In this document: positions 1 to 64,000 of the stretch, piece after piece
How the letters are laid out: each line of letters starts with the position of its first letter
Position numbering within the stretch: the first letter of the stretch is position 1
Assembly (NCBI RefSeq): GCF_002082565.1
Contig: NZ_CP020562.1
Coordinates: forward strand, 248,001 to 312,000
Length of the DNA: 64,000 nt
Source: Halomonas sp. GT
GTDB lineage: Bacteria > Pseudomonadota > Gammaproteobacteria > Pseudomonadales > Halomonadaceae
Direction: 5' to 3'
Notes under the pieces: model-generated
Told to the model about the DNA's origin: nothing
The model's input: the letters and a program-made list of their open reading frames with translations, nothing else
Database searches by the model: none
Translations under genes and position numbers: made by a program

Positions 1-1
1 G

Positions 2-928
2 TATGACCAAGACGGCACGACGCTGGATATCTACGGCCGCATCGCCATGGGGTTTGAGGGCGGTGGTGAAAAAGATGGCGTTGATAATGGAGAAGAATTC
101 CGTAATTTTGGTTCTCGTTTGCGCTTTACAGCGGGCCACCAAATTAACGCCGACCTGCGAGCGTTTGCACGGGTAGAGTGGCGCTTTACTGGTGATGAGC
201 GCAGCCGCCCGGGCTTTGACGAGGTGCGGAATAGTTACCTTGGTTTAGAGAGTAAACAGTACGGTACGTTCATGGCGGGTAACTACGACAGTTACTACGA
301 TAGCTACGTTATGACGCCGTTTGATGTGTATGTAGAGCGTGGCTATGAATTCGCTGGGGGTGGCCTTCAGGCGCGTGGCGACTCGATTGGCTATAAAACG
401 CCTGAAATTAACGGTTTTCAGGCCGTTTTCTCAGCGAAACACTTTTCTGAGCGTGGGCTCACCGAAGCACAGCAGTCTAGCGACGGTAGCGTTATCGCCA
501 CCCAAGGTGGCGTCGTTTACGCGACAGGCCCCGTACGTTTAGCACTTGGCTATGTAGAAGATACCGTTCGTGGCGGTGGCAACGGCGAAACACGCTTTGG
601 TACTACAGCCACGTACGATATTAATGACGCTTTTTCTGCGCGCTTAGGTTACGAAACCCGCGGTGACAGCGATACGCGGGGCGGCGGTTTTGACACGGTA
701 GGCCTAGGTGGTAGCTTTGCCACCGGTGCTTGGACCTTCTATCTCGATTATTACAACATTGACGTAGATAACGCTGATAATGATCGTGACGCTTGGGCCG
801 CTGCGGCGCACTACGATGTTTCTAAAAATCTTGATGTATTTGTCGAGCTAAATGATGCCAATCAAGATGCTATTAATGACTTCGAAGATGACCTTTATTA
901 CGCAGTAGGCGCACGCTATCACTTTTAA
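2..928 (+). CDS. Gram-negative porin, 5' end outside window
   Basis: This is the C-terminal part of an outer-membrane trimeric porin (general diffusion porin family) that lets small hydrophilic solutes cross the outer membrane. The reading frame is open from base 2. Its first residues, YDQDGTTLDIYGRIAMGFEG, are the first beta strand of a mature porin, so only the signal peptide and a few residues are missing. Alternating aromatic and hydrophobic strands run throughout, and the protein ends in ...YAVGARYHF; a C-terminal Phe is the usual signal for the BAM assembly machinery. A rho-independent terminator follows at 977-1006. An internal ATG at 47 is not a real start. Substrate selectivity cannot be read from sequence. 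Family confident. Confidence 0.9.
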   Translation, partial: YDQDGTTLDIYGRIAMGFEGGGEKDGVDNGEEFRNFGSRLRFTAGHQINADLRAFARVEWRFTGDERSRPGFDEVRNSYLGLESKQYGTFMAGNYDSYYDSYVMTPFDVYVERGYEFAGGGLQARGDSIGYKTPEINGFQAVFSAKHFSERGLTEAQQSSDGSVIATQGGVVYATGPVRLALGYVEDTVRGGGNGETRFGTTATYDINDAFSARLGYETRGDSDTRGGGFDTVGLGGSFATGAWTFYLDYYNIDVDNADNDRDAWAAAAHYDVSKNLDVFVELNDANQDAINDFEDDLYYAVGARYHF

Positions 929-976
929 ATGATAGATAGCTTCCTTAGCGTTTAATTAACTTATTAAGATCGTTTC

Positions 977-1006
977 GCCGATGTGCTAAAAGTACATCGG
1001 CTTTTT
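977..1006 (+). terminator. Rho-independent terminator of the porin gene
   Basis: GCCGATGT (977-984) pairs with ACATCGGC (994-1001) around a 9-nt loop and is followed by a T run. It lies 49 nt after the porin stop codon. Confidence 0.85.
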
Positions 1007-1079
1007 GCGTTATTCTGTCTATTATAATAGTCAAATGATTTTAGGAAGCGTGCATGGCATCCGCCTTGGTAAGGCGTGG

Positions 1080-1220
1080 TTAGTCTAAGGGTTTTTTTGC
1101 CGCTGGCGTCTGGCGCTTTTTCTCTCGACGACGCTGCTTGGCTAATGCGTTGCCGTTAGCCAGTTCCACTAAGTAGGCGATTTCTTCAGCGCTAAGCGGT
1201 TTGCGCGGTTGGTTTGCCAT
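1080..1220 (-). CDS. Small basic hypothetical protein (46 aa)
   Basis: A 46-codon ORF on the minus strand starts MANQPRKPLSAEEIAYLVEL and is very basic in its second half (AKQRRREKKRQ). It occupies most of the space between the porin terminator and the 5'-nucleotidase gene. I do not recognise a family. The first half looks like a short amphipathic helix (EEIAYLVELANGNALA) and the tail resembles a nucleic-acid-binding extension. Only a weak ribosome-binding site (GGTGA) is visible before the ATG, and its start region lies next to the Pho-box-like site at 1223-1240. Coding status is uncertain; conservation in related Halomonas genomes would decide. Confidence 0.45.
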   Translation of the reverse strand: MANQPRKPLSAEEIAYLVELANGNALAKQRRREKKRQTPAAKKPLD

Positions 1221-1222
1221 TG

Positions 1223-1240
1223 ATGTCACCACTTTGTCAG
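1223..1240 (+). promoter_or_regulatory. Candidate Pho box upstream of 5'-nucleotidase
   Basis: ATGTCAC (1223-1229) and TTGTCAG (1234-1240) are two TGTCA half-sites at the 11-bp pitch of PhoB boxes (consensus CTGTCAT-N4-CTGTCAC). The site lies 57 bp before the chosen start of the nucleotidase gene. Flanking half-sites at the same pitch are poor, so this is a single box at best. Confidence 0.5.
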
Positions 1241-1296
1241 GCCTTTATGGCACGCTAACGATGAACGATGACACCAATATGAAAGGAGCTATTAAG

Positions 1297-2919
1297 ATGC
1301 GTTTTAGCTGCTATGGGATTGCGCTAGGGACAGCGTTGTTGATCACCGTTACTCCTGCCCTTGCTGACAACTACACCCTCACGTTGTTTCACACCAACGA
1401 CTTGCATGGTCGCACAGATCAGTACCCGCAGCTGGTCACCACGCTAAACGAAGCGCGTGAGGCGTATGGTGAAGTATTACTGTTGGACGCGGGCGATATT
1501 TTTTCTGGAACGCTCTACTTTACTGAGTTTGCTGGCCAGGATGCTCTCGAATTTATGAACTTAATGGGCTATGACGCGTTTGTCCCAGGCAATCACGAAT
1601 TTGACTTGGGCGATCCTGAAGAGGGGCACCAAGCGCTAGCCGCGTTTTTTGCGGATGCAGCGTTTCCTATTTTAGGCGCCAATTTGGATTTTTCGGCCGC
1701 GCCTGAATTTGCTGGCATGCTCGATGAGTCTATCAGCGGGGACCCGCAGTCAGGGGGGCTCTATGACGGTATTATTGTTGAGCACAATGGCGAGCCAATC
1801 GGCATCTTTGGGCTTAGTACCCAGGATAGCAAGACAATCTCGAGCCCCGGTCAAATCACGATCAGCGATTACCGCCAAGCGGCTGAGGCCATGGTGGCAA
1901 GCTTTGAAGAGCGAGGCGTTAATAAGATTATCGCCCTGACCCACCTGGGGTACGATAGTAACCCCAGCGTGGGCAACGACCTTTTGTTGGCTCAGCACGT
2001 AGAGGGAATCGATATCATTATTGGTGGCCACAGCCACACCCGCGTGTCGCCGCCTACGCTAATGACTGAAAACCATAAAGGAGAGCCCCAAGCACCGACA
2101 GTCATTGGGCAGGCGGGTGAGTATGGTCAGCATTTAGGTGTTATGCAGGTAACATTTGATACAGATGGTGTTGTTCAAGATGTCTCAGGCGAACTATTAG
2201 CGACCAGTGAGTATGATGCCGATACCGACGCGCTAGAGCGGCTTGAACCCTACACAGCGGCAATAGAAGAATTACGCGATACCCAGGTCGGTGCCACAGT
2301 AATGTCGGCACTGCCCAATCCACGTCATGGCAGCGGCGACTCGCGAAGCGTGCGTGCTAACGAAACCGCGCTGGGCAATTTGATCACCGATGCCCAGCTG
2401 TATGCCGCACGCAAAGTAGCGCCGGATACGATGCTGGCCATCCAAAACAGCGGCGGTATCCGTGAACCGGTCGAGACCGGCGATGTCTCTGTGGGCGATT
2501 TGATCGCCGTACAGCCGTTTGGTAACCGTTTGACGCTACTGGATGTTACTGGCGCTGAGCTACTCGAAACGTTCGAAATTGCCCTAACCAATGTGCCCGA
2601 TGAGAATGGCGGATTTTTACAAGTGTCGGCAGGTGTTGAGCTGGTGTACGACAGCCGAGAGCCGGTAGGCGAGCGTGTGGTTAGCCTGACAATAACGCAG
2701 CAGGCTATTGACCCAGAACGCACTTACACCATCGCGACGAACAACTTTACTGCCGCTGGCGGCGATAGCCACGCAGTATTAGGGGCTGCTTACGAGGATG
2801 GCCGCAACACTATTGTTGGTAACACTGATTGGCAAATGCTGCGTGATTACCTAGTGTCGCTTGGGGAAGTAACTTACCAAGTGGAAGGGCGGATAGTAGA
2901 TATTGCTGAAAGGGATTAG
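1297..2919 (+). CDS. Secreted 5'-nucleotidase / UDP-sugar hydrolase family (UshA-like)
   Basis: A periplasmic metallophosphoesterase of 540 aa that should hydrolyse nucleotides (and possibly UDP-sugars) to release phosphate and nucleoside. The N terminus is a signal peptide (MRFSCYGIALGTALLITVTPALA). The two-metal phosphoesterase motifs are in order: FHTNDLHGR, DAGDIFSG, GNHEFD and GGHSHT. The C-terminal 5'-nucleotidase domain carries NSGGIR and AAGGDSH. I chose ATG 1297 because AAGGAG lies 8 nt upstream; the TTG at 1201 would add a non-signal extension. A Pho-box-like site upstream suggests induction under phosphate limitation. A hairpin at 2966-2993 separates it from the convergent genes. 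Exact substrate is unknown. Confidence 0.9.
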   Translation: MRFSCYGIALGTALLITVTPALADNYTLTLFHTNDLHGRTDQYPQLVTTLNEAREAYGEVLLLDAGDIFSGTLYFTEFAGQDALEFMNLMGYDAFVPGNHEFDLGDPEEGHQALAAFFADAAFPILGANLDFSAAPEFAGMLDESISGDPQSGGLYDGIIVEHNGEPIGIFGLSTQDSKTISSPGQITISDYRQAAEAMVASFEERGVNKIIALTHLGYDSNPSVGNDLLLAQHVEGIDIIIGGHSHTRVSPPTLMTENHKGEPQAPTVIGQAGEYGQHLGVMQVTFDTDGVVQDVSGELLATSEYDADTDALERLEPYTAAIEELRDTQVGATVMSALPNPRHGSGDSRSVRANETALGNLITDAQLYAARKVAPDTMLAIQNSGGIREPVETGDVSVGDLIAVQPFGNRLTLLDVTGAELLETFEIALTNVPDENGGFLQVSAGVELVYDSREPVGERVVSLTITQQAIDPERTYTIATNNFTAAGGDSHAVLGAAYEDGRNTIVGNTDWQMLRDYLVSLGEVTYQVEGRIVDIAERD

Positions 2920-2965
2920 GTGAAAACAAGTCCCTGCAAAGAAGTCTCTGCAAAGAAGGGCTTTC

Positions 2966-2993
2966 GGGCCGTTTCTATTGAATGAAACGGCCC
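2966..2993. terminator. Bidirectional hairpin between convergent genes
   Basis: GGGCCGTTTC (2966-2975) and GAAACGGCCC (2984-2993) form a perfect 10-bp stem with an 8-nt loop. It sits between the convergent 5'-nucleotidase and DUF1428 genes. No strong T run follows on either strand, so termination efficiency is uncertain. Confidence 0.6.
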
Positions 2994-3000
2994 AGCGTTC

Positions 3001-3369
3001 TCACACAGTAATGATGCTTTCAAAGCCCCCATAAATAAGACGCTTACCATCAAAGGGCATGGGATTAACGTCCATTTGTAAACGTGGATCTTCCATGACT
3101 TTTGGCATAGCGACATCGCGTACCGCTTTGGAAGGCCATTCTATCCATGAAAAAATAACGCTTTCGTCGTTTTGGCGTTTAACCGCCATGGTGAACGAGG
3201 TGACCTCTCCTTCGGGAACATCGTCTTCCCAGCACTCCACCACTCGCAGTGCGCCGTACTCTTTGAACACGACGGCGGCAGCCCGGGCATGCTCAATAAA
3301 TTCAGATTTATTATTGGTTGGCACGGCAGCGATGAAGCCATCGACATAGGGCGTGGCGGAAGTGTTCAT
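3001..3369 (-). CDS. DUF1428 family protein (YbaA-like)
   Basis: This 122-aa protein matches the DUF1428 pattern: YVDGFIAAVP near the N terminus, a central ALRVVECWEDDVPEGE, and WIEWPSKAVRDVAMPKVMEDPR before the C-terminal PFDGKRLIYGGFE. Family members have a dimeric alpha/beta-barrel (ferredoxin-like) fold and no established reaction. It is the last gene of the operon that also encodes two YCII-type proteins, and its start overlaps the preceding stop by 4 nt, which indicates translational coupling. The whole operon lies downstream of an ECF42-type sigma factor, whose usual targets are proteins of this fold. Confidence 0.85.
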   Translation of the reverse strand: MNTSATPYVDGFIAAVPTNNKSEFIEHARAAAVVFKEYGALRVVECWEDDVPEGEVTSFTMAVKRQNDESVIFSWIEWPSKAVRDVAMPKVMEDPRLQMDVNPMPFDGKRLIYGGFESIITV

Positions 3370-3743
3370 GCTGTTTCTCCAGCGTTTGATTTCGGTGGGA
3401 GTTCTCGAGCGGGGCGTATTTCGATACTGCCGAATCGGGCAGGCGGGATGCGGCTAGCTAGCTGCAGTGCCTCATTCAAGTCGTGGGCTTCCAGCAGGTA
3501 GAAGCCAGCCAACTGCTCTTTGGTTTCGGCAAAGGGGCCGTCGGATACCAGTGTCTCGCCATCACGTACCCGCACGGTGGTTGCAGTCTCCGTTGGTTGT
3601 AATGGCTGCCCAGCGAGATAATTGCCGCTGGCGTTCAGGCGCTCGACCCCCGCGATACACTCCTGGTTGAGGTCGTGCCACTCCTGTTCACTCATGGAAT
3701 TGATGATTTGCTCTTGGTAATACACTAGCGCAACGTACTTCAT
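3366..3743 (-). CDS. YCII/DGPF-domain protein
   Basis: A 125-aa YCII-related protein of the DGPF group. It starts MKYVALVYYQE and carries the diagnostic core SDGPFAETKEQLAGFYLLEA, followed by the helix LNEALQLASRIP and the strand FGSIEIRPA. Such proteins have a ferredoxin-like fold with an uncharacterised, perhaps catalytic, His/Asp pair. They are habitually encoded beside ECF42 sigma factors. It overlaps both neighbours by 4 nt (ATGA type), so it is translated as part of a tight operon. Substrate and reaction are unknown. Confidence 0.85.
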   Translation of the reverse strand: MKYVALVYYQEQIINSMSEQEWHDLNQECIAGVERLNASGNYLAGQPLQPTETATTVRVRDGETLVSDGPFAETKEQLAGFYLLEAHDLNEALQLASRIPPARFGSIEIRPARELPPKSNAGETA

Positions 3744-4585
3744 GGGACGTCTCCTTCGGTGGCTAAAGGACAGTTTTCTGACGAAACGTTAACCATCCAG
3801 TGAATGCCAAAGCGGTCGGTTGCCATGCCGAACCCAGGCGACCAGAAGGTGGCTTCGAAGGGCATAGTGATCTCGCCACCGTCCGCTAGGCGTGCGAACG
3901 TATTCGAGGCCTGTTCCTTATCTTGATACTCCAGCTGTACATGAACCCCTTGGGGAGCCATGTATTTCTCTGGGTCCATGTCGGCGCCCATTAAGCGTCG
4001 GCCACGCAGATTTAAAGAGGCATGGATAATGTGGTCATGGAGAGCAGGCGGGGTGTGTTCAGCGGCAGGCGTTTCAGCGTAAGTCATTAGGCATTCCAAA
4101 TGACCACCAGTGACGTCGGCATAAAACTGCATGGCTTCACGGCAGGTGCCGGGAAAGGCAACATACACGTTCATTTCGTCCGGAATGCGGGCGTGGTGGC
4201 GGTGTTGTTCCAGGCCATCGCCCGGCTCGAAATCTTCCAGCGAAAAGTAACGCCTTAACTCAAGCGTCACATTGCCATCGGCATCCATGGCGGGCCACTG
4301 CTGAGCCCAATGAATGGCCTCTTCAAGTGTTGGCGCTTCTAGTACGCTGTAGCCTGCCATTCGTTCACTTGGCGGCGATAACGGGCCGGGGATGATGGTA
4401 GGCGAGCCATTCTCGAAACGAACCAGACATCCGTCGCTGGTTGGTCGAAGGCCATTGCCACTAACGAGCACTCCGGCCTTAATCATGCGTTCGTTATAGG
4501 CAGCCATGGCCGCTAGCATGTCCTGAGAAGGTAAGGTGCCATTTTCTGTACTGGCATCGGCACGGCGAATTAGCATGAATTTCAT
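3740..4585 (-). CDS. YCII-VOC (PhnB-like) fusion protein
   Basis: A 281-aa two-domain protein. Residues 1 to about 120 are a YCII/DGPF-like domain (MKFMLIRRADASTENG, PGPLSPPSERMAGYSVLEA, HWAQQWP, LELRRYF). Residues of about 135-270 are a glyoxalase/VOC domain of the PhnB (3-demethylubiquinone methyltransferase-like) type, recognisable from VYVAFPGTCREAMQFYADVT, MGADMDP, VHVQLEY and the end FGMATDRFGIHWMVN. It is the first gene after the ECF42-like promoter at 4623-4649 and overlaps the next gene by 4 nt. The fusion joins two domain types that are usually separate proteins in ECF42 neighbourhoods. Function unknown. Confidence 0.8.
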   Translation of the reverse strand: MKFMLIRRADASTENGTLPSQDMLAAMAAYNERMIKAGVLVSGNGLRPTSDGCLVRFENGSPTIIPGPLSPPSERMAGYSVLEAPTLEEAIHWAQQWPAMDADGNVTLELRRYFSLEDFEPGDGLEQHRHHARIPDEMNVYVAFPGTCREAMQFYADVTGGHLECLMTYAETPAAEHTPPALHDHIIHASLNLRGRRLMGADMDPEKYMAPQGVHVQLEYQDKEQASNTFARLADGGEITMPFEATFWSPGFGMATDRFGIHWMVNVSSENCPLATEGDVP

Positions 4586-4622
4586 TGAGAGTCTCCTGGA
4601 TGGTCAAGGGGTACTCTCACTA

Positions 4623-4649
4623 GTCGTTTAGGGCGAGCGAAAATCGACA
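4623..4649 (-). promoter_or_regulatory. Candidate ECF42-type promoter
   Basis: Reading on the minus strand, TGTCGA (4649-4644) is separated by 17 nt from CGAC (4626-4623). This agrees with the ECF42 promoter consensus I recall (TGTCGA at -35, CGA/TC at -10). It lies 38 nt before the start codon of the YCII-VOC gene and downstream of the sigma gene, so the sigma factor probably drives the three-gene operon. Confidence 0.6.
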
Positions 4650-4680
4650 TAGCCAAACTGTTTTTTTATCAAATTTTTTA

Positions 4681-5934
4681 TCAAGGCTGTTTTAGCTCAG
4701 ACAGCCGCCTGAGCAAAAAGCGCTTCTCTGGATCAAGCGTCGTCAGCACAAGTGCCTGTTGATAAGCGCGTTGTGCTGCATCTTGTTGGCCTTGGCGGCG
4801 CAGTAAATCCGCTTGCGCAGCGTAAAATAAATAGTAGCGGGCCATTTGTGGGTGATGCGCTAACTCATCAAGAAGCTGCAAGCCGGTCGCCAGCGCACCA
4901 TTCATAGCAATGGCCACTGCGCGATTCAGTGCCAGAATTGGTGAAGCGTTGCGGTGGCATAGGGCATCGTAGAGCCTAACGATTCTCCCCCAATCAGTCT
5001 GTTCGGCGCTGCTAGCCTGTGAGTGTTCCGCGGCAATCGATGCCTGAAGGGTGTAGTAGCCGGTTGGAGTGAGCGTCAGTGCCTGCTCAAGCCATTCGAT
5101 GCCGCTACGAATGTCCTCTTGGTGCCACAAAGCTCTGTTTTGTTCGTCCAGGGTGACTAAGTCACCAGCGCTATCTTGGCGTGCATCGCGACGAGCATCA
5201 TTAAGCCGCATCAGCGCCATCAATCCAAACACCTCGCCACTGGGTAGCAACTTTGCTAACGCCTCACCGAGGTGCATGGCTTCCTTCGTCAAACTGACAT
5301 CAACGACATGGCTGCCCATGCTGCGTGAGTAGCCTTCGTTGAACACTAAATAGATAACCTGGAGTACATCTGGCAGGCGCTCGGGAAGTGCTTCGCTGTC
5401 AGGCACTGCGTAGGGAATACGGGCATCGCGAATTTTGCGTTTAGCGCGTACGATGCGTTGCGCGAGTGTAGAGGGTTTCATGAGTAACGCACTCGCCACC
5501 TGCTCGGTGGTGAGGCTGCACATTTCCCGTAGGGTTAATGCAACGCGAGCTTCCATGTTTAGGCTTGGGTGACAACAGGTGAACAACAGTCGCAGTGCAT
5601 CGTCTTGGATCGACGCTGGTTCGAGATCCAGTGTCTCTTCAAGGGGTAGAAGCAAATGAGCTCGGCGGCGGGCCGTGCTGCGTTGACGAATCTGATTAAT
5701 CCCACAGTGGTAGCCGGTACGAATTAACCACGCTTGAGGATTGTCGGGTGTACCGCTAATCGGCCATTGCTGAACTGCTGCCACAAATGCGTCCTGCATT
5801 GCTTCTTCGGCAAGTTCAAAATCCCCTAATAAGCGAATCAGGGTCGCCTGTACGCGCCGGGAATGATCGCGGTATAAGGTGTCGAGGCCATAACATGCTG
5901 TCTTCATAGACCAGTATTCATCACAGGGACCCAT
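4681..5934 (-). CDS. ECF-type RNA polymerase sigma factor, ECF42 group
   Basis: A 417-aa sigma factor, much longer than a standard ECF protein. The N terminus has sigma-2 (YRDHSRRVQATLIRLLGDFELAEEAMQDAFVAA, with the WLIRTGYHCGINQIRQ helix). Sigma-4 follows at about 110-175 (LRLLFTCCHPSLN, LREMCSLTTEQVASALL). The C-terminal 220 residues are helical TPR-like repeats, including VFNEGYS, LNRAVAIAMNGA and RRQGQQDAAQRAYQQAL. This layout defines the ECF42 group, in which the C-terminal extension replaces an anti-sigma factor. The start is uncertain: MKTACYG (5907) is an alternative and neither ATG has a strong ribosome-binding site. The genes immediately downstream are typical ECF42 partners. Confidence 0.88.
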   Translation of the reverse strand: MGPCDEYWSMKTACYGLDTLYRDHSRRVQATLIRLLGDFELAEEAMQDAFVAAVQQWPISGTPDNPQAWLIRTGYHCGINQIRQRSTARRRAHLLLPLEETLDLEPASIQDDALRLLFTCCHPSLNMEARVALTLREMCSLTTEQVASALLMKPSTLAQRIVRAKRKIRDARIPYAVPDSEALPERLPDVLQVIYLVFNEGYSRSMGSHVVDVSLTKEAMHLGEALAKLLPSGEVFGLMALMRLNDARRDARQDSAGDLVTLDEQNRALWHQEDIRSGIEWLEQALTLTPTGYYTLQASIAAEHSQASSAEQTDWGRIVRLYDALCHRNASPILALNRAVAIAMNGALATGLQLLDELAHHPQMARYYLFYAAQADLLRRQGQQDAAQRAYQQALVLTTLDPEKRFLLRRLSELKQP

Positions 5935-6047
5935 ACGCTACTTATAAAAAATAGCTGAGCAGCGAGTCGTTGTTATTAGCTCAAACGTAGCGCATGAAGT
6001 CTCCGATGACGCTCTTTTCTTATATGTGCTTGTTTTCAGCAGCCATG

Positions 6048-7100
6048 TTAACCATCGGTGCGCTTTCTAGTGATGCTATTAAAAGGATGAAGGGCATCTC
6101 GGGTTACATAGAAGCGCAATGTTTCCCCTTCACGAACGGCTGGCTGGCCCGTGGTGCGAATCACCGTGGGTTGCTCGCTGTCGGCGAGATTAACGTAAAG
6201 ATGGCTTTCCGCGCCTGCCGCTTCAAAGAGCATTAGTGTCGCGTCGATAGCTAGATGGGGTGCCTCGGGCGGGGTGAGGTGCATATCGTCTGGGCGAATG
6301 CCGAGAGTGTCGGTGCCTTCGGGAAGGTGTTCCAGCACGCCGCTGCTTTGAGTACGCAGATAATCCAACGGCAACATGTTCATTGCCGGGGAGCCAATAA
6401 ATTCCGCAACGAACATCGTGGCCGGGCGGGCATAGATCTCCATCGGTGTGCCTACCTGCTCAATTTGCCCGGCATTTAGTACGACCAAGCGGTCTCCCAG
6501 GGTCATTGCTTCCAACTGATCGTGAGTGACATACAGGCTGGTGGTTTTTAGGCGACGTTGTAGCTGTTTAATCTCTACCCGCATTTGTACGCGCAGTTTG
6601 GCGTCTAGGTTGGAAAGCGGTTCGTCAAACAAGAAGGCTGAAGGCTCGCGGACCAGTGCTCGGCCCATCGCTACACGTTGGCGCTGGCCGCCGGAAAGCT
6701 TGCGGGGTTTGCGCTCCAGGAAGTCTTCAATCTCCAGCATCTTGGCCGCTAAACGCACGCGTTTATCAATGTCATCTTTTTTGAAACCTCGGTTCTTTAA
6801 GCCATAAGCGAGGTTGTTGTAGACGGTCATGTGCGGATAAAGCGCGTAGTTTTGGAACACCATGGCGATATCGCGCTCAGCGGGCTCTAGCTTATTCACT
6901 ACCCGATCGCCAATTTTGAGCGTGCCTTCGGTGATGGTTTCAAGACCAGCGACCATCCGTAGCAGGGTCGATTTTCCACAACCGGATGGCCCAACGAGTA
7001 CCACGAACTCACCGTCTTCAATCTGTAAGTCGATCCCTTTGACCGCAGCGACGTTGCCCGCATAGGTTTTTTTTAGCCCTTCCAGGGTAATGCTGGCCAT
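6048..7100 (-). CDS. ugpC: sn-glycerol-3-phosphate ABC transporter ATP-binding protein UgpC
   Basis: A 350-aa ATPase of the MalK/UgpC type that powers import of glycerol-3-phosphate and glycerophosphodiesters. It shows Walker [11 protein letters not shown]-loop [15 protein letters not shown], signature [15 protein letters not shown], Walker [17 protein letters not shown] and the switch His in YVTHDQ. A C-terminal TOBE/OB regulatory domain contains [10 protein letters not shown] and [12 protein letters not shown]. The start at 7100 is chosen because [15 protein letters not shown] matches the family start and GGAGA precedes it; the frame stays open upstream to 7211 but there it lies within ugpE. 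It follows ugpE by 2 nt and is the last gene of the ugp operon. Confidence 0.93.
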
Positions 7101-7102
7101 CG

Positions 7103-7945
7103 TTATTTCTCCGTCTCGGTCAGGCCTTTTACAAACAGGCGTTGCATAAACAAAATCACCAGTACCGGCGGCAGGGCGGCCATTACCACGGCGGCCATAA
7201 TCAAATGCCACTGGGGATTCTCTTCTGAGGTCATGCGCTGAATGCCCATCACAATGGTGTAGTAGTCAGGGTCGGTGGTGATCAGCAGTGGCCACAGGTA
7301 TTGGTTCCAGCCATAAATGAACATGATCACAAACAGCGCCGCGATATTGGTAACGGATAGCGGCATAAGGATGTCTTTGAAGAACTTGAGTGGACCAGCA
7401 CCATCGACTCGGGCCGCTTCCAGCATCTCTTCCGGAATCGTCATAAAGAACTGACGAAATAGGAACGTCGCCGTTGCCGAGGCAATCAGTGGGATTGAGA
7501 GACCCGCGAAGCTGTTCAACATATTGAGATCTGCGACGACCTGAAACGTCGGAATAATGCGTACTTCGACGGGCAGCATCAGCGTGATGAAAATTAGCCA
7601 AAAGAAGAACATCCGAAAACGAAAGCGGAAGTAAACAATCGCAAACGCCGACAGTAGCGAGATCGACAGTTTTCCTATGGTAATCGCCATGGCCATAACA
7701 AAACTGTTCCATAGCATCATGCCTGCTGGTGGGGCACCTGCGTTGGAAACGCCGGACTGCCACATGCGGGTAAAGTTCTCGATACCATGAGCGCCGGGTA
7801 GCATCGGCAGCGTGCCGCGTAGCAAATCGCCCGGTGCCTGGGTAGACGCCACGAGTGCAACGTACACAGGGAACACTACCACTGCGACACCAATCATTAA
7901 CGTCAGGTGAGCAAAAAAATTCGCCCAGGGTCGGTTTTCAACCAT
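7103..7945 (-). CDS. ugpE: sn-glycerol-3-phosphate ABC transporter permease UgpE
   Basis: An inner-membrane permease of 280 aa with about six transmembrane helices and the EAA loop [26 protein letters not shown] that docks the ATPase. The start at 7945 ([14 protein letters not shown]) matches the Escherichia coli UgpE N terminus and has GGGAG upstream. An ATG 18 nt further upstream is open but less likely. It pairs with UgpA to form the channel. It lies 31 nt after ugpA and 2 nt before ugpC. Confidence 0.92.
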
Positions 7946-7976
7946 TGAAAGTCTCCCAAACAATTAGCCAGCGGTA

Positions 7977-8861
7977 TTAGTAGTTCACGCGGCGCTCAAT
8001 AAAGCGGAACTGCACTACCGTAAGTGCGACCACAATGGCCATTAAAATCACTGACTGAGCGGCCGAAGAACCTAAGTTCAAGCCTACGAAGCCATCGGCG
8101 TAGACCTTATAGACCAGTGTGTTGGTCGCCTGAGCAGGGCCGCCTTGGGTAGTCGCGTGAATAATGCCGAATGTATCGAACATGGCGTAAACCACGTTAA
8201 CCACCATCAAGAAGAAGGTCGTTGGCGTCAGCAGCGGGAAAACAATGGTCCAGAAGCGCTTCATGGGGCTTGCGCCGTCAATAGCCGAGGCTTCGATCAG
8301 TGATTGAGGGATCGACTGTAAGCCAGCGAGGAAGAACAGGAAATTATAAGAAATCTGCTTCCAGGCCGCGGCAAAAATCACCAGCATCATGGCGTCTGCG
8401 CCCGAATTACGGTGGTTCCACTGGTAGCCGACCATGTCCAGTATGTAAGGCACAATGCCAATCGACGGGTTGAAGATAAACCACCACAGCACACCGGCAA
8501 TGGCAGGTGCAATTGCATAGGGCCATACCAGCAGCGTGGTATAGGTACTGCGTGAGCGGATCATGCGGTTAACCGTGCTCGCTAACAGCAGCGCAACGGA
8601 CATGGAAAGCAGCGTGGTACCTACCGCAAACACCACTGTCACTGAGAGCGAATTAAGATAAGCGCCATCGCGAAAGAGTCGCGCAAAGTTTTCCAAGCCC
8701 ACAAAGGTGGTGCGTAGCCCAAAGGCGTCTTCCCGCAGCAGTGATTGGTAAAGCGCTTGACCGGCAGGCCAAATAAAGAAAATCAGCGTGACAATGACCT
8801 GAGGAGCCAGCAGGGCGTAGGGCAAAAAACGCCCTGGGAAGGTCATGCGTTTGGTTTGCAT
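7977..8861 (-). CDS. ugpA: sn-glycerol-3-phosphate ABC transporter permease UgpA
   Basis: A 294-aa inner-membrane permease, the size expected for UgpA. It starts with a cytoplasmic stretch and the first helix ([24 protein letters not shown]). It has about six transmembrane segments and the EAA loop ([33 protein letters not shown]). The segment [17 protein letters not shown] is typical of the MalF/UgpA class. It forms the heterodimeric channel with UgpE. It is separated from ugpB by 98 nt that hold a terminator-like hairpin, so its expression is probably lower than that of the binding protein. Confidence 0.92.
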
Positions 8862-8909
8862 AGGCGACGTATCCTGCGTCTATAAACGGCACCAATAAGT
8901 GGGGCACTT

Positions 8910-8944
8910 AAAAAAAGGCTCGCCGCCTGCCAGGGGCAGGCGGC
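8910..8944 (-). terminator. Terminator-like attenuator between ugpB and ugpA
   Basis: On the minus strand a GC-rich 10-bp stem (8944-8935 with 8931-8922, loop 3 nt) is followed by a 7-T run (8916-8910). It lies inside the operon, between the binding-protein gene and the permease genes. Partial termination here would give more UgpB than membrane components, a common arrangement for ABC importers. Confidence 0.7.
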
Positions 8945-8959
8945 GGAGCGGGTGCTTAC

Positions 8960-10285
8960 TTACTGGTTGGCTGATTGGAAGTCGCGTAGCAACTGATTAC
9001 CACGTTCAACCGCTGAATCGGCAGCCTCTTGGCCAGATTTAGCGCCAGTCATCACGGCTTCCATCTCTTCGGAGATGATGTCGCGGATCTGTACAAAGTT
9101 ACCAAACCGCAGGCCCTTTGAGTTTTCAGTCGGTTCGTTTAGTGTCATCTGCTTCAGCGAAATATCGGCACCTGGATTCTCATCGTAGTAGCCCTGCTCT
9201 TTACTTAAGTCCCATGCTGCTTGAGTGATTGGCAGGTAACCGGTTTGCTGGTGCCACTCTGCTTGTACCTCAGGCTGTGAGAGGTACTCAAAGAAGGCGG
9301 CAACGGCTTCATACTCGTCATCGGTATGGCCTTGAAGTGCCCACAGGGTGGCACCGCCAATGATGGAGTTCTGTGGCGCGCCATCTACGTCGTCATAGTA
9401 GGGCTGCATACCGAAACCGACTTCAAAGTCGGAATTAGCAGCGACATCCGCACGTGATGCAGAAGAGCCAAAGAAAATCGCACACTCTTGTGAGTAAAAC
9501 AGCGGTTCAGAGTCTGGCCCGGAACCAGGGCCGCCCCACTTAAAGGCATCCGCATCCTGCCACGTCTTTAAATTATCCCAGTGGCGGGCTACCAGTTCAT
9601 TGTTGAAGTTGAACTCTGTTTCTATCCCGCCAAAACCGTTTTCTAACGTCCCTAGCGGAGAGTTGTGCATGGCAGAGAAGTTTTCCAGCATGACCCAGCT
9701 TGGCCATGAGGTGGTGAAACCACAGTTGGCAGCGCCCGACTCGGTGATTTGAGTTGCGTATTCCGCGACTTCATCCCAGGTTTGTGGCGGCTGTTCAGGG
9801 TCTAAACCTGCTTCCTCAAACACGTCACGGTTGTAATACATAATGGGCGTTGAGGAGTTGAACGGGAACGACAACATGTTGCCGTTTGTGTCGGTGTAGT
9901 AACCGACTACCGCCGGCAGGAAAGCGTCACGATCAAATGCACGGCCATGATCCTCCATGAGCTGATACACCGGATAAATGGCGCCATCAGCATTCATCAT
10001 GGTACCTGTGCCGACTTCGAAGACCTGCAGAATATGAGGCTGCTCGCTTGCACGGAACGCCGCAATGGCACCGGTCATCGTTTCGGTATAATTGCCACGA
10101 TAGCTAGGCGTTACGCGGTAATCATCCTGGGAGGCGTTAAACTCCTCCGTCATTTCTTCAAGGATTTCACCAAGCTGGCCTCCCATGGCGTGCCACCAAG
10201 TCACTTCAGTCGCTGAATGGGCAGAAAGGCTAAACGTGGCGGTCGCCACCCCTAGGGTAAGCGCGTGCAATGTGAAACGAGACAT
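8960..10285 (-). CDS. ugpB: sn-glycerol-3-phosphate ABC transporter substrate-binding protein UgpB
   Basis: A periplasmic binding protein of 441 aa with a signal peptide ending near LSAHSA. The mature start EVTWWHAMGGQLGEILEEM is typical of UgpB, as are MYYNRDVFEEAGLDP, TSWPSWVMLENFSAMHN, GGATLWAL and NEPTENSKGLRFGNFVQIRDI. It captures glycerol-3-phosphate or its diesters and delivers them to UgpAE. It is the first gene of ugpBAEC. Four half-sites at 11-bp pitch upstream (10358-10397) suggest PhoB control, as known for ugp in Escherichia coli. The divergent neighbour is argE. Confidence 0.93.
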   Translation of the reverse strand: MSRFTLHALTLGVATATFSLSAHSATEVTWWHAMGGQLGEILEEMTEEFNASQDDYRVTPSYRGNYTETMTGAIAAFRASEQPHILQVFEVGTGTMMNADGAIYPVYQLMEDHGRAFDRDAFLPAVVGYYTDTNGNMLSFPFNSSTPIMYYNRDVFEEAGLDPEQPPQTWDEVAEYATQITESGAANCGFTTSWPSWVMLENFSAMHNSPLGTLENGFGGIETEFNFNNELVARHWDNLKTWQDADAFKWGGPGSGPDSEPLFYSQECAIFFGSSASRADVAANSDFEVGFGMQPYYDDVDGAPQNSIIGGATLWALQGHTDDEYEAVAAFFEYLSQPEVQAEWHQQTGYLPITQAAWDLSKEQGYYDENPGADISLKQMTLNEPTENSKGLRFGNFVQIRDIISEEMEAVMTGAKSGQEAADSAVERGNQLLRDFQSANQ

Positions 10286-10357
10286 AACGGCTCCTTGTGG
10301 GTCGTTCGCAGTACATTTGTTAAGTTTTTTGGGTGCACTGAACAGTAGAAAGTGTAG

Positions 10358-10397
10358 ATGACGTTTTCATGAATGCACGATGAACTCGACGTGACAG
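10358..10397 (-). promoter_or_regulatory. Tandem Pho-box-like sites upstream of ugpB
   Basis: Reading toward ugpB on the minus strand, CTGTCAC (10397-10391), AGTTCAT (10386-10380), CATTCAT (10375-10369) and ACGTCAT (10364-10358) recur at an exact 11-bp pitch. This is the geometry of two adjacent PhoB boxes. The last half-site ends 72 bp before the ugpB start. Confidence 0.65.
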
Positions 10398-10487
10398 TCA
10401 ACGTTTAGTTGGCAGTAAGTCTGCCAAGTAGGAAAAGGCGAATGGCGGTGATAGGGTAATATCAAGAGATTAACTAGCGAGAGCAGA

Positions 10488-11657
10488 ATGACTGACGTGA
10501 CCACCTTACTGGCGAAGCTAGTATCATTCGATACCACCTCAAGTGGATCAAATTTAGCCTTAATTGAATTTGTTGAGCATTATCTAGCTGATTATGGTGT
10601 TGCTTCAGAGCGGGTGATGAGCCCGTGTGGAACCAAAGCCAACCTGATTGCCCGCGTAGGCCCTGTTGCCCCTGGCGGCGTGATGCTTTCTGGCCATACC
10701 GACGTAGTGCCTGTGGCCGGTCAGCCATGGTCGAGTGACCCGTTTACCTTGCGTGATGGCGGCGATGGCCGTCTTTACGGGCGTGGCACCTGTGATATGA
10801 AAGGCTTCATTGCCTGTGCGTTAGCCATGGTGCCTACCTGGGTCAATGCGTCACTTAAGCAGCCTATCTATTTTGGGTTTTCTTACGACGAAGAAATTGG
10901 CTGTGTGGGCGCGCCGAGTCTTATTAAACGCTTTTACGAGCACTACTCCACCACCGCCCACGTCATTGTTGGCGAACCTACCAGCATGCAGCCTGTGGTC
11001 GCGCAAAAAGGCGCAACGAATCTGCGCACTACCGTGATTGGCCAGGAGGCCCACAGTAGCCAAGTGAATCAAGGCACGTCAGCTATCCATGTTGCGGCAA
11101 GGCTCGTCACGTTTATTGAAGACACGATGGCGGCATTAGTGGAAGAGGGGCGCGTTGACGAGGCATTTAATGTGCCCCACACCAGTCTGCATGTAGGCAA
11201 GATAAAGGGCGGTACAGCAATCAATATTATGGCGCGGGAGTGCCAGTTCGAGTGGGAAATTCGTCACCTGCCCACGGACACCTTCGACGAGATATACGCG
11301 CGCTTTAAGACTTATTGCGACCAGCTAAGCGTTGAGCTGCAGGCCAAAGGCAAGCACGTTGAAATTACCACCGAGCCGCTAAACGTGACCGTACCGGGCT
11401 TGGCCGACCGCGAAAACGACCAGGTGCTTCGCTTAGCCAAAAACCATTTGCCAGCAGGGTGCTGCGACCATGCGGTGGCTTACGCTACGGAAGCGGGGCA
11501 GTTCCAAGGCCAAGGCTTGCAGACAATAATTCTTGGCCCTGGCAGCATTGCCCAGGCGCATCAACCCGATGAGTATATTGAGACGGCTCAACTGCATGAA
11601 TGCACGGCGTTTATGCAGCGATTAGGGCAGGCCTTAGAAACACCCTATTCGGGATGA
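10488..11657 (+). CDS. argE: Acetylornithine deacetylase ArgE
   Basis: A cytosolic M20 metallopeptidase of 389 aa that removes the acetyl group from N-acetylornithine in arginine biosynthesis. Metal-binding and catalytic motifs are SGHTDVVPV, GRGTCDMKGF and SYDEEIGCVGA. The dimerisation domain contains AHSSQVNQGTSAIHVAA, and GGTAINIMARECQFEWEIRH is an ArgE hallmark. Length matches ArgE. It is transcribed divergently from ugpB and ends with a terminator at 11696-11734. A second, distinct M20 enzyme lies at 16238-17521. Confidence 0.9.
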   Translation: MTDVTTLLAKLVSFDTTSSGSNLALIEFVEHYLADYGVASERVMSPCGTKANLIARVGPVAPGGVMLSGHTDVVPVAGQPWSSDPFTLRDGGDGRLYGRGTCDMKGFIACALAMVPTWVNASLKQPIYFGFSYDEEIGCVGAPSLIKRFYEHYSTTAHVIVGEPTSMQPVVAQKGATNLRTTVIGQEAHSSQVNQGTSAIHVAARLVTFIEDTMAALVEEGRVDEAFNVPHTSLHVGKIKGGTAINIMARECQFEWEIRHLPTDTFDEIYARFKTYCDQLSVELQAKGKHVEITTEPLNVTVPGLADRENDQVLRLAKNHLPAGCCDHAVAYATEAGQFQGQGLQTIILGPGSIAQAHQPDEYIETAQLHECTAFMQRLGQALETPYSG

Positions 11658-11695
11658 TGGCTGCTAATGAGTCTTTAATATAAATAGCGCACAAT

Positions 11696-11734
11696 AAAAA
11701 ACACCCGCCAATGGTTAAACAGGCGGGTGTTTTT
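11696..11734. terminator. Bidirectional terminator after argE
   Basis: AAAAAACACCCGCC-type left arm (11696-11709) pairs with GGCGGGTGTTTTT (11722-11734) around a 12-nt loop, with A and T runs on the two sides. It serves argE and the convergent gene at 11764-12075. Confidence 0.9.
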
Positions 11735-11763
11735 CTAAAACGTTGCTGCGTTGCTTATTACGA

Positions 11764-12075
11764 CTAATGCTGATGTTGCTCTTCGTAAAGCTCTGCTTTC
11801 GCATGGCGCATCACATCTTCGCAGGCCTGTTGGCGGGCAAGTTGGGTCAGCAGTCGCTGAGTCACCTCAAACCCTTTCCCCAAACAGGTATCAACTTCGT
11901 CTCGGCTAACGTGCGGAGAGACGTTATAGTCGATTTTTACCGTACGGCCACCGCCTTCAAGTCGATCGGCGATTTGTCTAAGCCGCCACGCGATTCGCTC
12001 TTTCCAGGTTGCTGATTCTACCGCGCCTTCGTTTACGCTAAACGTGCACTGCCATTCGGGTTTGTAAACCTTCAT
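11764..12075 (-). CDS. Hypothetical protein, 103 aa
   Basis: No family recognised. The protein starts MKVYKPEWQCTFSVNEG, continues with a helical basic/acidic stretch (WKERIAWRLRQIADRLEGG), a strand (RTVKIDYNVSP) and a C-terminal helix rich in Gln and His. It has no signal peptide or transmembrane segment. The ATG is preceded by a strong ribosome-binding site (GGAGG, 6 nt away), which supports real translation. It is convergent with argE and divergent from ychJ. A small soluble protein is all that can be said. Confidence 0.75.
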   Translation of the reverse strand: MKVYKPEWQCTFSVNEGAVESATWKERIAWRLRQIADRLEGGGRTVKIDYNVSPHVSRDEVDTCLGKGFEVTQRLLTQLARQQACEDVMRHAKAELYEEQHQH

Positions 12076-12229
12076 AGGAGAACCTCCACTGCGTTTGGAA
12101 AGAATGATCGATCGTGTGTCGTACTCCGTCTGTCTGATGATGTAGCTCTGGTACTATACCTAACTCTTTGCCAATACCGAAACAAAACGTATACCAAGTC
12201 TATAAACCAAAGAATACAGAGTCTTCAAT

Positions 12230-12703
12230 ATGACGCTTTCAACGCCAGCCTCAACGTCAAGCAACTGCCCGTGCGGCAGTGGCGCTGCATTCACGGCGTG
12301 TTGCCAACCTTATCATCAAGGTGCAACGGCACCGACGCCTGAAGCGCTAATGCGTTCACGTTATACGGCATTTGCGTTGAATAGCCACGACTACTTACTC
12401 ACTACTTGGCACGCATCAACGCGGCCAGCGCAGCTGCAGCCTGACCCAGGCGCCCAGTGGAAAGCACTCACGATTGTGGCGGCATCGCCAGCAAAAGAAG
12501 GGCAGGGCACGGTACATTTTTTGGCTTATTTCCGTGAACAAAACCGCTGGCATGTGCTGGAAGAAAACTCACGGTTTGTGTTTGAAGATGGGCGCTGGTG
12601 GTATGTGGATGGCGTGCCGACCATCGAGCGCCTTAAACCACGGCGAAACGAGCGCTGCCTATGTGGTAGCGGTCGAAAAATAAAGAGTTGTTGCGGTGAG
12701 TAG
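12230..12703 (+). CDS. YchJ family protein with two SEC-C motifs
   Basis: A 157-aa member of the UPF0225/YchJ family. It has SEC-C zinc-binding motifs at both ends, CPCGSGAAFTACC near residue 14 and CLCGSGRKIKSCC at the C terminus. Between them is the YchJ core (PTPEALMRSRYTAFAL, YLLTTWHAS, FLAYFRE, WHVLEENSRFV, GRWWYVDG), an NTF2-like fold. The biochemical role is not established; SEC-C motifs bind zinc and often mediate protein contacts. Its stop overlaps the next gene by 8 nt. Confidence 0.9.
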   Translation: MTLSTPASTSSNCPCGSGAAFTACCQPYHQGATAPTPEALMRSRYTAFALNSHDYLLTTWHASTRPAQLQPDPGAQWKALTIVAASPAKEGQGTVHFLAYFREQNRWHVLEENSRFVFEDGRWWYVDGVPTIERLKPRRNERCLCGSGRKIKSCCGE

Positions 12704-12995
12704 TATAAATACCGATACCCAATGGTTCCTTTACTTACTTGAGTGCAAGCGTGGCACCTATGTGGGAATTACCAATAACCTAGCGAAACGTTACCAAGCG
12801 CACTGCGATGGTAAAGGTGCCCGCTATACCCGAGCGAATCCACCGATAGCACTGCTCGGCGCGCAACCTTTCGCAGATCGTGCCGAGGCCAGCCGCGCTG
12901 AATATGCGCTGAAGCGCCAAACGCCAAGTCGAAAACGGGAATGGGCCACTCAGTGGCCGATTAGCGATTTTTCCAGCTCGGCGTTGGATAGGTAA
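12696..12995 (+). CDS. GIY-YIG nuclease superfamily protein
   Basis: A 99-aa single-domain GIY-YIG protein of the YhbQ/UPF0213 type. The GIY-YIG core is WFLYLLECKRGTYVGITNNLAKRYQAH, followed by GARYTRANPP and the C-terminal catalytic region with EAEYALK-like RAEYALKRQTPSRKREW. Members are predicted metal-dependent nucleases; their cellular role is poorly defined. The start is GTG at 12696, inside the last codons of ychJ (8-nt overlap), so translation is probably coupled. Confidence 0.85.
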   Translation: MSSINTDTQWFLYLLECKRGTYVGITNNLAKRYQAHCDGKGARYTRANPPIALLGAQPFADRAEASRAEYALKRQTPSRKREWATQWPISDFSSSALDR

Positions 12996-13022
12996 CTTTT
13001 GCAGTTGACCGAATGACCGTAT

Positions 13023-13427
13023 CTACCGAACTACCGTGACAGTACACACTGCCTGGCGCACAACATTTAAGGCGGTGGAGCCCATAAAGTGGTCAGGGAA
13101 GCCGGGGCGGTTAGAGGAAATAATGATGCAGTCGACGCCGTTGCGTTTGGCAAACTTGACCACCTGATGGGCGGCATTGCCTTCCACAACATGAATCTCG
13201 TAGCTTTCGTCGCCAATTTTCTTACGAATACCGTCCTTAATGCGCTGCGCAGTGGTTTCGCGGTAATCACTAGGCAGTGATGGAGCGATATAAGGGGGAA
13301 TACGCTCCATCACCGAAATGATCTGTATGGTGCTGTCCGCGTCTGCCAGCTTGCGTGCCACGTCGATTTTTTGCAGCACATTGGAGTTATTGTCTGCCGC
13401 CGTGGTGATTAGAATATTCTTATACAT
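13023..13427 (-). CDS. Universal stress protein family (UspA-like)
   Basis: A 134-aa UspA-fold protein. It begins MYKNILITTAADNNSN, with the ATP-binding region replaced by a non-canonical stretch, and ends with FMGSTALNVVRQAVCTVTVVR, the phosphate-binding G-x-S/T pattern of ATP-binding Usp proteins. It lies 85 nt downstream of the NhaC-family transporter gene on the same strand. Usp partners beside transporters are common in Halomonas (for example TeaD with the TeaABC ectoine transporter), which suggests it tunes the transporter; that is inference. Confidence 0.85.
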   Translation of the reverse strand: MYKNILITTAADNNSNVLQKIDVARKLADADSTIQIISVMERIPPYIAPSLPSDYRETTAQRIKDGIRKKIGDESYEIHVVEGNAAHQVVKFAKRNGVDCIIISSNRPGFPDHFMGSTALNVVRQAVCTVTVVR

Positions 13428-13512
13428 GTTGCGTGCCCTCAGGTTGATAGGCGGTGGTGCGAGGCGACAAAGTGGCCGCCTCTGGCCACGTGTTGGTCTG
13501 ATAGGTGGCGAT

Positions 13513-14991
13513 CTACTTCGCTAGCTCGGCTTGCGGCAGACGTTCGGTGTATGGAGGATTGTAGGTGTTGACGTCGTTACGCTCGCCTTCACGCCAAATG
13601 CAGATATTGAACAGGCCATACACAATGGCAATCACGGGGGTGATAATGGCGAGGAAGGTCCAACCCATGTAATCCCACGCGGACACGCCGAGTACGCCCA
13701 TGTAGTAAGCACCGCCTAGCCCCCAAGGAACCAGCGGTGAGGTCACCGTGGCCGAGTCTTCACAGGTGCGCGAGCATACCGATGGCAGAATCTTTAGCTT
13801 GCGGTAGGCGGGTACGAACATGCGCCCTGGAATAATAATGGCAATATACTGGCTGGCCGAGAACAGGTTGGTGGCTAATGATGAGACAACGTGGGTAACG
13901 ATTAGCCCGCGTGAATTACTGACCAGTTTGCCCATCTTTTCCAATAACACTTCGAGCATCCGGGTTTTCTCTAGTAGGCCGCCCAGGCTAAGCCCGATAA
14001 AGCCCAGCGAGATCGTCCACATCATGCCTTGCAAACCACCACGACTTAATAGGCTATCAACGGCTTCAACACCGGTTTCCGATACATAGCCGTAGTTCAT
14101 GTAATTCATCATGCTGCCCAGTCCGACGCCTTGAGTGGCGACAGCAAGTCCCGCCCCTAATAGGCTGCCAATGACCATGACTGCCAGGGCGTTGATGCGC
14201 CGATAGGCCAAAACAACCACCACCAGTGGCGGCAAGAAGGCGAGCAGCCCCACTGAGAAATTATCGCTGATGCCTGCTAGCAGTTCAGCGGTGCGGGAAA
14301 TATCAGCGCCTTCGCCGTCAAACTGCATACCGATAAAAAAGAACAGAATAATGGTAATGATTAGCGCAGGGCCGGTGGTGTAGAACATCGAACGGATGTG
14401 GTCGAACAGGTTGGCCTCGGCAACCCCAGCAGCGAGGTTGGTGGAGTCTGATACCGGTGAAATCTTGTCACCAAAGATAGCGCCGGAAATAACTGCGCCT
14501 GCTGTCATTGCTGGTGAAATGCCTAGCCCGCTGCCGATGCCGATAAAGGCAACGCCGAAGGTGGCGGCAGTGGTCCATGAGCTGCCGGTGACCAGTGATG
14601 CAACAGCACACACGATGACGGCCGTGACCAGAAAATAGGAGGGATTGATCAGTTGAAGGCCATAATAAATCAGAGAGGGAATTGTGCCGGAGGCAATCCA
14701 GCTGGCAACTAGCACACCGACCATCATCAAGATCAGCATGGGTAGCATGGCGATTTCGCAGCCATACAAGATGCCTTTCTGAACATCCTGCCAGCTGAAG
14801 CCGGAATACAGCGCGATGATGGCGCAGACCACAATGGCAAAGATCAGCGAGATATGGGTGACCCAATCTTCACCAAGTAAAAAGATCTGCGCAAACATCA
14901 TGAAGCATAAGAAACCGATGCCAATGATGGCGCCCCAAAACGAGGGTCGTTTGTTTTCGTCGTTCGTTGTTGTTGACGTTGTCGTCGACAT
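13513..14991 (-). CDS. NhaC family Na+/H+ antiporter or Na+-coupled transporter
   Basis: A 492-aa inner-membrane protein with about 11-12 transmembrane helices. Family motifs are GSSWTTAATFGVAFIGIG, GAIFGDKISPVSDSTNLAAG and SPLVPWGLGGAYYMGVLGV. NhaC homologues exchange Na+ and H+, and several family members move organic anions or amino acids. Its place within an operon of catabolic enzymes (13023-20238) makes uptake of the operon's substrate an alternative to plain ion homeostasis. It is followed on the same strand by a Usp gene. Family assignment is firm; substrate is not. Confidence 0.88.
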   Translation of the reverse strand: MSTTTSTTTNDENKRPSFWGAIIGIGFLCFMMFAQIFLLGEDWVTHISLIFAIVVCAIIALYSGFSWQDVQKGILYGCEIAMLPMLILMMVGVLVASWIASGTIPSLIYYGLQLINPSYFLVTAVIVCAVASLVTGSSWTTAATFGVAFIGIGSGLGISPAMTAGAVISGAIFGDKISPVSDSTNLAAGVAEANLFDHIRSMFYTTGPALIITIILFFFIGMQFDGEGADISRTAELLAGISDNFSVGLLAFLPPLVVVVLAYRRINALAVMVIGSLLGAGLAVATQGVGLGSMMNYMNYGYVSETGVEAVDSLLSRGGLQGMMWTISLGFIGLSLGGLLEKTRMLEVLLEKMGKLVSNSRGLIVTHVVSSLATNLFSASQYIAIIIPGRMFVPAYRKLKILPSVCSRTCEDSATVTSPLVPWGLGGAYYMGVLGVSAWDYMGWTFLAIITPVIAIVYGLFNICIWREGERNDVNTYNPPYTERLPQAELAK

Positions 14992-15053
14992 TATTGTTCT
15001 CCTTATAAGGAGTTAGTGTTATTTGCCGTTTGGTTAAACGGCGTCCAGTTGTC

Positions 15054-16241
15054 TTAGCGTTCTAAAATGATGGCGATGCCTTGTCCGCCGCCAATACAGG
15101 CCGCCGCGCAGCCGTAGCGCTGCTGGCGGGATTGAAGAAGTCGGCCAAGGGTGCCTGCGAGGCGAATGCCGGTTGCGCCTAACGGGTGCCCCAGCGCCAT
15201 AGCGCCGCCCCAGATATTGACGTTTTCAGGGTCAATCGAAAGTTCACCCATGGCATGCAGCGGCACTGCGGCGAAGGCTTCATTGATTTCCCATACGCCG
15301 ATATCCTGTGGTGTCAGCTGGGCCTGTTTCAGTGCGCGTCGAATAGCGGCGGCGGCTCCGGCCCCCATCTCCTCTGGCTTGACGCCGCAGTCGGCGATGG
15401 CCACAACACGCGCCAAGGGACTAATGCCGTGTTGGCGTAGGGCAGATTCAGACATCAGTAGCGTGGCAGCAGCACCCGAGGTTAGCGGCGAGCTGTTGCC
15501 TGCGGTCACTACGCCGCCTTGCATAAATACCGGATCCAGCCCTGCCAGGCGCTCAGCGCTGGTATCCGCGCGGATATTGCTGTCCGCGCTGATCGGTTCG
15601 CCCGCCGCGTTGTTTAGGGTCAAACGCTCAGCGTCGAAGTGACCTGCTGCGTTGGCCTTGGCGGCACGCTGGTGGGAACTGAGGGCGAGGGTATCCATCG
15701 CCTCGCGCGAAATACCGGCTGCTTTGGCCAGCCGTTCGGCGGTCAGCCCCATGTTGAGCACCACATCCAGCGCCAGCCAGTCGGCTTTTTGCAGTGCTTG
15801 AGGGCTGGTCAGCACACCTTCCTTAAACAGTGCCGGGCCCATGGGCACACGGGTCATGTTTTCCACGCCACCGGCCATGCCAACCTCAACCGCGCCCGTC
15901 TGAATCTCCCGTGCGGTGCTGCGCAGCGCGGCAAGGCCAGAGCCACATTGCTGATCAATTTGGCGGGTTGCGCAGCCCTGGCCATGTGCTCCCAGCCGCT
16001 GGGCAAGCCACAAGGGGTAACGCCCACCAAAGCTCCACTGCTCTTTTACTGGCAGGGCGCAGCCAATGCTCAGGTCTTCTACCACCGCGCCGTCAACGCC
16101 GCTACGTGCTAATAAGCCATCGAGCACGCTGGCCAGTAGAGCATCGCTGCGGGTATCGGCCCAGGCATCGACCTCGGGTTTGCGGGGGTGCGCGCGGCTG
16201 AAGGCGCTGCGCGCATAGTCGGCGAGATAAACGTCTCTCAT
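15054..16241 (-). CDS. Thiolase (acetyl-CoA acyltransferase)
   Basis: A 395-aa thiolase that cleaves a 3-oxoacyl-CoA with CoA to acetyl-CoA and a shortened acyl-CoA (or the reverse). The start MRDVYLADYARSAFSRAHPR matches thiolases; the open frame upstream lies within the previous gene. Catalytic residues are visible: the nucleophile in RQIDQQCGSGL, His in EINEAFAAVPLHAM, the GHP loop ALGHPLGATG and the second Cys in CAAACIGGGQGIA. Its ATG overlaps the M20 stop (ATGA). With the CoA transferase and aminotransferase upstream, it probably does the terminal cleavage of a 3-oxo acid pathway. Confidence 0.9.
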   Translation of the reverse strand: MRDVYLADYARSAFSRAHPRKPEVDAWADTRSDALLASVLDGLLARSGVDGAVVEDLSIGCALPVKEQWSFGGRYPLWLAQRLGAHGQGCATRQIDQQCGSGLAALRSTAREIQTGAVEVGMAGGVENMTRVPMGPALFKEGVLTSPQALQKADWLALDVVLNMGLTAERLAKAAGISREAMDTLALSSHQRAAKANAAGHFDAERLTLNNAAGEPISADSNIRADTSAERLAGLDPVFMQGGVVTAGNSSPLTSGAAATLLMSESALRQHGISPLARVVAIADCGVKPEEMGAGAAAAIRRALKQAQLTPQDIGVWEINEAFAAVPLHAMGELSIDPENVNIWGGAMALGHPLGATGIRLAGTLGRLLQSRQQRYGCAAACIGGGQGIAIILER

Positions 16242-17521
16242 GAAGGAGTCTCTTGGCTGTCTGCCATGCGCGCCCAGCGATGGATGAACAGGGCATAGGT
16301 GGTCAGCACGTGGCGGATAGAGTCGATGTTGACGCACTCATCCACGCCGTGAATGCGCTGGGCAATCGGGCCATAGCAGGTGCCGTTGATCTCACCGGAA
16401 ACGTGGAAGGCCCTCAGGTCAGTGGTGCAGGTGGATAGATAGTGGGCAGGTGGTTCGCCGAGCAGTGCTTCGTGGCACTCCGAGAGAAGCCGGATGCCCG
16501 GGGTATCGAGATCGACCACATGCCCTTCGGAACGAAAGCCATGGAAGCTGATCGTGGGTGGCGGTGTGGCGTCGTCAAGCTCAGCGTGGCGGACCATCAG
16601 GGTGTCGCGGACCCGCTGCATGGCCTCCTCTGGTGACATGCCGGGCGGGAAGCCAACGCGGCCTTCCAGAATGGCGTGGGCCGGTACGCTGGAGGCCCAG
16701 TTGCCCGCATCCACGCGGCCAACGCTCAGGTTGAACGGGTGAGGGTGGTCGACGTACAGCGCAGGCCGGGGAAGCTCATTCATTTCCGCTTCCAGGGCTT
16801 TCAGTGCGGGTAGGTAGTCCTGTAGGGCTTCAATCGCATTGCGCCCTGCGCTGGGGTCAAGCACATGGGCGGGCACGCCATCCAGGCGCATCCGGAACCA
16901 CAGCACACCCACTTGGCCAGCGTAGATCTGAGCGCCGAAAGGTTCCGGTATCAGTACGAAATCACCGCTAAAACCTTGATGCAGGCAGGCCAGCGCACCG
17001 TTGCCGGTGCATTCTTCTTCAATGACGGTTTGTAGGGTGAGCGGAAAGTTGATCTCTACCCCCGCCTGACGCACGGCCTCAACCGCCATTACCATGGCAG
17101 CAATGCCCGCCTTCATATCACCCGCGCCACGGCCATAGAGCCAGCCGTCTTTTTGCCAGGGCTCCCAGGGGGGGCGGGTCCACATATCGACAGGCTCGGC
17201 AGGCACTACATCCAAATGCCCGTTGAATACCAGGTGCGGCCCTGGCGCGCCGGGGTTAAGGTCTGAAATGACATTGTAGCGGCCAGTACTGGGCCATTCG
17301 GTGGGAGCACGATGGGGGTGCTCCTCAAAGCCGGGGGCATCCAATGGCACGCGGGTCACTGGCAGGCCCAGGCGTTCAAGGTGGCGCTCCATGGTGTCCA
17401 GCGCGCTCCGTTCCTGGCCGATGACGCTGTAGCCCCGCACCAGATCACTGGTGAGCTCTATCGTGTCGTCCATCAAGGCATTGCAGCAGGCGATAATGCG
17501 TTGTTCGGTGGCGTTGAGCAT
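16238..17521 (-). CDS. M20 family (ArgE/DapE-like) deacylase
   Basis: A 427-aa M20 metallohydrolase. Metal-ligand motifs are FNGHLDVVPA, GRGAGDMKAG and TVIEEECTGNG, and a dimerisation domain (VPAHVLDPSAGRNAIEAL) lies in the middle. The C-terminal metal region is GEINGTCYGPIAQRIHGVDECVNIDS. These enzymes hydrolyse N-acyl amino acids or related amides. It shares one base with the upstream CoA-transferase stop and overlaps the downstream thiolase, so it is embedded in the catabolic operon. Likely role: removing an acyl group from a pathway substrate or product; substrate unknown. Confidence 0.88.
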   Translation of the reverse strand: MLNATEQRIIACCNALMDDTIELTSDLVRGYSVIGQERSALDTMERHLERLGLPVTRVPLDAPGFEEHPHRAPTEWPSTGRYNVISDLNPGAPGPHLVFNGHLDVVPAEPVDMWTRPPWEPWQKDGWLYGRGAGDMKAGIAAMVMAVEAVRQAGVEINFPLTLQTVIEEECTGNGALACLHQGFSGDFVLIPEPFGAQIYAGQVGVLWFRMRLDGVPAHVLDPSAGRNAIEALQDYLPALKALEAEMNELPRPALYVDHPHPFNLSVGRVDAGNWASSVPAHAILEGRVGFPPGMSPEEAMQRVRDTLMVRHAELDDATPPPTISFHGFRSEGHVVDLDTPGIRLLSECHEALLGEPPAHYLSTCTTDLRAFHVSGEINGTCYGPIAQRIHGVDECVNIDSIRHVLTTYALFIHRWARMADSQETPS

Positions 17522-18174
17522 CAGAATCTCCCTAAACGTGATTCATCGATCAGCAGGGTGGCGTCAGTCGCCTCACGCAGCGCTTCAACGCTCAGCCCTT
17601 CGGCGATTTCCACGACTTCAAGCCCTTCTGGCGTCACATCCATCACCGCTTTCTCGGTGATAATGCGGGAAATACAGCGGCTGGCGGTCAGGGGGAGTTG
17701 GCAGCGGGTCAGCACCTTGGGGTTGCCGTGCTTGTCGTTATGCGAACACAGCACTACCAGCCGGGCCACTTTCTGGGCCAGCTCCATGGCACCGCCAATG
17801 CCGGGTGAGAACTTGCCGGGAATTTTCCAGTTGGCCAGGTTGCCCTCCTGGTCCACCTCAAAAGCGCCCATGAAGGTCACGTCCACGCGGCTGCGGCGGA
17901 TCATGGCGAACGAGGTGGCGCTATCGAACACGCTGGCCCCTGGGCGGGTGGTGATATAGGCGCCGCCGGAATCAATCATGTCGATATCGGGTGCTTCGCC
18001 TTCTTGGCGGGGGCGGCAGCCCAACACGCCGTTTTCGGAATGCACCAGGACATTCATGTCATCAGGCAGGTAGTGGAACAGCCGTGTTGGCAGCCCGATG
18101 CCCAGATTGACGATCTGGCCATCGATGACTTCACGGGCGGCGCGGGTCAGCATGCGTTGCTGATCAGAGAGCAT
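17521..18174 (-). CDS. 3-oxoacid CoA-transferase subunit B
   Basis: The beta subunit (217 aa) of a succinyl-CoA:3-oxoacid (SCOT/AtoA-like) CoA transferase. The catalytic Glu lies in LVHSENGVLG. Family motifs also include GQIVNLGIGLPTRLFHYLP, GGAYITTRPGASVFDS and GAFEVDQEGNLANWKIPGK. The start at 18174 has AAGGAG 9 nt upstream and matches family N termini; the frame extends upstream only inside subunit A. Overlap with subunit A is 11 nt. The complex activates a 3-oxo acid to its CoA thioester. Confidence 0.92.
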   Translation of the reverse strand: MLSDQQRMLTRAAREVIDGQIVNLGIGLPTRLFHYLPDDMNVLVHSENGVLGCRPRQEGEAPDIDMIDSGGAYITTRPGASVFDSATSFAMIRRSRVDVTFMGAFEVDQEGNLANWKIPGKFSPGIGGAMELAQKVARLVVLCSHNDKHGNPKVLTRCQLPLTASRCISRIITEKAVMDVTPEGLEVVEIAEGLSVEALREATDATLLIDESRLGRF

Positions 18175-18865
18175 GTGGGCGAACTCCTTGCTGGCTGGAC
18201 GCGCGGTCGACCTGCACCACATGACCGATAAAAGCACAGGGCGTGTGAATGGTGTCGATAGGCAGGTCGCCGGGTTCGTCGATCTGGTAGGTTTGGGCAA
18301 TGACCCGCTCGGCAGCCATGGCCATTAAGGGATTGAAATTGCTGGCCGTGGCGCGATAGATCAGGTTGCCGTAACGGTCGGCCCGCTCAGCGTGAATGAG
18401 AGCAACATCAGCCTGTAAAGCAGGTTCAATGGCCCAGGTGCAACCTTCGATATTGATTTCCTGACGGCCTTCAGCAATTTCCGTCCCTATCCCGATATCG
18501 GTCAGAAAGCCGCCATGGCCAACGCCTGCACAGCGGATTTTTTCAGCCAACAGCCCCTGAGGATGAAAAATGACCTCCATCTCGCCAGCATTCATGGCGT
18601 CAATGGCCGTTCGGTTGAGGCCTAAATGAGAGGTGATCAGGCGTTTTACGCGGCCCGCCTCAATCAGCTTGCCAATCCCGATGCCAGGCTCATTGGCATC
18701 GTTTTTAATCAGCGTTAGGTTGCGTTGGCCGCTGGCGAGAAGGGCGTCAAGCAACGCAAACGGCGTGCCTGGCGAGCCAAAGCCGCCGACCATGATGGTC
18801 GCGCCATCAGGAATATCGGCGATGGCCACGTCAATATCACAGACTTTGTGGTTCAGCAGCGTCAT
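18164..18865 (-). CDS. 3-oxoacid CoA-transferase subunit A
   Basis: The alpha subunit (233 aa) of the same CoA transferase. It has the CoA-binding segment TIMVGGFGSPGTPFALLDAL, ANEPGIGIGKLI, the segment GLNRTAIDAMNAGEMEVIFHPQG and GVGHGGFLTDIGIGT. It lies 5 nt after the aminotransferase gene. Together with subunit B it should transfer CoA (from succinyl-CoA or acetyl-CoA) to a 3-oxo acid produced by that aminotransferase. Confidence 0.92.
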   Translation of the reverse strand: MTLLNHKVCDIDVAIADIPDGATIMVGGFGSPGTPFALLDALLASGQRNLTLIKNDANEPGIGIGKLIEAGRVKRLITSHLGLNRTAIDAMNAGEMEVIFHPQGLLAEKIRCAGVGHGGFLTDIGIGTEIAEGRQEINIEGCTWAIEPALQADVALIHAERADRYGNLIYRATASNFNPLMAMAAERVIAQTYQIDEPGDLPIDTIHTPCAFIGHVVQVDRASSQQGVRPHAL

Positions 18866-18870
18866 GGCGT

Positions 18871-20238
18871 TTAGCTCTCACTGATGGGGTGTGTATGTAG
18901 TGCAGAAGGCGGCGTGGTAAGCGCTTGATCAAAACGCGCCATGGCGCGTGCTAAACGTTCCAGCAGAACGTCGACTTCTTGGGCCTGAATGGTTAACGGC
19001 GGGCAAACCAGGAAGTGATCACCCGCGATACCATCCAGAGTGCGGCGGGGATAGATCAGAAGACCTTCCTGTTTGGCCAATGCAGTGATTTGGGCAAAGC
19101 GGTTTTGCTCAGCAGGGAAAGGCTGGCGCGACGCGCCATCGGCGACGAGCTCGATGCCCCATAACAGGCCAGCGCCGCGCACATGGCCGATCCAGTCGTA
19201 GCGCTCGGCAAGCCTGCGAAGCCCAGCTTCCAGCTGAGCGCCGCGCTGGCGGGTGTTGTTCAGTAAATCTTCGCGCACAATGGCCTCAAGCACGGCTAGG
19301 CCGGTGGCACAGGCTAACGGGTTGCCAGCATAGGTGTGACCGTGTTGGAACCCTCCGCTGGCCATGACCGTTTCGACGATAGCGCTGCGGGCGAGCATCG
19401 CGCCAATCGGGTAGTAGCCCGCGCCCAGCCCCTTGGCGGTGACCAGAATGTCCGGCACCACATCGTAATGCTGGCAGGCAAACCAAGTGCCAGTTCGGCC
19501 CACGCCGGTGAGTACTTCATCGGCAATCAGCAAGCAGCCGAATTCATCGCACAAGGCACGAATGCCTTGCAGGTAGCGTTTGCCTAATAGCCGTGCACCG
19601 GTGCTGGCACCGCCGATTGGCTCGATGACAAAACCAATCAGTGAGTCAGGACCAGCGGCTTCCATGGCGGCGCGGGTCTCTGCCAGGATGCGGTCAACGT
19701 GAGTGTCATCATCACACTCCTGATGACGATAGAAATCCGGCCCCGGTACTTTGATAGACGCATGGGTCATGCTGGTGAACGGCGCTTCCAGCGGCTGATA
19801 GCCGGTCATGCCCAGTGCCCCCATGGTGCTGCCATGATAAGACGGACGCAGCGATACAAAGCGCTGGCGCTGAGGCTGGCCAAGGGCGAAAAAGTATTGC
19901 CTCGCCAGCTTGAGAGCCGACTCCACCGCCTCGGAGCCGCTGGAGATGAAAAACACCTTGCCGAGTTCACCCTCAAATAGCTCGACCAGCCGATGACCAA
20001 GCGCAACGGCGGGGGCGCTTTCAAACTGGGTGCGGTAGGTGAAGGCCACCTTATCCATCTGGGCGAGCATGGCGTCACGAATATCCTGTCGACCATGACC
20101 AAGGTTGCAGGAGATAGCCCCAGAGCAGCCATCCAGATAATCCTTGCCCTGGGTATCCCAAAGCATAACGCCATCAGCGTGGCTGACTTCCGGCAGGGCA
20201 GGGCCTGCCTGGTAGAACAGCGGAGAGTCGGTCATCAC
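18871..20238 (-). CDS. Class III (omega) aminotransferase
   Basis: A 455-aa PLP-dependent class III aminotransferase. PLP-site features are SSGSEAVESALKLARQYF, YHGSTMGALGMTG, the Asp in CLLIADEVLTGVGRTG, and the Schiff-base Lys in LVTAKGLGAGYYPIG. The FQHGHTYAGNPLACATGLAVLEAI block is typical of beta-alanine/omega-amino acid and diamine enzymes. It is the first gene of the operon and would make a 3-oxo acid if the donor is a beta-amino acid, which explains the CoA transferase and thiolase behind it. Substrate is inference. An alternative start is 3 nt in (second Met). Confidence 0.9.
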   Translation of the reverse strand: MMTDSPLFYQAGPALPEVSHADGVMLWDTQGKDYLDGCSGAISCNLGHGRQDIRDAMLAQMDKVAFTYRTQFESAPAVALGHRLVELFEGELGKVFFISSGSEAVESALKLARQYFFALGQPQRQRFVSLRPSYHGSTMGALGMTGYQPLEAPFTSMTHASIKVPGPDFYRHQECDDDTHVDRILAETRAAMEAAGPDSLIGFVIEPIGGASTGARLLGKRYLQGIRALCDEFGCLLIADEVLTGVGRTGTWFACQHYDVVPDILVTAKGLGAGYYPIGAMLARSAIVETVMASGGFQHGHTYAGNPLACATGLAVLEAIVREDLLNNTRQRGAQLEAGLRRLAERYDWIGHVRGAGLLWGIELVADGASRQPFPAEQNRFAQITALAKQEGLLIYPRRTLDGIAGDHFLVCPPLTIQAQEVDVLLERLARAMARFDQALTTPPSALHTHPISES

Positions 20239-20346
20239 GTTTTCCGTTTTTTTATGGTGTGGTGAAAAATCTCCCTTGCAGTCTAGGTAGGCTTGTTACT
20301 ATATTTCAATATATGATCGTTTTTCGAATATCAATGAGTAAAAGTC
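20239..20346. promoter_or_regulatory. Divergent promoter region, LysR gene / catabolic operon
   Basis: This 108-bp gap separates the divergent LysR and aminotransferase genes. It is AT-rich around 20300-20330 (TACTATATTTCAATATATG), where LysR-type operators normally lie. No single unambiguous T-N11-A site can be picked by eye. Confidence 0.4.
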
Positions 20347-21252
20347 ATGCCTGAAGTCACCATTAACTCGTTGAAAGCATTAGCAACTTTCAAGACGCTG
20401 TATGAAGTAGGTAGCGCTTCAGGGACGGCACGCCTGCTTGGCATGACGCAATCGGGAGTGAGTCGTTCGCTGGCGCAGCTTGAAGAGAACCTGGGGATCC
20501 AGCTCTTTCTACGTGAAAAAAACCGCTTGCTGGCAACGCCTGAAGCACGAGAACTGTACGATGAGATTCTCAGGCTGATGGGCAATATTGAAGAGCTACG
20601 CCATAGTGTGCTGGCGCTAAAGGAGTTTGGTACATCACGCTTGAGAATTGCCGCGATTCCCGGGCTATGTTTTGGCTTTGTGCCTCAGGTAGTGGCTGCG
20701 TTACTGGCTGAAAACAGCCGGATAAGTATTAGTCTGGATATGATGTCGAGCCACGATGTACAAACGGCGGTGGAATCAAGCCATGCGGATATCGGCTTTA
20801 TCACATTGCCAGCGACGTCTCCTCAGCTCTTAACAGAAACACTGCTGATGACAGAAGCCGTGGCGCTGGTGCCTGACAAGCTTGAACTAGCCACGCGTGA
20901 CGTGGTTGAAGTCAGTGATTTACGTGGTCAACATTTAGTGATCAGCAACCAGCCAAGTGTCAGCACGAATCCACTGCTGGAACTTGTCGCCGAGCACGGT
21001 GTTAAAATCTCAGGTAAAACGGAAGCTAATATCGGTACCATTAGTGCGTTGGTGGCTAACGAGGTGGGTGTCACGGTGATGAACCCGATTACCGCGAAAG
21101 ATCAACTGTCGCGCCACGACCATGTCAAGGTGCTGCCTTTTATGCCTGCGTTATCGTTTGGTTTTGGCATTGTTTATCGCCCAGAATGGCATGAGTCTAA
21201 AGTGCTGGCGTCGCTTAAACACAAAGCGAAAGAGACACTAATGAATTACTGA
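20347..21252 (+). CDS. LysR family transcriptional regulator
   Basis: A 301-aa LysR-type regulator. The N-terminal winged helix-turn-helix covers about residues 5-65 (SLKALATFKTLYEVGSASGTARLLGMTQSGVSRSLAQLEENLG, LFLREKNRLLATPEA). The C-terminal effector domain starts near residue 90 (SRLRIAAIPGLCFGFVPQVVAALL). It is divergent from the aminotransferase-led operon, so it most likely controls it, with the pathway substrate or an intermediate as co-inducer. Confidence 0.9.
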   Translation: MPEVTINSLKALATFKTLYEVGSASGTARLLGMTQSGVSRSLAQLEENLGIQLFLREKNRLLATPEARELYDEILRLMGNIEELRHSVLALKEFGTSRLRIAAIPGLCFGFVPQVVAALLAENSRISISLDMMSSHDVQTAVESSHADIGFITLPATSPQLLTETLLMTEAVALVPDKLELATRDVVEVSDLRGQHLVISNQPSVSTNPLLELVAEHGVKISGKTEANIGTISALVANEVGVTVMNPITAKDQLSRHDHVKVLPFMPALSFGFGIVYRPEWHESKVLASLKHKAKETLMNY

Positions 21253-21439
21253 CGTTTAAAAACAATTTCGCTCGATTAGCAGGTATAGTACTGGCATAGG
21301 GCGTTACGTCTTGGCTTAGGCTATGTCTGGGGGCCAGGAACAACCCGAAGATGACAGTTGCACCACAATCGGGCAATCTAATGCCCTTTTTAGCAAGTGC
21401 TAATGGGCGGAGCCCATCAAAATTCAATCACCATTCAGC

Positions 21440-21799
21440 ATGGAGTGCAGTGTGGCAGTTTACGGCGGTATTCAGGCGCATGAATTGGAACGTTGGTTAA
21501 ATGCATTAACCAATGCGGCCTATGATCGACGCTGCCCACTTTCCAAAGTGCACGGCGGCAACGCCCGTGCCCGTACTGCTCGCCAGGACTTGCTTTATCT
21601 CGCCCAGGCTTTCCGTAGCGGCGAACGAATTCGCGATGATGTGGCCGCTGGCTTAAGCCGCTGGTGCCAACACTATCTGACAGAAGCGGAATGGTATGTG
21701 CTGGTGGGCGGCCGCAAGCCCGTTGTGCAATCAAAGGCATCATCTCCTGCTGCCGATGACGATGCGCTGGACGTACTTTATCAACACCGGGTGGGTTAA
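21440..21799 (+). CDS. Hypothetical protein, 119 aa
   Basis: No family recognised. The protein (MECSVAVYGGIQAHELERWL...) is helical and arginine-rich in the middle (NARARTARQDLLYLAQAFRSGERIRDD) with a Trp-containing segment (LSRWCQHYLTEAEWYVLVGGRKP). There is no signal peptide or membrane helix. It lies 32 nt before the FAN1-like nuclease gene on the same strand and may be its first operon partner. A GTG a few codons in is an alternative start. Confidence 0.6.
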   Translation: MECSVAVYGGIQAHELERWLNALTNAAYDRRCPLSKVHGGNARARTARQDLLYLAQAFRSGERIRDDVAAGLSRWCQHYLTEAEWYVLVGGRKPVVQSKASSPAADDDALDVLYQHRVG

Positions 21800-21831
21800 C
21801 CTGCTTCATCAAGCACTGCTATAATGGATAA

Positions 21832-23589
21832 ATGAACAGTGCTCCTGTCGCGTCAGCGACCGCCTCCTTAGATGACCCTTTCTATTACCTGACGAATTTT
21901 CGTTATGTACTGGCGTGGGTAGAAGCCCGCCATCACGATCTACTAAGCGCTTCCGAGCGCGACGCTATTGGCCATTTTGAGACGTTACCCCAAGCCTCCC
22001 AGGCGCTATTGGTGCGCATGGTGATGCGCAAAGGGGAGTTGTTTCGCCTGGACAAACTGACCTATGCGGAAATCGGTGACGCTGAGCAGGCCTTGGCTCC
22101 GTTGGTGGTGCTTGGTTGGGTAGACAATGCGCCGCAGTTAAGCAGCCGCGAGCTGTTTCGACTATTGCGATTGAGTGAACTGCGCCAGGCATTGGCAGGC
22201 GAAATTACCAACGCAGGTCTAGCACGCAACAGCACTAAAGCTGCGCTTCAAGCAGCTTTGGAAGCGTCGCTAGAAGTGTCCGCCCCCCTTCAACAGTGGT
22301 GGCCAACGGCGACGACGCAGATTGTGCGGCTAACGGTGATGGCGCTTTGCGATCGGCTTCGGCTGATGTTTTTCGGCAATCTGCGCCAGGACTGGGCAGA
22401 GTTTGTGCTAACGGAGCTGGGCCTGCAGCGCTTTGAGCAGGTATCGCTTACCGCGAAGTCGCGCGCGTTCCAAAGCCGCTCTGACGTGACTACTTACTTA
22501 ACGCTTCACCGCTTGCGCGAACGCTTGGACGACGGCGAGCTGCCGCAAGCGCTTTCCACACAGGTGCCACCTGCTTCCAGCAACCGTTGGTTAGCCTCTC
22601 GGCGGGCGCGGCTATTGCTTGCCATTGGCCGCGTGGCCGAGCGTGGCGGTGACGCAGAGTTAGCGTTAACACTTTACGCTGACGCCAATAACAGCGATGC
22701 GCGTATTCGCAGGTTGCGCGTGTTAGAGCGTCTGGGCCGTTATTCAGATGCCTATGAGCTCACAATCAGCGCGCTGGATGCGCAGCCAAACGAAGCCGAG
22801 AGCCAAGCACTTATGCGGTTGTTACCGCGCTTGGCACGTAAGTTACATCAGCAGGTTGAGCGCTCGACTGGGCCTGATCAACAAGCGACCCAGGTGCCTA
22901 CCTATGTGCTTCATTTATCCGGACCACAGCCGGTAGAGCGCGCTGTTGCTGACGACATGGCGACCCCTAATGCGCCAGTGTATTACGTTGAAAATAGTCT
23001 GCTGACGGGGCTGTTTGGCTTACTGCTTTGGCCGGCTATTTTTAAACCCCTGCCGGGCGCGTTTTTTCACCCGTTTCACAGCGGGCCAGCGGATTTATAC
23101 CGCGAGGATTTTGTCTCTCAGCGCCAAGTTGATATTACCGCCTGCCTGGCCCAGCTGGACGATGGTCGCTATCAGGACACGATCCTTCGCATGTGGCACG
23201 CCAAGCAGGGCATCGCCTCGCCCTTTGTTCACTGGGGAATCGTCAGTGAAGAGCTGTTAACGCTTGCGCTTAAGTGCTTGCCGCCTGCCCATTTGCGTGC
23301 CTGTTTTATGCGGCTATTAGATGACCTTAAACATAACCGTGCAGGCCTACCTGACCTGATTCAGTTGATGCCGGATGCACCGCCCGGCGAACCACGCTAC
23401 AAAATGATAGAAGTGAAAGGGCCGGGGGATCGTCTACAAGATAACCAACGCCGCTGGATCAACTTCTTTTGCCGCCATGGTATGCCCGTTGAAGTATGTC
23501 ATGTGCGCTGGCAGCCAGCATCTGAACCAGCAGGGTCTCAATCAGAAGGGCCTGAACGAGAAGAGTCTGAGCGAGAAGATGCCGAATGA
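21832..23589 (+). CDS. FAN1-type VRR-NUC structure-specific nuclease
   Basis: A 585-aa protein matching the bacterial FAN1 architecture. A helical N-terminal region begins DDPFYYLTNFRYVLAWVEARHHDLL. It has a SAP-like/winged region (RVMRKGELFRLDKLTYAEI-type), TPR-like helices at about 290-330, and a C-terminal VRR-NUC domain near residue 525 with the PD-(D/E)XK core MIEVKGPGDRLQDNQ. The Pseudomonas aeruginosa homologue cuts 5'-flap and interstrand-crosslinked DNA. The stop overlaps the helicase start by 4 nt, so the two are a coupled pair. A charged Glu/Ser tail follows the nuclease domain. Confidence 0.88.
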   Translation: MNSAPVASATASLDDPFYYLTNFRYVLAWVEARHHDLLSASERDAIGHFETLPQASQALLVRMVMRKGELFRLDKLTYAEIGDAEQALAPLVVLGWVDNAPQLSSRELFRLLRLSELRQALAGEITNAGLARNSTKAALQAALEASLEVSAPLQQWWPTATTQIVRLTVMALCDRLRLMFFGNLRQDWAEFVLTELGLQRFEQVSLTAKSRAFQSRSDVTTYLTLHRLRERLDDGELPQALSTQVPPASSNRWLASRRARLLLAIGRVAERGGDAELALTLYADANNSDARIRRLRVLERLGRYSDAYELTISALDAQPNEAESQALMRLLPRLARKLHQQVERSTGPDQQATQVPTYVLHLSGPQPVERAVADDMATPNAPVYYVENSLLTGLFGLLLWPAIFKPLPGAFFHPFHSGPADLYREDFVSQRQVDITACLAQLDDGRYQDTILRMWHAKQGIASPFVHWGIVSEELLTLALKCLPPAHLRACFMRLLDDLKHNRAGLPDLIQLMPDAPPGEPRYKMIEVKGPGDRLQDNQRRWINFFCRHGMPVEVCHVRWQPASEPAGSQSEGPEREESEREDAE

Positions 23590-25919
23590 GCCGTTACCGG
23601 GTGGCGGTGCGCACGCTCTGTGACTTTACCGCACGGGAGGGCGACCTTGATCACCGCTTTACGCCAGCACCCAGCGCTCAGGAAGGTATCGAAGGGCATG
23701 GGTTAGTGGCTAGCCGCCGGGGCGAGGATTACCTAGCCGAACTGCCGCTTTCCGGTGAGTATCAGGGGCTTCGCGTGGCAGGCCGCGCTGACGGCTTTGA
23801 TCCCAATGCTAACCGTTTGGAAGAGGTCAAAACCTATCGTGGCAATCTAGATCGCATGGCGGCTAATCAGCGGGCGTTGCACTGGGCGCAGGTGAAAATA
23901 TACGGCGCGCTGCTGTGTGCCGAGCGAGGCCTTGAGCGGGTCACGCTGGTGTTAGTGTATCTGGAGATTAGCAGCGGTCAGGAAACGCTGCTTACCCACG
24001 AAGCTAGCGCCACTGAGCTGCAGGCGTTTTTTACCGATCACTGCCAACGCTTTTTGGCCTGGGCAGAGCAGGAGTCTGCCCATCGCCAGCGCCGCGATAA
24101 GTGGCTGGCGATGCTGACGTTTCCCTATCCTGATTTCCGCCCTGGGCAGCGCCCGCTGGCGGAAGATGTTTATAAAGCCGCCAGCACCGGGCGCTGCCTG
24201 CTGGCCCAAGCCCCTACTGGCATTGGCAAAACCCTTGGCACGCTATTTCCGATGCTGACTGCAATGCCCCGTCAGCAGTTGGATAGGGTGGCCTTTCTGA
24301 CCATGAAAACCCCGGGCCGCCGTGTAGCGCTGGATGCGTTGGCACGTCTTGCTACCTCCAGTTCATCACCTCCTACTGCATCACCTCCTATTTCATCTTC
24401 CCTCTCATCGCCTGCACTCGCATCGCCGCTGCGCGTGTTGGAACTGGTGGCCAGACAAAAAGCCTGCGAGTACCCAGGCACCGCCTGCCAAGGCGATGCT
24501 TGCCCGTTGGCAGCAGGTTTTTATGACCGCTTGCCGGCCGCTCGCCAAGCCGCGGTGGCACGTCGCTGGCTAGATCGTGACGGACTGCGTGAGGTGGCGC
24601 TTGCCCACAGTGTGTGCCCGTATTATCTAGGCCAGGAACTAGCCCGCTGGGCCGACGTAGTCGTGGGCGATGTGAATCACTGGTTTGATGGTCATGCGCT
24701 GCTGCATGGTTTGGCCCAAGCCAACGACTGGCGAGTAGGCCTGCTGATAGATGAAGCGCACAACTTGGTTGAGCGGGCGCGGGGCATGTACAGTGCTGAG
24801 CTTTCCCAGCAGCGCTTGAGCCGTCTGCGTCGCCGCTCACCTCCCGCGCTTGCTAAACCGCTAGCCCGTGTCGGTAGGCAGTGGCAGGCGCTAACGAAGG
24901 AAGTCACCACCGATGCAGCGGCGTCACAGCGTTACCATTTACTTGATGCGCTGCCCAACAAGCTGGTGGCCGCGATGCAAACCTTGGCTGGCGCGATCAC
25001 CGATTATTTGGTTGAACACCCCGACGCCTCAAGCATTGAGCTTCAAGAGCTGCTGTTTGACGCATTGACCTTCTGCCGTTTGGCGGAGCGGTTTGGTGAC
25101 CACTCACTATGCGACCTTGCCAGTTATGGCCGAGGCGACGCAGTGCTAGGGCTGCGCAATGTTATTCCGGCGGATTTTCTGGCGGCACGCTTCAAGGCTG
25201 CCAGCAGTGCTGTACTGTTTTCGGCCACGCTGACCCCGTTTCACTACTACCGCGATTTACTCGGGTTACCGGAAAGCAGTGTGTGGCGGGAAGTGGCCTC
25301 ACCGTTTGCCGCACGCCAGCTGGAAGTACGTATTCGAGCCGATATTTCTACTCGCTATCATCACCGTGAGGCCTCTGTAGCGCCTATTGTGGAAGCCCTG
25401 GCCGATCAGTATCAGCGTCAACCTGGCCACTATCTGGCGTTTTTTAGCAGCTTCGCTTATTTGGAGCAGGTGATAACGCAGTTTCAGCATGCACACCCCG
25501 CCGTGCCGATGTTTGCCCAAACCCGTGGAATGCAGGAAGCCGAGCGCGACGCCTTTCTGGCGCGCTTTACCCCAGGTGGTAAGGGAATCGGCTTTGCAGT
25601 GCTAGGCGGTGCTTTCGCTGAAGGCATCGACCTTCCTGGCGAACGTTTAATCGGCGCGTTTATTGCTACCTTGGGCCTGCCGCCGTTTAACGACTTTAAC
25701 GAAGCGCTGAAAGCCCGCCTGAGCGTCCGCTTTGGCCAGGGCGATGATTACACCTACCGCATACCCGGTATGATCAAAGTGGTGCAAGCCGCTGGAAGGG
25801 TGATTCGCAGCCCCGAGGATGAAGGGGTTGTGATATTAATGGACGACCGTTTTGCCCAAACCAAGGTGCGCGCATTGCTGCCACGCTGGTGGGGGCTAAC
25901 CAACCAAGCATCTTCTTAA
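23586..25919 (+). CDS. XPD/DinG-like Fe-S helicase with N-terminal nuclease-like domain
   Basis: A 777-aa superfamily 2 helicase. Residues 1 to about 175 resemble a PD-(D/E)XK nuclease: GRADGFDP then EVKTYRGNLDRM near residue 79. The helicase core begins with Walker A QAPTGIGKT near 207. A four-Cys Fe-S cluster region follows (CEYPGTACQGDACPL at about 292-306 and VCPYYLG near 343). DEAH is in LLIDEAHNLV near 386 and motif VI in VVQAAGRVIRSPED. This is the Rad3/XPD/DinG class, acting 5'-to-3' on DNA. It overlaps the FAN1 gene by 4 nt. A joint role in crosslink or flap repair is inferred. A Ser/Pro-rich insert lies near residues 255-280. Confidence 0.88.
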   Translation: MSRYRVAVRTLCDFTAREGDLDHRFTPAPSAQEGIEGHGLVASRRGEDYLAELPLSGEYQGLRVAGRADGFDPNANRLEEVKTYRGNLDRMAANQRALHWAQVKIYGALLCAERGLERVTLVLVYLEISSGQETLLTHEASATELQAFFTDHCQRFLAWAEQESAHRQRRDKWLAMLTFPYPDFRPGQRPLAEDVYKAASTGRCLLAQAPTGIGKTLGTLFPMLTAMPRQQLDRVAFLTMKTPGRRVALDALARLATSSSSPPTASPPISSSLSSPALASPLRVLELVARQKACEYPGTACQGDACPLAAGFYDRLPAARQAAVARRWLDRDGLREVALAHSVCPYYLGQELARWADVVVGDVNHWFDGHALLHGLAQANDWRVGLLIDEAHNLVERARGMYSAELSQQRLSRLRRRSPPALAKPLARVGRQWQALTKEVTTDAAASQRYHLLDALPNKLVAAMQTLAGAITDYLVEHPDASSIELQELLFDALTFCRLAERFGDHSLCDLASYGRGDAVLGLRNVIPADFLAARFKAASSAVLFSATLTPFHYYRDLLGLPESSVWREVASPFAARQLEVRIRADISTRYHHREASVAPIVEALADQYQRQPGHYLAFFSSFAYLEQVITQFQHAHPAVPMFAQTRGMQEAERDAFLARFTPGGKGIGFAVLGGAFAEGIDLPGERLIGAFIATLGLPPFNDFNEALKARLSVRFGQGDDYTYRIPGMIKVVQAAGRVIRSPEDEGVVILMDDRFAQTKVRALLPRWWGLTNQASS

Positions 25920-25935
25920 AGGCCCTGCACGAGCA

Positions 25936-26718
25936 ATGACAGATTTACTCTGGTACCACTACCTTCTCATCGGACTTATTTTTGCTTGGAGCGGTTTTGT
26001 TCGCACTAGCCTTGGTTTTGGCGGCGCCGTGCTGGCGCTGCCTTTTCTGCTGCTGGTGGTAAACGAGCCGCTGGTCTTCCTGCCGATTGTGGCGATTCAT
26101 CTGCTGATTTTTTCCAGTTGGATTGCCTGGAACGGTCATCGTCAAGTGCAGAAAGCGGGCGTGGGAAGTACGTCGCCGGAAAGTAATATCGATTGGGGCT
26201 ATTTAACCAAAGCCCTGAAAATTATGATTGTGCCTAAGTTGATCGGGGTGGTGGGGCTGTTAACGCTGCCCACACAGATCATGACCAACATCATTTTCGG
26301 CATTGTGATCATTTATGCCATTGGCTATGTGCTGAATAAGCCGTTTAGAAGCAACAACAAATATGTTGATGTTGTGCTGCTTGCTCTCGGTGGCTATGTC
26401 AGCGGCACCTCATTGATTGGCGCACCGCTAATTGTCGCGGTGTTCGCCACTCACGTCGCTAAAGAGCAGCTGCGCGACACCATGTTCGTGCTCTGGTTTA
26501 TCCTGGTGGTGATCAAAATGGCGTCGTTCATCATCGCCGACGTCGACCTCCAGCTGATTCATCAACTATGGCTACTGCCCTGCGCATTTATCGGTCATTT
26601 GCTAGGCGAAAAAGCCCACCGCTACATGCTGAAAACAGACACCGGGCTGTTCTTCCGCGTGCTGGGAGCCGTACTGATTTTGGTCAGCGTGGTGGGGCTG
26701 ATCCACCCGCCAGGGTAG
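25936..26718 (+). CDS. TauE/SafE family sulfite/anion permease
   Basis: A 260-aa membrane protein with about eight hydrophobic helices. The N-terminal motif GFVRTSLGFGGAVLALPFLL and the repeat YVSGTSLIGAPLIVAVFATH are the duplicated TauE/SafE signatures. The family exports or imports sulfite, sulfoacetate and related anions; the substrate here is unknown. It lies 16 nt after the helicase gene, so it may be co-transcribed, but no functional link is evident. It is the last gene before the accessory island. Confidence 0.85.
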   Translation: MTDLLWYHYLLIGLIFAWSGFVRTSLGFGGAVLALPFLLLVVNEPLVFLPIVAIHLLIFSSWIAWNGHRQVQKAGVGSTSPESNIDWGYLTKALKIMIVPKLIGVVGLLTLPTQIMTNIIFGIVIIYAIGYVLNKPFRSNNKYVDVVLLALGGYVSGTSLIGAPLIVAVFATHVAKEQLRDTMFVLWFILVVIKMASFIIADVDLQLIHQLWLLPCAFIGHLLGEKAHRYMLKTDTGLFFRVLGAVLILVSVVGLIHPPG

Positions 26719-27173
26719 AGAAGGCTTTTACAGTTGTGTGGGCGGCAGACTTTTAAGGCCTAGTGCAGTCGCCCGTTAAATATGCCCAAAGGGCTGCATA
26801 ATGTGAATTATTTTATTGTGTCAATGGTACTAAGCTAGGGGGAAAGGCTAGATGACGTAGCGATCTCTTTCAAAAAGTATAGCGAAAGGCTTACATCATT
26901 AGTTAAGTTAATTTGGCATATTGGATTTGTTATCTGTCAGTCGCGTTGCGTGATCTTTTTGCCAAAACCTCTCAACCATGTGGAGTGGCTGAGGGAGCAC
27001 TAGCCCATGATTATTGCTTCTGTTACCTAGGCAGTAGCTAGCCCGATGATCAGGGCATGGACGGTGCTGGTTAGGGGGTAATGAATGAATCGCTTTAATT
27101 GGCCGTGTTAACCAGCAGGTGGAGTATTTGCTGCAAGCCATATTTTTAAATAACAGAGCACAAGGGATCAAAC
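26719..27173. other. Intergenic region at left edge of accessory island
   Basis: These 455 bp contain no convincing ORF. The sequence becomes more AT-rich after about 26760. The last part holds a plausible promoter region (TTGCTG ... TTTTTAAAT) and a ribosome-binding site (AAGGGA) before the ATG at 27174. I looked for a copy of the tRNA-Pro 3' end that would mark an attL site and did not find one. Confidence 0.5.
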
Positions 27174-28244
27174 ATGGCAGGACAACCATTAGACGGAGTA
27201 CTGAATCAGTCGCAACGTAACTCTCTGGAAATTATCGACTTCATATTTCATATCATTGATCCTGATGCTCCCGGGAAGGTGATAAAGCTCGACGAGGTGC
27301 TGCTACAAGATAAACAAAAAACCTTCTTCCTTGATAGGTTGAGAGACATCGCTGAAGGTACGCAATACATTTTTAATTCTGATGTAGTAAACCTATGTGA
27401 GCAGAGCCATCAGCTTATTGATGACCGAGCTGGTTTCATTGAGCTCTCCTACCTGATGACTCAAGAATTTGCTCGCCTCCACCGTGGGCAAATGTCTGCA
27501 GGCGTATTCATTGTTTCGGTAGTAAGGTACTTGACTAATGCCCATGATTGGCAGCAATTAGCCTTCTTAGTGAAGATGGATCAGCAGGAGTCGTTTGCTT
27601 ACAGCTACAAAGAGATAGACGGTCGTCGAGTTGCTGTTGTAAATGAAATTCCCAATTCTCTCAATGAAAACAAACGCGCGATACAAAAGAGCGCCTTGAT
27701 TGATCCTTCAGCGCAGTTTGCATGGGATGTATTAGCTTTTGATCGAGTTAAAAAACCTGTATTGAGTGACTACTTTCAGTCTTTCCTTGGTGTGATTGAA
27801 CGTCAGCAGGATGCGGTATTAACTCGTACTGCTTATACGGCAGTACGTAAATGGGCCAAGTATGTGCCTCAGGATCAATTGCCTTCGGGCGAAGATGTGA
27901 ACACTTACCGAGAGAGAGCGCTTAATTACCTCAACGACCATGCTACTTTTGATACAGACGCTTTTCTTGACTCGGTTGTGAAAGATGAGAATGCTGAGCG
28001 GAAAGCAGAGCATATGCAGTCTCTTAGAGAGGTCTTAGCTGAAAGTGGTATAGCGGGCCAAACCTTCCGCTCTCGTCCAGACTCACTCCCTAAAAAGCAA
28101 CGTAAGCAGATCTACGAGACATCAGAAGGTGTTACGATCATATATGAAGGTACCCGTGAGGAAGCAGGTATGCATATTGAAAATATGGATAGTGGAAGAA
28201 CACGTATCACAATCGAAACCCACCAGCTGACGCCTAAAGGGTAG
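27174..28244 (+). CDS. Nucleoid-associated protein (NdpA/YejK-like) homologue
   Basis: A 356-aa soluble protein that resembles the 37-kDa nucleoid-associated family (PF04245; YejK/NdpA). Resembling features are the beta-rich N-terminal region with DRLRDIAEG, QEFARLHRGQMSAGVFIVSVVRYL, LAFLVKMD, and the block QKSALIDPSAQFAWDVLAFDR (about 171-191), then DYFQSFLGV. Residues 300-356 form an extra domain (KQIYETSEGVTIIYEGTREEAG) with a phage- or toxin-like feel. It is 5 nt upstream of a membrane-protein gene with which it forms a two-gene unit. DNA binding is expected from the family; the role here is unknown. Family call is moderate. Confidence 0.65.
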   Translation: MAGQPLDGVLNQSQRNSLEIIDFIFHIIDPDAPGKVIKLDEVLLQDKQKTFFLDRLRDIAEGTQYIFNSDVVNLCEQSHQLIDDRAGFIELSYLMTQEFARLHRGQMSAGVFIVSVVRYLTNAHDWQQLAFLVKMDQQESFAYSYKEIDGRRVAVVNEIPNSLNENKRAIQKSALIDPSAQFAWDVLAFDRVKKPVLSDYFQSFLGVIERQQDAVLTRTAYTAVRKWAKYVPQDQLPSGEDVNTYRERALNYLNDHATFDTDAFLDSVVKDENAERKAEHMQSLREVLAESGIAGQTFRSRPDSLPKKQRKQIYETSEGVTIIYEGTREEAGMHIENMDSGRTRITIETHQLTPKG

Positions 28245-28249
28245 CCGTA

Positions 28250-29695
28250 ATGCCCTCTGTTGTAGATCTACTACAGACTATTGATGACCTTCGCCCTCAT
28301 ATCTCGCAAGAAATGGATGAAGGGTTACGCTTGATCATGGATGGTAGGGAGCTGAACGGAGCAGTCCGAGAGCGGCTTCTAAAAGTATTTAGTCTCATTG
28401 ATCAATTAGGCATTGAAGCACCAATGCTAAAAATCGTCAGTACTAACGACACAATTGATGCAGAAGACCTGTCTACGGCTGAGTTTGATGGCGACAGTTG
28501 GCGCTTGATTCTGGGTAAAACGCCTATCGCAGAACATCTGCGAGCAAGAGAAGATGAGATCACATTGGTGTTCTTCAGTGTAAAGGGCTTTCATCAGTGG
28601 CTTGAAAGCTGGGATCCTTGCTTGTACCCGACAGGCAATACTCCTGATTTTGCCAAACCAGTGACAATTCGAGTTCAAGGGCTTTCGCAAAGCGTTGGAG
28701 GGCCTCTTCTTTGGGTAATGCCTCCAGAGGCATTGCCTCCTATTGTCGAGCCAGTCGATTTACCGAGCTCTGAGGAAGTTCATCGATTAATTCATACTAA
28801 CGCTACGCGAGGGTTACGTGTTTGTCCTAAGGGCTATGCACTAACCTGGGGAAATCTTGATAACACTGAGATAGAACCTCTGGTTAAACTAAGTTCAATT
28901 GTGCTGTCTGTTTGCCTTGTTCAAGAGCTACGGTGCATAGAAGGCCGTTACGAAGTTACCTTGAAAGGTACCAAGCGTATTTCTATGGCGCTATTCGATA
29001 CCAACCAACATGCTAGCCCTAAAACACTAAAGCTTTTGATTGAAACTGTACTTTGGGTATATGAAGAGAGGCCTGAGACACGTCTCGGCTTGGTAATGGA
29101 TCGCTTGTCAATCGATATTGAGAAAGAGCAGCCGTTGCTTTCGGGTATGGAGAATCATCTCGAAGCTGCGCTCGATCAAGCACGTGATAGCTATGCCTTC
29201 GTGATACTTGAGCGCAAAGATGCTTATCACAAAGAAGTTCGTGAGCTTATGAAAGACATGAAATCTCACGCCGACCTATACGCGGCTAAGGTACGGGAAC
29301 TTGTCAATTCACTAACCCGTGATGCGCTGGGTATTTTGTTTTTTGTTGCTTTCTCATTCATTGCTAAATTTGACAAGCAAAATTTTACAGCTCTTTTAGA
29401 AAGTACTGAGTTGGCATTCTTGGTTAAAGTGTTGTCTTACTACTTGGTGCTATCATTTGTCCTACAGTTAGCAGCCCACTGGCGGGATGTTTCACTTGCT
29501 GATCAAGAAAGTGAGGCATGGCTCGATGTGTTGCAGCACTACTCATCGCAAGCCGATAAGAAAAGTCGCTTTCTTCAGCCTATTAATAAAAGGCGAACGA
29601 CTTTTTACTGGGCTTTGTTTATTGCAGGTGGAGCCTACTTTTTATTGGCTTTTATAACATGGAATTTACCGAGTCTAATTGGCTCTTGGGTTTAG
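28250..29695 (+). CDS. Hypothetical protein with three C-terminal membrane helices
   Basis: No family recognised in this 481-aa protein. Residues 1-300 are soluble alpha/beta (for example DEITLVFFSVKGFHQWLE, RGLRVCPKGYALTWGNLD). A charged helical stretch at about 305-355 leads to three hydrophobic helices near 357-372, 388-410 and 450-472. So it is a membrane-anchored protein with a large cytoplasmic N-terminal part. It starts 5 nt after the nucleoid-associated-protein homologue, implying one transcript. A DNA-sensing partner plus a membrane effector is a layout seen in phage-defence modules, but that is analogy only. Confidence 0.75.
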   Translation: MPSVVDLLQTIDDLRPHISQEMDEGLRLIMDGRELNGAVRERLLKVFSLIDQLGIEAPMLKIVSTNDTIDAEDLSTAEFDGDSWRLILGKTPIAEHLRAREDEITLVFFSVKGFHQWLESWDPCLYPTGNTPDFAKPVTIRVQGLSQSVGGPLLWVMPPEALPPIVEPVDLPSSEEVHRLIHTNATRGLRVCPKGYALTWGNLDNTEIEPLVKLSSIVLSVCLVQELRCIEGRYEVTLKGTKRISMALFDTNQHASPKTLKLLIETVLWVYEERPETRLGLVMDRLSIDIEKEQPLLSGMENHLEAALDQARDSYAFVILERKDAYHKEVRELMKDMKSHADLYAAKVRELVNSLTRDALGILFFVAFSFIAKFDKQNFTALLESTELAFLVKVLSYYLVLSFVLQLAAHWRDVSLADQESEAWLDVLQHYSSQADKKSRFLQPINKRRTTFYWALFIAGGAYFLLAFITWNLPSLIGSWV

Positions 29696-30012
29696 ATGAG
29701 CTGTTATATAAGTATGGAAGGTTCTCGCACTTAGTGGAGGGCTTTATAGAGGGTGGCTGGGCGCGGAATTATCGTGTGACAGAAACAATTTCCGAGAAAT
29801 ACAATATAGGGTAATCCCCCTTATCAGCGGTTAAGCTATACCCGGATTCGCTAGGACGCGGAGAAAATCAAGGTTTTGCTACGCGCAGGTTCGAGCGTTA
29901 ACGCGGCTATGGTTGGAGTAGCGCCAAGAAGTTTACGGTTGCAGTTCTTGGTAAGTTGCACTACCGAAACCAAACACAAAAAGACCATAAGTCATCATAA
30001 GTAAGGATCGTT
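29696..30012. other. Non-coding gap in accessory island
   Basis: These 317 bp hold no ORF of useful length. A short GGTTCGAGC stretch near 29888 recalls a tRNA T-loop, but the rest of a tRNA is absent. The final 25 bp supply a ribosome-binding site (TAAGGAT) for the gene at 30013. Confidence 0.5.
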
Positions 30013-30378
30013 ATGAGAAGCGAATTCTGGGTAAAGGTTTTGGGCGCGCTTATGGTAGCCACAGGTATGGGGATTGGCAAGTTGGTCGATGACCCTGCTT
30101 TTCATATCCGTGTTGTTCAAAGTGGCAGTCATGAAACTGTTTTCATTCTGCTTGCGTTAGTGATTGGTTTTACTTTCAAAGATGGTAACGATAGCGATTC
30201 GGTTAGCGCGCTTGTGTGGGCCGTCTTCATGGCCGTGATGGGCCTTTTTATGAATGGGCTTAATGATTTAGAAGATTCATACGTACAGTATGTTGGGTTC
30301 ATTTTGTACGGTGGTTTTACAATCTCATTGATGGGCACGCTGGTGTACCTAATGAGGGCTATTAAGTTCCGCCAGTGA
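30013..30378 (+). CDS. Small multi-pass membrane protein, 121 aa
   Basis: No family recognised. The sequence has an N-terminal hydrophobic helix (KVLGALMVATGMGIGKLV) and three further helices (ETVFILLALVIGFTF, SALVWAVFMAVMGLFMNGL, YVGFILYGGFTISLMGTLVYLM), so about four membrane passes. TAAGGA precedes the start. The stop codon (30376-30378) directly abuts the portal-protein fragment, so the junction between cargo and phage sequence falls at or near 30370. Accessory function unknown. Confidence 0.7.
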   Translation: MRSEFWVKVLGALMVATGMGIGKLVDDPAFHIRVVQSGSHETVFILLALVIGFTFKDGNDSDSVSALVWAVFMAVMGLFMNGLNDLEDSYVQYVGFILYGGFTISLMGTLVYLMRAIKFRQ

Positions 30379-30834
30379 AGCTGGGTGCTCCGCTACTACT
30401 TCAACGGCAGCCACGCGGGCTTCATCATGTACGTCAACGACCCGGCCCACGATCAAAAAGACATCGACGACATGCGCAAGGCGCTTAAACAGAGCAAAGG
30501 GCCGGGCAACTTCCGCAACCTGTTCCTTTACTCGCCCAGGGGGAAAAAGGACGGGGTGCAGATCATCCCGGTGTCAGAAGTCGCGGCCAAAGATGAGTTC
30601 TACAACATCAAAAACATCACCCGCGACGACCAAGTAGCCGGGCACCGTATCCCACCTCAGTTGATGGGCGTGGTACCTCAAAACGCCGCCGGATTTGGCG
30701 ATGCCGAAAAAGCCGCCAAGGTGTATGTGGGCAACGAGCTGGAGCCACTCCAGGCCACCTTCAAAGAGATCAACGAGTTCGTGGGGGAAGAGGTGGTGAG
30801 GTTCGATCCGTATTTACTGGATCTTGAGGCATAA
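30379..30834 (+). pseudogene. Truncated P2-like phage portal protein (C-terminal part)
   Basis: About 150 residues match the C-terminal part of the P2 gpQ-type portal protein: RYYFNGSHAGFIMYVNDPAH, DMRKALKQSKGPGNFRNLFLY, KKDGVQIIPVSEVAAKDEF, and HRIPPQLMGVVPQNAAGFG. An intact gpQ is about 340 aa, so the N-terminal half including the start is missing. The fragment begins immediately after the stop of the 121-aa membrane protein. Codon use is GC-rich, unlike the cargo genes before it. A GTG at 30385 could only give a non-functional fragment. Confidence 0.85.
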
Positions 30835-30859
30835 AAAAAGCGCCTGGTTACCCAGGCGC
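30833..30859 (-). terminator. Minus-strand terminator-like hairpin after portal fragment
   Basis: GCGCCTGG (30840-30847) pairs with CCAGGCGC (30852-30859) around a 4-nt loop. The A run at 30833-30839 is a T run on the minus strand, so it would stop transcription coming from the right. Confidence 0.65.
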
Positions 30860-30937
30860 ACCGCTCGTTTCATCCTTGAAAAAAAGGAGCTTACGGCCCC
30901 GCAAGCGATAAAAGAACTATACCCTAAAACTGTATGT

Positions 30938-31706
30938 ATGAACAGGTATTCAAGGATGATGAATCGACCGATTTTGCCCTGGATGGGCGGCAAGCGACGG
31001 GTGGCTAAACAGATCCTGCCACTCTTCAAACCCCACACCGCTTATGTAGAACCTTTCTGTGGTGGGGCGGCTATTTTCTTCATGAAGGAGCCAAGCAAAG
31101 TAGAGGTGATCAACGATGCGCATGGCGAGTTGGTGAGCCTCTATCGTGTGGTGAAGCATCACCCAGATGAGCTGGTAAAGCAGTTCCGTTGGGGGCTGGT
31201 CAGCAGGGAAGAGTACCTCACGCAAAAAGAGATCGACCCACGCCACCTGACGGATATTCAGCGGGCAGCACGTTTCTTCTATCTGCAGAAGCTAGCGTTC
31301 GGTGGCAAAGTCAGCGGTCAGACGTTTGGCACCTCTGCAGTATCACCGCCGCGCATGAACCTGCTGCGCATTGAGGAAGATCTTAGCGATGCCCACCTAC
31401 GGTTATCCAGGGCGGTGGTCGAGCATTTGGATTGGGCGGAATGCATCCGGCGTTATGATCGGGAAGGCACGCTATTCTATCTCGACCCGCCTTATTGGAG
31501 TACTGCTGGATACGGCTGCGACTTCTCGCTGGAAGAGTACTACCGGATGGGGGAGAGGGCAGGGGCAGTTTGTAATCAGCGTCAACGACACGCCAGAGAT
31601 GCGCGATGCCTTCAAAGGGTTAACCCTGCAAACAACTTTAATTAGGTATACTGTGGGGCAGCAAGCGACCGAGCCACGCGGTGAATTGATCATCACCAAC
31701 CGCTAA
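30938..31706 (+). pseudogene. Phage-type DNA adenine methylase (D12 class), frameshifted
   Basis: A Dam-like N6-adenine methyltransferase of the D12 class. The first frame gives MNRPILPWMGGKRRVAKQI, the AdoMet-binding VEPFCGGAAIFF, NDAHGELVSLYR and the catalytic DPPYW (in FYLDPPYW). It then runs out of homology after EEYYRMGE near 31556. The matching C-terminal part, QFVISVNDTPEMRDAFKG to GELIITNR, continues in the next frame and ends at 31706. Compared with typical phage enzymes the junction is short by about 11 nt, so a small deletion probably broke the gene. ATG 30956 or 30959 are alternative starts. Confidence 0.8.
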
Positions 31707-31787
31707 ACCTCTAGCCAGCTATCTAACCAACGCCAAGCCGCTCCGAAAGGGGCGGCTTATTCACTGTCTTTTGGATGGAAGCTAAAA

Positions 31788-32399
31788 ATGGTTGAAGTCT
31801 TACTTACTTTAATTTCTAGGCTTTTGAACAGAAAGCCAAAGCTCGACGAAGTGATTGAAGCGTTGGGTGTTTATCAAAATGATCGGAGAAAACTATGTTC
31901 TCAATTGCGGCTGGAGGATGCTTTTTACAACGCATTCAAAAAGAGAGCATCAGCTAAGCTGATTGAGAAAATAGCTTCTATTAATTGGGGGCCAAGGGAG
32001 TCATTGATGATTTTTGGTCAAGCCGGACCTGCCGTCATATGTGATTTCACAACCCACAAAATGGAAATTAAAAGAAGAGTAAAATTGCCAGAGAAATGGC
32101 GTATGGTTATAGAGTTTTTAAGCGGTGTTTTATTTCTTTTAGTAGGTGTAACGCTATTTTTTTTGGGTACATACACTTTGTACCTGCTAGTAGGGCACAT
32201 TTACTTTAATGATATCAAAACGCTCTATGACACAGGGTTAAAAGGATTTGCTCTACTTTTCCAGTCAAGCTTAATGGGTTTCGGCGCGACAATTTTTGGA
32301 GCTATGTTCACTCACCTTGGCTGGAGTTTGATCGCCAGCTTAGAAAGCGATACTAAGATCCTCGAGTTAGAGAGGATGCTTAACCAGACTCCAGACTAG
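31788..32399 (+). CDS. Hypothetical membrane protein, 203 aa
   Basis: No family recognised. The N-terminal 100 residues are soluble and basic (LLNRKPKLDEVIEALGVYQNDRRKL, YNAFKKRASAKLIEKIASI). Two hydrophobic segments follow, EFLSGVLFLLVGVTLFFLGTYTLYLL and FALLFQSSLMGFGATIFGAMF. The coding sequence is AT-rich like the other cargo genes and unlike the phage fragments beside it. It may be an independent acquisition in the island. Confidence 0.65.
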   Translation: MVEVLLTLISRLLNRKPKLDEVIEALGVYQNDRRKLCSQLRLEDAFYNAFKKRASAKLIEKIASINWGPRESLMIFGQAGPAVICDFTTHKMEIKRRVKLPEKWRMVIEFLSGVLFLLVGVTLFFLGTYTLYLLVGHIYFNDIKTLYDTGLKGFALLFQSSLMGFGATIFGAMFTHLGWSLIASLESDTKILELERMLNQTPD

Positions 32400-32564
32400 A
32401 TCTTCATTACCCACGCCGCGCCATCGTCACCCCGCCCGCGCGCTAAATGTAGTGGTTTTTATGCACCATTGCGGCAGTCCCTTAAGCCGCGCCACTGCTG
32501 GGCGGGAAGGCGGTTCTAAGGCGTGTATTTTTTATGCGTTTTCATGAGCGTTTATGCACTTTAT

Positions 32565-32828
32565 TTAGAGTGGTGGGGAAAAGTGTGAGGCGCGTAGTTC
32601 CATAATGGCTTTTCGATGAGCTTCCCAGGTTTGCTCATCCATTAGGTGGTCAATAACGTGGGGCATCTCGGCGTATGTCAGCCAGAGTTCAGTTGTGTCT
32701 GTGGGAGTCATGCCTACCTTCGCGCCTTGGTGCTGCAGGCGGATATCAAAAACGATAGTGGGCTCGCCTTTCGGCGTGTAGCGGATTGAGTAGGTGGATC
32801 GCGTTATCTTTTGGGGCGCTCTTTTCAT
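32565..32828 (-). CDS. Hypothetical protein, 87 aa, at island right end
   Basis: No family recognised. The protein reads MKRAPQKITRSTYSIRY, then strands (EPTIVFDIRLQHQGAKVG) and a helical C terminus (TYAEMPHVIDHLMDEQTWEAHRKAIMEL). It is soluble. It lies between the cargo genes and the tRNA-Pro attachment region, where short phage genes are common. The ATG has no strong ribosome-binding site. Confidence 0.5.
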   Translation of the reverse strand: MKRAPQKITRSTYSIRYTPKGEPTIVFDIRLQHQGAKVGMTPTDTTELWLTYAEMPHVIDHLMDEQTWEAHRKAIMELRASHFSPPL

Positions 32829-32857
32829 TATTCACGTCCCCTTCAAGATTTTAAACT

Positions 32858-32887
32858 GCTACCTATTTGCTACCTAAAACCGCTACC
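32858..32887 (+). repeat. Three GCTACC direct repeats beside tRNA-Pro
   Basis: GCTACC occurs at 32858-32863, 32869-32874 and 32882-32887, spaced 11 and 13 bp apart, about 60 bp from the 3' end of the tRNA. Short direct repeats at this position can be integrase or excisionase arm sites of the former prophage; that is inference. Confidence 0.45.
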
Positions 32888-32890
32888 AAC

Positions 32891-32932
32891 AAAAAACGGC
32901 CACTTGCTATATTAGCTAAGTGGCCGTTTTTT
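32891..32932 (-). terminator. Terminator of tRNA-Pro
   Basis: AAAAAACGGCCACTT (32891-32905) and its complement (32918-32932) form a 15-bp stem with a 12-nt loop. It lies 10 nt past the CCA end of the tRNA on the minus strand and has T runs in both directions. Confidence 0.85.
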
Positions 32933-32942
32933 CTGGAATTCT

Positions 32943-33019
32943 TGGTCGGAATAGCAGGATTCGAACCTACGACCTCTGCCTCCCGAAGGCAGCGCTCTAC
33001 CAAGCTGAGCTATATTCCG
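32943..33019 (-). tRNA. tRNA-Pro (anticodon CGG)
   Basis: A 77-nt tRNA including an encoded CCA. The acceptor stem pairs CGGAATA (5') with TATTCCG (3') followed by A73-CCA. The D arm includes AGCTCAGCTTGGTAGAGC, the anticodon stem-loop is CTGCC-TTCGGGA-GGCAG with anticodon CGG, and the T arm is GTAGGTTCGAATCCTGC. It reads CCG proline codons. The accessory island adjoins its 3' end, consistent with use as an attB site. Confidence 0.95.
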
Positions 33020-33145
33020 AACGTTGTTGCAACAATGTTGCTGAAAGCGTGCTGAGCAGTGCTTAACAACGGAGCGAATCATACGCAGGCGAAGGTTTTT
33101 TTTCAAGTCCCTTTTTTCGCGCTGGGTTGCTTTGTTGCGCAGACT

Positions 33146-34150
33146 TTATGCTTTGCGATCAACCGCTAACCGAGCGATGTTAGCCATGCTATCTCGATAG
33201 GGGCTGGGTGGCAGAGCATCGAGTTCGGCCAGGGCTTTATTGGCCATCTCAACGGCCCGTGCGCGAGTGTATTCCAGTGCGCCAGTGGCATTGATGATCT
33301 CAAGCACCTCGTCGAGCTGTTCCAGCCCTCCCTTGCGAATCACTTGGCGGATTAGCTTGGCTTGTTCAGGCGTGCCGCGCTCCATAGCATGAATGAGCGG
33401 TAGGGTAGGTTTGCCTTCTGCCAGGTCGTCGCCGACATTTTTGCCCATGGCCTCGGCGTCGCCTTGGTAATCCAGCAGGTCGTCGATGAGCTGGAAAGCG
33501 AGGCCTAAATAGCGGCCGTAGTACTGCAGGGCGCGCTCTTGCTCAGCGGTGGCGTCGGCAAGCACGGCACCGCTGTGGGAGGCGGCTTCAAACAGCATCG
33601 CTGTTTTACCTTGAATGGTTTCAAAGTAATCCGCTTCAGAAATGCTGGGGTTACCGATATTGGTGAGCTGCAGTACTTCGCCTTCGGCAATGACGCAGGT
33701 CGCGCCGGATAGAATCGCCATAATGCGCATCGATCCTACGTCCACCATCATTTGAAACGAGCGCGAATAGAGGAAGTCTCCCACCAGTACGGATGGTGCG
33801 TTGCCCCAGGCATCGTTGGCGGTTTTTTTGCCACGCCGCATGTGCGATTCATCGACCACATCGTCATGCAGCAACGTGGAGGTGTGCATAAATTCGATCA
33901 GCGTGGCCAGAGTGATGTGTTTGTCGCCCTCATAGCCCAGTGACCGGGCAGCCAGCAGCACGAGTAAAGGGCGCAGGCGCTTGCCGCCGCTTTCAATAAT
34001 ATATTGGCCGATGGTTTCTACCAGCGGCACCTTGGAATTCAGCTGCGCGACAATGGTGCGGTTTACGGCGTCAAAGTCATCGGCCACCACGGCGTGCAGC
34101 GGTGAAGGCGTTGGGCTGGCAGGCGGGGTTTGAGAGACGTTGGCTGTCAT
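33146..34150 (-). CDS. ispB: Octaprenyl (polyprenyl) diphosphate synthase IspB
   Basis: A 334-aa trans-polyprenyl diphosphate synthase that makes the isoprenoid tail of ubiquinone. The first Asp-rich motif is HDDVVDESHMRRG near residue 95 and the second FQLIDDLLDYQGD near 221, with GGKRLRPLL and KTAMLFEAA between. Length fits IspB. It is divergent from rplU, the arrangement found in many gammaproteobacteria. Confidence 0.93.
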   Translation of the reverse strand: MTANVSQTPPASPTPSPLHAVVADDFDAVNRTIVAQLNSKVPLVETIGQYIIESGGKRLRPLLVLLAARSLGYEGDKHITLATLIEFMHTSTLLHDDVVDESHMRRGKKTANDAWGNAPSVLVGDFLYSRSFQMMVDVGSMRIMAILSGATCVIAEGEVLQLTNIGNPSISEADYFETIQGKTAMLFEAASHSGAVLADATAEQERALQYYGRYLGLAFQLIDDLLDYQGDAEAMGKNVGDDLAEGKPTLPLIHAMERGTPEQAKLIRQVIRKGGLEQLDEVLEIINATGALEYTRARAVEMANKALAELDALPPSPYRDSMANIARLAVDRKA

Positions 34151-34435
34151 GGGTTCCGTTCATCGCGGGGGTGAGATAATTGGAGCCATGCTATGGGGCT
34201 GTCTGTGAGGCGTCAAGGTAGCGATAGACGTTCGTGGTACGGTGTGTGATTGACAAAGCCCCGTAGTCTTGTGGTAAACCACGATAGTCGCTATAATTCG
34301 CGACCCACTCATCATGCTCCCTGTCAGATGGCTGCCAAAAGGGGCGCCACTCGCAGCAGGTCGATAAGAGCGGAAGGCGATGAGCGTTGGTTACGCGGGG
34401 CGTAATCGGCATTAACGACAAGTCCGGAGAGCGAC

Positions 34436-34747
34436 ATGTACGCAGTTATTAAAAGCGGTGGCAAACAGTACCGCGTTCAAGAAGGTCAAACCCTCAAGCT
34501 CGAAAAAATCGAAGTCGCTACCGGCGAAACGATTGAGTTTGATGAAGTGCTGTTGGTTGCAGACGGCGATGACGTCAACGTTGGCGCGCCTTTAGTAAGC
34601 GGTGCCAAAGTGTCCGCTGAAATCGTTTCCCACGGCCGTGGCGATAAAGTAACGATCATCAAGTTCCGTCGCCGGAAGCATCACATGAAGCGTCAGGGCC
34701 ACCGTCAGTGGTTCACTGAAGTCAAAATTACCGGAATTTCTGCGTAA
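34436..34747 (+). CDS. rplU: 50S ribosomal protein L21
   Basis: A 103-aa L21 beginning [18 protein letters not shown] and ending with the basic [22 protein letters not shown]. It binds 23S rRNA in the large subunit. GGAGA precedes the ATG. It is the first gene of the rplU-rpmA unit. Confidence 0.98.
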
Positions 34748-34777
34748 GCAGTCGATTCCCTTAAGGAGGATTTTGCA

Positions 34778-35035
34778 ATGGCACATAAAAAGGCAGCCGG
34801 CTCCACGCGTAACGGTCGCGATTCCGAGTCCAAACGCTTAGGTGTGAAACTTTTCGGTGGCCAAGCAGCCAGCGCGGGTAGCATCATCGTTCGTCAGCGT
34901 GGCACTCGTTTCCACGCTGGCACTGGCGTTGGCCTGGGCCGTGATCACACGCTGTTCGCTTTGAACGACGGCTTCGTGAAGTTCGAGACCAAAGGTCCGA
35001 ACAACCGTAAATTCGTTAGCATCGTTTCTGCCTAA
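34778..35035 (+). CDS. rpmA: 50S ribosomal protein L27
   Basis: An 85-aa L27 starting [20 protein letters not shown], the N-terminal tail that reaches the peptidyl transferase centre. AAGGAGG precedes the start. It lies 30 nt after rplU and ahead of a strong terminator. Confidence 0.98.
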
Positions 35036-35070
35036 GCAACACCTGTTGCGCAGAGCGAAGATGACGAAAT

Positions 35071-35098
35071 AAAAGCCCCGCCATGGCGGGGCTTTTTT
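35071..35098 (+). terminator. Terminator after rpmA
   Basis: AAAAGCCCCGCC and its complement GGCGGGGCTTTT form a GC-rich stem with a T run, 36 nt after the rpmA stop and before obgE. Confidence 0.9.
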
Positions 35099-35149
35099 GT
35101 CTTTTCGATCCCTTTTGCCTGTTGTTAATGGGCGGGATATTGCAGTTAG

Positions 35150-36370
<1,221 letters not shown>

Positions 36371-36431
36371 CCGATTCGTCGGTCGAGTGGGAAGCATCAG
36401 CAGGGTTAACGGAATTAATCGCGTGAGCGGA

Positions 36432-37592
36432 ATGGCTTGGGAGAGTCGCGACGTGGAAAGCAATGAGCAGTTGCCTGGCCGTGAGGCGTTAAGCAGCGCC
36501 CGTCGGGTGGTAGTTAAAATTGGTAGCGCGCTGCTCACCAATGATGGTCGAGGCTTAGATGAGCCGGCCATTGGTGGCTGGGTCGACCAGATTGCCATGC
36601 TGCATCAGCAGGGCAAAGAAGTTGTGCTGGTATCCTCGGGTGCAGTGGCGGCTGGCATGGTGCGTCTGGGGTGGCAAGCGCGCCCCAGTGCCGTTCATGA
36701 GCTGCAGGCGGCCGCAGCGGTAGGCCAGAACGGCCTTACCCAGTGCTACGAGCAGCATTTTGCTCGCCACGGTATGTTAACGGCCCAGATTCTGCTCACC
36801 CACGATGACCTTTCCAACCGCAAGCGCTATCTCAACGCGCTGTCAGCGCTACGTACCTTGGTTGAGATGCGCGTGGTGCCGGTCATCAACGAAAACGATA
36901 CCGTGGTTACCGACGAGATTCGTTTTGGCGATAACGATACGCTTGGCGCGCTGGTGGCTAACCTGTTAGAAGCCGATGCATTGCTGCTGCTTACTGATCA
37001 GGAAGGGCTGTTTGACGCCGATCCACGCCACGATCCCAATGCCCAGATGATTGCTGAAGGCCGTGCCGACGATCCGCGCTTAGCCGCTGTCGCTGGCAGT
37101 GGAGGTGCTTTGGGGCGCGGTGGTATGAGCACCAAAATTCGTGCTGCACAGTTGGCTGCCCGTTCCGGCGCGGTCACGGTGATTGCGAGTGGCCGCCAGC
37201 CGGACGTTATTTCCCGCGTCATGGCAGGTGAGGCACTGGGCACCCTACTGCGCCCAGATCAAGCGCCCATTGCTGCTCGCAAGCGCTGGCTGGCAGGCCA
37301 ACTGCAGGTGCGTGGCACCTTAGTACTGGATGCTGGGGCTGTGAACGTACTGCGTGGCAAAGGCTCTAGCCTGTTAGCGGTGGGCGTGCGCGAAGTGCAG
37401 GGCAGCTTTAAGCGCGGTGATATGGTGCTGTGCGTGGATGAGCAGGGCGCACGCGTGGCCAAAGGGTTAGTCAACTACGGCGCGGATGAAGCCCGTCAGT
37501 TAGCGGGCCAGCCGAGCCACCAGATTGAAGCAATTCTGGGTTACGTGGAGGCTCACGAACTGATCCATCGCGATAACTTGGTCGTTGTTTAA
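36432..37592 (+). CDS. proB: Glutamate 5-kinase ProB
   Basis: A 386-aa glutamate 5-kinase, the first step of proline synthesis. The amino-acid kinase domain runs from [17 protein letters not shown], through [15 protein letters not shown] and [10 protein letters not shown] to [17 protein letters not shown]-terminal PUA domain begins near residue 280. The start is uncertain: ATG 36432 and GTG 36423 are both plausible, and a GTG at 36387 would add residues unlike the family. Proline is also a compatible solute in halophiles. It is convergent with the DUF1853 gene, overlapping by 4 nt. Confidence 0.92.
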
Positions 37593-38593
37593 TCGCGAGT
37601 ACGGGGCGGTAGTGGTACTTGGCGTGGCCAGTCATCGGGTACGATGACTAGCCGCTCAAACGGCTTTTCCTCAGTGGTTTCTCTTTCCTGCGGGTCGTAT
37701 AGCATCACTTGCTGCGGCCCGTAGCGATTGATAAGTGGCGTTACGTCTGCCATATAATCCTTGGCAGAGGAAAATGAATTTAATGGCGGCGGGGCTAGCC
37801 AGTGAGGCTTCTCAAGCCAAGCCATTTTCAGTGTCTCGCTTCGCTGGGCTGCGAATTGCGGCCAATCCCTTAAATAACACCATTTACCACGTCGATGATC
37901 GACCGTCGCACCGCTGGGCGGCGGTAATGTTGTGTGCCAGGGATAAAACAGTACACCTGGCATTGCTAGGCGCTGTGCCAGCGGATAATGGGGTGGTGCA
38001 TGGCCGAGATCTCTAGGGGATAGCCATTGGGCGATGATCGCTTGCGCGATGGCAGTGCTCGAAATCGGCAACTGATGATGACGAAGATGGCTACATTTCA
38101 GTGCCAAGCTATCCAGCCCACCAGGGCCAATCCAGCGGCTTTGACAGGTGGCTTCACCTGGGCCTTCTGGTAGGCCAAGATAGAACTTTATCGCCACTTC
38201 CAGGTGGATGGGGTTGGGGTTGTTCCGCGTTCGATAGAGCATATCCAACTCGCCAAGGGTATTGCGCCGCTGGGTAATACGCAGGTTCTTGGCGAGCAGC
38301 CGTGTGTTAGGCGCGTTATCTAACATCAGGTGCCACAGCCGCTCATGATAGTGCCCCATGCGCGTCGCCAGCTTGCCATCTAACGCATTCACCAGTGGCG
38401 CAAGACTCGCTAACCAGTCATCAGCGGAATCTATTAAGCCAAGCTCCTGGCGTGTTGGCCTGCCTGGGTAGGTAATAGGTCCCGGTAGCTCAATCAAATC
38501 AGGCGTGGCTAGCAACCACGCAATATCACGCAATACCGTGTTTTCTAAGCGGTCGCTTACGCCTTCTGCGGTGGTGGGTAGCGTCAAAGGCAT
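37589..38593 (-). CDS. DUF1853 family protein
   Basis: A 334-aa DUF1853 protein. Recognisable blocks are [33 protein letters not shown] and [16 protein letters not shown] followed by [26 protein letters not shown]. The E-x-D...E-x-A-x-K pattern in the middle recalls a PD-(D/E)XK nuclease core, but activity has not been shown for the family. It is cytosolic, with no signal peptide. It stands alone. Confidence 0.85.
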
Positions 38594-38726
38594 CTCCTAG
38601 AGGTACACAGTCAATGACTATTGATGATGCGTACCACATTACAACGCGTTGTTAGCAATGTCCCACTGGGTCAATTAAAAAAGTAACTTACGCCGCTTAT
38701 TAGGCGTATCAAATATTATGAACTGC

Positions 38727-38752
38727 AAAAAAAGCGGGCCTACGTGGCCCGC
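38727..38752 (-). terminator. Terminator of the PepSY gene
   Basis: GCGGGCC (38734-38740) and GGCCCGC (38746-38752) pair around a 5-nt loop. A 7-base A run at 38727-38733 gives a T run on the minus strand. It lies 41 nt beyond the PepSY stop. Confidence 0.85.
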
Positions 38753-38793
38753 ATGATGTTTTGCGTTAGTTAATGCTGGATTGTGCTGGCCAG

Positions 38794-39270
38794 TTAATCG
38801 CGGTCAATTTCGCTCACTTGGAAGGAGCCTTGGCGTAGACTGATTTCTATTTCACGGCCATTTTCATCGCGGCCTTCAACATCGATCATGCCGCTTTTAT
38901 CAATGTCGATATCTTCAAATTCGACCATGCCCTCTTGGCTTGCTACCTCGAGTGCTTGGCGAATGTCATCTTCACTCATGCCCCAGGCACCGGTAATTAG
39001 ACGCTCACGCTCTTCTTGCAGTGTTTCGCCACTATCGATGGAGAATTCAATGTCAGCGTACCATTCGTCGTCAAGCCAGCCTTCCACCTCGGCACGGCCG
39101 CGGCTTTTAATGCTGATTTCTTCGTAATGGGTAAACCCATAGTCAGTGGCATGGGTTAGTACACTATCAATCTGATCAACGGGTAATGTATCAGCTTGCA
39201 CGCTGCCTGCAGCCGCAGTGAGCAGCAAAGCGGAGGTCGGGATCAGCAGCATTTTTTTCATAGCGTTCAT
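38794..39270 (-). CDS. Periplasmic PepSY-domain protein
   Basis: A 158-aa exported protein with signal peptide MKKMLLIPTSALLLTAAAGSVQA and two PepSY-like repeats (for example ATDYGFTHYEEISIKSRGRAEVEG and SQEGMVEFEDIDIDKSGMIDVEG). The protein is very acidic, as expected of halophile periplasm. PepSY domains are thought to inhibit proteases or sense ligands. The start at 39270 has AAGGAA upstream. It is divergent from a second PepSY gene and a two-component system, so it is probably part of that regulon. Confidence 0.85.
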   Translation of the reverse strand: MNAMKKMLLIPTSALLLTAAAGSVQADTLPVDQIDSVLTHATDYGFTHYEEISIKSRGRAEVEGWLDDEWYADIEFSIDSGETLQEERERLITGAWGMSEDDIRQALEVASQEGMVEFEDIDIDKSGMIDVEGRDENGREIEISLRQGSFQVSEIDRD

Positions 39271-39294
39271 GTCAAATTCCTTCTTGGTTTCCTG

Positions 39295-39328
39295 AATGAC
39301 TTGGTTTGTTAAATGACTTGGTCTGTTG
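39295..39328. repeat. Tandem 17-bp repeat in PepSY promoter region
   Basis: AATGACTTGGTTTGTTA (39295-39311) is followed directly by AATGACTTGGTCTGTTG (39312-39328) and a partial third copy (AATGA). It lies just upstream of the minus-strand PepSY start and may be a regulator binding array or a local duplication. Confidence 0.6.
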
Positions 39329-39397
39329 AATGAGACAGCATTCGTCATAAGGCAAAACAGTTATAACACCGCGGTTCTTTCCGTAAGCTGACAAAGC

Positions 39398-39415
39398 CAT
39401 TCATCTAACGTTCAT
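39398..39415 (+). promoter_or_regulatory. Direct TTCAT repeats upstream of PepSY/two-component genes
   Basis: CATTCAT (39398-39404) and CGTTCAT (39409-39415) recur at 11-bp pitch, the geometry of OmpR-family regulator sites, 23 bp before the ATG at 39439. The downstream response regulator may bind here, or PhoB. Confidence 0.4.
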
Positions 39416-39438
39416 GTTGCTTTTGGCATTCTAGTACG

Positions 39439-39831
39439 ATGAATAAGATGCCCCTCATGCTAACCCTTTTACGTTATTGGCAGCGTCTGCCACGCATGCG
39501 CTTGCGCAAGGCGCTGCCTGTAAACGTTGTTGTCGCGGTGTTTGCCATTGCGCTGGCCGGTAGTGCCATTGGCGACCAGCACTGGGAAGCGTTGCACAGT
39601 GAAGTGCGGCGGGGCGACGTCGTGCCTTTAGAGTCCATTCTTGACTGGTTGGAAGCTAATTATATCGGCGAGGTAATAGAAGTAGAGATAGAGCGTGAGG
39701 ATGGCCACGTGGAGTATGAGATCAAGCTGCTGGGTGCTCAGAATCAAGTGGTGGAGTTTGAGTTTGATGGCCATAGCGGGCAGTTAATGAAAATAGAAGG
39801 TGTGCGCATTAATGAGATGCGCCGCCAATAA
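39439..39831 (+). CDS. Inner-membrane or exported PepSY-domain protein
   Basis: A 130-aa protein with one hydrophobic N-terminal segment (NVVVAVFAIALAGSAIGD) after a basic region, and a C-terminal PepSY domain (LESILDWLEANYIGEVIEVEIERE, VVEFEFDGHSGQLMKIEG). It lies 11 nt before the response-regulator gene. PepSY proteins encoded beside PhoP/PmrA-type systems may modulate the sensor or act as its output. The start could also be the second Met. Confidence 0.8.
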   Translation: MNKMPLMLTLLRYWQRLPRMRLRKALPVNVVVAVFAIALAGSAIGDQHWEALHSEVRRGDVVPLESILDWLEANYIGEVIEVEIEREDGHVEYEIKLLGAQNQVVEFEFDGHSGQLMKIEGVRINEMRRQ

Positions 39832-39842
39832 GGTAGCTATTC

Positions 39843-40517
39843 ATGAAGTGTTTACTGGTAGAGGATGACCAGGCGCTCGCCCGCGAGCTTATTCAAGCGC
39901 TACGGGAGGGCGACTGGCTGGTAGAGCATGCGGAAAATGGTCAGGAAGCAGATTTTCTAGTGCGTACGGAAGCCTATGACACGGTTATCCTTGATGTGGG
40001 CCTACCCGATGGTGAAGGCACCCGCTGGCTCTCTGCGTGGCGAGAAGACGGTATTGATCTGCCAGTACTGATTTTAACGGCACGCGAGCGCTGGGCTGAT
40101 AAAGCAGCGGGCTTTACTGCAGGGGCTGATGACTATGTAACGAAACCCTTTGAACCTGCCGAGGTTATGTTCCGGCTGCGTGCTCTGGTGCGCCGTAGTC
40201 ATGGTCATGCTCATCCCGTCCTGAAGGTAGGTGAGTTAAGCCTGGATACTCATACCCAGCATGTCACGTTGGCGGGCAGGCCGGTTAGCATAACTGCCCA
40301 GGAAACGCGTCTGCTCAGCTACTTAATGCATGCTGCCCCCCGCGTGGTTAGCCGCAGCGAACTTTCTGAGCATGTTTATGACCGTGACCATGAGCCCGAC
40401 TCTAACGTGATTGACGTTCAAGTGAGCCGGTTGCGGCGTAAGTTAGGCGCGTGGCGGATTGCCACGCTGCGTGGCCAGGGATATCGCTTACTTGCTGAAG
40501 AGCCCTCCGACGCATGA
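39843..40517 (+). CDS. OmpR-family response regulator
   Basis: A 224-aa response regulator of the PhoP/QseB/PmrA type. The receiver domain has the acidic pocket EDD (7-9), the phosphorylation site D51 in ILDVGLPDGEG and K101 in DYVTKPF. A C-terminal winged-helix DNA-binding domain has LLSYLMHAAPRVVSRSELSEHVYDRD and NVIDVQVSRLRRKLG. It overlaps the kinase gene by 4 nt. The stimulus is unknown. Confidence 0.93.
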   Translation: MKCLLVEDDQALARELIQALREGDWLVEHAENGQEADFLVRTEAYDTVILDVGLPDGEGTRWLSAWREDGIDLPVLILTARERWADKAAGFTAGADDYVTKPFEPAEVMFRLRALVRRSHGHAHPVLKVGELSLDTHTQHVTLAGRPVSITAQETRLLSYLMHAAPRVVSRSELSEHVYDRDHEPDSNVIDVQVSRLRRKLGAWRIATLRGQGYRLLAEEPSDA

Positions 40518-41878
40518 GGCCAGCGATTACCCGCTGGGCGCAGCGTTGGTCGACCCGTTCGATTACGTTGCGTCTTCTACTGGCAGCACTGTTAATGGTG
40601 TTGCTAGCGTTGCCAATAGCGGGTTGGCTGCTCACCCACCATTATCGTACGTCAGCAATTCATGCCTTTGATGAACGCTTGGAGACAACGCTTAATGTGA
40701 TCATTGCGGGTGTTACCTTTGACCCTATCGGCCAGCAGATAAGTTATGATCGATCACTGGGTGACCCGCGTTTCGATCAGGTTTATTCCGGCTGGTATTG
40801 GCAAATTACCGACCATGATCACCTTACGACAACGTCGCGCTCGCTGTGGGATCAGCGCCTACCGGTTATCGATAACAAAAACGTATCGGCTCGCACGATG
40901 AGCGGCCCGCGAGGCCAGCAGTTGCGCATTGTTGAGCGAGACATTTACCTTGCCCCGTTGGAAACACCGCTGCATGTTAGCGTGGCTGCCCGAGATGATG
41001 CGCTGCGAGAAGATATCCAGCAGTTTCAACAAGCATTATGGCTGGGGCTGGTAGGCTTGGGTGCGCTGCTGTTAGGGGTGCTGGCGCTGCAAGTGCGCTG
41101 GGGGCTGGCACCACTGCGACGCATGAATGCCAATCTCCGGGACGTTGAGCAAGGACAGGCTGAGCAGCTCGACACCCGCCTGCCAGATGAACTGGCCATG
41201 CTAGCAGAGTCAATGAATGCCGTGCTTGCCCGTGACCAGCGATTAATTGAGCGAGGTCGCCATACCGCAGGCAATCTTGCCCATGCGTTAAAAACTCCGC
41301 TGAGTGTTATGCGGCTACTGGTTAAGCAATTGCCTAACGAAAGCCGTGCTCATTGGGAGGTTGAGCTTTCGCGCATCGACAACGCGGTGCGCCACCACTT
41401 AGCGCGGGCGTCTGCTGCTGGCGAAGGTGCTCGCTTCGCCCCCATTGCCGTGCAGGATACACTGGCGGCGCTGATTGCTGGGCTTACGCGTTTGGCGCAG
41501 CGTCGTCATATTAGCCTCCAGCAAAACGTAGACAGCCGAGCGCGCGTCCATATGGATGGGCAGGATCTTCAAGAAATCGTCGGCAACCTGTTGGATAACG
41601 CACTTCGCTGGGCGACAGCCGAAGTAAACATTAGCTTGCAAGCCGATGGCCAACGGCTGTTGCTGCGAGTGAGCGATGATGGCCCAGGTATGTCTGCACA
41701 GGAGTGCCAAGCCGCCGTGCAGCGAGGAAAGCGTCTAGATGAACAGCGTTCTGGGAGTGGGCTTGGTTTAGCCATCGTGACGGATCTTGTCGCGCTTTAT
41801 CAGGGCCATATGCACCTGCAGCGTGCCCAGGCGGGTGGATTAGAAGTGATTGTTGAGCTGCCTGTGGTTGCTGGATAG
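40514..41878 (+). CDS. Sensor histidine kinase
   Basis: A 454-aa membrane histidine kinase. TM1 is near residues 16-38, TM2 near 172-192, enclosing a periplasmic sensor domain. HAMP follows (RWGLAPLRRMNANLRDVEQG). The H-box is AGNLAHALKTPLSVM near residue 257, the N-box NLLDNALRWA near 357, and the G-boxes DDGPGM and GSGLGLAIV. The H-box type (NLAHALKTPL) and PepSY partners fit the PhoQ/ColS-like group. It is translationally coupled to the response regulator. Confidence 0.92.
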   Translation: MRPAITRWAQRWSTRSITLRLLLAALLMVLLALPIAGWLLTHHYRTSAIHAFDERLETTLNVIIAGVTFDPIGQQISYDRSLGDPRFDQVYSGWYWQITDHDHLTTTSRSLWDQRLPVIDNKNVSARTMSGPRGQQLRIVERDIYLAPLETPLHVSVAARDDALREDIQQFQQALWLGLVGLGALLLGVLALQVRWGLAPLRRMNANLRDVEQGQAEQLDTRLPDELAMLAESMNAVLARDQRLIERGRHTAGNLAHALKTPLSVMRLLVKQLPNESRAHWEVELSRIDNAVRHHLARASAAGEGARFAPIAVQDTLAALIAGLTRLAQRRHISLQQNVDSRARVHMDGQDLQEIVGNLLDNALRWATAEVNISLQADGQRLLLRVSDDGPGMSAQECQAAVQRGKRLDEQRSGSGLGLAIVTDLVALYQGHMHLQRAQAGGLEVIVELPVVAG

Positions 41879-41911
41879 TCACAATGCATGACCTAACCAA
41901 GAGACGGTGAC

Positions 41912-43831
41912 ATGACGCAAATCGCCAAGACATTGCCGGACGTACTGGTGGGGCCTCTGCTGCGCCGCCTTTCGCCTTCGCGCCTAGTTCTGTGGCTAGT
42001 CGCGACCCGGCCGCTAACAATGCAACTGGTGCTTCACCCTGAGCAAATGGAAGTCCAGACGCATCCACTGGATAAGTCGCATCAATGTGTGGCGATTGGC
42101 CAACACGCCTATATCCATTTTATTGACCTGGGCTTGCCGACCGCGCTGCCCACCGATGAACGAATTGCCTACGATCTGCAGGTGCAGGGTACGCAGGGAG
42201 AATGGCAACGCCTGCCGGATTGGGCGCCCTGGTTATGTCATGAGGGTGAGACGTACCCAGGTTTTGTGCTGGCCTCTCGGCATCACCGGTTGATGCACGG
42301 CTCGTGCCGGAAACCTCATCACAACAGCGCCGATGGTTTGGTACGAGCAGATACATGGTTAGCCGAACGCCAATCAACCCCGGAAGAGTGGCCAGCCTGG
42401 CTGCTGATGACCGGAGATCAAGTCTATATTGATGACGTTGCCGGCCCGATGCTGCGCGCCGTACACGCACTGATTGAGCGTTTGGGGTTAGTAGATGAGC
42501 GGTTGGAAGGCGCCACGGTAAATGACAGCCAAGCGCTTTACGTCGCCCCCGAAAGCTATTATCACCGTGAAGCGTTGCTACCGGACGTGACCAGCAACGC
42601 TGCGCTGCGTGAGCGTTTCTTTGGCGGCGTTAAAAAGCCCGTATTTACCTCTGCAAATGCGCAAAATCACTTAGTGACACTGGCAGAAATGCTCGCCATG
42701 TACTGCTTGGTATGGTCCCCAACGCCCTGGCAACTCATTGCCGTTGAACCGCCAGAGCTGGGTGACAAAGAAACTGATGTCTACCAGCAAGAGCAGGCGG
42801 TGATTGATGACTTTGTTGCTGGGCTGCCCCAGTGCGCACGGCTAATGGCCCACGTTCCCAGCCTGATGATCTTTGATGATCACGATGTCACCGACGACTG
42901 GAACTTGACCGCAGACTGGGAGCGCTGTGCCTACGGTCATCCGTTTTCAAAGCGTATTATCGGCAATGCGTTAGTGGCTTATTTATTGTGTCAAGGATGG
43001 GGCAATGCACCGGATAAGCTTAATCCGCTGTTGCTTCAAGCCTCGATACTCTTTGAAGGGGATGGCCCGCTTAACGCGAGCGCCCAGGATAATTTCATAG
43101 AGCGATTACTGCGCTTTCAGGGCTGGGAGTACCAGGTGCCTGGCACGCCTGCCCTAATCGTGCTGGATACGCGCACCCGCCGTTGGCGCAGCGAGCGGAA
43201 CCCTAACCGTCCTTCAGGCTTAATGGACTGGGAAGCGCTGATGGAAATGCAGCAGGCGCTATTGGGTGCTAAAAGCGCCGTTATCGTCTCCCCAGCCCCG
43301 ATGTTCGGGGTCAAGCTGATAGAGATCATTCAAAAGCTGTTTACCCTGGCGGGCAAGCCGTTAGTGGTGGACGCTGAAAATTGGATGGCACATCGCGGGG
43401 CTGCCAATGTGCTACTGCATATTTGGCGGCACTCAAAAACGCCAGGTAACTACGTGATTTTATCTGGCGACGTCCACTATTCATTTGCCTACGACATTGT
43501 TGTACGTCGGCAAAAGCAGGCACCACACCTTTGGCAAATTACCTCCAGTGGGATCAAAAATACGTTCCCCAAACAGCTGCTGAATACCTTTGACCGCTTG
43601 AACCGTTGGCTCTATGCGCCATTATCACCGCTCAACTGGTTCACCAAGCGCCGCAAGCTGAGCATTCACCCCCGCGACCCGGACCGGGCCAGCGCCGGAG
43701 AGCGTCTATGGAATGCCAGTGGGATTGGGCTGGTAAGCCTGGATGAGCAGGGCCACCCGACAGATATTCGCCAGCTAGATGTCGATGGCGGCGATGTCGT
43801 GTTTCCGCCCCCCGAACTCTCTCGTTCTTAG
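41912..43831 (+). CDS. PhoD-like metallophosphatase family protein
   Basis: A 639-aa protein with the PhoD-like phosphatase signatures: HGSCRKPHHNSADG, LLMTGDQVYIDD, LMIFDDHDVTDDW and LSGDVHYSFAYDI. These place it among alkaline phosphatase D relatives that bind Fe/Ca. No typical signal peptide or Tat motif is visible, so it may be cytosolic, unlike classical PhoD. It lies 33 nt after the histidine kinase gene and may be co-transcribed. The natural substrate is unknown. Confidence 0.85.
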   Translation: MTQIAKTLPDVLVGPLLRRLSPSRLVLWLVATRPLTMQLVLHPEQMEVQTHPLDKSHQCVAIGQHAYIHFIDLGLPTALPTDERIAYDLQVQGTQGEWQRLPDWAPWLCHEGETYPGFVLASRHHRLMHGSCRKPHHNSADGLVRADTWLAERQSTPEEWPAWLLMTGDQVYIDDVAGPMLRAVHALIERLGLVDERLEGATVNDSQALYVAPESYYHREALLPDVTSNAALRERFFGGVKKPVFTSANAQNHLVTLAEMLAMYCLVWSPTPWQLIAVEPPELGDKETDVYQQEQAVIDDFVAGLPQCARLMAHVPSLMIFDDHDVTDDWNLTADWERCAYGHPFSKRIIGNALVAYLLCQGWGNAPDKLNPLLLQASILFEGDGPLNASAQDNFIERLLRFQGWEYQVPGTPALIVLDTRTRRWRSERNPNRPSGLMDWEALMEMQQALLGAKSAVIVSPAPMFGVKLIEIIQKLFTLAGKPLVVDAENWMAHRGAANVLLHIWRHSKTPGNYVILSGDVHYSFAYDIVVRRQKQAPHLWQITSSGIKNTFPKQLLNTFDRLNRWLYAPLSPLNWFTKRRKLSIHPRDPDRASAGERLWNASGIGLVSLDEQGHPTDIRQLDVDGGDVVFPPPELSRS

Positions 43832-43862
43832 TCGGCTGCTGCTAATTGCCTTGTCATACAAA

Positions 43863-43878
43863 CGACATGGAAATGTCG
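43863..43878. promoter_or_regulatory. Palindrome CGACAT-GGAA-ATGTCG
   Basis: A perfect 6+6 palindrome lies 100 bp before the EAL-GGDEF gene. TTGTCAT at 43851 lies 22 bp before ATGTCGC at 43873, a Pho-box-like pitch, but the half-sites between are poor. Possible operator; weak. Confidence 0.3.
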
Positions 43879-43977
43879 CACGATTGCTGCCCGAATGCTT
43901 TCCTGATGGAATTTTAAAAATCAGATGGAGCTATAAGCATCAAAGGAACAGGCGACGCTTGATAGGGCAGCAGGTAT

Positions 43978-45744
43978 ATGACCGCACAAGAAGCGCAGTG
44001 GTTGAACCGGATTATCGCAACAGAAGAGCTCCATGTGCTGTTTCAGCCTATTGTGGATGCCAATCAGCAGGCTATTTATGGCTATGAAGCCCTTATTCGT
44101 GGTCCTAAAACATCGCCACTGCACTCGCCATTACGCCTGTTTGAGGTAGCCACTCAGGCCGGGTTGTTAGTCGATCTTGATTTACTGTGTCGACGACTAG
44201 CGATTCAGCGCTTTGCAGAACTTGAACTGCCCGGATTGCTGTTTCTGAACGTGATGCCGCTGACGATTGTTGAGCGAGACTTTCGTGAAGGCTTAACGTT
44301 GAGTTTCATCCAAGAAAGCGGCCTGCCCGCCGAGCGGGTGGTGATTGAACTCACTGAGCATGTGCCTATTCACGACTACGACCTAATGCGCCAAGCAGTG
44401 GCCCACTATCGAGACATGGGCTTTCAAGTAGCCTTAGATGACTTAGGGGCTGGCCACTCCAGCTTGCGGCATTGGTCTGAACTCCGTCCTGATTTCGTCA
44501 AGCTCGACCGTCACTTTATTTCTGGCATTGATCAAGAGCCAGCTAAGCGTGAGTTTTTACGCTCGATTCTCGATGTGGCGCGCAGCTTAGACTGCCAGCT
44601 GATTGCTGAGGGAGTTGAGACCGCCGCCGAGCACCTTTGTTTGTGGGAATTAGACCGCGGGCTGGCGTTGTTACAGGGGTTTTATTTTGCACGACCAAGC
44701 CTTCATCCGCCCTTGCAGCTACATATGCTGTTGCCTGCCACGACACAGCTAAAAAGCCCGGCGGGGCGCACCGCCCACTCTATTTTGCGTTCAATAAGTA
44801 CCGTGACTCCGGCGTGCTCTGTGCCAGAACTTGCCGAACGTTTTCGTGACATGACAAGCCTACGCTGTGTTGCGGTGGTAGATGAAGGCGTGCCTATCGC
44901 TGTGGTGCGCCGCAATGCGTTTTTAACTCTGTTTACCAACCCCTACAGCCATGCGCTGTATGCTAAGCGTCGCGTGCTGGAGATTGCAGATCCTAAAATG
45001 TTAGTGGCCGAGGCAGATTTGTCTCTGGAGGCGCTGAGCCAGCAACTAACCGATAGCCGCGATATCGAACAGGAAGATTTCGTGATTGTAGATAGTCACG
45101 GCCACTATCTGGGGATGGGCAATATTGTTGACCTATTACGAGAGATTACCGCCATCCAGGTACGCCAAGCTCGCCATGCCAACCCGCTTACCGGTTTGCC
45201 GGGTAATATTCTAATCAACGAAACGCTGGTCGCTTATCTCGATCAGCGCGAAGGATTCGCGGCCGCCTACGTCGACTTAGATAATTTCAAAGCATTTAAC
45301 GATGCCTATGGCTATGCACGCGGAGACCACGTGATTATTTCTCTGTCACGGTTGCTTCAGGCGCAGGTAGAAAGTGCTGGCGGGTTTATCGGTCATATTG
45401 GTGGCGATGACTTTATGATGCTGCTTCCCTTAGAGCAATGGGAGGGCGTCTGCCAGCAAATATTGCACTCTTTTGAAGTGCTGGCGCCCGGTTTTTATGA
45501 AGATGCAGACCGTCAGCAGGGGGGGATCCATATAGAAAACCGCCAGGGAGCGGTGGCTTTTATTCCCTTTGTGAGCGTTTCTATTGCCGTTAAGCCTGTT
45601 ACCGATACCGCCAGATGCAAGGCGCTAGATATTGCCGCCCAACTTTCCGAGTTAAAGCGCCAAGCAAAAAAAATAGCGGGTAACAGTTTGTTCGTCGAGC
45701 GCCGAGGATGCTGTGTGGCCCCAGCGGGAAATAGGCGACGCTGA
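43978..45744 (+). CDS. EAL-CBS-GGDEF cyclic-di-GMP protein
   Basis: A 588-aa cytosolic protein. The N-terminal EAL phosphodiesterase domain (about 10-245) has YEALIRGP, VIELTEHVP, DDLGAGHSSL, VKLDRHFI and AEGVET. A central CBS-pair region (about 265-390) contains RCVAVVDEGVPIAVVRR and DFVIVDSHGHYLGMGN. A C-terminal GGDEF domain (about 400-560) carries NPLTGLPGN, VDLDNFKAFND and the active-site variant GGDDF. The EAL site looks complete, so it probably degrades c-di-GMP; cyclase activity is doubtful. No membrane segments. Confidence 0.88.
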   Translation: MTAQEAQWLNRIIATEELHVLFQPIVDANQQAIYGYEALIRGPKTSPLHSPLRLFEVATQAGLLVDLDLLCRRLAIQRFAELELPGLLFLNVMPLTIVERDFREGLTLSFIQESGLPAERVVIELTEHVPIHDYDLMRQAVAHYRDMGFQVALDDLGAGHSSLRHWSELRPDFVKLDRHFISGIDQEPAKREFLRSILDVARSLDCQLIAEGVETAAEHLCLWELDRGLALLQGFYFARPSLHPPLQLHMLLPATTQLKSPAGRTAHSILRSISTVTPACSVPELAERFRDMTSLRCVAVVDEGVPIAVVRRNAFLTLFTNPYSHALYAKRRVLEIADPKMLVAEADLSLEALSQQLTDSRDIEQEDFVIVDSHGHYLGMGNIVDLLREITAIQVRQARHANPLTGLPGNILINETLVAYLDQREGFAAAYVDLDNFKAFNDAYGYARGDHVIISLSRLLQAQVESAGGFIGHIGGDDFMMLLPLEQWEGVCQQILHSFEVLAPGFYEDADRQQGGIHIENRQGAVAFIPFVSVSIAVKPVTDTARCKALDIAAQLSELKRQAKKIAGNSLFVERRGCCVAPAGNRRR

Positions 45745-45775
45745 ATTTTCAATTATTGAGTCTTCAATCACAGGG

Positions 45776-45837
45776 CTGTCATTGAGAGGTCACTGTCTTG
45801 TCATTTTAGTGTCCCTTCGCTGTCATGGTTGGGCATC
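45776..45837 (+). promoter_or_regulatory. Three tandem Pho boxes upstream of phnD
   Basis: Six half-sites repeat at exactly 11 bp: CTGTCAT (45776), AGGTCAC (45787), TTGTCAT (45798), GTGTCCC (45809), CTGTCAT (45820), GGGCATC (45831). Three boxes at 22-bp pitch is the standard PhoB array. It ends 39 bp before the phnD start. Confidence 0.8.
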
Positions 45838-45876
45838 ACCATAGCGGCATTATTAAACAACCCGCTTAGGTGATGT

Positions 45877-46854
45877 ATGCAACCCCTCTGTCTGTCTCAA
45901 TCGTTTACTCGTACGTTGATTAGCGCTGCTGTGGTGAGTGCGTTTTCACTGGCAGCCGTTAGCGCCTCCGCTGACCTCTCATCGCGCTATGTTGATAATG
46001 ACGGTGACATGGTAGCGGATGTGCCCAGTGACGAGTCTCAGTGGGTTGACCCGGACACGTTGGTGTTTGCCTACACGCCGGTTGAAGATCCCGCCGTATA
46101 CGCTGATGTTTGGGCTGATTTTCTCGAACACCTAAGCGATGCCACCGGCAAGCGGGTGCAGTTCTTCCCAGTTCAGTCCAACGCGGCTCAGCAGGAAGCA
46201 CTGCGTGCAGGTCGCCTGCATGTGGCTGGCTTTAATACGGGCGGCGTCCCGGTTGCCGTTAACTGTGGTGGTTTCCGCCCCTTTGCCATGATGGCCGCTG
46301 ACGATGGCAGCTTTGGTTATGAGATGGAGATCATTACTTATCCCGGCAGCGGCATTGAATCGGTTGAAGATTTGGCAGATAGACAACTGGCATTCACCTC
46401 TGAAACGTCTAACTCTGGTTTCCGCGCGCCTTCTGCGCTACTGCGTTCTGAGTATGGTCTAGAGGCTGGTGAGGATTTCGAAACCGCGTTCTCCGGTTCC
46501 CACGACAACTCCATTTTAGGGGTGGTAAACAAAGACTACGAAGCTGCCGCCATTGCTAACTCTGTTGGTACGCGGATGATTTCTCGTGGCGTTGTTAACG
46601 AAGGTGATTACGAGATTATCTACACCTCAGAAACGTTTCCCACCACCGCCTATGGGCTGGCCAATAACTTGAACCCTGAACTGGCCGAGAAAATTCAAGA
46701 TGCCTTCTTCAGTTATGACTGGGAAGGCACCGCTCTTGAAGCCGAGTTTACTAATTCCGGCGAAGCGCAGTTTATCCCGATTACCTACCAGGAAAACTGG
46801 TCGGTCATTCGCACCATCGCCGATGCCAATGGTGTGACCTACGACTGCGATTAA
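45877..46854 (+). CDS. phnD: Phosphate/phosphonate ABC transporter substrate-binding protein (PhnD-like)
   Basis: A 325-aa periplasmic binding protein of the PhnD group, with a signal peptide ending near VSASA. Family features are LVFAYTPVEDPAVYADVWADF, RVQFFPVQSNAAQQEALRAGRL, FTSETSNSGFRAPSALL and FSGSHDNSILGVVN. The mature N terminus has an EF-hand-like DNDGDMVADVP stretch. Ligand (phosphonate, phosphite or a phosphate ester) cannot be read. It is the first gene of phnDCEE and sits behind three Pho boxes. Confidence 0.9.
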   Translation: MQPLCLSQSFTRTLISAAVVSAFSLAAVSASADLSSRYVDNDGDMVADVPSDESQWVDPDTLVFAYTPVEDPAVYADVWADFLEHLSDATGKRVQFFPVQSNAAQQEALRAGRLHVAGFNTGGVPVAVNCGGFRPFAMMAADDGSFGYEMEIITYPGSGIESVEDLADRQLAFTSETSNSGFRAPSALLRSEYGLEAGEDFETAFSGSHDNSILGVVNKDYEAAAIANSVGTRMISRGVVNEGDYEIIYTSETFPTTAYGLANNLNPELAEKIQDAFFSYDWEGTALEAEFTNSGEAQFIPITYQENWSVIRTIADANGVTYDCD

Positions 46855-46945
46855 TACGCTGGCAGTTTTGAAATCCTATCGGCCAGGAAGGCAACTTTCT
46901 GGCCGTATTGCTATGTCCCTGACTTCTCGTAAATGAGGCACTCTC

Positions 46946-47821
46946 ATGTTGACTCTTACCGGCGTTGGCAAACGTTACCCTACTGGGGATCGTGCGTTAA
47001 CCGATATACAACTGACGCTACCTAAGGGCCAAGTGATGGCGCTGATTGGGCCATCCGGTGCAGGTAAAAGTACGTTGATTCGTTGCGTAAACCGCTTGGT
47101 AGAACCCACACAAGGCAGCATTCGCCTAGAAGATGTAGAGCTGACCAAACTTTCGGGCAATCGTCTGCGCCACGCGCGCCGCTCCATGGGAATGATTTTT
47201 CAGGAGTATGCACTTGTTGATCGATTAACCGTGATGGAGAACGTGCTGTCTGGCCAGCTAGGTTATGTAGGGTTCTGGCGTAGCTTCTTACGCCGCTACC
47301 CACCAGAAGCCGTGGCCGAAGCCTTTCGCTTGCTGGAACGGGTTGGCTTACCCCACGCCATTGATAAGCGTGCCGATGCGCTTTCCGGTGGCCAGCGCCA
47401 GCGGGTTGGTATTGCCCGTGCGCTGTTACAAAGCCCCAAACTACTTTTGGTTGATGAACCCACCGCCAGTCTCGACCCGAAAACATCGCGGCAGATCATG
47501 CGTCTGATTCGCGAATTATGCGCCGAGCGAGAGTTGGCCGCGATTATCAATATTCACGATGTCGCGCTGGCGAAGCAGTTTGCTGACCGTATCGTAGGGT
47601 TGCGGGCTGGGGAAATCGTCTTTGACGGGCAGCCTAGCGAGCTTACCAGCGAGATCCTCACCACCATCTATGGTGAAGAGGATTGGGATACCACCCCAGA
47701 ACCCGCGGATGATGATGAAACTGAAGAAAAAACGAAAGTGAAAGAGAGCGAAGCGCATATGCCTCGCGCCGGTCGCGAGCTGCCTCGCTTAGCAAGCCTA
47801 GCGAGTGAGGGCGCGCGATGA
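46946..47821 (+). CDS. phnC: Phosphonate-type ABC transporter ATP-binding protein PhnC
   Basis: A 291-aa ATPase: Walker [11 protein letters not shown]-loop [18 protein letters not shown], signature [15 protein letters not shown], Walker [16 protein letters not shown] and switch His in [24 protein letters not shown] is typical of PhnC. A charged C-terminal tail of about 40 residues ([10 protein letters not shown] region) is an extension not needed for ATP hydrolysis. It overlaps the first permease gene by 4 nt. Confidence 0.92.
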
Positions 47822-48645
47822 GCAGTAACAATTCGCTGGCGCGCCAACAGGCTGCGCGTGAAGGGCACTGGCGGCGCTTACCATTGATTGATGACCCGCG
47901 TTTGCGTTGGGGACTGGTACTAGGCGCGATGGTTTACCTGGTACTTGCGCTTGCCTCTGTGGAGGTTAACTGGGCACGTGTGGCGGAAGGGGCCGGACGC
48001 GCACTCAATTTTCTTGGTGCGTTTCTGCAGCCGGACTTCGTTAGCCGACAAAGCGACATTATCACGGGACTAATGGAAAGCCTGACAATGACGCTTACTT
48101 CCACCGTCATTGGTGTGTTGTTGGCCATACCGGTGGGGCTGGGGGCGGCGCGCAATATCTCGCCATTGCCAATTTACGCCGTATGCCGGGCGATTATTGC
48201 TGTCTCGCGCACCTTCCAGGAAATTATCATCGCGATTCTATTTGTGGTGATGTTCGGCTTTGGGCCGTTTGCGGGCATGTTGACCCTGGCGTTTGCCACC
48301 ATTGGATTTATGGCCAAGCTGCTGGCAGAGGATATTGAAGATCTCGACTGGCGACAGGTAGAGGCCGTACGTGCCACCGGGGCGAGCTGGTGGCAAACCA
48401 TGAACCACGCCATTCAACCCCAGGTGATGCCGCGCTTAATTGGTCTCTCGATGTACCGATTGGATATCAATTTCCGCGAATCGTCAGTGATTGGCATTGT
48501 CGGCGCTGGCGGTATCGGCGCCACCCTGAACACCTCGTTGAGCCGCTACGAGTACGGCACCTCTGCTGCCATCCTGCTGATTATCATCGCTATTGTACTG
48601 ATGAGTGAGTATGCCTCCAGCTACGTTCGCCGCTGGACACAGTAA
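47818..48645 (+). CDS. phnE: Phosphonate-type ABC transporter permease (PhnE, first copy)
   Basis: A 275-aa permease with about six transmembrane helices. Hallmarks are [46 protein letters not shown], the EAA-like loop [25 protein letters not shown] and the segment [22 protein letters not shown]. It forms a heterodimer with the second PhnE. It overlaps phnC by 4 nt. Confidence 0.92.
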
Positions 48646-48676
48646 CGGCGCACCACTTGTCATAAAAGGAAACGTT

Positions 48677-49492
48677 ATGCCTGTTTCAACATCTCCCCAA
48701 GGGGCGCCGCTGTGGCAGCGGCGCACTACCCCTGCCCAGTGGCTGCAGTTTGCTGCCTGGCTTCTAGGCATCAGCCTGTTTCTACTGTGTTGGAAAGTGA
48801 TTTCTGACAACACCATGTGGGTGTTTGTTGAAGATGCTGGCCGCCAGGGCAGCGATTTAATTAGCCGTATGCTGCCGCCGCGTTGGGAGTATGCCAGCGT
48901 GTTGTGGAAGCCCATGTGGGATACCTTGAACATTGCCACGATAGGGACGGCGCTGGGCATTGTTATGGCATTTCCCGTGGCGTTTTTAGCGGCACGCAAC
49001 ACCACGCCGCACCCACTGATACGCAGTTTGGCGCTCACTATTATTGTTTCGTCTCGCTCTATCAACTCGTTGATTTGGGCCATGCTGCTAGTCACTATTC
49101 TTGGTCCTGGCGTCTTGGCAGGCATTATCGCCATTGCGCTGCGTTCCATTGGCTTTGTGGGCAAGCTGCTTTATGAAGCCATTGAAGAGATTCATCCAAC
49201 CCCCGTTGAAGCGATTAGTGCCACTGGTGCCAGCCGCCTACAGGTGATGAACTACGCTGTGTTGCCTCAAGTAATGCCTGCCTTTGCGGGTATTAGCGTG
49301 TATCGCTGGGACATTAATATTCGTGAATCTACCGTGCTGGGCCTAGTGGGCGCTGGTGGTATTGGCTTGCAGCTTAATGCCTCGATTAACAGCCTCGCCT
49401 GGAATCAGGTTAGCGTCATCTTTGTGATGATTTTTGCCACGGTGCTGGTGTCCGAGTGGGTCTCTGCCCGTGTGCGCCACGCGATCATCTAG
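48677..49492 (+). CDS. phnE: Phosphonate-type ABC transporter permease (PhnE, second copy)
   Basis: A 271-aa paralogue of the first permease, with the same features: LWKPMWDTLNIATIGTALGI, SRSINSLIWAMLLVTILG, VEAISATGASRLQVMNYAVLPQ and YRWDINIRESTVLGLVGAGGIG. The start at 48677 is chosen because AAAAGGA lies 7 nt upstream; the open frame before it lies within the first permease gene. Two PhnE subunits per operon are common in PhnDCEE systems. Confidence 0.92.
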   Translation: MPVSTSPQGAPLWQRRTTPAQWLQFAAWLLGISLFLLCWKVISDNTMWVFVEDAGRQGSDLISRMLPPRWEYASVLWKPMWDTLNIATIGTALGIVMAFPVAFLAARNTTPHPLIRSLALTIIVSSRSINSLIWAMLLVTILGPGVLAGIIAIALRSIGFVGKLLYEAIEEIHPTPVEAISATGASRLQVMNYAVLPQVMPAFAGISVYRWDINIRESTVLGLVGAGGIGLQLNASINSLAWNQVSVIFVMIFATVLVSEWVSARVRHAII

Positions 49493-49516
49493 TCAGCCTG
49501 TCGAGGAATAGAAACC

Positions 49517-50146
49517 ATGCGCTTTCCAAATGCAGACATCACGACCATCGATATTATGCGCCATGGTGAGCCAGTAGGCGGGCGTATGTTACGTGGTAGC
49601 ACTGACCACCCACTGAGTGAAGCGGGCTGGAAACAAGTGAGTGATGCCGTTATGCGCCACACCGAGGATGGCAGGCCACCTTACGATGCGATTGTCAGTT
49701 CGCCGCTGCTGCGTTGTCGCGAATTTGCGCTGTGGCTAGGCGAAGAGTTTGATGTGCCTGTACAAATCGATGACGACTTGGCTGAACTTCATCTGGGGCG
49801 CTGGGAAGGCAAAACCCATGCTCAGGTATTTGCTGATGAAGGTAGCGAGCCGATGAGCGCATTTTGGTTTAACCCCTGCCAATCCTCCCCCCCAGAAGGA
49901 GAAAAGCTGGCAGCGCTGGATGCGCGGGTTAGCGAATCTTGGCAGCGGCTGCTGGCTAATCCGCCCGGTCAACATGTGTTGGTGGTGGCACACCTGTTTG
50001 TTTGCAATGCGCTGCTGCGCCAAGTGCTGGAGCAGCCGCTTGGTAACGGCTTAGTGATGGATTTGCCTTATGCTGCGATGAGCCGACTGCGTCATGAGCG
50101 TCACGCGCTGGGAGAAACCACCTTTGTTGAGTGGATAGGTCGTTAG
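49517..50146 (+). CDS. Histidine phosphatase superfamily protein
   Basis: A 209-aa phosphoglycerate-mutase-like phosphatase. The phospho-accepting His lies in DIMRHGEPVGG, with SSPLLRCREFA and ELHLGRWEGKTH, and the second catalytic His in VLVVAHLFVCN. It starts 24 nt after the second phnE and is probably the last gene of the Pho-regulated operon. A role in releasing phosphate from an imported ester is inference; no C-P lyase genes are present nearby. Confidence 0.88.
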   Translation: MRFPNADITTIDIMRHGEPVGGRMLRGSTDHPLSEAGWKQVSDAVMRHTEDGRPPYDAIVSSPLLRCREFALWLGEEFDVPVQIDDDLAELHLGRWEGKTHAQVFADEGSEPMSAFWFNPCQSSPPEGEKLAALDARVSESWQRLLANPPGQHVLVVAHLFVCNALLRQVLEQPLGNGLVMDLPYAAMSRLRHERHALGETTFVEWIGR

Positions 50147-50245
50147 TCCCCGTGCGTTAGTAATAACAACCTACGAATCAGTAGCGGGTAAGTCGCGCAT
50201 AGGCCATGATAAAAGCACTTATAACGTGCTGAGCCGGAGCGAAGT

Positions 50246-50725
50246 ATGCCGTTTATCCGTCTGTCTTCACTGTTAACGCTATTCACGCTGCTGCTATTAG
50301 CAGGATGTGCCAGCAAAGAGATAACTAGTGCCCCCGCCTCAAGTTCTCAAGCGGGCATTTCAATGGAACGCGCGCTGATTCTGTCTCATGCCCAGCAAGC
50401 GATTGGCACACCCTATCGCTTTGGCGGCAATACACCGGAGGGACTGGATTGTTCGGGGCTTGTTGAAATGACCTATCGTGCTGCGGGTATCCGCGTGCCA
50501 CGCACCGCTGACGATCAGTTCCGCGCGCTGCCACAGGTAGATGCGCCTCGCCCAGGCGATTTACTGTTTTTTGGGGAGGGTGCTAAAGCCACGCATGTAG
50601 GTATTTATGGCGGTAACCGTCAGATGATTCATGCTCCCGGTAGCGGCCGAGCCGTGGTCAGAGTGCCATTGGATATCGATTACTGGAATCAGCGTTTTTT
50701 AGGGGCTGCTTCACCAGCACCCTAA
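50246..50725 (+). CDS. NlpC/P60 family lipoprotein (putative peptidoglycan endopeptidase)
   Basis: A 159-aa lipoprotein with lipobox LLLAGC after a short signal peptide. The NlpC/P60 papain-like domain shows the catalytic Cys in GLDCSGLVEMTY, His in THVGIYGG and the third residue in MIHAPGSG. It should cleave peptidoglycan stem peptides at the cell envelope, like Spr/MepS relatives. It stands as a single gene with its own upstream region. Confidence 0.92.
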   Translation: MPFIRLSSLLTLFTLLLLAGCASKEITSAPASSSQAGISMERALILSHAQQAIGTPYRFGGNTPEGLDCSGLVEMTYRAAGIRVPRTADDQFRALPQVDAPRPGDLLFFGEGAKATHVGIYGGNRQMIHAPGSGRAVVRVPLDIDYWNQRFLGAASPAP

Positions 50726-50776
50726 GCAACATTAAGAGGATGAGTAACTGCAATCCAATGTAGGAAAGCCAACGGC

Positions 50777-51400
50777 TCAGGCTGCTTGCTCATTAGGCGC
50801 TGCTGCCACATCTTCTGTAGTTGCTTCCCCAGCGCTTCGTGCGGCATTCATTTCGCTTTGCTCGCGAGCTGCTTCCAGCTTGGCTTCCAATAAATACTGT
50901 CTTGCTTGAGCAGCCACCTGTATATCTTTAGAAGACGGTTCTGCTGGCGCTAACGCTGCCGCGATGACCGTTTGCATTTTTTCAATGGTAGCCGTGGGGT
51001 TGCCTGGTACGGGGCCGTAATCAATAGGCACTTCACCCGCCACTGCATAGCGTTTGCCGTCTGGCCCAACTTCGTACTCATAGCTAGCCCCGCCGGTGTA
51101 GGGACCGCCTACCGTTTGGTGGGCCATTTCGTGCTGGCGGACTTCTCGATCAGTTTGCTTAAGCTGTTCTAAGTGCTGGATCTCTTCAGGTGCTAGCGGC
51201 GTGCCGTCGGGGCGCGTAGGACCGGTCGTTTCGCTACTGGCTGATGTCTCCGTGTCTTTCTCTTCACTTACTTGCGCATTTGATTCAGAGGGGCGAGCCT
51301 TTTGCTCCTCGGTGCTTATTTGAGTTGCCTTTGCATTGCTTGCTACAGGTTGTTGCCACGCAGATGCGGAAGAAAAAAGATTTAGTGTAGAGAGGTCCAT
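50777..51400 (-). CDS. Putative metalloprotease of the SprA-related (CJM1_0395) family
   Basis: A 207-aa protein. The C-terminal half is the family domain, LKQTDREVRQHEMAHQTVGG with a zinc-binding HExxH-like HEMAH motif, then YTGGASYEYEVGPDGKRYAVAGEVPID and DIQVAAQARQYLLEAKLEAA. The N-terminal half is low-complexity and rich in Ser, Thr and Glu. No signal peptide is visible. Function is not established; proteolysis is predicted from the motif only. Confidence 0.82.
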   Translation of the reverse strand: MDLSTLNLFSSASAWQQPVASNAKATQISTEEQKARPSESNAQVSEEKDTETSASSETTGPTRPDGTPLAPEEIQHLEQLKQTDREVRQHEMAHQTVGGPYTGGASYEYEVGPDGKRYAVAGEVPIDYGPVPGNPTATIEKMQTVIAAALAPAEPSSKDIQVAAQARQYLLEAKLEAAREQSEMNAARSAGEATTEDVAAAPNEQAA

Positions 51401-51517
51401 AAGCAGTTACCGAAGGATAAGCCAATTGCGTTAGCATAGATCAACTATGAGTGAATCGCAGTACATATTCATTGTGCATTAAACGACTGCCTAGCAATCT
51501 TTTGGTTAATCATTACC

Positions 51518-51745
51518 ATGCCTACTATCGATGTTGTTATCCATCTTTCAAAAAGCGAGTGCTTGGCGCATTACGAAGGGCGCTACACGAACGTGCGAAC
51601 GCGTAGCGTCGATGGGCGCTGGGTCATTTTTCCTGCTGAAGCGCTGCGACGTGTAGTAGGACAAGAAGGGGTTCATGGTGTTTATCAATTGGAATTTTCT
51701 GACCAGGGCCGCTTTATCAACATTCAGCCTCTCTCAACGAGTTGA
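51518..51745 (+). CDS. DUF2835 family protein
   Basis: A 75-aa protein matching the DUF2835 pattern: IDVVIHLSKSECLAHYEGRYTNVRTRS, WVIFPAEALRRVVGQEGVHGVYQLEF and GRFINIQPL. The fold is predicted beta-rich and the role unknown. It overlaps or abuts the next small gene. Confidence 0.8.
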   Translation: MPTIDVVIHLSKSECLAHYEGRYTNVRTRSVDGRWVIFPAEALRRVVGQEGVHGVYQLEFSDQGRFINIQPLSTS

Positions 51746-51753
51746 CTTGGCAT

Positions 51754-52137
51754 ATGCACCATAGCGATGCAAATCTAACGCTCCATGAACTCATTTATTC
51801 CGTTATACCCAATCTAAATAGAGCCGAAAAATTAGTGCTCAATACTCTGGAGAGCCTAATAGAAGCGGCAGAAAATCCATTGGATGTCGTTAAGCGTAAC
51901 GAACAAAGACATGCTTTTTCGCTAGAAGTGCATCGTGTGCGTATCAATATAGAACACCTTTTAGAACGCTATCGTGCTGATGTAGATAGTGTTTTGCGCG
52001 CAGGTGGGGAAGTGAAAGGGCCAGTCGTGGTACCTGATGCCCAAGAGGCCGATGCAATTCGCAGCGCCATTGATATTTACTTACATGTTAGGTCTTTTCA
52101 GCGTGGCGAACGCCGTCAGCCACTACCAGACCATTAG
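51754..52137 (+). CDS. Hypothetical protein, 127 aa
   Basis: No family recognised. It is helical and acidic (LTLHELIYSVIPNLNRAEKLVLNTLESLIEAAENP, VHRVRINIEHLLERYRADVDSVL) with no signal or membrane segment. I chose the ATG at 51754; a TTG 12 nt earlier is less likely. It lies 8 nt after the DUF2835 gene and is probably co-transcribed. Confidence 0.7.
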   Translation: MHHSDANLTLHELIYSVIPNLNRAEKLVLNTLESLIEAAENPLDVVKRNEQRHAFSLEVHRVRINIEHLLERYRADVDSVLRAGGEVKGPVVVPDAQEADAIRSAIDIYLHVRSFQRGERRQPLPDH

Positions 52138-52279
52138 TTATCACCTTGTCTCCACTCCTTGTCACCACATGGCATCATCATTGCTTGTATAATGTGAGCG
52201 CAGCCTTCGGGGTTACCCACCTGAAGGCGAACAGCTTGCCTACCCGGCAATTCGCTGTGACCACATTAGGAGATATATC

Positions 52280-52858
52280 ATGTCTGCCTCACCTGTCACG
52301 CTAATGGTCGCCCGTCGAGTGACGAGCGGTCGTTATCACGATTTTAACCGTTGGTTAAACGAAGGCCGCGACTTGGCGGCTGATTTTCCTGGTTATTTGG
52401 GCTCCGGTGTTTTAGCACCACCTAATAGCGATGACGAATATCAGATCATTTTCCGCTTCAGTAGCAGTAATACGTTAAACGCCTGGGAGCATTCGGCTTC
52501 ACGGAATGCATGGCTACAGCGAGGTAAGGGGCTATATGACGCACCTCATGAGCATCGTGCCACCGGCTTAGATGCTTGGTTTCAGTCTAGCTCGGGCACG
52601 ACGCCCCCGCGCTGGAAACAAGCCGTCGCTGTATGGTTGGCTTTCTTTCCTATTTCACTGTTGTTTAACTGGGTATTTGGTAGTGCCTTAGCGGACTGGC
52701 CCATGGTGCCCCGTGTATTAGTCAGTACAATGATGCTGACGCCTGTCATGGTGTTTTTGTTTATTCCGCTTTCAACGCGCTTACTTGCACCATGGTTAGA
52801 AGGAAAATGGTCGCCATTAGATCTATTGTCACGTTGGCGTCATGAACATAGAACGTAG
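52280..52858 (+). CDS. ABM-domain membrane protein
   Basis: A 192-aa protein. The N-terminal 95 residues are an antibiotic-biosynthesis-monooxygenase-like domain (VTLMVARRVTSGRYHDFNRWLNEG, DFPGYLGSGVLAP, YQIIFRFSSSNTLNAWEHSASRNAWL). Two transmembrane helices follow (AVAVWLAFFPISLLFNWVFG, VLVSTMMLTPVMVFLFIPL). This layout is known as a common DUF-like annotation in gammaproteobacteria, with no proven reaction. AGGAG precedes the ATG. Confidence 0.85.
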   Translation: MSASPVTLMVARRVTSGRYHDFNRWLNEGRDLAADFPGYLGSGVLAPPNSDDEYQIIFRFSSSNTLNAWEHSASRNAWLQRGKGLYDAPHEHRATGLDAWFQSSSGTTPPRWKQAVAVWLAFFPISLLFNWVFGSALADWPMVPRVLVSTMMLTPVMVFLFIPLSTRLLAPWLEGKWSPLDLLSRWRHEHRT

Positions 52859-53090
52859 TGCAGAATGGAGGAGTGCATATCCATATTATTAAAAATGAGT
52901 TAAAACATGAGCTTAATTTTAATCTGATAGTGTCTTAAGTCATGCTCTTTGCGTTTCTTTAATAAGATAAATAATTCCTAAGCTTCATGGGGTTCAACGC
53001 TGCAATAGTGCTAAGCTAAATACGCTTGCAGTAAAAGGATAACTGACGTTGGTGCAATGCTAGCGTACCAAGTCGCCCCATGGAGTAGTT

Positions 53091-53762
53091 ATGATCCGCG
53101 TTCACCATCTCGAAAAATCCCGCTCGCACCGTATTTTGTGGCTTCTGGAAACACTTGGCCTTGATTATGACATTGAGGTTTACCAGCGTGATCCTAAGAC
53201 TCAGCTAGCCCCGGAATCACTTAAAAAAATCCATCCGCTGGGTAAGTCACCCGTTATTACCGACGGTGAGCTGACCGTAGCAGAATCCGGGGCAATTATT
53301 GATTATCTCGTCAACTGTTATGGTAATAATAAAGATCCGCTCCTTGAAGAGAACCGTAATGAGTGGATGAATTATCGCTACTGGCTCCACTATGCAGAAG
53401 GTTCGTTAATGCCTCTTTTAGTGATGGGGCTGGTCTTTAGCCAACTGCCTAAGCAGTCTCCGTGGTTGATTAAGCCGTTGGCAAAAGGAATTAGCTCAAC
53501 AGTGCACCAGCGGTTTATCCAGCCCCAATTAAAACAACATCTAACAATTATTGAATCACATTTAGGTGAAAGAGGTAATTTTGCGGGTGACTGGCCGAGT
53601 GGGGCCGATATACAAATGAGTTTTCCGCTACAGGCCATTGCCGCGACACGGTCGTTGGAACCTTATCCTGCGATCGCAGCGTTTGTGGCGCGCATTGAAA
53701 ATGACCCTGCCTGGCAACGGGTTGTTGAGCGCGCTGGCCCTCTTAGTATGCCTGGTGTGTAG
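53091..53762 (+). CDS. Glutathione S-transferase family protein
   Basis: A 223-aa GST. The thioredoxin-like N-terminal domain has MIRVHHLEKSRSHRILWLLE, KIHPLGKSPVI and the glutathione-binding VAESGAIIDYL. The helical C-terminal domain includes EWMNYRYWLHYAEGSLMPLL and GADIQMSFPLQA. It could conjugate glutathione to electrophiles; substrate unknown. It lies 8 nt before the next gene on the same strand. Confidence 0.92.
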   Translation: MIRVHHLEKSRSHRILWLLETLGLDYDIEVYQRDPKTQLAPESLKKIHPLGKSPVITDGELTVAESGAIIDYLVNCYGNNKDPLLEENRNEWMNYRYWLHYAEGSLMPLLVMGLVFSQLPKQSPWLIKPLAKGISSTVHQRFIQPQLKQHLTIIESHLGERGNFAGDWPSGADIQMSFPLQAIAATRSLEPYPAIAAFVARIENDPAWQRVVERAGPLSMPGV

Positions 53763-53770
53763 GTTCATCT

Positions 53771-56365
53771 ATGTCCCAGACGTTGAGCTGTTTCGGATCT
53801 CGCTCATCTTCTACTCAAAAGGGAGCACTGTGCGCTCTAGCCCAGCTTATGTCGGGAACATTACTGCTGGGCGGATGTTTAGCAGCAACCCCGTTATCGG
53901 CTGAGACACTGATCGTTGGTGTGTATCACAATCCGCCAAAACTCTTCGCTGACGACGAAGGTCGCCCGCGTGGTGTGCTAGGCGATCTTTTACAAGCGAT
54001 TGCCAAAGAAGAGCAGTGGCAGCTCGAAAGCCTTCAGTGTGACTTCCAACATTGTCTTACGCTGTTAGAGGAAGGAGATATTGACTTACTTCCTGATGTT
54101 GCCTGGAGTGAAGATCGTGCTCAGCGCATGATGTTTCATGAAGAGCCGGTGATGCATAGTTGGTCACAGCTTTACCAGCGTGAAGGGCCTGAGGTTAACG
54201 CGATATTTGATCTTGAGCAGCAGCGTGTTGCGGTGGTTTCTGGGTCGGTTCAACAGGATTATTTGGCAGCGGTAACTGAGCGTTTTGATATCAACGTTAC
54301 TTGGCTACCCGTGAGTAGTTTCGCTAAGGGATTTCAGGCCGTTGCTGATGGCGATGCAGACCTTGTGGCCGCAAATCATCTATTCGGCGACTGGCGGGCT
54401 CACGATTATGGGTTGCGTGATACACCAGTTATTTTTCAACCAGCAAGGCTTTTTTATGCTGCCTCACCTCAACTTTCTGATGAGATACTTAATCGTATCG
54501 ATGATGTTTTACGTCTCTGGAAGCAGGATAGTGGCTCTATTTATTATGAAACGTTAAGTGCATGGCGAGCTAAGTCAACCCCATCACAATTAACTCCCAC
54601 ATGGATATGGTGGGGGGGTGGTTTACTTATTTTGCTGCTTGTTTTAGCGCTTTTAGGCAACATACTGCTTAAGAAACTTAACCGAGACCAGTTAACTAAT
54701 CATGAGGCGCTATTGGCGACTATTTTAGATAGTGTAGATGCCTTTATCTATATTAAATCTCCCTCGCTAAAGTATCGTTACGTCAATCGTCGAATAAGCG
54801 AACTTTTTAATCAGTCCACAGAAAATATTGTTGGAAAGCGTGATGCTGATTTTTTTGATGCCGAAAGCGCCGAGGCAACAAGAAAAATCGATCAAAATGT
54901 TTTAGATTCAGGCAAAAAAGTAACGATTGAAGAGCATAGTATGCTGCAGGGTGAGGAGCATGTACGCACTTTTCTTTCTATTAAGATGCCGTTAACCATG
55001 GCGCCAGGTGAAGCGCCTAGCTTATGCGGTATCTCTACCGAGCTTACTGAATATCTGGAAATGCAATCTAAAACCCATCGCCTAGCGTTTTATGATGCAT
55101 TAACAGGTCTCCCAAATCGTCGGCGCCTTATGGAATTATTGGCTGATGTCACGGATCAAAGTAATTGCACAACAAACTTCAGCGCGATATTTATCGTTGA
55201 TTTAGATAATTTTAGATTAGTGAATGACATTCAGGGCCACGAGAGTGGTGATCAATTACTGATTAATGTTGCCGAAAGATTGCAAATACACTTGCCCCAG
55301 GAGGCAACCGTTGCTCGTTTTAGTAGCGATGAGTTTGTCGTGCTCTTAAATACGTTAGGCGAGCAGCAAAGCAAAGCAACACACAAGGCTGAACGCCTTG
55401 CAAGACAGCTCTTAGAGGCGGTTGCTAAGCTGCGTAACGACCGTGCACTGCCGATTACTGCCAGCATTGGTATTTCATTGTTTAAGTGCTTGGGGTTGAG
55501 TGTAAACAGTGTTTTACAACAAGCAGACATGGCGCTACAACAAGCCAAAGCGGCTGGCGGTAATACGTTGCGCTTTTTTAATATGGAAATGCAAACTAGC
55601 GTGCTGGAGCGAGCCAGGCTTGAGGGGGACCTGCATCAAGCCTTAGAGCGTGATGAGCTGTCGCTACATTATCAAGTGCAGGTCGATCACCAAGGTGTCA
55701 CTACGGGCGTTGAGGCTCTGTTGCGCTGGTATCACCCACAGCGTGGCTGGGTATCACCAGCCACCTTTATTCCTCTGGCGGAAGAGAATGGGTTGATCCT
55801 GCCTATTGGGTACTGGGTGTTGAAGTCAGCCTGTGAGCAATTAGCAAAATGGGCACAGCAACCTGCGTATTCAGCACTCACTATCTCAGTTAACGTGAGT
55901 TCGGTGCAGTTCCAGCAACCTGAATTTGTGCGCGATGTAGAAGGCTTGTTAGCACAAACCCAAGCCCCACCAAGCCGTTTAGTGTTGGAGGTAACAGAAA
56001 GTCTGTTGATGAGTGAGCCCACGCGAGTCCGCAGCACTATGCTAAAGCTTCGTTCCCAAGGCATTCGCTTCGCGCTGGATGATTTTGGCACAGGCTATTC
56101 GTCGCTGAGCTACCTAAAGCGCTTACCGCTGGATGAGTTGAAGATTGATCAGTCGTTTATTCGTGAATTGCTAACAGACAAGACCGATGCGGCGATTGTG
56201 GATACCACTATCCTTTTAGCGGTCAGTCTTGGCTTGACTGTGGTGGCTGAAGGCGTCGAGAAGAAAGAGCAGTTTGATTGGCTTAAAGGCCATGGCTGCT
56301 ACCGCTACCAGGGCTATTTATTTGGTCGCCCGACGCCAATTGAGTATTTATTTGAGACGTACTAA
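53771..56365 (+). CDS. Periplasmic-sensor PAS-GGDEF-EAL protein
   Basis: An 864-aa inner-membrane c-di-GMP protein. After an N-terminal export signal, a periplasmic SBP_bac_3-like sensor domain spans about 45-270 (ETLIVGVYHNPPKLFADDEG). One TM helix follows near 277-298. Then come a PAS domain (about 312-425), a GGDEF domain with degenerate site (DALTGLPNRRRLMELL, then RFSSDEFVVLL) and an EAL domain (about 605-855) with EALLRW, EVTESLL, DDFGTGYSSLSYL and AEGVE. The SSDEF site suggests no cyclase activity; the EAL site looks intact. It therefore likely degrades c-di-GMP on binding a small periplasmic ligand. Confidence 0.9.
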   Translation: MSQTLSCFGSRSSSTQKGALCALAQLMSGTLLLGGCLAATPLSAETLIVGVYHNPPKLFADDEGRPRGVLGDLLQAIAKEEQWQLESLQCDFQHCLTLLEEGDIDLLPDVAWSEDRAQRMMFHEEPVMHSWSQLYQREGPEVNAIFDLEQQRVAVVSGSVQQDYLAAVTERFDINVTWLPVSSFAKGFQAVADGDADLVAANHLFGDWRAHDYGLRDTPVIFQPARLFYAASPQLSDEILNRIDDVLRLWKQDSGSIYYETLSAWRAKSTPSQLTPTWIWWGGGLLILLLVLALLGNILLKKLNRDQLTNHEALLATILDSVDAFIYIKSPSLKYRYVNRRISELFNQSTENIVGKRDADFFDAESAEATRKIDQNVLDSGKKVTIEEHSMLQGEEHVRTFLSIKMPLTMAPGEAPSLCGISTELTEYLEMQSKTHRLAFYDALTGLPNRRRLMELLADVTDQSNCTTNFSAIFIVDLDNFRLVNDIQGHESGDQLLINVAERLQIHLPQEATVARFSSDEFVVLLNTLGEQQSKATHKAERLARQLLEAVAKLRNDRALPITASIGISLFKCLGLSVNSVLQQADMALQQAKAAGGNTLRFFNMEMQTSVLERARLEGDLHQALERDELSLHYQVQVDHQGVTTGVEALLRWYHPQRGWVSPATFIPLAEENGLILPIGYWVLKSACEQLAKWAQQPAYSALTISVNVSSVQFQQPEFVRDVEGLLAQTQAPPSRLVLEVTESLLMSEPTRVRSTMLKLRSQGIRFALDDFGTGYSSLSYLKRLPLDELKIDQSFIRELLTDKTDAAIVDTTILLAVSLGLTVVAEGVEKKEQFDWLKGHGCYRYQGYLFGRPTPIEYLFETY

Positions 56366-56407
56366 AAAGCCCGCGCAGCACGTGTTAGCACTGGGCGCGG
56401 GCTTTTT
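56364..56407. terminator. Bidirectional terminator between sensor gene and nhaD
   Basis: AAAAAGCCCGCGC (56364-56376) pairs with GCGCGGGCTTTTT (56395-56407). The stem is GC-rich with A and T runs on either side, between convergent genes. Confidence 0.9.
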
Positions 56408-56433
56408 GAGCTTGACCTGATTACAGCTGTTCG

Positions 56434-57912
56434 TTAACCAAAGACGGCAAAGCTATCGGCGTTAAGCCACAGATGTACAAGGATACTGGCGACGTAGCCG
56501 AGAAAAATAACGGGTGCCCAGCGTAGGTGGCCCATAAAGGTGTAAGCGCCGCGCGCTTGGCCCATTACCGCAACCCCCGCTGCCGAGCCGATTGAGAGTA
56601 AGCTTCCCCCTACACCGGCCGTCAACGTAATCAGCAACCAATGCCCGTGAGACATTTCCGGCTCCATGGTCAGTACTGCGAACATTACCGGAATGTTATC
56701 GACTACTGCTGATACAACCCCCAAGACAATATTTGCCCAGGTGGCGTTCCAACCGGTGTAAAGCGCTTCGGAAAGCAGTCCAAGGTAGCCCATAAAGCCA
56801 AGGCCACCCACGCACATAACAACCCCGTAGAAGAACAGTAGCGTATCCCACTCAGCACGGGCGACACGGTTGAAAACATCAAACGGTACCACGCCACCTA
56901 ACTGCTCTAGCTTCTTATTGTCGCCTCGGCGGCTGTAGCGTTCACGTTTGCGCTCCAGCGAGCGGGGTAGGCTGCGGCGCAGGTAATAGCCGAAAAACTG
57001 TAGGTAGCCAAGACCAGTCATCATGCCGAGTACAGGCGGCAAGTGTAGTAGCGTATGGCACATTACAGCAGTGGCAATAGTGATCAAAAACAGCGCAATA
57101 ATTCGCCGTGCACCGCGTTTGAGCCACACATCTTCATAAACGCTGCTTGGCTTCTGGTCCTTAATAAACATGCTCATAATGACAGCAGGAATCAGGAAGT
57201 TAACCAAGGAGGGCAGGAATAGGATGAAAAACTCCTGGAACTGAATAATACCTGCCTGCCAGACCATCAGCGTGGTGATGTCGCCAAAGGGGCTAAAGGC
57301 ACCGCCAGCATTGGCTGCCACCACAACATTGATGCAAGCGACATTAATAAAGCGCTTATCACCTTCAGCAACTTTAGTGATAACGGCACACATTAGCAGT
57401 GCTGTGGTTAAGTTATCGGCAATTGGAGATAGCACAAAGGCAAGGCCGCCCGTAAGCCAGAACAGCTGGCGGTAGCTAAAGCCTTTACGCAGCATCCATG
57501 AGCGCAGGGCATCAAATACACGACGCTCCTCCATGGCGTTGATATACGTCATGGCCACCAACAGGAACAGCATTAGCTCGGTGAACTCTAAAAGCGTCAC
57601 ACGAAACGCATATTCTGACGTTTCGGACATGCCGTTTTGAACGTACACCCAGCCAATGAGTCCCCAAATAATACCAGCAGCAACCAGTACCGGCTTAGAC
57701 TTGCGCATATGGATTTTTTCTTCTGCCATGACTAGCGCATAGGCCAGCACGAAGATCGCAACAGCGAAAAATCCAACGGTAGTAGAGGTTAGGTCGATAT
57801 CTCCAGTTACTGCAAAGGCGGAAGGGCTAATAAATAATAGTAAGGCTGCTAACAAAAAAGGCCAGCAACGAGAGACTCGGAGCTGGCCTGGGTCATGATG
57901 TAACGTCAGCAT
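56434..57912 (-). CDS. nhaD: Na+/H+ antiporter NhaD
   Basis: A 492-aa inner-membrane antiporter of the NhaD group, which expels Na+ (or Li+) at alkaline pH in halophiles. It has about 12-13 helices. Family motifs are ELTELMLFLLVAMTYINAMEER-like FTELMLFLLVAMTYINAM, LSPIADNLTTALLM, AANAGGAFSPFGDITTLMVW and SAVVDNIPVMFAVLTM. A signal-like hydrophobic N terminus is followed by VTGDIDLTST. It is convergent with the GGDEF-EAL gene. This is the second Na+/H+-type antiporter in the window. Confidence 0.92.
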   Translation of the reverse strand: MLTLHHDPGQLRVSRCWPFLLAALLLFISPSAFAVTGDIDLTSTTVGFFAVAIFVLAYALVMAEEKIHMRKSKPVLVAAGIIWGLIGWVYVQNGMSETSEYAFRVTLLEFTELMLFLLVAMTYINAMEERRVFDALRSWMLRKGFSYRQLFWLTGGLAFVLSPIADNLTTALLMCAVITKVAEGDKRFINVACINVVVAANAGGAFSPFGDITTLMVWQAGIIQFQEFFILFLPSLVNFLIPAVIMSMFIKDQKPSSVYEDVWLKRGARRIIALFLITIATAVMCHTLLHLPPVLGMMTGLGYLQFFGYYLRRSLPRSLERKRERYSRRGDNKKLEQLGGVVPFDVFNRVARAEWDTLLFFYGVVMCVGGLGFMGYLGLLSEALYTGWNATWANIVLGVVSAVVDNIPVMFAVLTMEPEMSHGHWLLITLTAGVGGSLLSIGSAAGVAVMGQARGAYTFMGHLRWAPVIFLGYVASILVHLWLNADSFAVFG

Positions 57913-58366
57913 GGCGTGTTTATCCTTATATTGGTTAAAAGGTAGGGGGAATAAGCGGCGTTAGTTTAACAAGCTATATTGCATTGCAATACGGAATTAA
58001 ACCGAATGAAATGCTTTGATAAGCAAGTCATTACGTCTTTTTTTTGGAAATTATCCATTTAGCTAATAGTAATATGCTCAAATAAATGTAAAGAGTTTAA
58101 TCGCAAATTAGATAAATATAAGAAGTTTTCGATACCTGTTGGCCAGTGGCGCTTTGTAGGTATATTTGCCGCTTGTGAGTCGGTCTTCAGGCTGCCTTAG
58201 ACTTACGAAGTATGTTCATCAATATAGATGGCCAATATTGATGGTTGCGTTGGCATGGAGGATTATTATCACACACCCAAAGGCTTGGGTTTTGCCTTTT
58301 GTAACTGCTTTTAGTCAATAAAAACGAGGCCACGCAGTTGGCCACTGGACATGTTAAGGAACTCAT
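57913..58366. promoter_or_regulatory. AT-rich regulatory gap between nhaD and TRAP genes
   Basis: These 454 bp between divergent nhaD and TAXI genes contain no ORF of useful size. They are AT-rich around 58020-58140. An inverted repeat, ATCAATAT (58218-58225) and ATATTGAT (58235-58242), could be an operator. A short hairpin CCCAA/TTGGG at 58276-58289 followed by TTTT looks like a weak terminator or leader element. Confidence 0.4.
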
Positions 58367-59344
58367 ATGCATCAATCAATTCGCTCCTTTTGCCGCACGC
58401 TAGGCGTCTCGGCCGCTACGCTCGCCCTTGCCACTGCTGCAGTAACAGCGCAAGCAGAAACACGGGTTACCTACAAGTCAGCATCGGCGGGAACTGCCTA
58501 CTACCAGATGGGCGTTGAACTTTCCGAGGCGGTGCGCCAAGGCACTGACGATTCCATTATTCTGACATTAGAAGAGAGTCAGGGCTCGGTGCAGAATGTG
58601 ATGGAGGTGATGGCGCGGCAAGGTCATTATGTATTCACTACGCCGCCAGCCTTAGTTGAGCAAGCCATGGCAGGCGAAGGGCCGTTTGCTGAGCGTCAGC
58701 ATCCTCGCTTCCAGGAAATTCGTGGTCTGTTTCCTATACCTTCTATCACCATGCATTTTGTGATCGCAGGCGATGGCGGTGTAACCGATATGGCTGCGCT
58801 TGAAGATAAGCACATTTTGATTGGTCGCGGCACCTTTGGTGCTCGTGAAGCTACTCGGTATCTAGAGCTGTTTGGGCTGGAAGAGAAAGTGCGTATTGCT
58901 GACGCTTCTATTGGAAGTGGGCCGGATGCGTTAAAAAACGGCCAAATTGATGCCTTTGTAACAGCCAGTTCTTTCCCAACCCCGAATGTGATTGAAACGG
59001 CTGCCAGCATGCCAATCACCCTGGTCAGCTTTAGCGATGAGCAGATAGAGCAAACAGGCGCTGCTCGTCAGACGATTCCTGGTGGCACGTACCCAGGCGT
59101 GGATGAGGATGTTCAAACCACGTCGCTGCCGGTCATCGCTTATACAACCTCACAAATGGATGACGAGACCGCGTATGCCCTGACAAAAACCTTTTGGGAG
59201 CGTCGCGATGCCATGGCTGAAGAAACGGCTTGGTGGAGCAGTATCTCGCCGGACATGCTGAGTAATATGACGGGTACGCTGCACCCCGGTGCGCTGCGTT
59301 ATTATGAAGAAGCGGGAGTCGATGTGCCTGACGAACTTCGATAA
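58367..59344 (+). CDS. TAXI family TRAP transporter substrate-binding protein
   Basis: A 325-aa periplasmic TAXI-type binding protein with signal peptide ending AVTAQA. The mature protein starts ETRVTYKSASAGTAYYQMGVELSEAV, the TAXI opening, and continues with ESQGSVQNVMEVM, IGRGTFGAREATRYLELFG and IGSGPDALKNGQIDAFV. It delivers an organic acid or amino acid to the permease encoded next. Ligand unknown. GTTAAGGAACTC supplies a ribosome-binding site. Confidence 0.92.
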   Translation: MHQSIRSFCRTLGVSAATLALATAAVTAQAETRVTYKSASAGTAYYQMGVELSEAVRQGTDDSIILTLEESQGSVQNVMEVMARQGHYVFTTPPALVEQAMAGEGPFAERQHPRFQEIRGLFPIPSITMHFVIAGDGGVTDMAALEDKHILIGRGTFGAREATRYLELFGLEEKVRIADASIGSGPDALKNGQIDAFVTASSFPTPNVIETAASMPITLVSFSDEQIEQTGAARQTIPGGTYPGVDEDVQTTSLPVIAYTTSQMDDETAYALTKTFWERRDAMAEETAWWSSISPDMLSNMTGTLHPGALRYYEEAGVDVPDELR

Positions 59345-59431
59345 AAGTTGCCTTAGTAGCGTTTTTTGGCACTGATAATACGCAACGGTCTGTAGGCCGT
59401 TGCGTTGTTTTATAAGGATAGGCAACTCGGC

Positions 59432-61234
59432 ATGCATGCTTTTTTTTCGTCTCAAACGGCTGATAACGCCACACCTAATGCGGTGGCGTCCCCTGGTTGG
59501 ATTGCGTTAGGTGTCATTAGCGTTGGGTTTCATTTAGGGCTTATTTTTTACGGTTTAACGCCTGCCCTGGTGAGTAGGCCATTGCATATGGCGCTACTGC
59601 TGCCATGGGTGTTGATTTATATGGCTAAAACGCCTTTTCAGCGCATTAGTGGCTGGGGGCTGACGCTATTAGGGATAGCAGCTTGCGCCTACATCGCGCT
59701 TAACGAAGCCACGCTTGCGAATCAGTATGGCTTTATTGATACCCATCTGCAGATGGCGATTGGTCTTTTCTTAATTATGCTGGCCCTGGAGGCGGCAAGA
59801 CGTGCGATTGGTTGGCCGCTGCCGTTGGTTGCACTAGTGGCACTGCTTTACGGGGCCTTCGGGCAGTTCGTGCCGGGGGCGTTTGGTCACCCTGGTTTGC
59901 CACTGCAAAGCATGGTGGGCTCATTGACGATTGCAGAAGGAGGGCTTTGGGGCTCGCTAACGGGGGTTAGCGTGGGTGTCGTGGCTATCTTTGTTATCTT
60001 TGGTGCGGTGCTTAATGCTGGCGAAGCTGGCCAAGGTTTCATGAATTTAGCGAGTGCCGTTGCTGGGCGCTTAACCGGCGGTGCGGCTAAAGTGTCGGTG
60101 ATTTCGTCGGCGCTGATGGGGTCCATTTCAGGCTCAGCCTCAGCGAACGTTGCCTCTACTGGGGCAATTACGATTCCCTCTATGGTACGTTTGCGCTACC
60201 CGCGTTCGTTTGCGGGCGCGGTAGAAGCGGTGGCGTCTTCAGGCGGGCAAATAATGCCACCGCTGATGGGGGCGGGTGCATTTGTCATGGTAGAGCTGAC
60301 AGGCACGCCCTACACACAAATCATGGCAGCAGCAACGCTACCGGCCGTGCTCTATTTTCTGACGGTATGGATGGGAATTAATGCCTACGCGACGCGTCAT
60401 GATTTGCAGCCGATTGATGTCAGCGAGCAGCCAGCTGCCAAAGAAGTACTCATCACGTCACTCTTTTTTGCGGTGCCGTTTGTACTGCTGTTAGAGCGTA
60501 TTTTTAACGGCGGATACACACCTCAATATGCCGCTAGTATTGCGATATTTGCTGGCGCAGCGTTGTTGCTGGTCGATGTTACGCTGCGTTTCTCAATCAC
60601 TGGGTTTGCAAATCGCTTAGCGGATGCGGTGGTTACCGCTGGGCGGCAAATTGCCACCATTGGCGCGATTATTTTGTGTGCCTCTCTGGTGATTGGTGTG
60701 CTCTCGTTAACAGGCCTTGGCGTAAAGATCACGTCGGGTATCTTATCGCTCTCCAATGACCTGCTATGGCCTGCGCTGTTGTTAACCGCACTGGCCTGCC
60801 TGATTTTGGGAATGGAGGTGCCAACAACAGCAGCCTATGTGATTTGTGTGTCGGTGGCGGGGCCAGCGCTTATATCACTCGGATTAGAGCCGTTATTGGC
60901 GCACCTGTTTGTGTTTTGGTACGCGCTACTTTCGACGATTACGCCGCCTGTCTGTGGAGGCGTATTCATTGCGGCTGGAATGGTAGGTGAAAACTGGCTC
61001 AAAGTAGCGCTTAAAGCGATGGCCTTGGGAATAGGGCTGTACATCATTCCGTTGGCGATGGTCGCGAACCCTGATGTTATCCAGCTTGCCTTTAATCCAG
61101 CGGGCGCCTTGCTCGATGGATTAAAAATAGCCGTTGGATTAACGGCTATTTCGTTTGGTGTCATCGCCCGAAAAGCCATTTGGCTTCGCGTAATACTCGT
61201 GGTGACGGGCGCCGCAGTTATCTTTCTCGTTTAA
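59432..61234 (+). CDS. TRAP transporter fused 4TM/12TM permease
   Basis: A 600-aa inner-membrane permease that joins the small DctQ-like part and the large DctM part, the form that pairs with TAXI proteins. The large subunit shows LMGSISGSASANVASTGAITIPSM, GQIMPPLMGAGAFVMVE and TAAYVICVSVAGPAL. The start at 59432 (MHAFFSSQTADN) is preferred to an upstream TTG. The 3' end overlaps the convergent gene by 96 nt. Uptake is Na+ driven in characterised TRAP systems. Confidence 0.92.
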   Translation: MHAFFSSQTADNATPNAVASPGWIALGVISVGFHLGLIFYGLTPALVSRPLHMALLLPWVLIYMAKTPFQRISGWGLTLLGIAACAYIALNEATLANQYGFIDTHLQMAIGLFLIMLALEAARRAIGWPLPLVALVALLYGAFGQFVPGAFGHPGLPLQSMVGSLTIAEGGLWGSLTGVSVGVVAIFVIFGAVLNAGEAGQGFMNLASAVAGRLTGGAAKVSVISSALMGSISGSASANVASTGAITIPSMVRLRYPRSFAGAVEAVASSGGQIMPPLMGAGAFVMVELTGTPYTQIMAAATLPAVLYFLTVWMGINAYATRHDLQPIDVSEQPAAKEVLITSLFFAVPFVLLLERIFNGGYTPQYAASIAIFAGAALLLVDVTLRFSITGFANRLADAVVTAGRQIATIGAIILCASLVIGVLSLTGLGVKITSGILSLSNDLLWPALLLTALACLILGMEVPTTAAYVICVSVAGPALISLGLEPLLAHLFVFWYALLSTITPPVCGGVFIAAGMVGENWLKVALKAMALGIGLYIIPLAMVANPDVIQLAFNPAGALLDGLKIAVGLTAISFGVIARKAIWLRVILVVTGAAVIFLV

Positions 61235-61774
61235 AAGCAACGGCGAAGAGGTCGGTAACGGGGTGGTGGAATACACCACCCAGGTATCTAGCGCAGGTCC
61301 CAGTGACTGGAGAAGCTTAAGTTGTTCAGGCGCTTGATTGACGATTTCTTCAGCGCAAATCCCTGCCTCAAAGACACCCGCTAGCAAGCCTTCTGCCACG
61401 GCAACCGTCGTGGGTGCTTCGATAATATCGCCAAAGCTGCTTAAATCTGTGTAGTAGCGGGTAGCTGGTTGAATAGCCATATGACGAGGAGTGGCAATAC
61501 TACGCTGAGCAACTAACGCTAAAGGCTTGCTGCCTGCAATAAAAACATCAACCGGATAGGCTCGGTGCATATAGCGGCCTACGCAATCGCTGTGGGCGAA
61601 GTGGGCGGTGCACTGGAGCACATGGCTCACTTGCCCCTCAACCAGCGCTTCAAACGCCTCTTCAAACTGTTCGAAAAGCTGAAGGTTCGTGGATGGCTGA
61701 CCATGCTTCGCTAAATAGCGCAGAGCAATTAATTCATGATTGTTGCCGCTAGGACCGAGGGTGGCAATCTGCAC
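61139..61774 (-). CDS. BacA-like (prephenate decarboxylase family) protein
   Basis: A 211-aa protein resembling Bacillus BacA and prephenate dehydratase-like folds: IATLGPSGNNHELIALRYL, LQLFEQFEEAFEALVEGQVSHVL, and APTTVAVAEGLLAGVFEAGICAEEIV. BacA decarboxylates prephenate in bacilysin synthesis; no other bacilysin genes are here, so the true reaction may differ. It sits directly beside a TAXI-TRAP transporter, convergent with the permease gene, so it could act on the imported compound. About 30 C-terminal residues are encoded antisense to the permease 3' end. Confidence 0.65.
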   Translation of the reverse strand: MQIATLGPSGNNHELIALRYLAKHGQPSTNLQLFEQFEEAFEALVEGQVSHVLQCTAHFAHSDCVGRYMHRAYPVDVFIAGSKPLALVAQRSIATPRHMAIQPATRYYTDLSSFGDIIEAPTTVAVAEGLLAGVFEAGICAEEIVNQAPEQLKLLQSLGPALDTWVVYSTTPLPTSSPLLLNEKDNCGARHHEYYAKPNGFSGDDTKRNSR

Positions 61775-61784
61775 AGCTAATTCC

Positions 61785-62741
61785 TCAGAAGATTGTAAAA
61801 CTTAGCGTAAGGTAGGCTGCATAGCCGCTCAGCAGAGCAGCTCCTTCCCAGCGAGATAGCCGCATGCCTGTGTAAAGAAATAGTAGCAATGCGCCTGCTG
61901 CTCCCAGCATCATCCATTGGTCAAACTGACTTACTCGCTCGGCAATAGGCAGGGGCTGTAGAAAAGCTGATATACCTAAGATACCTAGGAGGTTGAAAAT
62001 ATTGCTGCCCAGAATGTTTCCGACAGCTACATCAGCGTGGCGGCGAAGCGCCGCAATCACCGATACCGCCATTTCGGGTAACGAAGTTCCCACCGCAACA
62101 ATCGTTAAGCCAATAACTGCTTCGGAAATGCCCATGGCTTGGGCTAAACCAATAGCACCATAAAGTAACAACTGTGAGCCTCCTATCAACATAGCAAGCC
62201 CTACTATAAGTGCCGTCACTATCATGGTTGTTGAATTTGGAATTGCAGTGAGTTCGTCTGCTTCTGCGCTGTGCATTTCAGCCGCGGGAAGTGGTTGGGC
62301 ACGTTCGGTGCGATATGCCCAAATGAGGTAAGCCGTCAACGCGGCTAGCAAAACTGCTGCATCCCAGCGGCCGAGGGCACCACTCCAGGCCAGAGCAATA
62401 AATAGCAGGCTAGCGCCGACGACCACGACACCGTCTCGTCTTAACGCCAGCGGTTGTACTGACATCGGGCAAATGACCGCGCAAAGACCAAGAATCAGCA
62501 GTATGTTACCTATATTGCTACCCACGATATTACCAACGGCAATATCTGGTTGTTGGCGAATGGCAGCATCTATGGAAACAACCAGTTCGGGAGCAGATGT
62601 ACCAAAACCAACGACGACGAGACCTGTTAACAGCGGAGAGACCCCTATCCGTTTAGCGCCAGCAACAGCGCCACGGATGAGAGCTTCACCTCCCAGCGTT
62701 AATAGTACGATACCAGCGAGTAAACTTATTCCATACAGCAT
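61785..62741 (-). CDS. Calcium/sodium antiporter (CaCA family, YrbG-like)
   Basis: A 318-aa inner-membrane CaCA exchanger with about ten helices and two inverted alpha repeats. Repeat 1 is GLVVVGFGTSAPELVVSI with GNIVGSNIGNILLILG; repeat 2 is GLTIVAVGTSLPEMAVSV with GNILGSNIFNLLGILG. The acidic residues (APE, LPE) coordinate the cation. It likely exchanges Ca2+ for Na+ or H+. It lies 10 nt upstream of the BacA-like gene on the same strand. Confidence 0.92.
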   Translation of the reverse strand: MLYGISLLAGIVLLTLGGEALIRGAVAGAKRIGVSPLLTGLVVVGFGTSAPELVVSIDAAIRQQPDIAVGNIVGSNIGNILLILGLCAVICPMSVQPLALRRDGVVVVGASLLFIALAWSGALGRWDAAVLLAALTAYLIWAYRTERAQPLPAAEMHSAEADELTAIPNSTTMIVTALIVGLAMLIGGSQLLLYGAIGLAQAMGISEAVIGLTIVAVGTSLPEMAVSVIAALRRHADVAVGNILGSNIFNLLGILGISAFLQPLPIAERVSQFDQWMMLGAAGALLLFLYTGMRLSRWEGAALLSGYAAYLTLSFTIF

Positions 62742-62843
62742 GCTATCCCTTCTCTTTTTGTGTTCACTCAGGCGTTATCCCAAGTGTCGGCTTCTCACAC
62801 GTTAGTTGGGATCGCGGCGTCTGCAAGTCAATTTATCGACGTC

Positions 62844-63812
62844 TTATTCACGCAGGGGAAACGTCGGATAAGCGTTCAGTAGGGTGTCTAGTTCATTACA
62901 TACAAAGCGCGGCTCAATCCACTGGGTCAGGTGTTCGTGAACGTAGTGTAGAAAGCGCTGTGCTGACTGGGGAAGGCGCTGATCATTACGCACTATAAAT
63001 TGCCAGTGACTTTCAATAGGTAGCCCCTGAACGGGTAACACTACTAGATCAGGATGCTCATTAGGCAAAACATGCTCTGATAACACGGCAACGCCCATAT
63101 TGGCTGCAACGCTTACTCGTATGGCCTCGTTACTGGCCATCTGTAATGTTTTTTGCATGGTCAGTCCGTGCTCTTGCAGCCAGCTGTCCAATAGCATGCG
63201 TGTGGCGGAGCCAGGCTCACGTAGTAGTAAGCGTTCACTTAGTAGCTGCTCCATCGTCACGGCTTTCTGTTTAGCCAAAGGGTGGTCGGCGGCGGCAATG
63301 GCAACTAATGGGTTGCGCATAAAGCGTGACGCGACCGCGTGAGCAAGCGCGGGTGGATGGCTGAAGACATACAAATCGTCTTCCTGGCGTTCAAAGCGTG
63401 CTAATACCTGTCGACGATTGCCGATATGAACGGTGACATCGACCTCAGGAAACGCTTGGCTAAAAGGGCCTAAAAGACGGGGTAAAACATACTGAGCGGT
63501 GTTTACTAGGGCAATACTAAAGCGCCCCTTACTGCCATGCTGTAAATCACTTAGCTGGTCCGAAAAGTCGTCAAAGCGCCCCAGCACATCCCGACTTGCC
63601 TGATAAAGGGCTTGCCCTGTAGCGGTCATCGTTAGTTGCTGGGCGTGCTGTTCTAACAATGGGCTGCCTACCGCTTCTCTGAGTCGTTTCAACTGCTGTG
63701 ACACGGTTGGCTGGGTAAGATGCAGTTGCCTGGCGGCTTCGCTGATAGAGCCACACCTAACGACAGTCACGTATACCTGCAGCAGTCTAAAGGTCAGATG
63801 GCGAATGTTCAT
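62844..63812 (-). CDS. LysR family transcriptional regulator
   Basis: A 322-aa LysR regulator. The helix-turn-helix is LLQVYVTVVRCGSISEAARQLHLTQPTVSQQLKRLREAVG, with the effector domain beginning GRFSIALVNTAQYVLPRLLG. The layout resembles the CbbR/CysB branch. The start at 63812 (MNIRHLTF) is preferred to a TTG 9 nt earlier. It may control the neighbouring CaCA or TRAP genes or an upstream gene beyond the window; the target is not clear. Confidence 0.88.
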   Translation of the reverse strand: MNIRHLTFRLLQVYVTVVRCGSISEAARQLHLTQPTVSQQLKRLREAVGSPLLEQHAQQLTMTATGQALYQASRDVLGRFDDFSDQLSDLQHGSKGRFSIALVNTAQYVLPRLLGPFSQAFPEVDVTVHIGNRRQVLARFERQEDDLYVFSHPPALAHAVASRFMRNPLVAIAAADHPLAKQKAVTMEQLLSERLLLREPGSATRMLLDSWLQEHGLTMQKTLQMASNEAIRVSVAANMGVAVLSEHVLPNEHPDLVVLPVQGLPIESHWQFIVRNDQRLPQSAQRFLHYVHEHLTQWIEPRFVCNELDTLLNAYPTFPLRE

Positions 63813-64000
63813 AGCAACCAAAACTCCTGGGGCGTTACTTAATAAGCCAATGTTGGGCGATTGTGGAGAGCAGCTTTATCAACGAACACCTGGCAAGGCG
63901 TCATCGAAAGACTAGACTATTTCTTGTCGTCAACGGTTAGGCGAAGTCTAGAGAGCTTACATTGCGTCTCGTTAACGTGGCGCATGTTGGGCGGCTTTAT

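Follow-up and report, generated by a model that had tools for sequence, protein, structure and literature searches.

A YejK-like protein and its putative membrane partner form a mobile two-gene unit, probably an anti-phage defence that has been little described

YejK-family proteins are nucleoid-associated DNA binders. A 2026 Science paper using DefensePredictor validated an E. coli anti-phage system with a YejK nucleoid-associated domain, and the legend to the figure showing this system also defines TM and coiled-coil labels (PMC13092281). On PAPI-1, the YejK-family protein NdpA2 is described as a nucleoid-associated regulator that raises transfer-gene expression with TprA (PMC8565334). Kiwa is reported to detect infection at the membrane through KwaA, and its KwaB to attach to the injected DNA but leave it uncut (PMC12904381). 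The pair of genes described here resembles the first of these in having a YejK domain in what is probably an anti-phage system, and the second in being a YejK-family gene on a mobile element, with the difference that on PAPI-1 the partner is a ribbon-helix-helix DNA-binding protein and the role is control of transfer genes. It resembles Kiwa in being a tight two-gene unit of one (putative) membrane protein and one DNA-associated protein, and both occur in defence islands and prophages.

The window analysed is a 64,000-nt stretch of Halomonas sp. GT (NZ_CP020562.1, positions 248,001 to 312,000), and the features discussed are collected in the table below. As the initial annotation had read from the letters, two ORFs lie 5 nt apart on the same strand in a decayed prophage next to a tRNA, which we identify as tRNA-Pro; both ORFs are intact. 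Pfam, profile comparison and structure all bear out the likeness of the first product to YejK/NdpA along its entire length. It scores 60.7 bits against NA37 (PF04245; curated cut-off 24.6) over profile positions 1–317 of 325, aligns with 24 canonical and other NA37 sequences over 299 columns (hhalign, probability 95.6, E 1.2e-8) and has the YejK fold in structure comparison. At E ≤ 1, NA37 is the sole Pfam domain found, and the added C-terminal domain that had been proposed for this protein is not supported. The housekeeping YejK of the same genome scores 257.3 bits against PF04245, versus 60.8 for the copy of the pair, which is a divergent paralogue within the NA37/YejK family, distinct from housekeeping YejK and, instead of standing alone in the chromosome, always accompanied by its putative membrane partner.

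Table. Features of the pair and of the prophage remnant around it (positions in the window)
Feature	Position	Strand	Remarks
Upstream non-coding stretch	26859..26995	+	similar to stretch upstream of the pair in L004 and L005 (two other Halomonas-group genomes) and to a place in G010 prophage; low-copy repeat
NA37/YejK-like protein, first gene of pair	27174..28244	+	356 aa, whole-length NA37, paralogue of the genome's housekeeping YejK
481-aa protein, second gene of pair	28250..29695	+	without Pfam or PADLOC match
Probable membrane helix 1 of 481-aa protein	29309..29365	+	residues 354–372; from hydropathy
Probable membrane helix 2 of 481-aa protein	29408..29464	+	residues 387–405; from hydropathy
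Probable membrane helix 3 of 481-aa protein	29600..29656	+	residues 451–469; from hydropathy
121-aa hydrophobic ORF directly after pair	30013..30378	+	no PHROG
Remnant of a phage portal protein (C-terminal portion)	30385..30834	+	homology to G010 prophage starts at 30390
Prophage Dam-type DNA methyltransferase	30824..31645	+	
203-aa prophage-end ORF	31788..32399	+	no PHROG; also at right end of G010 prophage
tRNA-Pro(CGG), integration site, right end	32943..33019	-	

The second protein, which the initial annotation could assign to no family, likewise finds none in Pfam or PADLOC. It has an N-terminal alpha/beta part up to about residue 290, a long helix (296–371) and two further helices (386–428 and 434–471); its most conserved stretch, residues 321–360, has the first probable membrane helix at its end. 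Compared with their counterparts in L004, the first gene shows a dN/dS of ~0.05 (dN 0.069, dS 1.27) and the second ~0.07 (dN 0.121, dS 1.78): both are under purifying selection. A promoter scan gave 3 promoter-like sites versus 4.9 expected, and Rfam returned, over window positions 26600–33100, the tRNA plus a single match scoring under its gathering threshold.

We then asked how faithfully the two genes travel together. Protein searches at E ≤ 1e-3 returned 162 relatives of the 481-aa protein and 155 of the NA37 protein, and among the 120 clusters listed per side, 52 agreed in the exact length of the longest contig, against 0.94 shared on average when lengths were jittered by 10%. A search with the partner profile gave 29 genome loci spanning Gammaproteobacteria, Betaproteobacteria and Bacteroidota, with the NA37 gene upstream in some form in 28 and intact and directly upstream in 26. 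It is broken into two ORFs in L005; in L012 it lies ~3.4 kb from the partner, separated by an insertion (6507–9931); and L030 begins at a contig end that cuts off the upstream side. Searched separately, the partner and NA37 profiles pick out the same five viral contigs, each with both genes; as a single query, the 481-aa sequence gave no confirmed match in the viral contigs and no match in the phage records. Among 398 phylum genomes, the NA37-subfamily profile detects four and the partner profile two; all four (the genome under study included) have a partner relative directly downstream, two of these being too divergent for the first partner profile and found with a widened one.

Weaker NA37 matches lead to more divergent pairs on plasmids and one temperate phage: on a Pantoea plasmid behind a tyrosine recombinase (partner profile E 1.4e-33), on a Rhizobium plasmid (E 1.8e-17), on a Methylocystis plasmid (L128), on the IncC plasmid pKAZ5, and in the temperate Thiobacimonas phage vB_ThpS-P1, where both genes adjoin a Cro/CI-type gene (E 1.1e-22). 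Both genes are present in seven of the eight plasmid regions inspected (L002, L003, L036, L113, L115, L127 and L128), a count that leaves out the matching records NZ_CP032685, NZ_CP090357, NZ_CP045243 and NZ_CP116348. The sole one-gene copy, on a conjugative plasmid of Klebsiella variicola (L126, 9106–10128), is a truncated relative of the 481-aa protein that lacks the NA37 gene and adjoins IS26, so that neither gene is seen intact alone, L030 with its contig end excepted. The same Klebsiella plasmid also bears aminoglycoside-resistance genes. Overall, the co-occurrence that the initial annotation had asked for is found in 26 of 29 genome loci, 5 of 5 viral contigs and 7 of 8 plasmid regions, and the pair is a real two-gene unit, kept together over large sequence distances.

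The unit is also mobile, occurring in bacteria, plasmids and phages. It is rare, being present in 2 of 151 genomes of the family, and the possibility that the 481-aa protein is a housekeeping protein found no backing: no such identity turned up, and by profile it occurs in 2/151 family and 2/398 phylum genomes. Five loci (L004–L008) carry the pair without any of the flanks of the window, four of them with a tRNA-Ala/tRNA-Glu cluster some 5–6 kb downstream. Searching 5,426 complete E. coli genomes with five pairs of this family, at the sensitivity of blastn, returned nothing.

In the window, the pair is placed between a TauE gene (25936–26718) and tRNA-Pro(CGG)-ispB. We surveyed 36 tRNA-Pro regions from 41 genomes of the genus, omitting the genome itself, G771 (gene in two pieces), G033, G772 and G781, in stretches of 19.9 kb (9.8 kb for L086) which therefore cover larger islands only in part. 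Neither gene was found by tblastn (E ≤ 1e-6) in any of the 36 within the stretch fetched. The TauE–tRNA-Pro interval (26719–32942 in the window; L077–L112) varies between empty (66 nt) and over 17 kb, the site being empty in three of the 36 (TauE–tRNA 66 nt in L083 and L086, helicase–tRNA 83 nt in L085). A 17-kb element in L099 is bounded at its far end by a partial tRNA copy of 47 nt. In the congener G010, TauE is followed by a second copy of the tRNA's first 48 nt, with the full tRNA 40.2 kb further. The interval is an integration hotspot in the genus.

The 40-kb element of G010 contains an integrase, a replication nickase, tape measure, terminase and portal genes, and its right end matches window positions 30390–33020 at 85.7%, indicating that a related prophage's right end is present in the window, where the pair precedes the truncated portal gene. 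Judging from nickase and portal, this prophage would be P2-like. The defence hotspot of P2-like phages is described as cargo between the replication gene gpA and the portal gene gpQ (PMC9122126); here the pair lies ~0.7 kb before the truncated portal gene, the genes left of the portal are all lost, and the order in the G010 prophage differs. The hydrophobic 121-aa ORF that follows the pair has no relative in any other locus compared and is for this reason probably not part of the unit. Upstream of the pair, L004 and L005 share a ~220-nt stretch (8530–8790) that is partly kept in the window and recurs in the G010 prophage beyond its Kiwa genes (L075, 17800–18000). With the L005 copy as query it is found in 15 of 41 genus genomes (own included), with 1–3 matches each, one match in G766 lying inside the same tRNA-Pro region; this stretch may mark the boundary of a cargo segment or be a small repeat that is itself mobile.

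We then compared the surroundings of the pair elsewhere with PADLOC, taking the genes within four of the pair in two plasmid regions (L002 and L003) and the 29 genome loci. The scan covered 227 of 233 flanking genes in two sets of 116 and 111, counted the ORFs of the L012 insertion and omitted six genes of L027, which nearly duplicates L025. At E ≤ 1e-10, 57 models were matched among the 116 genes and 141 among the other 111, against 4 among 120 chromosomal genes from 20 fixed places in 10 genomes, a control that is not island-matched; note that these tallies count models, several of which can match one protein. Scanned singly, 9 of 28 flanking proteins matched PADLOC at E ≤ 1e-5 and 19 had no match at that threshold. 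Named neighbours include the candidate PDC-S50 (L002), a type III methyltransferase (L010), a weak mads_8 match (L018), QatA (L021), SIR2 and HerA (L024), a retron III-A PRTase (L029), and CARF and an effector (L030); QatB, QatC, IetA, DrmD and retron reverse transcriptases also appear in the tallies. Four neighbouring proteins on the Methylocystis plasmid bear anti-phage annotations, and in G561 (L151) the pair adjoins a type I R domain. The gene directly upstream in L002 encodes a DUF6988 protein, a domain newly implicated in defence by PMC13092281. These flank counts and neighbours, together with the plasmid and phage carriers, agree with the expectation that the pair would lie in defence islands and prophages elsewhere. 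We consider it likely that the pair is a horizontally moving two-protein defence of some kind, anti-phage or anti-mobile-DNA.

Is the pair simply Kiwa? A Kiwa copy sits in the G010 prophage at the very same tRNA-Pro (L075, 13836–15380), adjoining a DNA methyltransferase, with a 193-aa KwaA and with KwaB broken into two ORFs. In our pair, by contrast, the DNA-binding-type gene comes first and the membrane gene second, and the membrane protein has 481 aa with a large soluble part, versus 193 aa for this KwaA. The NA37-like protein has no Pfam match to KwaB (PF16162) at E ≤ 1 and no PADLOC KwaB match, with profile-comparison probabilities of 0.1–0.3%, and its fold resembles KwaB at background level; the 481-aa partner has no PADLOC KwaA match at E ≤ 1 and reaches 0.3% in hhalign against eight KwaA sequences. 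With no KwaA or KwaB profile match, identity with Kiwa is ruled out by sequence.

A functional analogy with Kiwa is a separate matter, and we give about an even chance to a membrane-anchored, DNA-binding anti-phage system that would work in the same manner, as a membrane-tethered DNA trap. The 481-aa protein would be an inner-membrane protein whose large N-terminal part and long helix lie on the cytoplasmic side, and would hold a YejK-like dimer at the membrane. Entry of phage or other DNA, or a membrane disturbance at the injection site, would be the trigger, upon which the YejK-like protein would bind the incoming DNA and block its replication or transcription. We infer every one of these steps: a membrane partner of its own points to the membrane as the place where the YejK-like protein would encounter DNA, and this partner, the DNA binding of YejK and the precedent of Kiwa together lead us to favour such a trap.

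The initial annotation had seen in the pair the window's best candidate for an undescribed system. Among openly licensed PMC papers (bioRxiv excluded), we found none describing this pair, and PMC13092281 alone contains both "YejK" and "anti-phage". The claim is weakened because a YejK domain has been validated in E. coli anti-phage defence in 2026, in a system that is not visibly this pair (PMC13092281). The pair is therefore better called little described, as a probable anti-phage defence.

Defence could also proceed by abortive infection: the YejK-like protein would sense phage DNA or a phage-altered nucleoid, and the membrane partner would then open or disrupt the inner membrane, so that the cell stops. 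We judge this unlikely, though it is the strongest of the rival readings. Less likely still, the pair would perform housekeeping for its mobile element, the YejK-like protein being a membrane-tethered silencer or anti-silencer of the element's own genes, as with NdpA2 and TprA on PAPI-1. The effect of NdpA2 on transfer genes (PMC8565334) and the presence of the pair on conjugative plasmids and phages speak for such a role, but TprA, in the same source, is a ribbon-helix-helix and not a membrane protein, the pair persists under purifying selection in an element of which hardly any original genes remain, and various types of defence gene are found next to the pair. A toxin–antitoxin or superinfection-exclusion pair, mainly protecting the carrier element itself, would fit two tightly spaced mobile genes and a temperate phage in which they adjoin a Cro/CI-type regulator, but is very improbable given that the pair has been conserved in many hosts, on chromosomes and plasmids as well as in phages, and that the only lone copy is the truncated fragment beside IS26 (L030 excepted).

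Returning to the membrane-tethered DNA trap, a bolder form of it, which we put forward tentatively and hold to be possible rather than probable, is a separate class of immunity built on the YejK/NA37 fold. In this class, an accessory nucleoid protein would have been recruited several times, on chromosomes, plasmids and phages, with a dedicated membrane partner, to catch incoming DNA at the inner membrane, reaching the plan of Kiwa independently and in a system other than the one tested in E. coli. Being small, intact and compact, the unit lends itself to direct testing, and it singles out a partner family of ~480 aa that has no Pfam entry and that pipelines annotate as hypothetical. If the proposal is true, nucleoid-associated YejK-fold proteins would have gained a second life as immune DNA binders, the accessory YejK paralogues riding on mobile elements would be accounted for, and a second, unrelated two-gene defence design, a membrane protein with a non-cutting DNA binder, would stand beside Kiwa.
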